From: Opitutales bacterium
Lineage (GTDB): Bacteria; Verrucomicrobiota; Verrucomicrobiia; Opitutales; Oceanipulchritudinaceae
Reading direction: 5' to 3'
Assembly: GCA_020831585.1 (NCBI GenBank)
Contig: JAFIGE010000030.1
Coordinates: 1-40,406, forward strand
DNA: 40,406 bases
The position numbers were made by a program, and so were the translations under genes. The notes beneath the pieces were generated by a model. The model saw only the letters and a program-made list of their open reading frames with translations, had not been told where the DNA came from and searched no databases. Of the stretch, positions 1 to 40,406 are shown piece after piece (within the stretch, counting starts at the first letter, position 1; the number at the start of each line of letters is the position of its first letter).

Positions 1-3000
1 CCACCGGCAGATCCGCCAGGGGAATCGGCTCAAAAACCGCCTCCACCGTCGTGTCTCCCGACAGGTCCAGCGAGATCAGCGGCTCGGTCGAATAGAAGTC
101 CGGCTCGCCTTCCGACAGCGAAGCCAACCCATTCGTCGGCGAAACCACCCACCCGACAAAGCGGTGGCCGGGTTCGGGCAGGGCTTCCAGTTCGATGGGC
201 ACACCCTGGAAATAGGTGCCGGTCCAGGGGTAGGGGTAGCCCTGCACACCCAGCAAATCTGAATCAATGACCAGCGTGTTCAGCCGAATTTTCCCAGATT
301 CCATAGAGGCAGCAAGAGTGATCTCAACATCCATACCCAAAGAAAAACGGCCTCTCAGTTCTTCTCGTTGCGAAGCCGGCCTACTGCGACCAAAGTTAAT
401 GATCTGATTTACCGAAGAAAAGGGTGCAATATTCTGCGACCAGCGGTGCTCGTCTTCATGCACATATGGAGAGATTTCGTCATAGACACCTCGAACAATC
501 TCCTCAATTCGATGAGGCGTAAATGTAGAATTTATATGGTCTAGAAAACGGTTCACAAATTGCCTTCGAAAACCGGCATTTTGAAACAAAGCTTCGTAGA
601 TTTCTTCGGAAGGCCTTAATTTTCGATCTACCATCCAGTTAAACCCTGCACTGCTTCTCATAATTTGATCGAAGTCCTGCGTGTATATACGCCACCGCCC
701 ATCACCAAAGCTTTTATCTACAGGCGTTTTCACTCTCCAAAACCCATGCTCAAAATGTGGGCTTTGGAGATAGCTATTCATAATAATAAAATTCGAAAAG
801 CTATCCAAGCACAGCGATTGCCTCACCACTTCAAAAATGGAATCTTCCTTCATTTCGTTCTCAAGAATAAATTCAACGAGTTCGGAGAACAAAGCCGCAC
901 CAATCACTCCACCGTCCTCAATGCGATCCCGAAACGTGACGACCAAGTCGTCGGTATCCAAGCCGTAATTCAAAGCCAAATGATGCCTGTCAAAGCGATC
1001 ACGAATATTCGTAATTCCCCAATATTCGCCATTTATGAAAGATATTGCAGGACGACTCCTCAAAATCCCCTCGTAAACCGGCTGCATGAGCCGATGGGCA
1101 AAAGGATCCTGAATGTAATCCCTTTGCGCGCCCCGCCTGCGCAGGAGGATTCGCTTGAAGCTCTCACTTGCAGAAACCAAGCCATGAAGGTACTGATCAC
1201 CCAGAAAACGGTAGTCCATCACACTGGCATTATCGTATTCGCCACGAGCATACAACCGAAGGCTCTTGGCACGGAGATTTCGACTCGTATTTCCATGGAT
1301 GCGAACTCCGACTCGTTGGTTTAAAAGAGCATGAGGGACGCCGTCTTCAAACACTTCAACAAAAGCGGTCCTTTCCCACTCATCTCCACGGCCACGAAAG
1401 TTACCGTTTTTGAACCACCAGGCAACGTCTGCTTCAGGATTCGCCAAACGCCACTCGTCCATCCGCAAGCCTGCAGTATAGATACCCGTGTAATAATCAA
1501 ACAGGTCGTCTTTCTGAATCTGCTTCGAAATCACTGGGAGCGTATAGGGATTTCCTTCCTCAAAAACAAAGTAACTGTTCGCTGCCGACCTTGAAGAAAG
1601 CCACCCTTCCTTATAGGCTCGGGCCTGAACAGAGAATCCCTTACGGACCGGAGTTTCAGGAGCGTAATGCGGAAAAGCATCCGTCGTACTGGAGATTTGC
1701 GTCAAAAGATCCGGTTCGCCGCTGCGATCCTGAATCGTCAAAGGCTCAGTGTAAAGATGGCTTATGTAGGAACTTGTCAGGAAAGGACCGAACGGATCGG
1801 TGGGCTTTTCAGGATATTCATTTTTGTAGAGAAACGTCGTCCCCAAAAGATTGTCGATCGCTGGCTCCGACCCATCCAGGGAGTAGACAATTGCCACCTC
1901 CGGTTCGGGATGGGAAAGGACCAGATCAAAGCCCTCTTCATAAAATCCGCCCACATGCGAAAACGTCGGTGGATCGAGAATCCCGAGGTAGGCAGTCGTG
2001 ACGTTCGTTCCACCCGGGGTGGGCTCGTCAAAGAAGAACCAGGCATCCCCTTCACCCTCGACCCGACCGATGGAGATGTCGCGCGGCAGCGCGGTCGGCG
2101 CGAGTTCGTCCACGAGCGTGCCGTCGGGCATGGTCAATAAAACCTCCTCGCCGGAAGCGGAGAGGGCATAGTTGGTGTGCCAATGCCCAAAGGCAGCACG
2201 GCGCCCTTCGAAGATATCGGATAGCGCCTCAGCCGATAGGGCGTAGTCAAAGAACAAAACATCAGCCAAGCTGCCCTCCATCCCTGCCCAGCCGCTCGCC
2301 CCGCTTTTACCGCCTATTCTATCCAATCGCAAAACTCCATTCCAATCACCTTCGCCAACAGCTTTTCCATTCAGGAAAACAGCTACTCTATTCTCGCTTC
2401 TACGGAAGACAACATGCTCCCATGAGCCGACTTCCAAGTGAGTTGAAAGGTCTACAACAACGTAAGGATTCATCAAAACAATTCGATTAGATCTCCAGTG
2501 ACCAATGCCAAAACCATTCGACAGGTTGACCGCCCGCCAATCAGTTGCTCTCAGAGACTTGACCCAATAGGAGACCGTAAAGTCTCCTGCCGTCTCGAAC
2601 GGATGGTCCAAAGTCACAAACCCTGTTGGGAGAAAATGAAGAACTTGCTCGAAGCCATTCTCTGCGACGAAAGTTACTTCTCCGTTAATCGTACCGTGAT
2701 TTTCTGAAACCGAACGATCCAAGACGTGAGGAGGTGTCTGATCCCCCTGAAACAGCCAGGCCCCTTGTGCCTCATCAATAAACGGCTGAAACCAGGATCG
2801 ATCATAGGCAATCACCCGATTCTTCCCCGAGGCCCAGACGAGCAGGTACTCCCCCGCCCCGATGCTCGTGCCCCCGGGAAAAGTCCACTTGAAGGGGTTG
2901 TTGTAGCTGTCCGAGAGCCCCCAGCCACTCAGGTCGACGGGATCGGTGCCGTAGTTGTAAAGTTCGATCCAGTCCTCGAAGTCGCCGTCTTCATCGGCGA

Positions 3001-3142
3001 TCGTCGTGCCGTTGGAGGCCATAACCTCGTTGATGCGCACGGTGGGGGTGAGGCTATAGGCTGTAGGCTGTAGGCTGTAGGCGAGGAGCAGGCCGAACAG
3101 GACCGGAAGGCGCAGGGCGAAGGTGAGAGGGTGGTATTTCAT
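1..3142 (-). CDS. Secreted lamin-tail / LamG / CotH-kinase family protein (C-terminus beyond window)
   Basis: The minus frame is open from an ATG at 3142 to the window edge, about 1047 codons without the stop. A hydrophobic N-terminus (residues 1-30) looks like a Sec signal peptide. A lamin-tail domain follows (about 33-108, with INEVMASN, DWIELYN, DLSGWGLSD), then a LamG/concanavalin-like region (about 148-318), a chitobiase-like segment (about 415, VYSLDGSEP), and a CotH-kinase-like domain (about 610-830, VGVRIHGNTSRN, ILLRRRGAQRDYIQD, DFDQIMRSS). Near residue 970 is a segment like the divergent InlB B-repeat (GHRFVGWV). In this family CotH domains are protein kinases or structural surface modules. 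The substrate here is unknown, and an extracellular or surface location is inferred. The middle of the gene (about 300-1800) is visibly richer in A+T than its ends. No SD precedes the ATG; it was chosen because the signal peptide follows directly. Confidence 0.85.
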   Translation of the reverse strand, partial: MKYHPLTFALRLPVLFGLLLAYSLQPTAYSLTPTVRINEVMASNGTTIADEDGDFEDWIELYNYGTDPVDLSGWGLSDSYNNPFKWTFPGGTSIGAGEYLLVWASGKNRVIAYDRSWFQPFIDEAQGAWLFQGDQTPPHVLDRSVSENHGTINGEVTFVAENGFEQVLHFLPTGFVTLDHPFETAGDFTVSYWVKSLRATDWRAVNLSNGFGIGHWRSNRIVLMNPYVVVDLSTHLEVGSWEHVVFRRSENRVAVFLNGKAVGEGDWNGVLRLDRIGGKSGASGWAGMEGSLADVLFFDYALSAEALSDIFEGRRAAFGHWHTNYALSASGEEVLLTMPDGTLVDELAPTALPRDISIGRVEGEGDAWFFFDEPTPGGTNVTTAYLGILDPPTFSHVGGFYEEGFDLVLSHPEPEVAIVYSLDGSEPAIDNLLGTTFLYKNEYPEKPTDPFGPFLTSSYISHLYTEPLTIQDRSGEPDLLTQISSTTDAFPHYAPETPVRKGFSVQARAYKEGWLSSRSAANSYFVFEEGNPYTLPVISKQIQKDDLFDYYTGIYTAGLRMDEWRLANPEADVAWWFKNGNFRGRGDEWERTAFVEVFEDGVPHALLNQRVGVRIHGNTSRNLRAKSLRLYARGEYDNASVMDYRFLGDQYLHGLVSASESFKRILLRRRGAQRDYIQDPFAHRLMQPVYEGILRSRPAISFINGEYWGITNIRDRFDRHHLALNYGLDTDDLVVTFRDRIEDGGVIGAALFSELVEFILENEMKEDSIFEVVRQSLCLDSFSNFIIMNSYLQSPHFEHGFWRVKTPVDKSFGDGRWRIYTQDFDQIMRSSAGFNWMVDRKLRPSEEIYEALFQNAGFRRQFVNRFLDHINSTFTPHRIEEIVRGVYDEISPYVHEDEHRWSQNIAPFSSVNQIINFGRSRPASQREELRGRFSLGMDVEITLAASMESGKIRLNTLVIDSDLLGVQGYPYPWTGTYFQGVPIELEALPEPGHRFVGWVVSPTNGLASLSEGEPDFYSTEPLISLDLSGDTTVEAVFEPIPLADLPV
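3052..3079 (-). repeat. Heptamer tandem repeat in the signal-peptide coding region
   Basis: On plus there are three exact copies of GGCTGTA (3059-3079) preceded by one variant, GGCTATA (3052-3058). They lie about 20 codons into the CotH-type gene and encode part of its signal peptide (around AYSLQPTAYSL). A seven-base unit changes the reading frame when one copy is gained or lost. Confidence 0.85.
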
Positions 3143-3147
3143 AGGAT

Positions 3148-3171
3148 GGCGGAGGGCGGAGGGCGGAGGGC
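3148..3171 (-). repeat. Second heptamer tandem repeat, in the 5' leader
   Basis: Three exact copies of GGCGGAG (plus strand, 3148-3168) are followed by GGC. They lie just upstream of the ATG of the CotH-type gene, in the stretch where a ribosome binding site would be expected. Confidence 0.8.
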
Positions 3172-3199
3172 CGTTTTCGAGCAGGAAGCTTCGTTGCGA

Positions 3200-3240
3200 T
3201 TGTCACAAATACGTTAACCCATGAAAATTTTCGGTGACAA
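3200..3240 (-). promoter_or_regulatory. Candidate promoter of the CotH-type gene, bracketed by an inverted repeat
   Basis: Read on minus: -35 TTGTCA (3240-3235), an 18-base spacer, then -10 TAACGT (3216-3211). A perfect 7-base inverted repeat, TTGTCAC (3200-3206) and GTGACAA (3234-3240), brackets the promoter with 27 bases between arms. The remaining sequence to the neighbouring exonuclease gene shows nothing else I can name. Confidence 0.4.
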
Positions 3241-3335
3241 GCGCAATCGAGACGTGGGCTGGCGGTGCCCCGGGATGAGGCATGAGCCTCGTTTCCTCTG
3301 CGGAGGGCGTTGGCGGGGGGGCGCGGCCTTTCCCT

Positions 3336-4004
3336 TTATCCCGAACTCTCAGGGGGTTGGTAGACTTGCGTGAGCTGGCCGAGGCGCAGCCAGGAGAGAC
3401 GCTTGGCGATTTTGAGGAGGCGGAGGAAGATTTGGGCGGTGATGAAGGCATCGCCCGCAGCGGTGTGGCGGTCCGCCGGACGGACACGGAAAAACCGGCT
3501 GAGCCCGTCGAGACTGAAGTCTCTGCGCAATTGATCTTCGTTGAGGGCACCGGCGTCCGCGAGGCGAAGGGCCAATCCCATGGTGTCCACGCTGAGGTTG
3601 CGCATGGTGAAGCCAAAGTTCCGGCGGCAGGCGGCGTTGATCATCTCGATGTCGTGGTTGATGTGGTGGCCCACGATGACGCCGTCGCGGAGGTAATTCA
3701 GAAACTGCTCCAAAGCCTCATCCTCCGGCATACCCGCTTCCGCCTGCTCCCGGGTGATCCCGTGAACGGCCACAGAGGATGTGTTGTGAACGAAGGGAAC
3801 CAGCGCCTCAAAGGAGTCGTCGAGGTAGATCTGGAAATGAGACACGCCCACGGCTCCATAGGAAACAATGTGGTCCCGCTTGACATCCAATCCGGTGGCT
3901 TCGGTGTCGAGGACGACAAAGCGGGCGTTTTCCCATCCCAGATGAAGATCCCAGGTGGGTTCGAAGAAGGTTCGGTGGGCAAGGGCGAGGGGATGTGGGT
4001 CCAT
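3336..4004 (-). CDS. DEDDh 3'-5' exonuclease, DnaQ/Pol III epsilon-like
   Basis: A 222-residue protein with the three exonuclease motifs of the DnaQ superfamily: Exo I LDTEATG (D33, E35), Exo II GHHINHDIE (D118) and Exo III HTAAGDAF (H180, D185), which makes it DEDDh type. The residues needed for two-metal catalysis are therefore all present. It starts 9 bases after the stop of the upstream cNMP/CBS/DUF294 gene, so the two are probably co-transcribed. That pairing recurs in proteobacteria, where the exonuclease sits beside a DUF294 protein. It is too short to include a polymerase or helicase part and is not obviously the replicative epsilon subunit. The role is inferred as nucleic-acid trimming or turnover linked to the upstream signalling protein. 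Confidence 0.88.
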   Translation of the reverse strand: MDPHPLALAHRTFFEPTWDLHLGWENARFVVLDTEATGLDVKRDHIVSYGAVGVSHFQIYLDDSFEALVPFVHNTSSVAVHGITREQAEAGMPEDEALEQFLNYLRDGVIVGHHINHDIEMINAACRRNFGFTMRNLSVDTMGLALRLADAGALNEDQLRRDFSLDGLSRFFRVRPADRHTAAGDAFITAQIFLRLLKIAKRLSWLRLGQLTQVYQPPESSG

Positions 4005-4013
4005 GGCGGGTGA

Positions 4014-5984
4014 TCAGCTCCGCAGAGCGCGGCCATAGCGGGCGGCGAGCATTTCGAGGACTTCGAGAATCGTGCGAAAGGCGGTCTTCAACTGGGTGCG
4101 GGTCTCCGAATCGAGATACGCGGGGCGAATGACGGCACCATCCGTGCCTGCGATGAGGCCCCGGCTGACGCGGGCGAAATAGGCCACGAGAAATGCAGCG
4201 GCCGCTTCTTCGAGGAGACTGGCGATTTCGGGTTGGTCAGGTCGCAGACGGGCGGCGACTTCGAGGAGGCGCTCCCGCGTGTTCGTGGGGTAGAGGCGCC
4301 CGCCTTCCATAGCCAAAACCCGGGCGGCATCGACCAGGGGTAAGAGCGCGTGCGACTTGATTTCCAACTCTTCGCGCTCGATTCCGCGCTCATCGACGAC
4401 ATATCCCCGGAAAATCGTCCGGGGCGGCTGATTGAGAAGCGAATCCCCCGCCATGTGGCCAATAAAAGCCGGGTATTGGCTGATCGTGCTCTCAATGAAA
4501 TGCCGCAGCTCGCGGGCGAGGGGGCAGCCATACACCACCGGCCGAAAATCGAAGGCATCGCGGGAATCATAAACAAGGTTGTCTAGAGGCGACTCGATGA
4601 GGCTCTGGAAGCGTGCCTTCATGGCACTGAGGGGAAGGCACCACCCGGGCATCTGGGCCAGTACGCCCTGCTCGCTTTCACCAAACCCGCATTGCCGGAT
4701 CGATTCGCCAACACGGGAGGCAAGGGACCGGAAATAACGGGCGGCTAACTCAGCCGCATCCTCATCGCCCGGCGGGGGATCTTCATAGATAAGGGCATCG
4801 TAGACGGCTGAGCGAATGAGGAGTTCGTCGCGACCGCCGCTGCCCATCATCAACCAAGAGTGCTGCAGTCCGGGGTGCACCCATCCTTCGCGCTCCATTG
4901 CGGCGCGTTCGAGTTCGATGATGCGCTGGACCATTTTCCTGTTCAGCACGCCAGTCATTTCCATCATCCAGGGAAGGGCCTCCCGGTTCTCCAGAAACTC
5001 AAGAATGAGGGTTTCCATGCGATCCCGCAGGGCACGGAGGGCTTCTACATCGGTGGCCTCCGAAATGGCTTCTCCAATGACCGTGGGAAAGCGCCCGTAT
5101 TGCAAAAACATCGAGCGCTCGGCAACAATCCCCACGGCCCGCGTCGACAGCGTCCCGTCTTCGGTGATGACGATGAAGCGTTTGCCGGAGCGGGTCAATT
5201 TGATGAGGAGCGTCCCTGTGCTGTCTGCGGAGGGAGCGGCCACCAGATCGGTGAACATCATTTCTCCCGCTTGGGCGTCGAGGCGCAGCGAGCCATCAAA
5301 GACACGGTCCCGCAAATCGCCGTCGGTGATTTTGCCGAGTGGCCGCCCCGCCGCGTCGACAACGAGTACGCACTGAACCATCTTTTTATGCAGCCGCCGG
5401 GCCACTTCGCGAAGGGGCTCGTGGAAAGGCACGGTAACGAGCGCTTCGCGGGCAATCCGTTGGGGCTCAGCCACTTCGCCCAGGCCTCCCTTGCGCAAGG
5501 TGGTGAGACCGAGACCGCCTCCCTGTGAATCGAGGGTGACTGCGGGATCCCGCCCATCGTAAGCGGGATTGAGAGTGAAATAGGCCGCGAGGTAGCGCTT
5601 GGCCTTGGGACTGCGCTCCATGACGGCGATAAACTGCTCCCTGTCGAGGGCGTAGACGATGGTATCGCTCTCGGTTTTTGCGGTGGCGCGATAGGGCTCA
5701 TCGTGGATCACTCCCTGGAGCCCGAGCATGTCCCCCTCCCCCCGCAAATCAATGAGCCTGTCGCCCTCCGGCCGCTCGTCGACGATACGCACCTTGCCCT
5801 GCTGAATCACCAGAATGTAGCGGTCCCGGGGTTGGCCTTTTGTGAAGACAATCTCGCCCCCCTCGTGCAAGCGAACCCGACCGTTTTGGGCGAGGGCGAG
5901 CAGATCCTTCTCTTCCAGATAGGCATAGGGCGGGTGCTGTTTCAGGAAGTCCACAATGCGGACGGCAATGGTCGCGGCTTTCAT
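4014..5984 (-). CDS. cNMP-binding / CBS-pair / DUF294 nucleotidyltransferase-like protein
   Basis: A 656-residue soluble protein. Order: cyclic-nucleotide-binding-like domain (about 20-140, GDMLGLQG and YRATAKTES), two CBS motifs (about 180-235 and 245-300, VLVVDAAGRPLGKITDGDL), a GlnD-like nucleotidyltransferase region (about 305-490) and a DUF294 C-terminal helical domain (about 490-650). The nucleotidyltransferase signature begins GSGGRDE (381-387). Where the family normally has TDQDNAL, this protein has SAVYDAL, so both metal-binding aspartates (393 and 395 by alignment to my memory of the family) are Ala and Tyr. It is therefore probably a non-catalytic sensor. It heads an operon with the DnaQ-like exonuclease and may regulate it. 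Start ATG at 5984; there is no strong SD. Confidence 0.88.
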   Translation of the reverse strand: MKAATIAVRIVDFLKQHPPYAYLEEKDLLALAQNGRVRLHEGGEIVFTKGQPRDRYILVIQQGKVRIVDERPEGDRLIDLRGEGDMLGLQGVIHDEPYRATAKTESDTIVYALDREQFIAVMERSPKAKRYLAAYFTLNPAYDGRDPAVTLDSQGGGLGLTTLRKGGLGEVAEPQRIAREALVTVPFHEPLREVARRLHKKMVQCVLVVDAAGRPLGKITDGDLRDRVFDGSLRLDAQAGEMMFTDLVAAPSADSTGTLLIKLTRSGKRFIVITEDGTLSTRAVGIVAERSMFLQYGRFPTVIGEAISEATDVEALRALRDRMETLILEFLENREALPWMMEMTGVLNRKMVQRIIELERAAMEREGWVHPGLQHSWLMMGSGGRDELLIRSAVYDALIYEDPPPGDEDAAELAARYFRSLASRVGESIRQCGFGESEQGVLAQMPGWCLPLSAMKARFQSLIESPLDNLVYDSRDAFDFRPVVYGCPLARELRHFIESTISQYPAFIGHMAGDSLLNQPPRTIFRGYVVDERGIEREELEIKSHALLPLVDAARVLAMEGGRLYPTNTRERLLEVAARLRPDQPEIASLLEEAAAAFLVAYFARVSRGLIAGTDGAVIRPAYLDSETRTQLKTAFRTILEVLEMLAARYGRALRS

Positions 5985-6137
5985 AAAAAAAATGGAGCAA
6001 TGGGGGTTGGTATCTATTGGCGTCGAACAACTGGCCTGCGTTCAATCCCAAAAGGTCCGCCGCAGCCAAAGATTGAGGAAATACGGGCAAGATTATGCGC
6101 AGATGGCTGGCGAGGCGCGCATTGCGTTCTTTTTCTC

Positions 6138-6164
6138 TTGACCCTTGTGCGTCGAGAGAGACGC
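6138..6164 (+). promoter_or_regulatory. Possible -35 box and small hairpin before tRNA-Pro
   Basis: TTGACC (6138-6143) lies 44 bases before the tRNA. It is followed by a 5-bp hairpin GCGTC/GACGC with a 6-base loop (6149-6164) and a pyrimidine-rich run. No convincing -10 box is visible, so this may be a promoter element or a processing structure. Confidence 0.25.
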
Positions 6165-6181
6165 TTCTCTCCCTTTTACGG

Positions 6182-6258
<77 letters not shown>

Positions 6259-6300
6259 TTTTCGGTCATTTGGAGATTTCAGTTAAAATTGCGCCCACTG

Positions 6301-6316
6301 TGCGCGGTGCCGCGCA
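6301..6316. repeat. 16-bp palindrome downstream of tRNA-Pro
   Basis: TGCGCGG-TG-CCGCGCA is a perfect 7-bp inverted repeat with a 2-base centre. No T-run follows, so it is a poor intrinsic terminator. It could be an operator or a REP-like unit in the flank of RAYT 1. Confidence 0.5.
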
Positions 6317-6412
6317 AGATATCTTCAAGCCAACAGTGACCGGCCTTCCTCCTGCGCATCTGGCAAATCCCTCTCCACGCCCGCACCCCGCGTGGCGGCC
6401 AGGCCATATTTT

Positions 6413-6427
6413 AATGTTCTGAACATT
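6413..6427. promoter_or_regulatory. 15-bp palindrome (candidate operator) before RAYT 1
   Basis: AATGTTC-T-GAACATT is a perfect inverted repeat with a single central T. It lies 5 bases upstream of the candidate -35 box of RAYT 1, a usual place for a dimeric repressor or activator site. The core resembles GAAC/GTTC regulator sites but does not have the spacing I recall for LexA boxes. Confidence 0.45.
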
Positions 6428-6432
6428 GTAGG

Positions 6433-6461
6433 TTGACATGTATTGGAAAACTTTGTTGAGA
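6433..6461 (+). promoter_or_regulatory. Candidate promoter of RAYT 1
   Basis: -35 TTGACA (6433-6438), a 17-base spacer and a weak -10 TTGAGA (6456-6461). The ATG at 6475 is preceded by a purine-rich GGGAGA (6463-6468) that can act as ribosome binding site. Confidence 0.4.
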
Positions 6462-6474
6462 TGGGAGAAAGAGC

Positions 6475-7470
6475 ATGAGTAGAAAATTTTGTCGTAGGTT
6501 GAAGTATCCGCGGCTGGCTTGCCACCACCTTATTTCGAGGGTGGTGCAGAAAAGGCGGCTGATGGATGAGGAGGCGATGGAGGCGATGCGCCATATTATG
6601 CGTTCGCAGGCGGCGTTTGCGGGGATGGAGGTGCTGACTTATTGCTTTATGGCCAATCACTTTCATATCTTTGTGCGGCTGGATCCGAAGGAGACGGAAA
6701 GGCTGGACGATGCGGGTCTGGTGGGGCGGTTTCGGGCGCTCTATGGTGGGACGCGTTGCGCTTCGCTGGGGTTGGATGCGGATGATCTGGAGGCGATTCT
6801 GGCGAAGAATGGGGACCCCGCTGAGGGCATCCGGCGACGCTTGAAGGCGCGGATGGGGGATGTGTCGGTCTTTATGAGGGAGGTGAAGACGCGCTTTACT
6901 TTGTGGTATAATCGGAAGCGCGGGACGGTGGGCACTTTCTGGGCTGAGCGGTTCCGCAGTGTAATCGTGGAGGCGGATACGAAGGCGCAGAGGATGGTGG
7001 CGGCTTACATCGACTTGAACCCGGTGAGGGCGGGTCTGGTGGAGGACGCGGGTGCCTATGGTTTCAGTGGTTTCGGAGAGGCTTGCGCGGGTGGCTCGGC
7101 TGCTCGGCGGGGGATCGCCCGGATCGAGGGTAAGCTGACTTGGGCGACGAAATGGCACGAGCGCTACCGTGCGCGGTTATGCAGCCGAATGGGTCCGGGA
7201 ATGCGGCCTCGCCGAGGAGACGTCCGGATTGCTTCGGGGGAAGCGGAGGGAGAAGATCGCCGAGAAGCCGCCGTGCCCGAGGGATCACGGCTTCTCTCGA
7301 AGATCCGCGCTTTCAGCGAGGGGTGGGTGGTTGGTTCGGTTGCGTGGGTGGAAAGCTTTTGCTCGGCAAATGGCTGGCTGGGCTTCCGGAAAGGAAGGAA
7401 GGCCAAACCGGTTGTTGAGGAGGGCGACTCGGCATACACGGAGATTGCGACGGCAGCCAAACAACGCTGA
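6475..7470 (+). CDS. REP-associated tyrosine transposase (RAYT), copy 1
   Basis: 331 residues. The Y1-transposase core has the HUH-type metal motif in NHFHIFVRL (H62, H64), a candidate catalytic Tyr in FTLWYNRKRG (Y145), then GTFWAERFRS and AAYIDLNPVRAGLV, which are hallmark RAYT segments. Family members nick single-stranded DNA at REP-type hairpins and are usually domesticated single-copy genes rather than insertion sequences. No flanking IS ends are visible. The C-terminal part (about 279-297, IRAFSEGWVVGS) matches a segment shared with the other two RAYTs in this window. Palindromes at 6301-6316 and 6413-6427 lie upstream. It is followed by the aminotransferase gene on the same strand, but that gene has its own candidate promoter. 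Confidence 0.88.
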   Translation: MSRKFCRRLKYPRLACHHLISRVVQKRRLMDEEAMEAMRHIMRSQAAFAGMEVLTYCFMANHFHIFVRLDPKETERLDDAGLVGRFRALYGGTRCASLGLDADDLEAILAKNGDPAEGIRRRLKARMGDVSVFMREVKTRFTLWYNRKRGTVGTFWAERFRSVIVEADTKAQRMVAAYIDLNPVRAGLVEDAGAYGFSGFGEACAGGSAARRGIARIEGKLTWATKWHERYRARLCSRMGPGMRPRRGDVRIASGEAEGEDRREAAVPEGSRLLSKIRAFSEGWVVGSVAWVESFCSANGWLGFRKGRKAKPVVEEGDSAYTEIATAAKQR

Positions 7471-7547
7471 TGCAGCCATCCGGCAATGGGTGCCCGTGAC
7501 CAAACCGGGTATCGCGAACCCGCATACCGCCGTCTCATTATGGGCGA

Positions 7548-7575
7548 TTGACAGAGAAGGGCGTTTGCCTAGACC
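7548..7575 (+). promoter_or_regulatory. Candidate leaderless promoter of the aminotransferase gene
   Basis: -35 TTGACA (7548-7553), a 16-base spacer, -10-like TAGACC (7570-7575). Eight bases separate the -10 box from GTG 7584, so transcription would begin at or next to the start codon. No SD is present. Confidence 0.35.
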
Positions 7576-7583
7576 CGTCGTTT

Positions 7584-8804
7584 GTGAGTGAACTTTCTAA
7601 TTCCAGAGCGGGGTGCGCGTTTTTTTCGGATGTGCCGGCGGCAGCCGCCGATCCGATCCTGGGCTTGACGGATGCGTTTCGCGCCGATGCCCGCACGGGT
7701 AAGGTGAACCTGAGTGTCGGCGTCTATCAGGACGCGGAGGGAGCCAGCCCCGTGTTGGCGACGGTGAAGGCGGCCGAACGCCTGATTCTGAGCGGTGAGT
7801 CAACGAAGGCATATTTGCCGATCTCCGGTGATGGCGCCTACACCCGCGAAGCGGCCCGGCTTGTCTTTGGCGACGCCCTCACCGAGAGCGGGCGCATCGC
7901 CAGTGTGCACACCCCCGGTGGAACGGGTGCCCTGCGCCTGGCTGGCGAGTTCGCCCGTCATGTCCTGGGCGTGAAGCAAGTTTGGCTCAGTCAACCGACT
8001 TGGCCCAATCATCAGGGGATCTTTGGTGCCGTCGGCTTGGAAGCAAAAGGGTATCCCTACTACGACGCGACAGCGAAAAACGTGAACTTTGCAGGGATGC
8101 GCGCGGCCCTGGAAGGCGCTTCGCCGGGTGATGCGGTCCTCTTGCACGCGTGTTGTCACAACCCGTCCGGAGCCGACTTGGACACGGATCAGTGGTCTGC
8201 GTTGGCCGGGATTCTTGGCGAGCGGCGGCTGCTCCCGATTGTCGACTTTGCTTACCAGGGTTTCGGGGATGGTTTGGAGACGGATGCCCAAGGGGTGCGG
8301 GTGCTCACCGAAGCCGGGCTGGAAGTGATTGTCTGCAGTTCCTTCTCGAAGAACTTTGGCCTCTATCGGGAACGTGTGGGGGTCCTTAGCCTGCTTGCCC
8401 AAAATGCGGACGATGCGGCTCGGGTCATGGGTCAGGCGAAGGCGCTCATCCGTACCAATTTCTCCAACCCACCCGCCCATGGGGGCGCGATTGTGTCGAC
8501 AATTCTCCTGAGCGATGAGCTGAGGGCCCGGTGGATCGTTGAACTGGACGAAATGCGCGCGCGCATCGCCGGGATGCGGTTCGCTTTGGTGGACGGTCTG
8601 CGGGCCGCCGGGGCGACGCAGGACTTCTCCTTCCTTCTTGAGCAAAAGGGCATGTTCTCTTTTTCCGGTCTCACTCCGGAACAAGTGAAGATCCTGCGGG
8701 AGGCACACGCGGTTTACATCGTTGGTAACGGGCGCATCAACGTGGCCGGTCTAACGCCCGCCAATGTTTCAGGGGTTTGCGCGGCCATCGCCGCCGTGCT
8801 CTGA
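7584..8804 (+). CDS. Class I aminotransferase, aspartate/aromatic type (AspC/TyrB-like)
   Basis: 406 residues from GTG 7584. This PLP enzyme would transfer amino groups between Asp or aromatic amino acids and 2-oxoglutarate in the cytoplasm. Visible family marks are FFSDVPAAAADPILGL at the N-terminus, CCHNPSGADL, the IVDFAYQGFG segment and the PLP-lysine motif SSFSKNFGLYRERVG. From this start the lysine is residue 256, close to K258 of the E. coli enzyme, which favours GTG 7584 over an in-frame TTG at 7548 lying inside the candidate -35 box. The last 36 bases overlap the 3' end of the convergent hydrolase gene. Whether Asp or Tyr/Phe is the main substrate cannot be decided from sequence alone. 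Confidence 0.9.
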   Translation: MSELSNSRAGCAFFSDVPAAAADPILGLTDAFRADARTGKVNLSVGVYQDAEGASPVLATVKAAERLILSGESTKAYLPISGDGAYTREAARLVFGDALTESGRIASVHTPGGTGALRLAGEFARHVLGVKQVWLSQPTWPNHQGIFGAVGLEAKGYPYYDATAKNVNFAGMRAALEGASPGDAVLLHACCHNPSGADLDTDQWSALAGILGERRLLPIVDFAYQGFGDGLETDAQGVRVLTEAGLEVIVCSSFSKNFGLYRERVGVLSLLAQNADDAARVMGQAKALIRTNFSNPPAHGGAIVSTILLSDELRARWIVELDEMRARIAGMRFALVDGLRAAGATQDFSFLLEQKGMFSFSGLTPEQVKILREAHAVYIVGNGRINVAGLTPANVSGVCAAIAAVL

Positions 8805-9629
8805 AGAAAACCCGTGCCCGCGAAAGAAGGCGAGAGTTCCCTGCCACCACTCGGCTCCGGGAAAAAAAGTAAGCGTGTTGTGGTCGCTACCCGGTTCCAC
8901 CCATAGCCACTTCGGGCCGGTATGGCTCTCGTAAAGCGCCCTTCCCAGCCGCGTGGGCACCACCCTATCATTTTCCGCAAGGACAAAGGCCACCGGCCCG
9001 CTAAATAACGGTAATGCAGTATCGTTTTCAAACCGGTCTCGCAGAAGAAGATTCACCGGAAGGAAGGGGTAGTGCGACCGGGCAACGTCGGTGAGGCTCG
9101 TGAAGGGAGTGAGCAGGAGAAGCCCCCCTACCCGATCCGGCTGCCCGGCCGCCGCCCGCACGGCAACCCCCGAGCCGATGGACTCGCCAACAAGAAGGAG
9201 CGGCCCTTCCCCGGCCTCGCTCCGCAGAGCCGCGATCGCCGCCTCTGCGGCCCGGTGAAAAGCCGCTTCGGAAGGACTTCCGGAGCGGGCTCCATAGCCG
9301 GGGTACTCCAGTACACGCACGTCCCAATCGCCCGGCGGAAAAAGATCGATGAGATAGGTCCGGTGGAGAGCAAACCCCGCATTCCCGTGAAAAATCAAAA
9401 CCTGATTTGGCGGACGCTCTTCGGCGAAGGGCCGCCGCCAGCCATGAAACTGACCGTTTGCATCGACCCAGGGCAACAAGCCCCCCTCTTCAGCCATACG
9501 CATGAGGAAGCCTTCAGCCGCGCGGCTCGGGTGGTAAATGAGACGGCGCTGACACCCGGCGACGAGCAGAACAAAGAGCCCATAAACCAGAAGGAGAAGA
9601 CCAAGGATGCGGAGAGACGGCATGATCAT
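8769..9629 (-). CDS. Membrane-anchored alpha/beta hydrolase (BEM46/ABHD13-like)
   Basis: 286 residues. A hydrophobic helix at residues 5-25 (LRILGLLLLVYGLFVLLVAG) should anchor the protein, with a soluble hydrolase domain behind it. Motifs: QRRLIYHP after the helix, oxyanion-type FHGNAG (80-85), nucleophile elbow GESIGS (S150), and candidate acid and base D221 (AENDRVVP) and H250 (GSDHN), giving a full Ser-Asp-His triad. The family is widespread and mostly of unknown substrate; esterase or thioesterase activity is the usual guess. The Cys at 26 is not in a clear lipobox. ATG 9629 and ATG 9623 are both possible starts. The 3' end overlaps the convergent aminotransferase gene by 36 bases. Confidence 0.85.
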   Translation of the reverse strand: MIMPSLRILGLLLLVYGLFVLLVAGCQRRLIYHPSRAAEGFLMRMAEEGGLLPWVDANGQFHGWRRPFAEERPPNQVLIFHGNAGFALHRTYLIDLFPPGDWDVRVLEYPGYGARSGSPSEAAFHRAAEAAIAALRSEAGEGPLLLVGESIGSGVAVRAAAGQPDRVGGLLLLTPFTSLTDVARSHYPFLPVNLLLRDRFENDTALPLFSGPVAFVLAENDRVVPTRLGRALYESHTGPKWLWVEPGSDHNTLTFFPGAEWWQGTLAFFRGHGFSSEHGGDGRANP

Positions 9630-9837
9630 ATCACAAAAAAAAGTGTGGTTAAAAAGGGAAAGTACTTCCGCGCACTATAGCGAGAGGCCAAGCCTTGACC
9701 AACCCGCCCGCAAAAACAAAAACATTCGGCCCAACCGGAGAATCAAAGAAGGTTTCCCAAGCTCGAAAACAGCCCGAGTTTCCGGGCAACGGGTGGTGCT
9801 CTCACGGAACCATGGGGACGGTTTTGTTTTGGCAGGG

Positions 9838-9866
9838 TTGACAGCAACGTATTCCCTTCGAGACAT
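9838..9866 (+). promoter_or_regulatory. Candidate leaderless promoter of thiE
   Basis: -35 TTGACA (9838-9843), a 17-base spacer, -10-like AGACAT (9861-9866), then 8 bases to the ATG at 9875. No SD and no thiamine pyrophosphate riboswitch motif is seen in the 9630-9874 gap. Confidence 0.35.
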
Positions 9867-9874
9867 CTGCGGTC

Positions 9875-10525
9875 ATGGAATCCTCGCCTTGCGACACGTC
9901 TGCGGCCCGCCGCCTGCTCAGAGGCTATTACTTCATCACGGATCACCGGCTCACGCGACAGGGCATCGAACGGGATACGATCGATGCCTTGCGAAGCGGG
10001 GTCACGGTGGTGCAGTATCGTCGAAAAGAAGGCCCGTCGCGGCTGCTCTATCAGGAAGCCCGTGAACTGCGGGCGCTCACCCACGGGGCCTGTTTCCTGG
10101 TGAATGACCGGGTGGATATTGCCATGGCCTGTGGCGCAGACGGCGTCCATATCGGCCAGTCGGACCTGCCCACTGCGGTTGCCCGCAAGCTCCTCGGGCC
10201 GGGTTCTATCCTCGGTGTGACCGTGCGATCTGTGGAAGAGGCCCGACTCGCCGAAGCCGCCGGTGCCGATTATGTGGGCGTCGGCGCGATCTTTGGCACG
10301 AGCACCAAGGAAGATGCGGGACCACCGGTCGGCCTGGAGTTACTCCGCGAAATCCGGCGAGCAATCCGTCTGCCCATAACGGCCATAGGCGGAATCACAT
10401 TGGAAAACGCCCCTGCGGTGATCGCGGCCGGAGCCCAAATGGTCTGCGCCATCAGCGCCGTCGTCGCCGATCCCCGACCGGCGGAGGCGGCCCAGCGCTT
10501 TCAAAATCTCTTTGCTTCCAAGTGA
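9875..10525 (+). CDS. thiE: Thiamine-phosphate synthase
   Basis: 216 residues, the normal ThiE length. The enzyme joins hydroxymethylpyrimidine pyrophosphate and thiazole phosphate to make thiamine phosphate in the cytoplasm. A TIM-barrel pattern is visible: YYFITDHRL, the pyrophosphate-binding VQYRRKEG, LVNDRVDIAMACGADGVHIG, VGVGAIFGTSTK and the glycine-rich AIGGITLENA. The gene stands alone on plus, without thiC, thiD or thiG neighbours. It has its own candidate promoter so close to the ATG that the message may be leaderless. TenI-like paralogues share this fold, but the complete VNDR and GxGxIFxTxTK motifs favour ThiE. Confidence 0.92.
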   Translation: MESSPCDTSAARRLLRGYYFITDHRLTRQGIERDTIDALRSGVTVVQYRRKEGPSRLLYQEARELRALTHGACFLVNDRVDIAMACGADGVHIGQSDLPTAVARKLLGPGSILGVTVRSVEEARLAEAAGADYVGVGAIFGTSTKEDAGPPVGLELLREIRRAIRLPITAIGGITLENAPAVIAAGAQMVCAISAVVADPRPAEAAQRFQNLFASK

Positions 10526-10589
10526 GCCAAGCCGGATAGAGTGCGGCACCGACCTCACAGGGAATCGCAAAATCCTTGGTCATACTTTG

Positions 10590-10638
10590 TTGACGGAAGG
10601 ATTCTGATGATATGATTCTTCGCGTCAGTTCCCCTGAC
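10590..10638 (+). promoter_or_regulatory. Candidate araA promoter with a leader hairpin
   Basis: TTGACG (10590-10595), a short 15-base spacer, and -10 TATGAT (10611-10616). A 5-bp hairpin GTCAG/CTGAC with a 5-base loop (10624-10638) lies in the presumed leader. An upstream in-frame ATG (10612) falls inside the -10 box, which supports ATG 10657 as the araA start. Confidence 0.4.
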
Positions 10639-10656
10639 TACCCGTCGAAATCCCCC

Positions 10657-12177
10657 ATGTCTCCCCTCAGTTTACAAGTGTCGGAAGTTTGGTTCCTAAC
10701 CGGAAGCCAGCATCTTTATGGTGACGATACCCTCCGCCAAGTGCAGGCTCATGCGGATGAAATCGTGCGGGGCCTCAATGCTTCGGGCGAACTCCCTCTC
10801 CCCATCCGGGGCCGGGCCATCCTGACCACGCCTGATGCGATCACCCGCACCCTGCGCGAAGCCGGCACGGATTCTTCCTGTGCCGGGGTCATTGTCTGGA
10901 TGCATACATTTTCACCGGCGAAAATGTGGATCAGCGGCCTCAATTCGCTTCGACGCCCCCTCCTCCACTTTCACACGCAATTCAACCGGCTCATTCCATG
11001 GGAATCCATCGACATGGATTTCATGAACCTCAACCAGTCCGCGCACGGCGACCGTGAGTTTGGATTTGCCTGCACGCGCCTCCGGCTGAATCGAAAGGTC
11101 GTGGTGGGTCACTGGGCCGATCCGGCCATCCTCCCGCCCATGCGCAATTGGATGCGCGCAGCCCGCGCATGGCACGACTGGCAGGGCATGCGCGTCGCCC
11201 GCCTGGGAGACAACATGCGCGCCGTGGCCGTGACGGAGGGCGACAAGGTGGCGGCGGAAAACCGCTTTGGTTTCTCCGTCGATGGATACGGGGTAGGCGA
11301 TCTGGCCTGTATCCAAAAAGACCTGACCGATGAAGCCGTTGATGCGCTCGTCGGGGAATATCTGGACACCTATGCGGTCGCCCCGACTCTGCAGCCGGAT
11401 GGTCCGCGCCACCGGGACCTGCGGGAGGCAGCCCGTATCGAGCTTGCCTTGCTGACCTTCCTCAAAGAGCGCGGTTGCGCCGCCTTCACCACCACGTTTG
11501 AGGACCTCCACGGGCTGCGCCAGCTCCCCGGTTTAGCCGTGCAGCGCCTCATGGCTGCGGGCTATGGATTTGCTGCCGAGGGCGACTGGAAAACAGCCGC
11601 GCTCCTGCGGGCAATGAAGGTCATGGCAGCCGATGCGCCCGAAGGGGTGTCGTTCATGGAGGATTACACATACCATTTCGACGAATCGGGCGGGCAGGTT
11701 CTGGGTTCGCACATGCTCGAGATCTGCCCGAGCATCTCCGAGGGTCAACCAAAGCTGGAGATTCACCCGCTCGGTATTGGCGGCAAAGAGGATCCCGTTC
11801 GGCTGGTCTTCGATTGCCCTGCGGGAGCCGCACTCAACGCTTCCCTGATCGATCTGGGCAACCGCTTTCGCCTTGTCGTCAATACGGTCGAGGCACTCAA
11901 GCCGGAGTCACCGCTACCGCGACTGCCAGTCGCCCGCACGCTTTGGCGGCCCCTCCCCGACCTGCCCACAGCCGCCGCCGCATGGATCCTTGCCGGGGGT
12001 GCACACCACACCGGTTTCACCCGCGCCCTCCGCGCGGAGACCTTGGGAGACTTTGCGGAAATGGCCGGCATCGAATTTCTCCTCATCGACGAAACGTGTC
12101 GTCTCCCCGACCTCAAGGATCGCCTTCGGTGGAACGACCTTTACCATCACCTGGCCCACGGGCTCGGACATACATAA
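10657..12177 (+). CDS. araA: L-arabinose isomerase
   Basis: 506 residues from ATG 10657 (E. coli AraA has 500). Converts L-arabinose to L-ribulose with Mn2+ in the cytoplasm. It begins with the conserved [13 protein letters not shown]. Family metal ligands can be placed at E308 (AAEGDWK), E335 (FMEDYTYHF), H352 (LGSHMLE) and H450/H451 (GGAHHT). Long stretches such as [12 protein letters not shown] and [19 protein letters not shown] match the family throughout. An upstream ATG at 10612 is rejected because it overlaps the -10 box. araD follows after 4 bases. No ribulokinase (araB), transporter or AraC-type regulator lies in the window, so the middle step must be encoded elsewhere. Confidence 0.96.
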
Positions 12178-12181
12178 GACC

Positions 12182-12973
12182 ATGGATTCAATTTTGCGCA
12201 AAATTCGTGACGAATGTCTCGAGGCTAACAAAGCCCTGCCTGAGACCGGTTTGGTCGATTTCACCTTCGGCAATGTCAGCGTGCTCGATTTGAGCCGCGG
12301 CATCTTTGCCATCAAGCCAAGCGGGATTCCCTACGATGACTTGCGCAAAGAGGACATCGTCCTTCTCGATCTCGACGGTAAAGTGCTCTACGGCGAGTCC
12401 AAGCCCTCCAGTGACACCCCCACCCACCGCTACCTTTATCGAACACTCGGTGAGCGGGGGGTACACGCCATCGTCCACACGCACAGCCGCCGGGCGGTGG
12501 CCTTTGCGCAAGCGGGGTTTGCCATTCCATGCCTGGGCACGACCCACGCGGACTATTTTGCCGGAGAAGTCCCCATCACCCGCGACCTCACCAAAGCGGA
12601 GGTCAAGGGCAATTACGAATGGGAGACCGGCAAAATCATCGCGGAGGTCTTCGCAGAGATCGATCCGATGCCTATTCCGGCTGTAATCGTCCGACGCCAC
12701 GGCCCCTTTGCCTGGGGTGCCAACGGCATAAAAGCGGTGGAAAACGCCCACGTTCTCGAAGTCGTTGCCGACATCGCTTGGCAAACGCTCCTTCTCAATC
12801 CGCGGGCCGAATCAATTCCGGCCTATCTTTTGGAAAAACACTACAAGCGCAAGCACGGCCCCGAAGCCTACTATGGGCAACCCACCGACCCTTCGGAGCG
12901 CAAGGCACACCGCCCACCGAAAGCGCCGCGCAAAGGTTACCCCGATCCCCGTTTCTACGCCTTCGATCGCTGA
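12182..12973 (+). CDS. araD: L-ribulose-5-phosphate 4-epimerase
   Basis: 263 residues. A class II aldolase/adducin-fold, Zn-dependent enzyme giving D-xylulose 5-phosphate. Visible: TGLVDFTFGNVS, KPSGIPYDDL, the zinc ligands H99 and H101 in HTHSRR and H173 in RRHGPF, a catalytic Asp in HADYF (D124), and Tyr in EAYYG (about 230). The E. coli equivalents are H95, H97, H171, D120 and Y229, so spacing is well kept. The protein carries about 30 extra C-terminal residues, Arg/Lys/Pro rich (RKAHRPPKAPRKGYP), beyond the E. coli length. It is co-transcribed with araA, 4 bases downstream. It converges with mutM, with 8 bases between the two stops. Confidence 0.94.
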   Translation: MDSILRKIRDECLEANKALPETGLVDFTFGNVSVLDLSRGIFAIKPSGIPYDDLRKEDIVLLDLDGKVLYGESKPSSDTPTHRYLYRTLGERGVHAIVHTHSRRAVAFAQAGFAIPCLGTTHADYFAGEVPITRDLTKAEVKGNYEWETGKIIAEVFAEIDPMPIPAVIVRRHGPFAWGANGIKAVENAHVLEVVADIAWQTLLLNPRAESIPAYLLEKHYKRKHGPEAYYGQPTDPSERKAHRPPKAPRKGYPDPRFYAFDR

Positions 12974-12981
12974 GCGGAAGA

Positions 12982-13818
12982 TCAGACCGAAGGGAGCGGG
13001 GGCGTGCCTGCCAACTCTTCCGGCCACCGCTGGCGGGCCGGTGAGTAGCACGTGGTCCGGCCCCCGATCACCTCGCGGCAAAGCGGCCGTCCGGTTCGCG
13101 GGCAGACCCCGCCATCCCGCCAACGGTGCGGGAAGAGCCAGTCATCCGGAGGATCGCCCCAATCCGTCGCAATCACCCGCAAAGCGTCTTCGGCCACCTC
13201 CCGAACGCGCCGATGTAGCTCGCTCAGCTTGACTCCACGCACCCGCCCCCCGGGACAGGCCGGATGGATGCCGGACCGCCACAAGATCTCATCAGCCATC
13301 CAGTTGCCCACTCCCGGAAAGAATTCCTGGCGCAACAAAATTGCTTTCAGCGGAGCCCGCGCATGTCGCCGCAAAACGTTGCCCAAAAACTCCCGTGTAA
13401 AGGCCGGTGTCGTCACCTCCGGTGGCAACCTCTTCCAAAACGGGGGCTCGCCATCAACAGACCGGTAACAACGAATTTCGCCAAACATCCGGGAGTCGTT
13501 GTAAACCAGCGCGGCCTCATTCGTGTAGAGGATCAGATGATCGTGTTTCGACGGGGTGGTTTCCCGCGGACCCCGCTGCAAACGCCCGGCCATACCCAGA
13601 TGAAGGTGTAACCAAAGCCCCCCGCTGAACCCGAAAAGCATTTGCTTCCCATGGGTTTGCATAGATTGCAGAATCTCACTGTCGAGTCCGGACAATGCTG
13701 GAAAATCACAGCGGCGGAAGACCCGCTTACCCTCTTGGCACCGCACGCGCTCCACTCGCTGACCCAGGCACGGGACCCACTGGTTCGCATAAAACTTAAC
13801 TTCCGCTAGTTCAGGCAT
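12982..13818 (-). CDS. mutM: Formamidopyrimidine-DNA glycosylase (Fpg/MutM), zinc finger degenerate
   Basis: 278 residues from ATG 13818, chosen because Fpg proteins need Pro2-Glu3 as catalytic residues (MPELAEVKF). Excises oxidised purines and cleaves the abasic site. Also present: K58 (HGKQMLF), LHLHLGMAGRL (70-80) and the H2TH segment FFPGVGNWMADEILWRSGIHP (167-186). The C-terminal finger keeps the normal C-x2-C-x16-C-x2-C spacing, but the four positions are C239, T242, S259 and R262, so three zinc ligands are lost. The DNA-contacting Arg is kept (GGRTT, R254). This resembles the zincless fingers of plant Fpg and NEIL1. An Nei-type substrate preference remains possible. Confidence 0.92.
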   Translation of the reverse strand: MPELAEVKFYANQWVPCLGQRVERVRCQEGKRVFRRCDFPALSGLDSEILQSMQTHGKQMLFGFSGGLWLHLHLGMAGRLQRGPRETTPSKHDHLILYTNEAALVYNDSRMFGEIRCYRSVDGEPPFWKRLPPEVTTPAFTREFLGNVLRRHARAPLKAILLRQEFFPGVGNWMADEILWRSGIHPACPGGRVRGVKLSELHRRVREVAEDALRVIATDWGDPPDDWLFPHRWRDGGVCPRTGRPLCREVIGGRTTCYSPARQRWPEELAGTPPLPSV

Positions 13819-14004
13819 CTCACCCCAACGAGCGGCGGAAATCCCGCAGGGCAAGTTCACGGAAGAAAAACCGCGAAAAACGGGCAGTGGCGCGATCTCA
13901 CCTTGGGATCGGCGCGTTGCGCCCGCAGCTATGCCGGGGCCTGCGTGAAATTCGGCGGCACACAGAAAACCTTGATTTACTCCCGATGAATATCTCCCGG
14001 GGGA

Positions 14005-14020
14005 ATCCTCGAAAGAGGAT
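14005..14020 (-). terminator. Hairpin immediately after tRNA-Arg
   Basis: A perfect 6-bp stem ATCCTC/GAGGAT with a 4-base loop lies 6 bases beyond the CCA end of tRNA-Arg on minus. The following T-run is only two bases, so it could serve as a weak terminator or a 3'-processing signal. Confidence 0.4.
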
Positions 14021-14025
14021 AAAGA

Positions 14026-14102
14026 TGGCACGGGGCAAGGGAGTCGAACCCCTAACCTCCTGATCCGTAGTCAGGTGCTCTATCCAATTGAGCTAGCCCC
14101 GC
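14026..14102 (-). tRNA. tRNA-Arg (anticodon ACG)
   Basis: 77 nt on minus with encoded CCA (14028-14026). Acceptor arms are GCGGGGC/GCCCCGT with a terminal G-T pair. The anticodon stem is CCTGA/TCAGG with loop CTACGGA, giving anticodon ACG, which reads CGT and, once A34 is deaminated to inosine, CGC and CGA. The D arm contains AGCTCAATTGGATAGAGC. Confidence 0.95.
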
Positions 14103-14259
14103 ACATCACAAAGCCGAGAAAGAAGGCAGAGACCGCACCCCAGCGCAAGTGTTTTTTTCACTTTTATGCTCGAATCGGATCATCAGGCTTTGCCGGATCG
14201 CATTCAATTACTCGCAATTGATTCGACATTCCCGCGAAGCCATCCCGACACTCTCCCGC

Positions 14260-15288
14260 ATGGCCTCTCCATTTCGCGTGCTTCAGGTTGGTTGCGGTTC
14301 GATTAGCTCGGCTTGGCTCAAAGCTGCCGCGCTTTTTCCTGACGATATCAGCTTTGTCGGCTTCGTCGATCTCTCGCTGGAGGCCGCGCAAAAGCGGGCG
14401 GCGGAGTCCGGCACGACAGCTCCGTTTACCGGCACGGATGTGGCCAAGGCTCTCGCGGAGACCCGCCCCGAGGTAGTCTTCGACTGCACCGTCCCGGCTG
14501 CCCATGAAGCCGTCACCTGTGCCGCCCTTGCCGCCGGTGCGCATGTGCTCGGGGAAAAACCCATGGCTTCATCGATCGATGAAGCGCGCCGCATGATCGC
14601 CGCCGCCGCCAAGCGCCACTATGCCATCACGCAAACCCGCCGCGCGCACGGCAGCCTGCGCGCCGTCGCGGCAGCGGTGGCCTCGGGGGCCATCGGGCGG
14701 CTCCACACGATCAACGCCGATTTTTACATGGGCCCCCACTTCGGCGGCTTCCGCGAGGAGATGGCGCACGTGCTTCTCCTCGATATGGCCATCCACAGCT
14801 TCGACCAGGCGCGCTGCCTCGCCGCAAAGAATGCCACACACGTCTACTGCCACGAATACAACCCGCCCGGCTCGTGGTTTCGCCACGGGGCCAGCGCCAT
14901 GGCGATTTTCGAAATGGAGGGCGGGGCGGTCTTCAACTACCGCGGCAGTTGGTGCGCCGAAGGCGAGCGGACTTCGTGGGAGTGCGGTTGGCGGCTCATC
15001 GGTGACAAGGGCACCTTACAGTGGGACGGCGCATCCTCCATTCAGCTCTCCCTCCCGTCTGCCGAAGAAGGCTTCCTCCGGCCCTTCGAGACCACCACGA
15101 TCCCGCCCCTCGACCTCGGTCAGAAAGGCTCCGGGCACGCCGGCATCATGGGCGATTTCTTCCGCGCGCTCCGCACGGGCGGCACGCCGGAAACCGCCGC
15201 CGCCCGAAATTTTGGCAGCCTCGCGATGGTCCTTGCAGCCGTCGAAAGTGCCCGTGCCGGTCAACGTATTGCCGTGCCCGCTATCTGA
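14260..15288 (+). CDS. Gfo/Idh/MocA family NAD(P)-dependent oxidoreductase
   Basis: 342 residues from ATG 14260. An N-terminal Rossmann domain (VLQVGCGSISSAWLKAA) with the family motif GEKPMA (about 93-98) is followed by the C-terminal alpha/beta domain that forms the substrate pocket. Family members oxidise or reduce sugars, inositols or related polyols; the substrate here cannot be named. A histidine-containing segment, MAIHSFDQAR, occupies the usual catalytic region. It lies alone between tRNA-Arg and ileS. A longer reading from upstream is possible, but the Rossmann strand begins directly after this ATG. No SD is visible; a weak TCGACA-N18-GACACT pair ends 7 bases before the ATG. Confidence 0.87.
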   Translation: MASPFRVLQVGCGSISSAWLKAAALFPDDISFVGFVDLSLEAAQKRAAESGTTAPFTGTDVAKALAETRPEVVFDCTVPAAHEAVTCAALAAGAHVLGEKPMASSIDEARRMIAAAAKRHYAITQTRRAHGSLRAVAAAVASGAIGRLHTINADFYMGPHFGGFREEMAHVLLLDMAIHSFDQARCLAAKNATHVYCHEYNPPGSWFRHGASAMAIFEMEGGAVFNYRGSWCAEGERTSWECGWRLIGDKGTLQWDGASSIQLSLPSAEEGFLRPFETTTIPPLDLGQKGSGHAGIMGDFFRALRTGGTPETAAARNFGSLAMVLAAVESARAGQRIAVPAI

Positions 15289-15396
15289 AATCCACCCACT
15301 TCCCCCAATTTGATCGGCAACGTTGCTTGACTTGCCGGCGGCAAGCCGCATTTTGCCCGCATTTCGCTTCCGGGCGCAAACCCCGCCCTTTTTATT

Positions 15397-18186
15397 ATGG
15401 CCGAAGGATTCAAGGACACCCTGCACCTCCCCCAAACGGATTTTCCGATGCGGGGCAATCTCCCCGCGCGCGAACCCGAGCTGTTCGCCCAGTGGGACCA
15501 GACCGGCCTCTACGAACGCATTATTGAGCGCCGCGCGAGCGCCCCCGCCTTCATCCTCCACGACGGCCCGCCCTACGCCAACGGCAACATCCATATGGGC
15601 CACACCTTGAATAAGGTGCTGAAGGACATTGTCGTGCGCTACAAGTCCATGCGCGGCCACCGCGCCCCCTACGTGCCCGGTTGGGACTGCCACGGCCTGC
15701 CCATCGAACAACAGGTTCTCAAAAAAGTGGGCGATAAAATCCACGACATGGCCCCCGGCGAGCTGCGCAACCTCTGTCAGGACTATGCCCAGGCGTGGAT
15801 CGGCATCCAGCGCGACCAGTTCAAGCGCCTCGGCATCCTCGGCGACTGGAACCGTCCCTACACTACCCTGCAGCCCACCTACGAAGCGGGCATTCTCAAT
15901 GTGCTCGCCGCGCTCACGAGCAAAGGGCTCATTCGCAAGGGCTTCAAAACGGTGCACTGGGACCCCGTCTTCCGAACCGCCCTCGCCGAGGCGGAGATCG
16001 AATATCACGAGCACGCGTCGCCCTCGATCTACGTGGCCATGCCCGTCCTCGATGCTCAAAAGCACGCCTGCCTCGCCGGGTTGAGCAACCCCGCTTTTGT
16101 CATCTGGACAACCACCCCCTGGACGATGCCAGCAAATCTCGGCATCAGCCTCAACCCGGAGTTGCCCTACGTGGCCCTCGCCGCGCCGGACGGTCGCCAC
16201 TTCATCGTCGCGGAAGGCCTCGCGGAGCGCTTCCAGCAGGCCTGCGACCTCGGCGAGCTGCCCGTGGCCGCCCACCTCCAAGCCGCCGACCTGGAACGTG
16301 CGGAGGCCGCCCATCCTTTCTTCAGCGATGTGCGCAGCCTCGTCATGCTCGGCGACCACGTAACTCTTGAACAGGGCACGGGCTGCGTCCACACCGCCCC
16401 CGGGCACGGCGCTGATGACTTTATCATCGGCAAAGCCTACGGTCTCCCGGTCTTCTGCCCGGTCGATGCCAAAGGTTGTTACACGGACGAGTTCCCCGAA
16501 ATGGCGGGCGAATTTGTCTTCAAAGCCAACCCGAAGATCGTCGAGCGCCTGCGCGAAAAGGGCCTCCTCCTCGCCCACAAGCAAGTGCGCCACGAATACC
16601 CCTTCAGCTGGCGGAGCAAGCACCCCATCATCTTCCGCGCCACCGAACAGTGGTTTATGGAACTGGCCGATGGCGGTGTGCGCGAACGCGCCCTCGAAGC
16701 CATCGACGAGGCCGTGCAATGGATTCCCCACTGGGGCCGCGAGCGCATCCGCAGCATGGTCGAGCGTCGCCCTGAGTGGTGCCTCAGCCGCCAGCGGCAC
16801 TGGGGCGTGCCCATCCCGGCCATCCGCTCCAAGGCCACCGGCAAATCCTGCCTCGATGCCCGCATTATCGAACGCTTCATCGGGCGCGTGCGCGAACGCG
16901 GCACCAATGCCTGGTATGACGAGCCGCTCGAAAGCTTCCTCCCGCCCGACTTCGTTCACCCCGAGACCGGCGAAACCGGAGCCGACGCCTTCGAGAAGGA
17001 GTTTGATATTCTCGATGTGTGGTTTGACTCCGGAGCCAGTCACGTCGCCGTGCTCGAACAGGATGAGCGCCTCCACTCCCCCGCCGATCTCTACCTCGAA
17101 GGAAGCGACCAGCACCGCGGATGGTTCCAGAGCGCCCTCCTCCTCGGCATCGGCGCACGCGACAAAGCCCCCTTCAAGACCGTCCTCACGCACGGTTTCG
17201 TCCTCGACGGCGAAGGCAAGGCCATGTCGAAATCCGTCGGCAACGTCATTTCACCCCTCGACCTGATCGGCAAATACGGCGCGGATATCCTCCGCCTCTG
17301 GGTGGCGAGTACGGACTACCGCAACGACATCGGTATCTCCGATGAGATCGTGCGCACCACCGCCGATGCCTACCGCACCGTGCGCAACTCCCTCCGCTTC
17401 CAACTCGGCAATCTCTACGATTTCCACCCGGCGGAGCACGCCATTCCCCACGCCGACCTCAACCCCCTCGATCAGTGGGCTCTGGGTCAACTCGCCGCCC
17501 TCACCAAGGAGGTCACGGAGGCCTTCGAAGCCTACGAGTTTCACCGCGTCTACCATCTGCTCAACCGTTACTTTACAGTCACCCTCTCCGCGCGCTACCA
17601 CGACTTCATCAAGGACCGCCTTTACACAACGCGCGCGGATGGCCAGGAGCGCCGCTCCGCCCAGACGGTCCTCCACCACCACGCGCAGATCCTGCTGCGC
17701 CTCCTCGCTCCCTTCCTCACCTTCACGGCCGATGAAGCTTGGGCGCATCTGCCAGCGGATCCCGCCCGCGCCGCCTCCGTTCACGAAAGCGATTGGCCGG
17801 AGATCCCCGCCGAATGGGTGAACTCGCCCACCACCGCTGAGGTTGAGCGCCTCTTCGAGATGCGCGAGCGCGTGAACGAACGCCTCGAAGCCATCCGTAC
17901 GGAAAAAATCATCGGCAAATCCATCGATGCCGCCGTCACTTTCACGGGAAATCCAGGGGATGAGCTCTTCGCCACGCTGACACGCCACGAGCGCATCCTG
18001 CCCGAGTTGTTCATCGTCTCCACGGTAACTTTGAACGCCGACCCGGCCGCCGAGTCTCTTTCCCTTCATGCCGAACACGCCCCCGGGGTGCGCTGCCCGC
18101 GCTGCTGGCGCTGGGTGCCCGCCCTCGTCGAGACGGCCCACGGTGCCGTTTGCGACCGCTGCGCGGACGCCCTCACGACGGCGTGA
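15397..18186 (+). CDS. ileS: Isoleucyl-tRNA synthetase
   Basis: 929 residues, normal for the bacterial enzyme. Charges tRNA-Ile in the cytoplasm and edits misactivated valine. Class I signatures: NIHMGH (64-69, the HIGH box) and KAMSKS (about 607-612, the KMSKS box). The connective-peptide editing domain contains WTTTPWTMPANLG. The C-terminal zinc-binding region is intact, with CPRC (about 899) and CDRC (about 918). ATG 15397 is the only start that keeps the family's N-terminal DFPMRGNLPAREP in place. It is followed by dksA and lspA, an arrangement related to the ileS-lspA operon of E. coli. Upstream there is a 6-bp hairpin CTTGCC/GGCAAG near 15330-15344 and no T-box. Confidence 0.97.
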   Translation: MAEGFKDTLHLPQTDFPMRGNLPAREPELFAQWDQTGLYERIIERRASAPAFILHDGPPYANGNIHMGHTLNKVLKDIVVRYKSMRGHRAPYVPGWDCHGLPIEQQVLKKVGDKIHDMAPGELRNLCQDYAQAWIGIQRDQFKRLGILGDWNRPYTTLQPTYEAGILNVLAALTSKGLIRKGFKTVHWDPVFRTALAEAEIEYHEHASPSIYVAMPVLDAQKHACLAGLSNPAFVIWTTTPWTMPANLGISLNPELPYVALAAPDGRHFIVAEGLAERFQQACDLGELPVAAHLQAADLERAEAAHPFFSDVRSLVMLGDHVTLEQGTGCVHTAPGHGADDFIIGKAYGLPVFCPVDAKGCYTDEFPEMAGEFVFKANPKIVERLREKGLLLAHKQVRHEYPFSWRSKHPIIFRATEQWFMELADGGVRERALEAIDEAVQWIPHWGRERIRSMVERRPEWCLSRQRHWGVPIPAIRSKATGKSCLDARIIERFIGRVRERGTNAWYDEPLESFLPPDFVHPETGETGADAFEKEFDILDVWFDSGASHVAVLEQDERLHSPADLYLEGSDQHRGWFQSALLLGIGARDKAPFKTVLTHGFVLDGEGKAMSKSVGNVISPLDLIGKYGADILRLWVASTDYRNDIGISDEIVRTTADAYRTVRNSLRFQLGNLYDFHPAEHAIPHADLNPLDQWALGQLAALTKEVTEAFEAYEFHRVYHLLNRYFTVTLSARYHDFIKDRLYTTRADGQERRSAQTVLHHHAQILLRLLAPFLTFTADEAWAHLPADPARAASVHESDWPEIPAEWVNSPTTAEVERLFEMRERVNERLEAIRTEKIIGKSIDAAVTFTGNPGDELFATLTRHERILPELFIVSTVTLNADPAAESLSLHAEHAPGVRCPRCWRWVPALVETAHGAVCDRCADALTTA

Positions 18187-18231
18187 TCCTTGCTCACGTG
18201 TCCCCAACTTCAACTAAATCAAAAGCTTTCC

Positions 18232-19197
18232 ATGCCCGCAAAAAAGTCCGCCGCCGCTAAAAAAGACGCTCCCAAGAAGAGCGCCGCCAAGAAGCCTGCC
18301 ACCAAAAAAGCCGCTGTCCGCAAGGCCCCGAAAAAGGCTCCCATCGGCGATGCCGGGAAGCCGGCAAACCCTTCCGCAGCGACCACCCCCACCCCCGAAG
18401 CGGCAAAAAACGGGAAGGAGAAAAAAATTGCGGACGCTTCCGAGGCCTTGAAGCGGCGCCCGCACCACACACCTCCCATCTTCAAGGTGCCCAGCCGGCG
18501 CCAGGCACCCATCGTCTTCACCCTCGAAGACGTGCGCGAGCACCTCAAAAAGCGCCTGAAGGAGCAAAAGGCCGCTGAAGCCGATGCCGCCGCCAAAGCC
18601 GCCGAGGAAGCCGCCGCGCAAATACCCGTGGAAACTGCTAAGGTCGACGCCCCCGCTGTCGCCTCTGCTCCCGTACAAGCGGGCAAACGCGCCGCTGCCA
18701 GCCTCGAAGACATCCTCGGCCTCACCGGCGGGGGCGCGACCCAGTCCAAGACCGTTCCGGCCAAGTGGCAGCACTACCACAATCTCCTCACGGAACTGCG
18801 CGACCACGTGAAGAGCGGCCTTGCTCAGCACTCAAGCGACACCCTCAAGCGATCACAAAAAGAAGATGCGGGCGACCTCGCCACTTCCTCCGACGCCGGC
18901 ACCGACACCTTTGATCGCGACTTTGCCCTTTCCATGCTCTCCACCGAGCAGGAAGCCCTCAAGGAAATCGAAGCCGCCATCGACCGGATTTACAAGGGCA
19001 CCTACGGAACCTGTGAAATCACGGGCCAGGCCATCTCAAAGGAACGCCTGGAAGCCGTCCCCTTCACCCGCTTCTCCCTCGAGGGACAGCGTCAGCACGA
19101 ACTCACCGCGCGCCGCCGTGTGCAGCGAACGGGTGCCTTCCTCAACGAAGGCTCCGCCGAGGGCGTCACATTTGGGGACGATGACAACGACGACTGA
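18232..19197 (+). CDS. DksA/TraR-family regulator with lysine-rich N-terminal extension
   Basis: 321 residues from ATG 18232. Residues 1-40 are a Lys/Ala/Pro-rich, histone H1-like tail (KKSAAAKKDAPKKSAAKK), followed by a low-complexity linker to about 155. The C-terminal third is DksA-like, with a coiled-coil segment (about 180-255) and then the finger region GTCEITGQAISKERLEAVP. The four zinc positions are C261, T264, S282 and G285, with canonical C-x2-C-x17-C-x2-C spacing, so only one Cys remains. DksA proteins enter the RNA polymerase secondary channel and act with ppGpp; the basic tail might add DNA binding (inference). It sits between ileS and lspA in one operon and overlaps lspA by 17 bases. 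Confidence 0.88.
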   Translation: MPAKKSAAAKKDAPKKSAAKKPATKKAAVRKAPKKAPIGDAGKPANPSAATTPTPEAAKNGKEKKIADASEALKRRPHHTPPIFKVPSRRQAPIVFTLEDVREHLKKRLKEQKAAEADAAAKAAEEAAAQIPVETAKVDAPAVASAPVQAGKRAAASLEDILGLTGGGATQSKTVPAKWQHYHNLLTELRDHVKSGLAQHSSDTLKRSQKEDAGDLATSSDAGTDTFDRDFALSMLSTEQEALKEIEAAIDRIYKGTYGTCEITGQAISKERLEAVPFTRFSLEGQRQHELTARRRVQRTGAFLNEGSAEGVTFGDDDNDD

Positions 19198-19723
19198 CCC
19201 CCTTGCTCCCGGGCGCACCTCCTACCGGCTTCTCTTCATTCTCGCAGCGGTTGTCTTCGCCCTCGATCAGGCAACCAAACTCTGGATCGTGCACCTTTCC
19301 GGCTTTCCCCACGGGTTTTATCCTCCGTTCGGCGGCATGGAAATCATCCCCGGCTTTTTTTCCCTCGTTTACACCACCAATGCCGGAGCTGCCTGGGGCA
19401 TCCTCGAAGGGCGGGGCAGCATCCTCCTCGGCATCGCCGTCATCGCCTTGGGCACAATCTATTTTTTCCGCCGCGAACTGGAACTGTCGCGCACACCCAT
19501 GCAACTCGCTTTCGGTCTCATCATCGGCGGCATTCTCGGTAATTCCCTCGATAGGCTGGTCCACGGGCACGTCATCGACTTCCTCGACGTTCACCTCGGT
19601 TTCTACCGCTGGCCCACCTTCAATATAGCCGACAGCGGAATCGTTGTCGGTTGCGCCTTCTACATCTATCTGAGCTTCCGTAGCCCCGGTCCCCCTCCCG
19701 AACCAACGGGTCAGCAGGTGTAA
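19181..19723 (+). CDS. lspA: Lipoprotein signal peptidase (signal peptidase II)
   Basis: 180 residues from ATG 19181. An inner-membrane aspartyl protease that cleaves prolipoproteins before the lipidated Cys. Four hydrophobic segments are seen: about 16-36, 60-78, 80-96 and 108-122, with a last one near 150-165. Family motifs: FALDQATKLWIV, TTNAGAAWGI, GNSLDRLVHGHVIDF and FNIADSGI, placing the catalytic aspartates at D124 and D151. The start lies inside the 3' end of dksA in another frame (17-base overlap), which implies translational coupling. The DUF192 lipoprotein in this window is a probable client. Confidence 0.95.
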   Translation: MTTTTDPLAPGRTSYRLLFILAAVVFALDQATKLWIVHLSGFPHGFYPPFGGMEIIPGFFSLVYTTNAGAAWGILEGRGSILLGIAVIALGTIYFFRRELELSRTPMQLAFGLIIGGILGNSLDRLVHGHVIDFLDVHLGFYRWPTFNIADSGIVVGCAFYIYLSFRSPGPPPEPTGQQV

Positions 19724-19730
19724 CAATGGA

Positions 19731-19762
19731 GCCGGAAAGCGCCCGCTGAGGCCGGAAAGCGC
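19731..19762. repeat. 12-bp direct repeat between lspA and RAYT 2
   Basis: GCCGGAAAGCGC occurs at 19731-19742 and again at 19751-19762, a 20-base period. It lies 18 bases beyond the stop of RAYT 2 (minus) and 7 bases beyond the lspA stop. Confidence 0.7.
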
Positions 19763-19780
19763 TGCTCACAGTCTCGTTTT

Positions 19781-20776
19781 TCAACGAAGGCGATAAAGAG
19801 CCGGTTCGTCATCCAAAGGCAAGAGACGCTTGGGCTTCTTTGGACGCTTGGGGAAGTAAATCGATTTATTCTGGGCGGCCCACTCTTCAACAAAAGCTCG
19901 TGAACCGATGATCGCCCCCCTCGTCATATAGCGAAGCCGGCAAAACAGCGATTCACCCCGCGACAGCAGCCCGCCTTGGCGAAGCGTCTGCTCCAACGCT
20001 TCCTTCGAGACCGTGCCCCCCTTCCCCGGGTCACTCCCGGAGATGAACAGACGGCGTCGATACATCGCGGCGATCTCCTCGATCGACTCCGCATGTTCCG
20101 CCGCAAGCCGCAAAAACAAGGCAAAGCGGCTGAATCCCTGCCGCGTCCCCGCCGCCTCGCCGTAGCCGCTGAATTGATAATCCTTGGGATCCCGCACGAT
20201 TCCCGCCCGCACCGCATTCAGATCAATATAGGCCGCCACCGCCGTCAGCGCTGCCGCCGAGTCCTCCACCAAGACACTGTGGAAACGATCCTCCCAAAGC
20301 GTCCCCAGGCGATCCTGCTTGCGGTTGTAGATGATCGAAAAGCGCTGTTTGAGGATTTTCACAAACATCGGCAAAGAGCCCATGCGCCCAATCAGCAAGG
20401 CCCGCATGCGTTCGCGAATATCGCCCCCGGCAGCCAAGGCCCGGTCGATACGGAAGAAGGAAAGCGGCTGCCCCTTCCGCTCCTCTCCATAGAGCAGCCG
20501 TGCCCTTCGACGAAGCTCTTCATCATCCGGTTCTCCCGGCGAAGCCGGCACCTCCACCAAGAGATGAAAGTGGTTGTCGAGAATCGCATACGTGAGCACC
20601 CGCACTCCGCAAAATTCCGCTACCCGCCGCAACAAACCGCGAAAGACCTCCTTATCCACGTCGGTAAGACGGAAGGACCGGTCAACCACACGGCTGACCA
20701 CGTGATAATATCCCCGGACCCCCTTTTGGATAATCCGGGGTGCTCGTCGTGACTTGGGCGGGATCAATTGCATCAT
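19781..20776 (-). CDS. REP-associated tyrosine transposase (RAYT), copy 2
   Basis: 331 residues from ATG 20776; an upstream ATG (20815) would add 13 residues without family similarity. Core motifs: GYYHVVSRVVDRSF, the HUH-type NHFHLLVEV, a candidate catalytic Tyr in FSIIYNRKQDRLG, then GTLWEDRFHS and AAYIDLNAVRAGIV. The C-terminal segment LRYMTRGAIIGSRAFVEEW is almost identical in pattern to RAYT 3. The tail is basic and Pro-rich (PKRPKKPKRL). It is clearly a diverged relative of copy 1, not a recent duplicate. Short direct repeats occur on both sides (20822-20863 upstream, 19731-19762 downstream). Chromosomal setting: between lspA (convergent) and tsaD (same strand, upstream). Confidence 0.88.
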   Translation of the reverse strand: MMQLIPPKSRRAPRIIQKGVRGYYHVVSRVVDRSFRLTDVDKEVFRGLLRRVAEFCGVRVLTYAILDNHFHLLVEVPASPGEPDDEELRRRARLLYGEERKGQPLSFFRIDRALAAGGDIRERMRALLIGRMGSLPMFVKILKQRFSIIYNRKQDRLGTLWEDRFHSVLVEDSAAALTAVAAYIDLNAVRAGIVRDPKDYQFSGYGEAAGTRQGFSRFALFLRLAAEHAESIEEIAAMYRRRLFISGSDPGKGGTVSKEALEQTLRQGGLLSRGESLFCRLRYMTRGAIIGSRAFVEEWAAQNKSIYFPKRPKKPKRLLPLDDEPALYRLR

Positions 20777-20821
20777 AGTAACGGTGCATACTGCAAAAAA
20801 ATCAAGACGTTGCAAGAAGAT

Positions 20822-20863
20822 TTATGCCCGGTCGTTTTAAGAAAATTATGCCTGGTCATTTTA
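20822..20863 (-). repeat. Pair of 18-bp direct repeats upstream of RAYT 2
   Basis: On plus, TTATGCCCGGTCGTTTTA (20822-20839) and TTATGCCTGGTCATTTTA (20846-20863) differ at 2 of 18 bases and are spaced 24 bases apart. On minus the distal copy reads GACCAGGCATAATTTT and lies about 66-82 bases before ATG 20776. Confidence 0.75.
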
Positions 20864-20895
20864 TTTGACTTGGGGGTATCCATACTCCCCTTTGC

Positions 20896-21954
20896 CTATG
20901 CCTCTGTGAGTCGGCGCTCCAGCAAGGGGAGCGCGGGATCGAAGGATAAGCGCCCGCCTTTGGCTGACCACCGCCCGTCGCGGTCGGCATAGGCCGCAAA
21001 AGCAATCATTGCAGCATTGTCACCCGTGTGGCCGCGCTCAGCGATGTAGAGCGGCAGCCGACGCTCTTCCGCCAAACCCGCGAAGGCCTTGCGCAACCGT
21101 CCGTTGTTCGCCACTCCGCCGGATAAACCAAGGCTCCGCCAGCGCTTCCGGCGCAGGACCTGGCCCGTCTTGATGACGAGGGCATCCACCACGGCGCTCT
21201 CATAGCTTGCACACACATCCCGCAAATCGCGCACCAGTTCCGCATCCGTCATCTTCTCCAATCGATATCGCAGGCTTGTCTTCAATCCGGAGAAAGAAAA
21301 GCGGTCGTCACCACCACTGCGCGACGGGCGGGGAAAATCAAAGGCCCCGGGATTTCCGCCTGCGCCTGCCTTTTCGATGAGGGGTCCGCCGGGATAAGCC
21401 ATCCCGAGCAATTTCGCTCCCTTGTCGAGGGCCTCGCCAGCGGCGTCGTCCACCGTCTTCGCCCAAACACGGAGGTGCCCGTCGGTTTCGATGGAGACGA
21501 GCAGGGTATTGCCGCCCGAAACAATCAACCCGAGATGTGGCAGGAGGCCGGTCAGGGCCATTCGAAAACCCGCCGGATCATCCGCGTGCAAGCGGATAAA
21601 AGGGGAAAAAAGGTGTCCCCGCAAATGATGAATGCCGTAGAGCGGCACCCGATAAACCTGGCTCAGCGCGTGCGCCAGGGAGACACCAAGGGCGAGACAT
21701 CCGGCCAGCCCCGGACCCACGGTCACGGCGATCTCAGAAATCGCGCCGGGCGCCTCCTTTTCGACCTCCCGGAGAAGGCGTGGAAAAGCGGCGAGGTGTT
21801 CCCGGCTGGCGACATCGGGCACCACCCCCCCATAGAAGGCATGCCGCTCGATCTGCGAGTGTATCCACTCCCCGCACAAGCCGCGATCCTCCGCAAACAG
21901 GGCCATCGCCGATTCATCGCATGAACTTTCTATCGCCAAAATCACGCGCTCCAA
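20896..21954 (-). CDS. tsaD: tRNA N6-threonylcarbamoyladenosine synthase catalytic subunit TsaD
   Basis: 352 residues. Part of the Kae1/Qri7/YgjD family, which transfers the threonylcarbamoyl group to A37 of ANN-reading tRNAs, with TsaB, TsaC and TsaE. Motifs: ILAIESSCDES, VVPDVASREH, GPGLAGCLALGVSLAHAL, the metal-binding HHLRGH (H110, H114), LIVSGGNT, SGGVANNGRLR and GDNAAMIA. The reading starts at TTG 21954; a GTG at 21945, preceded by GGAG, would remove three residues and is equally likely. It lies 40 bases behind the mscS-type gene on the same strand and is probably co-transcribed with it. The partner subunits are not in the window. Confidence 0.95.
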   Translation of the reverse strand: MERVILAIESSCDESAMALFAEDRGLCGEWIHSQIERHAFYGGVVPDVASREHLAAFPRLLREVEKEAPGAISEIAVTVGPGLAGCLALGVSLAHALSQVYRVPLYGIHHLRGHLFSPFIRLHADDPAGFRMALTGLLPHLGLIVSGGNTLLVSIETDGHLRVWAKTVDDAAGEALDKGAKLLGMAYPGGPLIEKAGAGGNPGAFDFPRPSRSGGDDRFSFSGLKTSLRYRLEKMTDAELVRDLRDVCASYESAVVDALVIKTGQVLRRKRWRSLGLSGGVANNGRLRKAFAGLAEERRLPLYIAERGHTGDNAAMIAFAAYADRDGRWSAKGGRLSFDPALPLLERRLTEA

Positions 21955-21994
21955 TCCGCCCCACCCCGCTCCCTATGGCAAGCTTCCTGGTGGG

Positions 21995-23338
21995 TTAGTG
22001 TCGGAGATTTTCCGATGCAGCGAGGGCCTCGCGTGCCTTGGGCTCGAGGCCACGGAGCGTCTCACGAACGTCGTAGCCCGAAGGTCCCTGAAATACGCGC
22101 AGCCCGAATTCGCGCATGATCGATAGCAAGTGATCGAAGATGTCAGACTGGATGCCTTCGTAGAAAACCCAGCGGGTGTCGTTTGTGAAAGCGTAGATTT
22201 CAAGCGGCAGACCGTGCTCGGTTGGAGCGAGTTGCCGCACAATCATCAGCTCCCGCTGCAGTATCCCGGGATGCGCCTTCAAATACGCCAGGCAATAAGC
22301 CCGAAAGGTGCCGATATTCGTGAGGCGGCGCCCATTACAAAGGATCTCCAAATCAAGCCCTGTTTCCTTGTTCGCGGCCTCCACCTCACGGACCTTGGCC
22401 GCGAGGTATTCCTGAATCAGCCGGATACGCTTGAAACGCTCCATTCGCGCTTCGTCGACGAAATCAATTGTCTGCATGTCGATGTAGATCGACCGTTTGA
22501 TCCGGCGACCCTGATTCTCAAACATCGCGCGCCAGTTTTTGAAAGATTTTGAGATCAGATCGTAGGACGGAACCGTGGTAATCGTACGGTCCCAGTTGCG
22601 CACCTTCACGGTGGTCAATGAGACGTCGATGACATCCCCATCGGCCCCGTTACTCGGCATCTCAATCCAATCCCCCACCCGCACCATTTGGTTCACTGAG
22701 ATCATGACACCCGCGACCAGCCCGAGCAAAGCATCGCGAAAGATCAGAAGCAACACGGCGGTAAGGGCACCAATTCCGCTCAGGAAAAAGATCGGCGTCT
22801 TACCCACCAAAACCGAAAGCACAAGGATGCCCCCGATAAGGAAGGCAACCAGTTTGATCGCCTGCACAAAGCCCTTGATGGGAATGTCCGCGCCGCGTTT
22901 CGTCTCCCCGATAATTGCTTGGACAGCATTGAGCGCCGCGCTCATCACGAGAAACATGATCACGATGATATAAATGAGAACAGCATTGTTCACCAATGTC
23001 TCATAGGCCCCAAAGACCCCCCGCCCGAATATGTTGATCACCATGGCTGGAGCCAGGTGAGAGAGCCGGGTAAAGACATGGTTATCGGCCAATTTATCAT
23101 CCCACGACCAAGGCGTACGCCGGACGAGTTTGGTCACCAGCCGCACGATAATCCGCTTGGCAACCAGGTTCGCCAAAAACGCCAGAATCGCGATGCCGAC
23201 CCCGGCGAGGAACACACTGGCAATCTCCGCAGATGCGGTATCAAGGCCCTGTCTCTCAAAAAAACGAACAAGAGACGGCAGGACTCCGCTGGAGAGGAGA
23301 GGGGTAGGCGATTCGGTTTCCATGATGATCAAACCCAT
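21995..23338 (-). CDS. Mechanosensitive ion channel, MscS family (YbdG-like)
   Basis: 447 residues if started at ATG 23338; ATG 23323 is also possible. The 23338 start has a GAGGGGGG stretch upstream. An inner-membrane channel that opens under membrane tension. Hydrophobic helices at about 40-64, 93-108, 115-140, 158-178 and 182-215, the last being the pore helix (GIGALTAVLLLIFRDALLGL). The beta domain follows (VGDWIEMP, about 222-229, to DRTITTVPSYDLI), then the vestibule and a C-terminal domain with LEIYAFTNDTRWVFYE. The insertion after the pore and the GETKRGADIPIKGFVQ segment place it with YbdG (miniconductance-type) rather than the short MscS. tsaD follows 40 bases downstream. Confidence 0.9.
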   Translation of the reverse strand: MGLIIMETESPTPLLSSGVLPSLVRFFERQGLDTASAEIASVFLAGVGIAILAFLANLVAKRIIVRLVTKLVRRTPWSWDDKLADNHVFTRLSHLAPAMVINIFGRGVFGAYETLVNNAVLIYIIVIMFLVMSAALNAVQAIIGETKRGADIPIKGFVQAIKLVAFLIGGILVLSVLVGKTPIFFLSGIGALTAVLLLIFRDALLGLVAGVMISVNQMVRVGDWIEMPSNGADGDVIDVSLTTVKVRNWDRTITTVPSYDLISKSFKNWRAMFENQGRRIKRSIYIDMQTIDFVDEARMERFKRIRLIQEYLAAKVREVEAANKETGLDLEILCNGRRLTNIGTFRAYCLAYLKAHPGILQRELMIVRQLAPTEHGLPLEIYAFTNDTRWVFYEGIQSDIFDHLLSIMREFGLRVFQGPSGYDVRETLRGLEPKAREALAASENLRH

Positions 23339-23676
23339 CCACGACGCACCCCCCTCGCCTGAAATGCAAAACAAAAGCGCTCTTTGTTCAGACCGCCAGC
23401 CCCTCGCCTTGCGGACTCACCACATAATAGCCACCTTCTACATCCGAAAGGCTTTACCCGTGAATGCCCCACTCATCCTGTCTGTCGCCGCAAGGACCAC
23501 ATGGCAAATTTTTTTACCGTGAAAAATTAAAAAATCAGTTTCAACGCCGATTGCGAAGTCCACAAACTGGCAAGTGTTTAAACCGCGTATTTTTATTTCC
23601 AGGCCGCTGGGGGATTTTTTGTGAACTCGCGAACAACCCTTTACCTTGGGCAGGGAATGAGTTTGGTTCCTTCACC
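23339..23676. other. Divergent intergenic region with a candidate promoter (23619-23647)
   Basis: 338 bases between the mscS-type gene (minus) and the polyamine operon (plus) without a gene. On plus, TTGTGA (23619-23624), a 17-base spacer and TACCTT (23642-23647) can serve the operon starting at 23677. An AT-rich imperfect inverted repeat AATTTTT/AAAAATT lies near 23508-23530. I see no riboswitch or small RNA gene. Confidence 0.35.
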
Positions 23677-24858
23677 ATGAGTAAAAAAGTCCTCATTATT
23701 GGTGCGGGCGGCGTAGGCGGCGTGGTCGCCCACAAGTGCGCCCAGGTTCCGGAAGTTTTCGGCGATATCACGCTGGCCAGTCGCACGGAGGCCAAGTGCA
23801 AAGCCATCGCGGCGCAGATCGACCGGCCCATCGCCACGGCGCAGGTGGACGCGGACAATGTGCCCGAGACAGTGGCGCTCCTGAAACGCGTTCGCCCGGA
23901 CATTCTCATCAACGTGGCCCTGCCCTACCAGGATCTCACCCTCATGGATGCCTGCCTGGAGGCGGGTGTGGACTATCTCGACACGGCCAACTATGAGCCT
24001 CTCGACACAGCCAAGTTCGAATACAAGTGGCAGTGGGCCTACCACGACCGCTTCAAGAATGCCGGGCGCATGGCGCTGCTCGGGAGTGGTTTTGATCCCG
24101 GCGTGACCAATGTTTTCACGGCCTACGCGGCAAAGCACCACTTTGATGAAATCCACGAGCTGGACATCATCGATTGCAACGCGGGCGATCATGGCCACCC
24201 CTTCGCCACCAACTTCAACCCCGAGATCAACATCCGCGAGGTGACTGCGCGCGGGCGCTTCTTTGAGAAGGGTGAATGGAAATCAACCGACCCGCTCTCT
24301 GTCTCGCAGACCTACGATTTCCCCGCCGGCATCGGGCCGAAAAAGATCTACCTGCTCTACCACGAGGAACTCGAATCGCTCGTCAGGTTCTTCCCCACCA
24401 TCAAGCGCGCGCGATTCTGGATGACGTTTTCTGACAATTACCTCAAGCACCTCGAAGTTCTCCAAAATGTCGGCATGACACGGATCGATCCGGTGGAGTT
24501 TGAGGGCAAGCAGATCGTCCCCATCCAGTTCCTCAAGGCCCTTCTTCCCGACCCTGCCAGCCTCGGGCCCCGCACGAAGGGAAAGACCTGTATCGGCTGC
24601 CTCGTCAAGGGCGTGAAGGACGGCAAGGCGCGGACCTACTACGTTTATAACATCTGCGACCACGAAGCTTGCTACCGGGAAGTGAAGTCACAGGCCATCT
24701 CCTACACCACGGGCGTGCCTGCGATGATCGGCGCGAAGATGATGCTCACCGGCAAGTGGCGCGGTGAAGGCGTGTTCAACATGGAGCAGCTCGATCCGGA
24801 TCCATTCATGGAAGCGCTCAATCAGCACGGCCTGCCCTGGGAGGAGAAATTTTTGTGA
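23677..24858 (+). CDS. Carboxynorspermidine synthase (saccharopine dehydrogenase family)
   Basis: 393 residues from ATG 23677. An NADPH-dependent reductive condensation enzyme that joins aspartate semialdehyde to a diamine, giving carboxynorspermidine or carboxyspermidine. Rossmann motif VLIIGAGGVGG (5-15). Further family stretches: DILINVALPYQDLTLMDACLEAG, DTANYEP, LGSGFDPGVTNVF and TKGKTCIGCLVKG. It differs from lysine-pathway saccharopine dehydrogenases by these and by its partner: the decarboxylase gene begins inside its stop codon (GTGA overlap, 24855-24858). The pathway is an alternative to the AdoMet-decarboxylase route to triamines. Whether the product is spermidine or norspermidine depends on the diamine and cannot be read here. 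Confidence 0.9.
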   Translation: MSKKVLIIGAGGVGGVVAHKCAQVPEVFGDITLASRTEAKCKAIAAQIDRPIATAQVDADNVPETVALLKRVRPDILINVALPYQDLTLMDACLEAGVDYLDTANYEPLDTAKFEYKWQWAYHDRFKNAGRMALLGSGFDPGVTNVFTAYAAKHHFDEIHELDIIDCNAGDHGHPFATNFNPEINIREVTARGRFFEKGEWKSTDPLSVSQTYDFPAGIGPKKIYLLYHEELESLVRFFPTIKRARFWMTFSDNYLKHLEVLQNVGMTRIDPVEFEGKQIVPIQFLKALLPDPASLGPRTKGKTCIGCLVKGVKDGKARTYYVYNICDHEACYREVKSQAISYTTGVPAMIGAKMMLTGKWRGEGVFNMEQLDPDPFMEALNQHGLPWEEKFL

Positions 24859-26030
24859 GCGAGGCTCCCCCCGCCTTTCCGGAGGGCCTTGATCCCGCCA
24901 CGGTGGCGGCGGTGCCCAGCCCGGCGTTCGTGGTGGATGCCGCCCGGTTGCGCCGTAATCTGGAAGTCCTCGACTCCGTTCAAAAGCGAACAGGTGCGCG
25001 TATCCTGCTTGCCCTGAAGGGCTTCGCTATGTTCCGCACATTTCCTCTGATCCGCCGTTATCTGAGCGGGACCTGCGCCAGCGGCATCGATGAAGCCCGC
25101 CTTGGGCGCGAGGAGTTCGGCGGCACCGTGCACACCTTCGCCCCCGCCTTCAAGGAAGAGGAAGTGCGCGAGCTTTTGGAGATCACCGATCACCTGGTCT
25201 TCAACTCCTTCGCTCAATGGCGACACTTCCGGCCCTTGGTGGAGGCGGCTGGACGCAAAGTCTCCTGCGGCTTGCGCGTGAACCCGGAACATTCCGAAGG
25301 AACCACCGAAATCTACGATCCCTGTTCGCGTTTCAGCCGACTCGGCATCCCCGCAGCGGCCTTCGCCGGGGAGGATCTCGATGGCCTCGAAGGGCTCCAC
25401 TTCCACACCCTCTGTGAGCAAAACAGCGACGCGCTCGACCGCACCCTGGAAGTCGTAGAAAGGAAGTGGGCCGACGTCCTCCCGCGCCTGAAGTGGCTCA
25501 ACATGGGCGGCGGACACCACATCACGCGCGGAGACTACGATATCGACCGCCTCTGTGCCTGCATTGACCGGGTGAAACAACGTTACGGCCTCGACGTCTA
25601 TCTGGAACCCGGAGAGGCTGTGGCCCTGCAAACGGGCTTCCTCGTCGCCGAGGTGGTGGACATTGTCCACAATGAGATCGATATCGCGATTCTCGACACG
25701 TCGGCCACGGCGCACATGCCCGACGTGCTCGAAATGCCCTACCGGCCGAAGATAGTGGGTGGCTACGATCCGGGCGAGCGCGCCCACACCTACCGGCTCG
25801 CCGGGCAAACCTGCCTCGCGGGCGATGTCATCGGCGACTGGAGCTTCGATGCGCCTCTCCGGCCGGGTGACCGCCTGGTCTTCACCGACATGGGCCACTA
25901 CACAATGGTGAAAACCACCACCTTTAACGGCATTCGCCTGCCCTCCATCGTGCTCCACGACAGCGCCGACGGCTCCATGGAAGTTGTGCGCCGCTTCACA
26001 TACGCCGACTACCGCGACCGCCTTTCCTGA
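24855..26030 (+). CDS. nspC: Carboxynorspermidine/carboxyspermidine decarboxylase
   Basis: 391 residues from GTG 24855. A PLP-dependent, alanine-racemase-fold decarboxylase (fold type III). The PLP lysine is K55 in LLALKGFAMF. Other family segments: SGIDEARLGREEFGG, NPEHSEGTTEIYDPCSRFSRLG, LHFHTLCEQNSD, WLNMGGGHHITRGDYD, YLEPGEAV, and GQTCLAGDVIG with its Cys at the subunit active site. Overlaps the preceding synthase by 4 bases (GTGA), so the two are translationally coupled. Together they make the triamine from a diamine. It converges on the receiver-kinase gene, with a hairpin between. Confidence 0.94.
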   Translation: MSEAPPAFPEGLDPATVAAVPSPAFVVDAARLRRNLEVLDSVQKRTGARILLALKGFAMFRTFPLIRRYLSGTCASGIDEARLGREEFGGTVHTFAPAFKEEEVRELLEITDHLVFNSFAQWRHFRPLVEAAGRKVSCGLRVNPEHSEGTTEIYDPCSRFSRLGIPAAAFAGEDLDGLEGLHFHTLCEQNSDALDRTLEVVERKWADVLPRLKWLNMGGGHHITRGDYDIDRLCACIDRVKQRYGLDVYLEPGEAVALQTGFLVAEVVDIVHNEIDIAILDTSATAHMPDVLEMPYRPKIVGGYDPGERAHTYRLAGQTCLAGDVIGDWSFDAPLRPGDRLVFTDMGHYTMVKTTTFNGIRLPSIVLHDSADGSMEVVRRFTYADYRDRLS

Positions 26031-26035
26031 TGAGC

Positions 26036-26057
26036 GCGGGCGAACGACTTAGCCCGC
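26036..26057. terminator. Hairpin between convergent genes
   Basis: GCGGGC/GCCCGC, a perfect 6-bp stem with a 10-base loop, lies 5 bases after the nspC stop and 11 before the end of the receiver-kinase gene. Neither side has a strong T-run, so it is at best a weak bidirectional terminator. Confidence 0.35.
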
Positions 26058-26068
26058 CATCTTGCTCG

Positions 26069-27175
26069 TCACTGATCCGCAGCCGGCAGGAAGAGGCGGA
26101 ACAGGCTCCCCTTATCCGGATCGGAAATGACCGATATGTAGCCGCCATTCCGTTCAACGAGTGCCTTGCAAAGCATCAAACCGATTCCATTCCCCCGCTC
26201 CTGTAGCGTCCCCGGCCGAGAGACTTTCTTTTCCTGATTGAAGAGTTTAAGACGGAGTTCCTCAGACATCCCCACGCCCTCATCTTTCACACTCAAGCTA
26301 ACGCTGTTGCTCTCCCGCTCGCTGCAGAGGCTAACCACAGACCCGGGAAAAGAGAATTTGATCGCGTTGGAAAGCAGATTGCGGACGAGAACGGCAACGG
26401 AGTCGCGGTCGGCCAGAACGGAGTGGCGAGGGCCAACATCATTGACCACCCGAATCGATTTCGACTCGATCGGCGCTTGGGCGAAGCGGAGTTCCTCGGC
26501 CACCACTTCGGCCAAAGAAACCGGAGACGGATTAAAAACATAGTGACTTGTCTGCGTTTTGGCCCAGGACAGAAGTGTTTGGGTGAGTTCCAGAAGATTT
26601 CCCGCACTCACCTCCGTCTTTTCAAGGAGTGTCTGTGTCTTTGCCAAGTCGCCCTTTTCCAAGCGATTTTGCAGAAGCTTCAGTGCCGAACGGAGGGTGG
26701 CCAAAGGTCCCGCAATGTCATGGGAGATGATCGAAAGGATTTGATCCCTCACCTTGAGGCTCTCCATCAGCGCGCGCTCTGCCACTTGGTTCGCCAGGGT
26801 GTAACGGATAATCCGATCCAACATCTCCGGCGTCATATCCCGCTCTCGCAGAAAATCCCGCGCGCCTGCCTCCATACACGCCAGATCGACCGATCGATCT
26901 TGATTGGATGTTAGCATGATGACGGGAACCGCCCGCGGATGATCTTTTAGAGCAGTGAGCAAATCGAGCCCGGTCTCGCCCTCCAGTTGAAAATCGCAGA
27001 AAATCAAATCCACCGGATCGCTACCCTCTTCGACGCAGCGGAGCGCTTCGGCTGTCGTCTTTGCGCGGGAGACCGTGAAAGAAGCGTTTGGAATTTCCGA
27101 GAGGAGATCCACGAGGCTCAACGAATCCGCCCGCCTGTCTTTAAGACTGAGTATATGGGTCTGTGAACCGTCCAT
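26069..27175 (-). CDS. Receiver-histidine kinase hybrid protein
   Basis: 368 residues from ATG 27175; an upstream TTG reading adds 12 residues. Receiver-like domain at about 5-125 with the phospho-accepting Asp at D61 (IFCDFQ) and Thr at T89. A HisKA dimerisation helix follows (about 135-200) with H152 in ISHDIAGPL, then an HATPase domain (about 255-368) with N-box LVRNLLSNAIKFS, G1 KDEGVGM and G2 ERGNGIGLML. No membrane segment, so it is cytoplasmic. The receiver is unusual: the acidic pair is K12-D13 and the conserved Lys position is E111 (FLRERD). The order receiver-then-kinase suggests it senses a signal relayed from another kinase. It lies 167 bases behind the PIN/TRAM gene on the same strand. 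Confidence 0.85.
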   Translation of the reverse strand: MDGSQTHILSLKDRRADSLSLVDLLSEIPNASFTVSRAKTTAEALRCVEEGSDPVDLIFCDFQLEGETGLDLLTALKDHPRAVPVIMLTSNQDRSVDLACMEAGARDFLRERDMTPEMLDRIIRYTLANQVAERALMESLKVRDQILSIISHDIAGPLATLRSALKLLQNRLEKGDLAKTQTLLEKTEVSAGNLLELTQTLLSWAKTQTSHYVFNPSPVSLAEVVAEELRFAQAPIESKSIRVVNDVGPRHSVLADRDSVAVLVRNLLSNAIKFSFPGSVVSLCSERESNSVSLSVKDEGVGMSEELRLKLFNQEKKVSRPGTLQERGNGIGLMLCKALVERNGGYISVISDPDKGSLFRLFLPAADQ

Positions 27176-27342
27176 GGTCTTGAAAAGGAGCGTGCGCGGT
27201 CCTTCCGTCAAGCGTGCTTCCGCCCTTTTGCGGCGCGGCGCAAGGCAGGGGGTGCAGTCTTCAACGAAACCGGAATTTTCAACCAGAAGTCCACGTACTG
27301 CGCCGCCGAAAGTCTGCGACCGCGTGGGTGATCAATCAGGGT

Positions 27343-28371
27343 TCAGGCGCAAAGGTGGGCGAAAACAATCTTCCCCCCCGCAGATGGCACGACGCTTTCC
27401 ACCCGTACTTGGACGTCCTCCCCTACGCGTTCGGCAGCATCCATGACCACGACCATGGAGCCATCGTTGAGATAGCCCACGGCCTGATCGGCCTCCTTGC
27501 CGGGGCGCACCAGCTTCACGAAGAAAGTCTCTCCGATCATGACCTCGGGGTGCAGTGCCTTTGCCAGGGCGTTGATGTTGAGCCATTCGAGGCTGTGAAA
27601 CTCAGCGATTTGCGCCAAATTGAAATCGGTTGTCAGGACCTTTGCCTTGAGCGATTGCGCGAGAAAAACAATCTTCGCGTCGAGGTTTTGCCGGATGTCC
27701 ACGGTGCTTTCGTTAATGCGCAGATCGAGGTATTCGATGTTCCGCAAACGATTGAGCGCATCGAGCCCGCGGCGGCCCGCCGCCTGCTTGTTCATATCGG
27801 GGGAATCCGCGATGCGCTGAAGCTCTTCGATGATAAAGCGGGGAATGACCAAAGCGTGCCCCAGAAACTTTGCTTCGGCAATCGCGACAATCCTTCCATC
27901 GATGAGCGCGCTTGCATCCACGACCGCCAGCGGCACATCCACTCCATGCGGAACGAAGCGGACATAGGGAATAACCAGATTGAACTCATCCCGTCCGCGA
28001 AGGGCCAGCACCGCTCCCAGATACATGAGCACGACATAGACCGTCATCCGTATGAGGTATTGGTTGCTGTTGAGGATAACGGAAAGCTCGTCGTCCGGAT
28101 CAAAAGGAAACTCAAAGAGAGGCGAGTTGGCGATCATCGCCGCCACCAGCCACCCGATGGCCAGCCCGAAGGTCAGCGCGGAAAGACCCCGCAAAGAAAA
28201 GCCCTTGAGCAAAATATCAACGAGAATCACCAGCACCCCGATGAGCAGGCCCACCAGCATCCCCACCCACCGGTATCCCTCCCACTCCGGCACCGTATAA
28301 GAAACAAGAAACCCGCCCGCTACACACAGGCACAAGAAGAAGATCCGAATGACTCGAAGGGTTTCGCGCAT
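27343..28371 (-). CDS. PIN/TRAM-domain membrane protein (YacL-like)
   Basis: 342 residues. Four predicted membrane helices in the first 125 residues (about 7-27, 35-55, 63-83 and 105-125), a PIN nuclease domain (about 148-270) and a TRAM RNA-binding domain (about 275-340, GYLNDGSMVVVMDAAERVG). Candidate PIN metal ligands: D152 (VVDASALIDGR), E183, D231 and D249 (LTTDFNLAQI). The family is widespread and conserved in many bacteria, with an RNA-cleaving role inferred from the domains but not well defined. In this window it follows the DUF192 and zinc-ribbon genes, which supports one minus-strand operon. ATG 28371 was chosen because the first helix begins just after it. Confidence 0.9.
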   Translation of the reverse strand: MRETLRVIRIFFLCLCVAGGFLVSYTVPEWEGYRWVGMLVGLLIGVLVILVDILLKGFSLRGLSALTFGLAIGWLVAAMIANSPLFEFPFDPDDELSVILNSNQYLIRMTVYVVLMYLGAVLALRGRDEFNLVIPYVRFVPHGVDVPLAVVDASALIDGRIVAIAEAKFLGHALVIPRFIIEELQRIADSPDMNKQAAGRRGLDALNRLRNIEYLDLRINESTVDIRQNLDAKIVFLAQSLKAKVLTTDFNLAQIAEFHSLEWLNINALAKALHPEVMIGETFFVKLVRPGKEADQAVGYLNDGSMVVVMDAAERVGEDVQVRVESVVPSAGGKIVFAHLCA

Positions 28372-28465
28372 TATCTAGAGGAGGGGAATGTCCTCATATC
28401 GCTCCGAGCGCAAGCCGAACCTCTTGAATCGGCAAACACCCTCTTCAAATCTTTTGAAAAAGACA

Positions 28466-28699
28466 TCAAAAACGCAGGGAAGCGTTGCGGAAGCGACACG
28501 CCGGACAGGGTGAAACCTCTTCGACGGATCGGCTCCCGTAAAGGCAGCCGCATTTCACGCAGTGGTAAGCGCGCAGCTGGCGCTTGCGGTCGAGGAGGCG
28601 GCGGTCGCGCAAATCATAGAAGAGCCAAAGGCCTGTCACCACGATCAGGCCGGCGACCAGAAAAAATCCGAAAAATCCGCTAATGGTGACCGGGACCAT
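28466..28699 (-). CDS. Small membrane protein with zinc-ribbon-like CxxC pairs
   Basis: 77 residues from ATG 28699; a longer upstream reading runs into the DUF192 gene in another frame. One hydrophobic helix at 7-28 (SGFFGFFLVAGLIVVTGLW), a basic stretch (31-43) and a four-Cys cluster: C47-x2-C50 (HCVKCGC) and C65-x2-C68 (PCPACRF), typical of a zinc ribbon. The basic residues after the helix suggest the ribbon is cytoplasmic. I do not recognise a named family. It starts 4 bases after the DUF192 stop, so co-translation is likely. It precedes the PIN/TRAM gene by 94 bases that hold nothing convincing. Confidence 0.72.
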   Translation of the reverse strand: MVPVTISGFFGFFLVAGLIVVTGLWLFYDLRDRRLLDRKRQLRAYHCVKCGCLYGSRSVEEVSPCPACRFRNASLRF

Positions 28700-28703
28700 T
28701 TTT

Positions 28704-29219
28704 TCAGCGATCGATGTAGATGTCGGGATTGAATCCCCGCTCGCGCACGGCGGTGCGCAGGAGAGCGAGATCGAGGCGCACGCCCGGGCGAATGCCGTTG
28801 GCGGCAAACCACCCCGCTTTCATCTCCAGGGCATAGCGCACCTCGCGCGACTGCGAGGCCACCCCCGTGGTGTCGTGGGCGACCATGCGGTGCACCTCCA
28901 GCAACACGCCCTCGCTATCGAAAAACCCGATGTCGAGATGGATGGGCACATTCAGCATCCAGAAGCGCAGAGGCTGCGGCGTGGGGTATATGAAAATCAT
29001 GCCCTCGTGCTCATTGAGAGACTCGCGGAACATCAACCCGCGCCGCTGTTCGCCCGCCGTCACCGCCACCTGCACCTGAATGGGCTGCTCCCCTATCTGC
29101 AAGGTGAAGCGGTGCTCAATCGATTTCGGCGCGACCGGTTCCGTGTTCGCCTCCGGGCGGCAGGCGGCCAATACAATGAAGAACGGAAAGAGGCAAAGAA
29201 GGGCGAGGCGATGGCGCAT
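28704..29219 (-). CDS. DUF192 lipoprotein
   Basis: 171 residues. The N-terminus MRHRLALLCLFPFFIVLAAC is a lipoprotein signal with C20 at the lipobox (LAAC), so the mature protein should be lipid-anchored and handled by LspA. The rest is the DUF192 domain: GEQRRGLMFRESLNEHEGMIFIY, PLRFWMLNVPIHLDIGFFD, and YALEMKAGWFAANGI. The function of the family is not established; it is often small, periplasmic and widespread. It heads the minus-strand cluster and is divergent from the M24 peptidase with only 47 bases between. Confidence 0.9.
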   Translation of the reverse strand: MRHRLALLCLFPFFIVLAACRPEANTEPVAPKSIEHRFTLQIGEQPIQVQVAVTAGEQRRGLMFRESLNEHEGMIFIYPTPQPLRFWMLNVPIHLDIGFFDSEGVLLEVHRMVAHDTTGVASQSREVRYALEMKAGWFAANGIRPGVRLDLALLRTAVRERGFNPDIYIDR

Positions 29220-29227
29220 GATTGAAT

Positions 29228-29257
29228 TTGTGTAGACAAGGAGCGGCGCGGGACAAT
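29228..29257 (+). promoter_or_regulatory. Candidate leaderless promoter of the M24 peptidase gene
   Basis: -35 TTGTGT (29228-29233), an 18-base spacer, -10 GACAAT (29252-29257), then 9 bases to GTG 29267. AAGGAG (29238-29243) is too far from the start to act as SD. Confidence 0.3.
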
Positions 29258-29266
29258 GGTAAAAGC

Positions 29267-30427
29267 GTGGCGACCAAGAAGTCTTCCTCCTCCCCGAAAC
29301 CGAAAACGGGCGTTCTCCTTTACGCCGACACCGATCGCTCGGCCGATGCCCTCTATTTCGGCCAAGTCTCCGTGCCCGACGCGTTTATCGCCTTCTCCGA
29401 CGGCAAAAAGCGCTGCGCTATCGTGAGCGCACTCGAGTTTAACCGCGTGCGCCACCATTCGGCCTTTGACGAAGTGCTGTCGCTGGAGACGGAGCTGAAG
29501 CGCGCGCCCAAGGGCAAATCGTCCCTCGACCGCCTCGCCGCGATCGTGCGCAACCAGGCAAAAGAGCGGGGCATCACCACCTTTCGGGTGGCAGCGGATT
29601 TTCCCGCCGGCCTGGCCTTTGCCCTCCGCTCGGCCCGCGTGGGCCTCGAAATCGCCGACGGGCTGCTCTTCCCCGAGCGAGAATTCAAAACCGACGAAGA
29701 AGCGGCGCATATCCGCCGGGCCAATGAGGCCGCCGCCGCCGGGTTCCGCGCCGTCATGAAGACCCTCCGCGAAGCAAAAATCGGCCCGGGGGGCAAACTC
29801 CTCCTGGGCAAAAACGCCCTTACTTCGGAGAAGCTGCACGAAATTATCTCCATCGCCTGCCTCGAAAAAGGGGCCATTGCCGGGCAGCCCATTGCCGCCG
29901 GCGGCGACCAGGCATGCGATCCGCACCACCGCGGCAGCGGCCCCCTCCGCGCCAACGAGCTCATCATCGTCGATATCTTCCCGCGCGACCGCGCCACCGG
30001 CTACCACGGCGACATGACACGCACCTTCCTTAAAGGCCGCGCCTCCGAGGCCCAGCGCGCCCTCGTCGCCACCGTCTTCGAGGCCCAGCAGGCCGCCCTG
30101 AGGGCCCACAAAGCCCGCACCTCGGGAATGAAGATTTACAAAGACGTCGTGGCCCTTTTCAAGAAGCATGGCTATGAAACGAAAACGGAAAACGGCCTCA
30201 GCACGGGCTTCTTCCATGGCCTCGGTCACGGCCTCGGCCTCGAAGTGCACGAACCGCCGCGCGTGAACGCCAAAGGCAGCGGCCTGCGCGCGGGCCAGGT
30301 GATCACCGTCGAGCCCGGCCTCTACTATACCGGCCTTGGCGGGTGCCGCATTGAAGATGTCGTCCGCGTGACCAACGACTCCCCCGAAATGCTCTCAACC
30401 TACCCCTACAAGTGGGAGATCCGCTAA
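29267..30427 (+). CDS. M24-family metallopeptidase (Xaa-Pro aminopeptidase-like)
   Basis: 386 residues from GTG 29267; a TTG at 29222 is in frame but improbable. A creatinase-like N-terminal domain (1-140) precedes the pita-bread catalytic domain. The five dimetal ligands are visible: D236 (VDIFPRD), D249 (HGDMTRTF), H321 (HGLGHGLGLEVHE), E349 (VEPGLYY) and E363 (CRIEDV). Family members remove N-terminal residues before proline. The N-terminal tail is Lys/Ser-rich (TKKSSSSPKPK). The glycosyltransferase-like gene starts 11 bases downstream on the same strand, so they may form an operon. Confidence 0.88.
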   Translation: MATKKSSSSPKPKTGVLLYADTDRSADALYFGQVSVPDAFIAFSDGKKRCAIVSALEFNRVRHHSAFDEVLSLETELKRAPKGKSSLDRLAAIVRNQAKERGITTFRVAADFPAGLAFALRSARVGLEIADGLLFPEREFKTDEEAAHIRRANEAAAAGFRAVMKTLREAKIGPGGKLLLGKNALTSEKLHEIISIACLEKGAIAGQPIAAGGDQACDPHHRGSGPLRANELIIVDIFPRDRATGYHGDMTRTFLKGRASEAQRALVATVFEAQQAALRAHKARTSGMKIYKDVVALFKKHGYETKTENGLSTGFFHGLGHGLGLEVHEPPRVNAKGSGLRAGQVITVEPGLYYTGLGGCRIEDVVRVTNDSPEMLSTYPYKWEIR

Positions 30428-30438
30428 CCCGACCCGTT

Positions 30439-31170
30439 ATGGCCACCAACGAAAGGGTAAACGTCATTTGCATGAAGTGGGGAACCAAGTTCCCTGCCCT
30501 CTATGTGAACCGGCTGCACTCCATGGTCAGCCGTCACCTCAAGCGCCCGCACCGCTTTGTCTGCTTCACGGATGATCCCACCGGACTGCACTCGGCGATC
30601 GAGGCCCTCCCTCTGCCCCCGATGGATCTGCCTCCCGGCAAGGAGCGCGGCTGGCGCAAGCTCAGTACCTTCCAGTCCCCCCTCGCCGACCTCACCGGGC
30701 CGACCCTCTTCCTCGACGTGGACATCGTCATCCTCGGCGATCTCGACGCCTTTTTCGAGCATCCCGGCGAGTTCTGTATCATCCACGATTGGCTCCGTCC
30801 CAATCGCATCGAAGGCAACTCCTCGGTCTACCGCTTCGAGGCCAACCGCTTCCCGGAAATCTACGCGGAGTTTATCGCCGACATCGACAAAGTGAAAGCG
30901 GAGCACCGGCACGAACAATCGTATCTCTCCAGCGCCGTCCACCGCATGGGTAAGCTCACCTATTGGCCGGCGGATTGGTGTGTGAGTTTCAAACGGCACT
31001 GCCTCCTCCCCTTTCCCCTCAGTATCTGGAAAGTCCCCGAACCCCCGGAAAAAGCCAAGATCCTCGTCTTCCACGGCAGCCCCACCCCCGAAGACGCCCT
31101 CAACGGGCGCATCCGCGGCATCTTCCGCTTCCTCCGCCCCACCCGCTGGATTGCCGATCATTGGCGCTGA
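30439..31170 (+). CDS. Glycosyltransferase-like protein with DxD motif
   Basis: 243 residues from ATG 30439. Begins NVICMKWGTKFPALYVNRLHSM, with a GT-A-like pattern. The metal-binding DxD is D93-x-D95 in LFLDVDIVILGDLDAFF, followed by CIIHDW and the later segments LVFHGSPTPEDAL and FLRPTRWIADHW. It resembles GT8/GT32-type and other unclassified small glycosyltransferases; I cannot name the sugar donor or acceptor. No membrane segment or signal peptide is seen, so it should be cytoplasmic. It lies 11 bases after the M24 peptidase. The 283 bases after it carry the palindrome, the small basic reading frame and the cystathionine synthase leader. Confidence 0.75.
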   Translation: MATNERVNVICMKWGTKFPALYVNRLHSMVSRHLKRPHRFVCFTDDPTGLHSAIEALPLPPMDLPPGKERGWRKLSTFQSPLADLTGPTLFLDVDIVILGDLDAFFEHPGEFCIIHDWLRPNRIEGNSSVYRFEANRFPEIYAEFIADIDKVKAEHRHEQSYLSSAVHRMGKLTYWPADWCVSFKRHCLLPFPLSIWKVPEPPEKAKILVFHGSPTPEDALNGRIRGIFRFLRPTRWIADHWR

Positions 31171-31175
31171 AAAGC

Positions 31176-31190
31176 ACGGGATTATCCCGT
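31176..31190. repeat. 15-bp palindrome after the glycosyltransferase gene
   Basis: ACGGGAT-T-ATCCCGT is a perfect inverted repeat with a single central T. It lies 5 bases after the gene's stop and 6 bases before a possible small reading frame. It has no T-run and may be an operator or a weak terminator. Confidence 0.45.
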
Positions 31191-31196
31191 CTCTGG

Positions 31197-31367
31197 ATGG
31201 CAAAAAAGGAGTCAGTCCGGCGGAGTCATCGCCTGACCGGTGCGGAGAAACGACTATCGATCAACGAGCGTCCCCTGCGACGAGATAGGCGCAGGAAGGA
31301 CGGACAGCGCACTTCCGCCTCGGGTCGATTGCGGAAAAAGCGCCGTTTCACCCTTCGAAAACGATAA
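31197..31367 (+). CDS. Possible small, highly basic protein
   Basis: A 56-residue reading frame starting MAKKESVRRSHRLTG and ending RLRKKRRFTLRKR. Roughly 40 percent of residues are Arg or Lys, with no hydrophobic core and no Cys. It looks like a ribosome- or nucleic-acid-associated basic peptide, but I do not recognise a family. I considered the short basic protein family known from Verrucomicrobia and Chlamydiae, but the residue pattern does not fit my memory of it. No SD precedes the ATG; a 15-bp palindrome sits 6 bases upstream. Within the frame a strong hairpin can form (about 31269-31300, CCTGCG/CGCAGG plus flanking pairs). Arg-rich frames arise easily by chance in GC-rich DNA, so this is uncertain. 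Confidence 0.35.
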   Translation: MAKKESVRRSHRLTGAEKRLSINERPLRRDRRRKDGQRTSASGRLRKKRRFTLRKR

Positions 31368-31436
31368 CCGCAAGCCCCCCATCAACACCTTCCTAGTTGA
31401 TATTTGGGAGACGGTTTGAAGATTGCGGAGGGAGAA

Positions 31437-31466
31437 ATGAAGTATCTTGATGCGTGGCCATGTTGA
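31437..31466 (+). CDS. Nine-residue leader peptide overlapping the cystathionine synthase start
   Basis: ATG 31437 encodes MKYLDAWPC and stops at TGA 31464-31466. It is preceded by GGAGGGAG (31427-31434) at good spacing, the strongest ribosome binding site I see in the window. Its last sense codon is Cys (TGT), and its stop overlaps the start of the next gene (ATG 31460, in the sequence ATGTTGA). The downstream ATG has no SD of its own at normal distance, so translation probably depends on termination and re-initiation from this leader. Confidence 0.55.
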   Translation: MKYLDAWPC

Positions 31467-32950
31467 TCGATTTTCCACTGGGCCATTCCATCAATGGCAG
31501 CCCCCATAGCGTCTGCGTAAGCCTGCCGACGATGCGGGATGTGGTGGGCTATGAAGAACACGATGAACGAGTGAGGGGCGCTTTGCTGGCGGGATATCCG
31601 CGGTTTATCACACATCCGCTGATTCGTGATCTGGTGGCGTGCCTCCGGGCGGCGGACGGACTGGGCACGGACGAGCGGGTCTTCCCCGTGGCGTCGCCGA
31701 AGGCAGGCGCGGCTTTGCTCGCCTACGCAGGCGGGGGTGGGGTTCGCCGGTCCCTGGGGGTCGACTTCGTGGTGGTGAAGGCGAATGAGATGGAGACTGC
31801 GGAAAGGGCGCGGGCGTTTTTGCAGCACACGGGGGTCGGGCTGTCGTCTCGGGAAGCGGAGGGTGTCCTCGTTCGGCTGGGCAAGCGCCCCAAAGCGTTT
31901 GCGGAAAAACGGGCGGCACCCGAGTCGGCGGGAGAGGTCGTGCGGGCACACCTGCACGCCTGCTATGGAACCCGGTCCACGGAGGATATTTACCTTGCCC
32001 GCGGCGGAATGAATGCGTTTTTCGGAGGTTTTCGCGCACTGCAAAAAATACAGGCGGCGCGCGGGCGAAATCTGTGGATTCAACTCGGCTGGCTCTATGT
32101 GGATACCATCCGGGTGCTCGAAAAGATGACGGGCACGGCTCCCTTGGTCCTCGATCGCGTGGACGACCTTGATGGCTTGCGTTCCCTCTTGCGGGAACAG
32201 GGTCAGCGGGTCGCCGGGATCGTGACCGAGGTCCCGACCAATCCACTTCTCCACACGGCGGATCTGGCCGTCCTGCGGGACCTTGCCGATGATTGCGGGT
32301 GCGCCTTGATCCTCGACCCCACGATTGTGAGTCCGCACAATGTAAACGTCCTGCCCTATGCGGACCTCCACATTAACAGCCTCACGAAATACGCCTGCCA
32401 TGAGGGCGATGTGATGGTGGGGGCGGCCGCACTCAATGCCGCTTCGCCCTTTTACGCGGAGCTGAAGGGCCAGCTGGAAGGTGAGTTGGAAGCCCCGTCA
32501 ACGGCGGATCTGGCCCGGCTTGCGCACCAGATTGGCGGATACAGCGACTTTGTGGAAACGGTGAACAAAATCAGCCTGCGCGTGGTCGACTTCCTCGAAA
32601 GCCATCCGGCGGTGCGGCAGGTGTGGTGGGCGCGCCAACCGGGACACGCGGAACGCTTTGACCGCATCAGCCACAAAGCGGGCGGGATCGGTTGCGTCCT
32701 CTCGTTTGCAGCGAGCAGGCCGCTGGAGGCTGTCTACGACCGCCTGCGGCTTGCCAAATCCCCGAGTTTCGGGACAGTTTTCTCGATGGCCTGTCCGTTT
32801 CTCTATCTCGCGCACTACGACCTCGTGACCACGGCGGCAGGCCGCACCCGCCTGGCCCGCGCGGGCATTCCCCACGATTTGATCCGCCTCTCTATAGGAA
32901 AAGAGCATCCCGATGAAATCACCGGGATGCTCTCTGAAGCTTTAAAATGA
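31460..32950 (+). CDS. Cystathionine gamma-synthase-like PLP enzyme, fungal (Str2) type
   Basis: 496 residues from ATG 31460; GTG 31454 would add two. It belongs to the Cys/Met-metabolism PLP family, with the PLP lysine at K310 in INSLTKYACHEGD and an Asp at 286 (LILDPT). The N-terminal half carries HSVCVSLPTMRDVVGYEE and LLAGYPRFITHP, which from memory match fungal cystathionine gamma-synthases rather than the 380-residue bacterial MetB. The likely reaction is cystathionine formation from an activated homoserine and cysteine, in methionine synthesis. A Cys-ending leader peptide overlaps the start. The last 49 bases of coding sequence contain an 11-bp inverted repeat that acts as terminator for the opposing rpsB-tsf operon. 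No methionine gene is adjacent. Confidence 0.8.
   Translation: MLIDFPLGHSINGSPHSVCVSLPTMRDVVGYEEHDERVRGALLAGYPRFITHPLIRDLVACLRAADGLGTDERVFPVASPKAGAALLAYAGGGGVRRSLGVDFVVVKANEMETAERARAFLQHTGVGLSSREAEGVLVRLGKRPKAFAEKRAAPESAGEVVRAHLHACYGTRSTEDIYLARGGMNAFFGGFRALQKIQAARGRNLWIQLGWLYVDTIRVLEKMTGTAPLVLDRVDDLDGLRSLLREQGQRVAGIVTEVPTNPLLHTADLAVLRDLADDCGCALILDPTIVSPHNVNVLPYADLHINSLTKYACHEGDVMVGAAALNAASPFYAELKGQLEGELEAPSTADLARLAHQIGGYSDFVETVNKISLRVVDFLESHPAVRQVWWARQPGHAERFDRISHKAGGIGCVLSFAASRPLEAVYDRLRLAKSPSFGTVFSMACPFLYLAHYDLVTTAAGRTRLARAGIPHDLIRLSIGKEHPDEITGMLSEALK
32902..32933 (-). terminator. Intrinsic terminator of rpsB-tsf, inside the convergent coding sequence
   Basis: AGAGCATCCCG (32902-32912) and CGGGATGCTCT (32923-32933) form a perfect 11-bp stem with a 10-base loop. 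Read on minus, the stem is followed by a TTTT run, as in a rho-independent terminator. It lies 39 bases beyond the tsf stop and entirely within the last codons of the cystathionine synthase gene. Confidence 0.8.
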
Positions 32951-32971
32951 AGGTCGCGAAAGCGCTCTTAA

Positions 32972-33562
32972 TCAGGCACCGATCTGGAAGCGGGCAAAGC
33001 GCTTCACAACAATGTTTTCGCCGAGTTTGGAGATCCGCTCCTTGATCATGTCCTGAATGGTCTGATCGGGATTCTTCACGAAGGGCTGCTCCAGGAGAAC
33101 GCGCTCCTGGTAGATCTTTTCGATCTTCCCATCGACGATCTTCTCAATGATGTTGGCAGGCTTGTTACCAGCTTGGGCGGCGGCGATTTCGCGCTCGCTG
33201 GCGATGAGGTCGGCAGGCACTTCCTCGCGGGTGACACACACCGGGTTGGTCGCGGCGATGTGCATGGCGATGTCGCGGACCATGGCCTTGAAGTCATCGG
33301 TCTTGGCAACAAAGTCCGTCTCGCAGTTCACTTCCACGAGCACGCCGACTTTGCCGCCCATGTGGATGTAAGCTTCCACAAGGCCGTCGCCGGCTTCGCG
33401 ATCGGCTTTCTTGGAGGCGCTGGCGATGCCCTTCTTGCGAAGGATCGTGATGGCTTCGTCCTCACTACCGTTGGCTTCGGTAAGGGCTTTTTTGCAATCC
33501 ATCAACCCGGCACCGGTCTTGGCGCGGAGTTGCTGAACCATTTGGGCTGTAATTTGACTCAT
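32972..33562 (-). CDS. tsf: Translation elongation factor Ts
   Basis: 196 residues from ATG 33562; an upstream in-frame ATG would add 9 residues without similarity. The nucleotide exchange factor for EF-Tu in the cytoplasm. Begins SQITAQMVQQLRAKTGAGLMDCKKALTEANG, with TDFVAKTDDF typical of the core. The length is close to the short form (as in Thermus), lacking part of the second core subdomain and the coiled-coil found in E. coli EF-Ts. It follows rpsB with 42 bases between and shares its promoter. An 11-bp hairpin terminator lies 39 bases downstream. Confidence 0.97.
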   Translation of the reverse strand: MSQITAQMVQQLRAKTGAGLMDCKKALTEANGSEDEAITILRKKGIASASKKADREAGDGLVEAYIHMGGKVGVLVEVNCETDFVAKTDDFKAMVRDIAMHIAATNPVCVTREEVPADLIASEREIAAAQAGNKPANIIEKIVDGKIEKIYQERVLLEQPFVKNPDQTIQDMIKERISKLGENIVVKRFARFQIGA

Positions 33563-33604
33563 AAAATAAAGGGCTGGGCCGCCAATCATGGCGGCGGTAT
33601 CGGG

Positions 33605-34441
33605 TTACTTGTTGTCGTCGCTATCGCTGCTGTAGCTCTCGGGAACGACATCTTCGCCACCGCCGCGGCGGGCCGGGAAAGTGACGGGAACTTGTTCTTC
33701 GGTCGAAGGCACACTCACCGTGGGGGTGATGGTGCGGGTGGGCACCGTCTCCTTGACGGAGCGGCGGGCGAGGCCGGCCTGCACGGCGTCGAGGATCGTT
33801 TCCACGATGATGCGGATCGACTTCATGGAGTCGTCGTTACCCGGGATCGGGTAGTCGAGGAGTGAGGGATCGCTGTTGGTATCGACGAGGGCGAAAACCG
33901 GCACCTTGAGGCGGCGGGCCTCGGCCACGGCAATTTCCTCATGCTTGGTGTCGACAATGAAGATCGCCCCGGGCATTCCCTTAAGGTCGACAATGCCCTC
34001 GAAGTTGCGGCGCATGCGGAGCATTTCGCGACGGATCGCGGCAACCTCCTTGTTGTGCATTTTGTCGAACTCGCCTTCGTTTTCCATCTTCATGTATTTG
34101 CGATACTTGTCGATGGAGCGCTTGATCGTGGTCCAGTTGGTGAGGGTGCCCCCGAGCCAACGTTCCGCGCAGAAGGGCATCCCGCTGGAGGTGGCGGCTT
34201 CGCGCACAATCTCACGGGCCTGCTTCTTCGTGCCGACGAAGAGCACGTCCTTGCCGGAGGCAACAACTTCCTCAATGGCGGCGGCGGCTGTTTCGAGTTG
34301 CGCGTAGGTCTTTTCCAGGTCGATGACGCTGATGCCGTTGCGGTTGTCGAAGACGAACTTCTTTGACTTCGGGTTAAAACGACGGACCTGGTGGCCGAAG
34401 TGAACGCCTGCGTCGAGCAGGTCTTTGATCGTGATATTCAT
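33605..34441 (-). CDS. rpsB: 30S ribosomal protein S2
   Basis: 278 residues from ATG 34441; ATG 34462 (in frame) would add seven residues. The start was chosen because MNITIKDLLDAGVHFGH is the canonical S2 beginning. Family stretches: RFNPKSKKFVF, VLFVGTKKQAREIV, RWLGGTLTNW, MPGAIFIVDTKHEEIAVAEA, and the terminal PVFALVDTNSDP and YPIPGNDDS. The C-terminal extension (about 225-278) is low complexity and ends in acidic Ser/Asp residues (SDSDDNK). It binds the 30S platform near S1 and S8. Operon rpsB-tsf; S2 is known in other bacteria to repress its own operon. A hairpin (34462-34478) is just upstream of the start. Confidence 0.97.
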   Translation of the reverse strand: MNITIKDLLDAGVHFGHQVRRFNPKSKKFVFDNRNGISVIDLEKTYAQLETAAAAIEEVVASGKDVLFVGTKKQAREIVREAATSSGMPFCAERWLGGTLTNWTTIKRSIDKYRKYMKMENEGEFDKMHNKEVAAIRREMLRMRRNFEGIVDLKGMPGAIFIVDTKHEEIAVAEARRLKVPVFALVDTNSDPSLLDYPIPGNDDSMKSIRIIVETILDAVQAGLARRSVKETVPTRTITPTVSVPSTEEQVPVTFPARRGGGEDVVPESYSSDSDDNK

Positions 34442-34461
34442 GTAGTTGATTTGGGCGCCCA

Positions 34462-34478
34462 TTCCGGTGGAACCGGAA
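34462..34478 (-). promoter_or_regulatory. Leader hairpin upstream of rpsB
   Basis: TTCCGGT/ACCGGAA is a perfect 7-bp inverted repeat with a 3-base centre, ending 21 bases before the rpsB ATG. It may be an S2 autoregulatory site or occlude an alternative start (ATG 34462). No SD is visible near either start. Confidence 0.4.
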
Positions 34479-34663
34479 CAAACCGACCGGGCGCGGCGTC
34501 GGCTTTCGAATCTTTGTCCGCAGAAGAACCGATGAATCAGCATCTTCTCAACCGTTCGCCGGGTCCGTGCGGCGCATAAACGGAAAAGAAAAGCCAACTC
34601 TTCGGCGTATCCCGAACGTGGTGGTTAAGGGTGAAAAGAAAACGGACCCATTCTTCCCGGCGG

Positions 34664-34693
34664 AAAATCCCATCAGGAAAAACCGTGAGTCAA
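34664..34693 (-). promoter_or_regulatory. Candidate rpsB-tsf promoter
   Basis: On minus, TTGACT (34693-34688), an 18-base spacer and GATTTT (34669-34664). The transcript start would be near 34657, leaving a leader of about 215 bases before rpsB, which is normal for ribosomal protein operons. Confidence 0.4.
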
Positions 34694-34868
34694 GCAAGGG
34701 AGGAAATGGCGAAGCAAGCCAATTCCGCCCCCCATAAGAAATTTTTGCCGACAGGAAGCCACTGTTCACTTGCCTTTACGGGGCCGGCATCCAGCCTGCC
34801 CGAGGATGAGCGGATCGCCTGCCGCTCTCCAGCTCCCGTTCCTCTTTCATTCCCATCCTCTCTCATTC

Positions 34869-36110
34869 ATGACCACCACCGCAACCCCTCTTCCCGCCCG
34901 TATCCAACAATTCGAAGACCGCGCCTACGGTCTCTTCCTCCATTGGGGGCTCTATTCCCTTGTCGGACAGGGCGAGTGGTACCGCCACCACCACCGCATT
35001 CCCCTCGACACCTATGGCGCGCTTTTCCAAAAGTTCACCGCAGAGGGCTTTGATGCCGATGCTCTCGCGAAGTTTGCGCGCTCGGTGGGCTTTCGCTACA
35101 TTTGCCTGACGACCCGTCACCACGACGGCTTCTCCCTCTACGACACCCGTGGACTGAACACCTTCGACGCCCCCCACTCCCCGGCAAAGCGGGATCTCGT
35201 GGCCGAGTTTGTCACCGCCTGCCGCAAGCATGATCTCGGCGTCTTCTTTTACCACACCACCCTCGATTGGTGGGAACCGCGTTTCGATAGCGATTGGACC
35301 GGCTATCAAGCCTATCTGCGTGACTCGGTGCGCATCCTGTGCTCGGAATACGGCCGCATCGACGGTCTCTGGTTCGATGGTAACTGGTCCCGCCGCGACC
35401 GTGACTGGGAGGAGGATGCCCTCTACGGCATGATCCGCGAACTTCAGCCCGAGGCGATCATCGTGAACAACTCCAGTATCGGCAACCTGGGAGCGGTGGG
35501 GCATCCGCAGCTGGATGCGGTGACGTTCGAGCAGGGGCTTCCGGCAAAACGGGCGGCGGGCGCGCGCTACGTGGCCAAGGAAATGTGCGAGACATTCAAC
35601 AGCCACTGGGGCGAGGCGCTCAACGACTACTCCATGAAGAGCCCCGCCACCCTCATCGAAACCCTGGCGGCCTGCCGCGGAGCGGGGGCAAACCTGCTCC
35701 TGAATGTCGCCCCCCGCCCCGATGGTTCCCTTCCCGCCTATGAATCGGCCGCCCTCGAAATCATGGGCCGGTGGATCGAGCGGTGCGCCCCCTGCCTCTA
35801 CACCGGGCGTCCGGCGGATGCCGCCATGCGCGGGCGCAATTTTGTGCTTCGGTCCGGCGACGACCACTTCGCCTTTATCTTTCACGTCCCCATCTCAAAT
35901 AACATGCACCTGAGCCACAGCGAGCGGGGAGACGGACTTCAGACGGTCGAAGGCGAACTGCCCGAAATTGCGCAAGTCGAGTGGGTCGACAGCGGCGAGG
36001 CGCTGGACTTCACACAGGACACCGCAAAAGGTATGCTCACCTTCCGTGCAACCCCCAATCCTTACGGCAGCCAACACGTGGTGCGCGTGGCCCGTTTGCG
36101 CTCACGCTAA
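34869..36110 (+). CDS. Alpha-L-fucosidase, GH29 family
   Basis: 413 residues from ATG 34869. A retaining glycoside hydrolase that removes terminal L-fucose. Family segments: YGLFLHWGLYSLVGQGEWY, DADALAKFARSVGFRYICLTTRHHDGFSLYDT, and the nucleophile region RIDGLWFDGNW with D170 as the nucleophile. KSPATLIETLAACRGAGANLLLNVAPRPDG is also family-typical. The acid/base residue is not conserved enough to place by eye. There is no signal peptide or membrane segment, so it should act in the cytoplasm on small oligosaccharides. The C-terminal domain is short. It converges with a cytoplasmic sulfatase gene (9 bases between stops), suggesting use of sulfated fucose-containing glycans. No SD is seen. Confidence 0.93.
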   Translation: MTTTATPLPARIQQFEDRAYGLFLHWGLYSLVGQGEWYRHHHRIPLDTYGALFQKFTAEGFDADALAKFARSVGFRYICLTTRHHDGFSLYDTRGLNTFDAPHSPAKRDLVAEFVTACRKHDLGVFFYHTTLDWWEPRFDSDWTGYQAYLRDSVRILCSEYGRIDGLWFDGNWSRRDRDWEEDALYGMIRELQPEAIIVNNSSIGNLGAVGHPQLDAVTFEQGLPAKRAAGARYVAKEMCETFNSHWGEALNDYSMKSPATLIETLAACRGAGANLLLNVAPRPDGSLPAYESAALEIMGRWIERCAPCLYTGRPADAAMRGRNFVLRSGDDHFAFIFHVPISNNMHLSHSERGDGLQTVEGELPEIAQVEWVDSGEALDFTQDTAKGMLTFRATPNPYGSQHVVRVARLRSR

Positions 36111-36119
36111 GCGACCGGT

Positions 36120-37502
36120 TTAAGCGTCCGCAGGCAACGGAAACTCGTCGCCTGTCTGCTCGATCCAGTCCATCAATAGGCCCAGACAACGCTTTCTCTG
36201 GGAAGCGAAGGCATTGTCGTGGGCGTAGTTGGCCAACTCGTAGGGGTCCTCGTTGAGGTTGTGGAGGAGCCAGTCCTGGCCCGGCTGGCAGACGAGCTTC
36301 CAGCCGTCGCGGGTGACCACCCCCCGCCAGGCTTTGTTCACGGAGTGGGGATGGAATTTCCGGGGGATTTGCTGGAGAAAGGCACTCTCGGGTTCGGTCG
36401 GGGGCTCATCCGTGGCGGCCTTCAGCGGATCTGAAGGATGGAGGCAGCGGTGCGCGTAGCTGTGGCCGCGCATGGAGGCGGGCGGACGAATGCCGCACAA
36501 TCCGAGCGTGGTCGGGGCGATGTCCACGTGGTTGAGAACCGCGTCGGTCTCCCCCGTGCGCATGCGACCGCGCTCCGCACCCCCGAGGCGCGATACGATA
36601 AACGGAATGCGGATGCTCTCCTCCCACGGACTCGATTTCTCCCATTGCCCGTGGCTCCCGAGCATATCGCCGTGATCGGAGAAGAAAACGATCCAGGTGT
36701 CGCCATCGACGCCGAGCTGCCGCAACCCCTCCCGGATGCGCCCGACATTCTCATCCAGATTCTCCACCATCGCGGCATATCCGCAGACATCGAGCGCGGC
36801 CTTCTTTTGAATCCAGGGAACCGGGGGCACGTTGGGCCGGAGTTGGACACCCGCCGGATTCAGGGAACCGCCCCTCGCTGCGCACCCGGTGGGCGGCACG
36901 TAGGGGCTATGGGGAGGTTGCACAGACAAGACGGCGAAGAAGGGCGCATAGTCACCCGCCTCCCCCGACCCCACGTGATCCCGCAAATGCTCCAGGAAGC
37001 AATCCGTCAGCGCGTCGGTCTCGTAGCCATCGAGCCGACGGGGTGTCTCGTCGCCGCCGCCCACGACATGGACTTCGTTCTGGTTGTTGTTGTTCTCGTA
37101 ACCGAGCCAATAATCAAAACCACCCCGACAGTCCGGCGGCACGGTGTGCTCGCTGCTGTTCGATCCGCTGAGGTGCCACTTGCCCACGTAGGCCGTGTGG
37201 TAGCCCGCTTCGCGGAAGGGGGCGACGATTGTCGGAATGGCCGGATCCAGCGCCCCGGGTGTCTGCCTTACACCATTCTGGTGCGGGTATTGACCGGTCA
37301 ACAAAGCTCCGCGGAAGGGACAGCACCAGGGCGCGCCCGCGACCGCGTTGTCAAAGCGCATGCCGTTGCGGGCGAGATTGTCGATGTTGGGCGTGCGCAC
37401 GTTGGGGTCGCCCCGATAGCCCAGGCACTGCGCGCGGTGCTGGTCTCCGAATATCCAGATGACGTTGGGGCGGCGATTGGCTCGGGTAGCGGAATCGGAC
37501 AT
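36120..37502 (-). CDS. Sulfatase, S1 family, Cys-type
   Basis: 460 residues. Hydrolyses sulfate esters, probably from sugars. The formylglycine motif C-x-P-x-R is C60-C61-P62-F63-R64 in APWCCPFRGALLTG, so C60 would be converted to formylglycine by a maturase encoded elsewhere. Metal-binding parts: NVIWIFGDQHRAQC (D20, Q21) and FFSDHGDMLGSHGQWEKSSPWEE. The substrate region PPHSPYVPP and the C-terminal RKFHPHSVNKAWRGVVTRDGWKLV are family-typical. No signal peptide, which is unusual because many S1 sulfatases are periplasmic. It converges with the fucosidase gene. The subfamily and substrate cannot be told by eye; the neighbour suggests fucose-linked sulfate. Confidence 0.92.
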   Translation of the reverse strand: MSDSATRANRRPNVIWIFGDQHRAQCLGYRGDPNVRTPNIDNLARNGMRFDNAVAGAPWCCPFRGALLTGQYPHQNGVRQTPGALDPAIPTIVAPFREAGYHTAYVGKWHLSGSNSSEHTVPPDCRGGFDYWLGYENNNNQNEVHVVGGGDETPRRLDGYETDALTDCFLEHLRDHVGSGEAGDYAPFFAVLSVQPPHSPYVPPTGCAARGGSLNPAGVQLRPNVPPVPWIQKKAALDVCGYAAMVENLDENVGRIREGLRQLGVDGDTWIVFFSDHGDMLGSHGQWEKSSPWEESIRIPFIVSRLGGAERGRMRTGETDAVLNHVDIAPTTLGLCGIRPPASMRGHSYAHRCLHPSDPLKAATDEPPTEPESAFLQQIPRKFHPHSVNKAWRGVVTRDGWKLVCQPGQDWLLHNLNEDPYELANYAHDNAFASQRKRCLGLLMDWIEQTGDEFPLPADA

Positions 37503-37608
37503 GATGGCCCTAAAAGAAAAGCCGCCCCGTCAAAGGGCAATCCTTTCATCCGCTCAGCCGGAAAAGTCACCGCTTGCGCATCCGAAGCCTCCGTTGAAGG
37601 CACCGGCG

Positions 37609-37638
37609 TTGGCAAAAGTCCCGGATCAGCAATAGTAT
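37609..37638 (+). promoter_or_regulatory. Candidate leaderless promoter of folE2
   Basis: -35 TTGGCA (37609-37614), an 18-base spacer, -10 TAGTAT (37633-37638), then 7 bases to ATG 37646. No SD. Confidence 0.4.
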
Positions 37639-37645
37639 CCCAGTG

Positions 37646-38647
37646 ATGAAAATGAATGCTGAAGACACTCTAATCGGCTCCGTCCGCGATTCAGCGGATG
37701 GGCTTGCGGTATCTCTCCCGCGCCCCCAACGTCACTACGATTCAAAATTCAAGGTGACCTCCCAATACAAAAATCAGCTCCCGGACATGCAGAACCGGGA
37801 CGCCTCCGAAATCCTCGGAGCCAATGTTCCCATCCTTCAAGTGGGGATTTCCAATTTCCGCATCCCGCTCAAGTTTATGACCGAAGCGGGGGAACCCGTG
37901 TCGCTGGAAACCTCCGTAACGGGTTCGGTGTCCCTGGCGGCCGACCGCAAAGGCATAAACATGTCGCGCATCATGCGGGTCTTCTATGAGTTTGAGGACC
38001 GCGTCTTCACACCCGAACTTCTCGAGGAAATTCTGGAAGCCTACAAGGAACGCTTGGACAGCAGCCGGGCGCGGCTGAACCTCCGATTTGCCTACCCCAT
38101 GCGGAAGCCCAGCCTGCGCAGCGGTTTGTCCGGATGGCAGTATTACGAGGTCGCGTATGAAGGTATTCTCGACGACCTCGGGCGCTTCCGGAAACGCATC
38201 CACTTTGATTTCATCTACAGCTCCGCGTGCCCATGCTCATCCGAACTCTCGGAGCACGCCCGCGAGAACCGGGGCATCTACGCCATTCCCCACAGCCAGC
38301 GAAGCACGGCGCGGGTGAGCATTGAGGTGCGTCACGGGCAAATGGTCTCCGTCGAGGACCTCCAGCGCCACTGCGAAAAGGCTCTGAAAACAGAAACGCA
38401 GGTCATGGTAAAGCGTGAGGACGAACAGGCCTTCGCCGAACTCAACGGCGCCCAAACCAAGTTTGTCGAGGACGCGGCCCGCCTGCTATATGAACAACTC
38501 GATGCGGATCAGAGGATCTTCGACTTCCAGGTCGCTTGCGCTCACCTTGAGTCCCTCCACTCGCACGACGCGATCGCCGTGGTCAATAAAGGCGTGCACC
38601 GGGGGTTTGACGGCCATGTGGACGACTTCCGCAGCCTGATCCGATAG
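37646..38647 (+). CDS. folE2: GTP cyclohydrolase IB (FolE2)
   Basis: 333 residues from ATG 37646; a GTG at 37643 is also in frame. Converts GTP to dihydroneopterin triphosphate, the first step of folate (and queuosine) synthesis, with a metal requirement different from the zinc enzyme FolE. Family stretches: [40 protein letters not shown], and the Cys-containing [34 protein letters not shown], including the active-site [16 protein letters not shown] and [14 protein letters not shown] are near the C-terminus. It stands alone on plus, divergent from the sulfatase, with a promoter so near the start that the message may be leaderless. It converges with the DUF2851 gene. Confidence 0.95.
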
Positions 38648-38677
38648 AGCCGGTTTCGACTGGGAGCGGCGGATGGG

Positions 38678-39925
38678 CTAAGCCGCCTCCGGCGGAGTTG
38701 ATTGCGCCACGATCCAACGGAAGCAACCCTGAAAGGAGCCGTTGCTCATTGGCCAAGTTGCCGTTTGCCTGTGCAATCCGGTGACGCGGAGGAATTCTTT
38801 GGCAACGTCCGGGACATCGCCGGACGGACCATGATACCACAACGCGCCCCACGTCGGCTCTTCGCGAACCGCCCCCAGAGCAGGCAGGAAAACATCCGCA
38901 ATCAATGTATCCCAACGCGTTCCCTTGATGGCGTCACCGGCCAGAATTCCCGAGATTTTTTGACGAAAATCACCCATCCGGCATCGGCGGCGAAAGGTGC
39001 CCGTGGCCTCCTCCCAACGGGGATCCTCCACCTCCCATACCCACTCCCGTAACCGCCCGGGCCACTCAGGCGAAGACTCAACCCAACGGGCGTATTGCTC
39101 CAGGCGCACACGCGGATGGTTGGCCGGCCGAACCCCGGCCACCGTCCACGAAACCCCATCGGCGGTCCACGCCCGCTCGGCGATATTCCGGTCACGCACC
39201 CAAGATTCCAACGGGAAGCGTTGCGCAACCGCGTGCATGCCCTGGCGGTTTTTCGAATATCCTAACATCATCAGCGCCTCATTGTGGAGCGCTGCGGTCC
39301 AACCCACTTCGCGGATGCGCGCACGCATCCGTGCAACCTTCTCATTCCAGCGGCTGCGGGCCTCCTCCCGCAGAAGCGACCTCCGCTCCTCCAGAGAAAG
39401 CTCCAGCAACGGTGCCGCCAACTCCAGCACATCGCGCCCCTCCAGCTGCCGCAAGGCATCCGCCTGCGCGTAAGCCTCCAAATCAAGGGGAAGCAAAGGA
39501 GCCAGTATGCACTCCGCCGGCTCGACCCCGTCACAACGCCGCACCGGCCGACCCCGTCCACGCGGATCAAAAACCACCACATGCAGGACCACGCCGACAA
39601 ACGAGGGGTTTTGGTCATGCCCATGCGCTTCCCAATCACCGCGGTAAAAATGAAGCTCCACATCGCCGATGCGACGACGTTCCCCGATCTCCACTTCCGC
39701 TTCCAGAAAGTCTGGCCCGCCCTGGCGATTCCAGCGCCCCGGATGCACGATTTTCACTGGCTGGCCATCGAGCGTCTGCAAGCCCTCCTTCCGAAAATCG
39801 CCCCTCCACCAGATCTTCTGGATAAGAATCTCCGGAACCGCCACCGGGCCATATTCCCCCGGGACTTCCGCAACAGAGGAAGCCGCCGGAGGCGACCCAA
39901 AAAGGAACTCCGCTTCTTCCTGCAT
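38678..39925 (-). CDS. DUF2851 family protein
   Basis: 415 residues from ATG 39925; a TTG reading from 39955 would add ten. Recognisable family segments: PEILIQKIWWRGDFRKEGLQTLDGQPVKIVHPGRWNRQGGPDFLEAEVEIGERRRIGDVELHFYRGDWEAHGHDQNPSFVGVVLHVV near the N-terminus and the helical LEGRDVLELAAPLLE later. The function is unknown. The conserved D, E and H pattern in the N-terminal part (GPDFLEAEVEIG, GDVELH) resembles the core of PD-(D/E)xK nucleases, which is a fold inference of mine and not established. It lies between folE2 (convergent) and RAYT 3 (upstream, same strand, 90 bases away). Confidence 0.82.
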   Translation of the reverse strand: MQEEAEFLFGSPPAASSVAEVPGEYGPVAVPEILIQKIWWRGDFRKEGLQTLDGQPVKIVHPGRWNRQGGPDFLEAEVEIGERRRIGDVELHFYRGDWEAHGHDQNPSFVGVVLHVVVFDPRGRGRPVRRCDGVEPAECILAPLLPLDLEAYAQADALRQLEGRDVLELAAPLLELSLEERRSLLREEARSRWNEKVARMRARIREVGWTAALHNEALMMLGYSKNRQGMHAVAQRFPLESWVRDRNIAERAWTADGVSWTVAGVRPANHPRVRLEQYARWVESSPEWPGRLREWVWEVEDPRWEEATGTFRRRCRMGDFRQKISGILAGDAIKGTRWDTLIADVFLPALGAVREEPTWGALWYHGPSGDVPDVAKEFLRVTGLHRQTATWPMSNGSFQGCFRWIVAQSTPPEAA

Positions 39926-40015
39926 GAAAGACTCTCTACCCCACCAGCCCGGCAAAATCCATCCGAAATCTTCCCCAAACTAAACAATATCCAAAAAAGG
40001 CTACCAAAACCACCG

Positions 40016-40406
40016 TTAACCCAGGGGATTCCGCAAATTCCGGAACGAACACAATCCACCGAAGTCGCCCCCCTTCATCGGGCACGCGCCCGTTTCCCGC
40101 TTGCCGAAAGCTCCCTTTAGCCCGGAAAACCAGTCCTCCACAAACGCCCGGCTCCCGATCACCGCCCCCTCCGTCAAATACCGGATCCGGCAGCGCAGCA
40201 ATTGCCCCGTCGACAAACCGCCCCCCGCCGCATCCTCCTTCCAAAAGGCCGCCTTCGACAACACCCGCCCCTTTTCCGAAGCACTCCCATCCGTCGCCTT
40301 CTCAAACATCAAAAGCCGATACAGCCGCCCCGCCGCTTCCCGGCGCGCCTTGGTGTCCGCTCGATCCACGCCCTTTCCCAGTAATTCCGCCCCAAACCCC
40401 ATCCCC
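40016..40406 (-). CDS. REP-associated tyrosine transposase (RAYT), copy 3, C-terminal part
   Basis: The reading frame runs to the window edge, so only about 130 C-terminal residues are seen, and the catalytic HUH and Tyr parts lie outside. The piece LLRCRIRYLTEGAVIGSRAFVEDW matches the same region of RAYT 2 (FCRLRYMTRGAIIGSRAFVEEW) and, less well, RAYT 1. RLYRLLMFEKATDG upstream is also typical of these proteins. The stop is TAA at 40018-40016. It is upstream of the DUF2851 gene on the same strand. Whether the protein is intact cannot be known here. Confidence 0.78.
   Translation of the reverse strand, partial: GMGFGAELLGKGVDRADTKARREAAGRLYRLLMFEKATDGSASEKGRVLSKAAFWKEDAAGGGLSTGQLLRCRIRYLTEGAVIGSRAFVEDWFSGLKGAFGKRETGACPMKGGDFGGLCSFRNLRNPLG

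Follow-up and report, generated by a model that had tools for sequence, protein, structure and literature searches.

Many bacteria carry heptamer repeats, for which, to our knowledge, no cause has been given. Passages of PMC4692102 describe the heptanucleotide STRR of Calothrix, GGGAATC of Xanthomonas and GGGGA(C/T)T of Nostoc, and count 70 cases of inverted heptamer pairs in X. campestris; in a term search, the text of that paper contained neither S23 nor IVP. An action of heptamers on expression has been proposed for Xanthomonas and Nostoc in the same passages and for Beggiatoaceae in parts of PMC4679880. The window analysed here, a stretch of 40,406 nucleotides that makes up the entire contig C179 of its genome (G000, hereafter the home genome; 5.28 Mb in 262 contigs), carries arrays of two heptamers, GGCTGTA and GGCGGAG, at the start of a surface-protein gene. 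Like the STRR-type heptamers of the passages cited (PMC4692102), the arrays of the home genome are dispersed, consist of few units, have their G-rich strand antisense close 5' of ORFs and include some inverted pairs; unlike them, they are built from many different units. The TAACTGA direct repeats of Beggiatoaceae, in the parts of PMC4679880 that describe them, likewise lie directly 5' of start codons and sometimes within ORFs near their ends, but one fixed unit is used there and many are used here.

The hmw genes of H. influenzae also come to mind, as there too a unit of seven bases lies close to where a gene for a surface protein begins; the hmw promoters, however, have 13-38 units that vary among strains in the section of PMC2651432 cited here, whereas the window arrays have about four. 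In Coxiella, according to passages of PMC4990558, intervening sequences of the 23S rRNA hold an S23-family ORF between complementary ends capable of forming a stem. This last comparison applies to the S23 loci described below and not to the window arrays; those loci share the ORF and the complementary ends, but lie between protein genes in an ABC-permease operon and on annotated plasmids, and have arms of tandem heptamers with a locus-specific unit. Passages of PMC3936711 and PMC10053308 mention IVP genes in two settings, within cas loci (the former paper) and in the neighbourhood of retroelement Avd proteins.

Two heptamer arrays at a surface-protein gene

The initial annotation had placed two different heptamer arrays at the start of the gene, GGCTGTA in the signal-peptide codons and GGCGGAG in the leader. 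Both are real, as judged by Tandem Repeats Finder, translation and Pfam, and their positions hold with the minus-strand ATG at 3142 (Table 1). Period 7 was returned for each, with 4.6 copies and 96% matches for the coding array and 4.0 copies and 95% matches for the leader array. The peptide encoded by the GGCTGTA array in this minus-strand gene contains LLAYSLQPTAYSLTPT (cyclic peptide AYSLQPT). The signal-peptide region scored 22 at period 7 versus 3-4 at periods 5, 6, 8 and 9, and as this score was equalled in 0/300 Markov shuffles the array exceeds chance at the locus. With about four units each, one unit being a variant, the arrays are not of the long, pure, slippage-prone kind. The leader array lies close 5' of the ORF with its G-rich strand antisense, as STRR-like repeats do, and no Shine-Dalgarno-like sequence was seen at it by eye.

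Table 1. Location of the window features and of the S23/IVP loci discussed in the text.
Feature	Location	Strand	Remarks
GGCTGTA tandem array (coding strand CAGCCTA)	3051..3082	+	about 4.6 units; signal-peptide codons
GGCGGAG tandem array (coding strand CTCCGCC)	3144..3171	+	4 units; leader; ends directly before ATG
Surface-protein gene	1..3142	-	signal peptide, LTD, Laminin_G_3, CotH (translation, Pfam); incomplete, cut by contig start
Upstream region common to window gene and paralog G000:C177	3172..3247	-	alignment
S23/IVP gene with inverted GGCTGTA-type arms, ABC-permease operon	L017 (G000:C14) 1832-3314; L194 (G002:C49) 16306-17737		two genera
cas-adjoining S23 loci with inverted heptamer arms	L422, L426, L427		plasmids of Pseudanabaena, Picosynechococcus, Anabaena
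S23 gene between two ribonucleotide-reductase subunit genes	L423 (Nostoc edaphicum plasmid pNe_5)		arms TAGGGAG and CTCCCTA

The home genome has a paralog of this gene on contig C177. The upstream region common to the two genes may be promoter-like, and genes for an exonuclease (RNase_T) and a DUF294/CBS protein lie upstream of the window gene. Despite 26 substitutions in 284 aligned surrounding bases, the coding array of the paralog has the same number of units as that of the window. Its leader is 6 rather than 7 bases shorter, and its leader array is degenerate, one unit shorter and altered by an extra change. We compared 21 LTD genes (a 22nd region, L158, was left out for want of a match) and found a period-7 array in the signal peptide of three, namely the window gene, the paralog and the closest homolog, G002:C158; the other 18 lack one, with a single borderline case. 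In the closest homolog the signal-peptide position is occupied by a different unit, TTTCCGC. There (L147, 1-220) an octamer array, GTCCGACA, CTCCGCC-like units and the TTTCCGC heptamers succeed one another 5' of the LTD domain.

The statement that gain or loss of a seven-base unit shifts the frame was confirmed. With one unit fewer in the coding array the ORF stops after 68 residues, and with one more it stops after 31; changes by one or two units lead to frameshift and truncation, and a change by three keeps the frame. A switch is therefore mechanically possible.

Distribution of the units in the genome and its relatives

Two consecutive copies of GGCTGTA (GGCTGTAGGCTGTA) occur at five places in the home genome (C14, C46, C177, C179 and C201) and two of GGCGGAG (GGCGGAGGGCGGAG) at four (C49, C102, C179 and C189), versus no matches in that genome for the reversed-pattern controls of both. 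Units related to GGCTGTA are also present on C209, and many further units occur. The same heptamer thus stands in tandem at several unrelated loci, and the alternative raised in the initial annotation, that of dispersed genome repeats, gained support. The accompanying notion that such heptamers would be scattered without pattern proved wrong: several arrays directly precede start codons and are pyrimidine-rich on the coding strand, and S23 genes are flanked by inverted pairs. The pyrimidine-rich arrays directly 5' of recognisable genes number eight, these cases having been picked by eye rather than counted exhaustively. Within coding sequence, a heptamer mosaic of about 150 bases, its unit changing along the block, lies in frame in an ABC-transporter ATPase gene on C102 (L024, 347-500), and genome G138 has one E1-E2 ATPase gene with two in-frame arrays that share their heptamer unit (L458, 17650-18418); heptamer arrays therefore do enter coding sequence. 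On C31 (L263, 584-4515) heptamer and octamer arrays of many kinds are clustered together with two S23 genes, and the gene adjoining this cluster appeared by eye to be polysaccharide-deacetylase-like.

A 345-kb sample, which took in contigs chosen for holding GGCTGTA or GGCGGAG units, contained 12 perfect period-7 runs versus 0 expected, and 0-1 for periods 4, 5, 8, 10 and 11. Given that this sample was repeat-selected, and that 35 stretches unselected for repeats (496 kb) yielded four period-7 arrays, with periods 3, 9 and 12 at least as frequent, genome-wide dominance of period 7 was rejected. The arrays are real, dispersed and clustered, and a strong genome-wide excess is absent.

With regard to relatives, the exact GGCTGTA pattern was present in 3 of 55 genomes (the home genome, G002 and G029), the search having covered the home genome and 54 relatives, none of its own genus; control matches likewise fell in three genomes. 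We therefore rejected the possibility that the unit is common across the order, as outside the home genome and G002 it occurs at the level of the reversed control. When three mismatches were allowed, the GCCTACA 21-mer was found in two of five genomes and the CTCCGCC 21-mer in all five. Since control matches occur too and exact 21-mers are few, many of the CTCCGCC matches are probably due to chance; exact CTCCGCC matches of 21 bases are limited to G000, G001 and G002.

S23/IVP genes between inverted arms

On contig C14 the GGCTGTA arrays flank an ORF assigned by Pfam to PF05635 (S23/IVP); we take the ORF present in intervening sequences of 23S rRNA to belong to this family. One arm is GGCTGTA and the other its inverse; S23 arms on C31 are of the CCTCCG type. 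A search of eight genomes gave 25 PF05635 matches, nearly all of the strong ones with adjacent short tandem arrays. We scored the complementarity of the 250 bases left of each S23 gene to the 250 bases right of it, with a cut-off score of at least 14. Inverted arms were found: (i) at 16 of 19 family loci in the eight genomes, versus 7/1000 random intervals of the home genome and 13/342 cross-locus pairings of left and right flanks, the remaining six of the 25 matches being weak ones that were left out, one of which exceeded the cut-off; (ii) at 22 of 29 phylum-wide loci versus 20/812 cross-locus pairings, a thirtieth (L282) already being in the family set; (iii) at 20 of 30 loci in 21 further genomes, versus 14/870 cross pairings and 0/600 shuffled flanks, these records spanning Bacteroidetes, Cloacimonadota, Fibrobacter, Phycisphaerales and others and including cultured Polaribacter, Alkalitalea and Rhodohalobacter; and (iv) at 9 of 14 plasmid loci (cyanobacteria, Azospirillum) versus 10/182 cross pairings, the 14 having been chosen from 27 records among the matches listed. 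In total, 67/92 S23 loci have inverted arms, versus 57/2206 cross-locus pairings, and the loci without them (3/19, 7/29, 10/30 and 5/14) are counted in the totals. PIN genes in the same eight genomes served as controls and had inverted arms at 0/30 (Fisher p = 1e-13 against the 67/92 S23 loci, a value in which independence is overstated as some loci are related). An S23 ORF between complementary ends, as in an intervening sequence, is thus seen at 67/92 loci.

The arms have recurrent features. The 5' arm has a best period of 7 in 28/39 cases and of 8 in 7/39, and S23 flanks overall peak at 7, 14 and 21, whereas PIN flanks have no peak. The unit varies between loci, and the two arms within one locus match each other. 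Purine-first polarity was seen in 33/39 arms and was weaker in other phyla (13/20). The cassette at G002:C49 folds with its arms as a long stem (z = -2.71, 0/100 shuffles as stable). At C31:16844 and C204 a direct-orientation match outscores the inverted one, at C74 the two score equally, and G006:C9 is dominated by larger direct repeats. The S23 gene at this last locus (L285) sits amid hexamer arrays, which on either side are themselves part of longer repeats (about 165 bases).

Filled and empty versions of one site could be compared in an operon where two adjacent ABC-permease genes (BPD_transp_1), presumably cysT and cysW, lie side by side in 12 of 37 genomes searched. The gap between them measures 22-166 bases in ten genomes, 578 in G002 and 649 in the home genome. 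In the latter two the stop of one permease gene and the start of the other are separated by an S23 cassette that is antisense to both genes, and by eye no arrays were present in the ten short gaps, including that of G013, which is of the same genus as G002. As 2/12 sites have S23 and arms and 10/12 have neither, S23 and arms arrived, or left, together. The ATPase gene that follows the permeases has arrays before its start codon in 2/11 genomes, again the home genome and G002. On plasmids, S23 genes with inverted arms lie between cas6 and cas4 in two cases and between cas10 and a cmr3-family gene in one. The S23 loci in the permease operon and on annotated plasmids are between protein genes and not inside a 23S rRNA gene.

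It is quite possible, and we tentatively suggest, that free-standing S23/IVP genes are widespread insertion cassettes, cousins of the rRNA intervening sequences, whose ends are inverted arrays, mostly of a seven-base unit peculiar to each copy, with the arms staying complementary while the unit drifts. Under this proposal, cassette arms, in place or stray, would account for part of the heptamer repeats described earlier in cyanobacteria, Xanthomonas and elsewhere, and the arrays of the window would count as stray members of that population. In open-access PMC we found no literature joining S23 genes with tandem arms, which is no proof of novelty.

Origin and meaning of the window arrays

We consider it probable that the window arrays are members of a population of short heptamers (and some octamers) dispersed in this lineage and sited where they are tolerated. 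Our reasoning for this is that the units recur at unrelated loci, that the closest homolog has a different unit and that cassette arms share the units. Tolerated sites would be found before start codons and in flexible protein stretches, signal-peptide ends for example. As unpaired members of the population, the window arrays would for the most part be neutral to the gene, which they would have reached by copying or turnover and not through selection for switching; a coding unit lost or gained would then be an ordinary frameshift mutation. Some points speak against this explanation: a conserved position with a changed unit in the closest homolog could mean that an array is useful there, GGCTGTA outside the home genome and G002 is no commoner than its reversed control, and many of the CTCCGCC matches with three mismatches are probably due to chance.

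The window units match the arms of two S23 cassettes in the home genome, those at C14 and C31. On the strength of shared units and placement, the window arrays are likely stray members of the same repeat population, and it is only possible that they are the remnant of a cassette. That they are solo arms, either left over from S23-type cassettes or a seed for them, strikes us as unlikely. The identity of units fits this, as do arrays, ORF-less or unpaired, of the operon that holds the C14 cassette, but the window itself has no S23 match or remnant, hence no S23 ORF within about 250 bases of the arrays, and no inverted partner array (none at score 12, no exact 12-base inverse), so that both an S23 remnant and a partner were rejected. 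G138 also counts against solo arms, as it has no PF05635 match yet carries five period-7 arrays in 140 kb; S23 is therefore not needed for heptamer arrays. Array density was not higher in the sampled S23-bearing genomes, with two in 400 kb in three of these versus five in 400 kb in four S23-free genomes, all five in G138, and the idea that S23 makes the arrays is accordingly unsupported.

A cis-regulatory role, in which the leader array would act on transcription or translation, by analogy for example as an antisense G-quadruplex or a pyrimidine-rich site for ribosome protein S1, is in our judgement quite unlikely. The placement of the leader array suits such a role: it ends directly before the ATG, with the G-rich strand antisense and at most 50 bases 5' of the ORF as in passages of PMC4692102, and TAACTGA repeats likewise stand directly 5' of start codons in parts of PMC4679880. 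The leader array of the paralog, however, has degenerated and lost a unit, with a further change, and nowhere in the GGCTGTA array do three G stand in a row. The initial annotation saw in the two arrays the layout of a contingency (phase-variation) locus, where slippage of the coding heptamer would toggle the surface protein by frameshift and the leader heptamer would tune translation. We regard this as most improbable, and the claim found no support. The product is a surface-type protein by Pfam, the frame responds to unit number in the required way, and heptamers take part in hmw phase variation in H. influenzae according to the cited section of PMC2651432; but there are only about four units, including a variant, versus 13-38 copies in the hmw heptamers listed in that section, the diverged paralog has an identical coding unit number, and other loci carry arrays of these units without any tie to a switch.

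The window arrays caution against taking short heptamers at gene starts for a switch. We know of no function for S23/IVP proteins. The close association of inverted heptamer arms with S23 genes joins this puzzle to that of the heptamer repeats and renders both testable. It may also bear on the IVP genes noted in cas loci in passages of PMC3936711, which S23 genes with inverted arms beside cas genes may account for.
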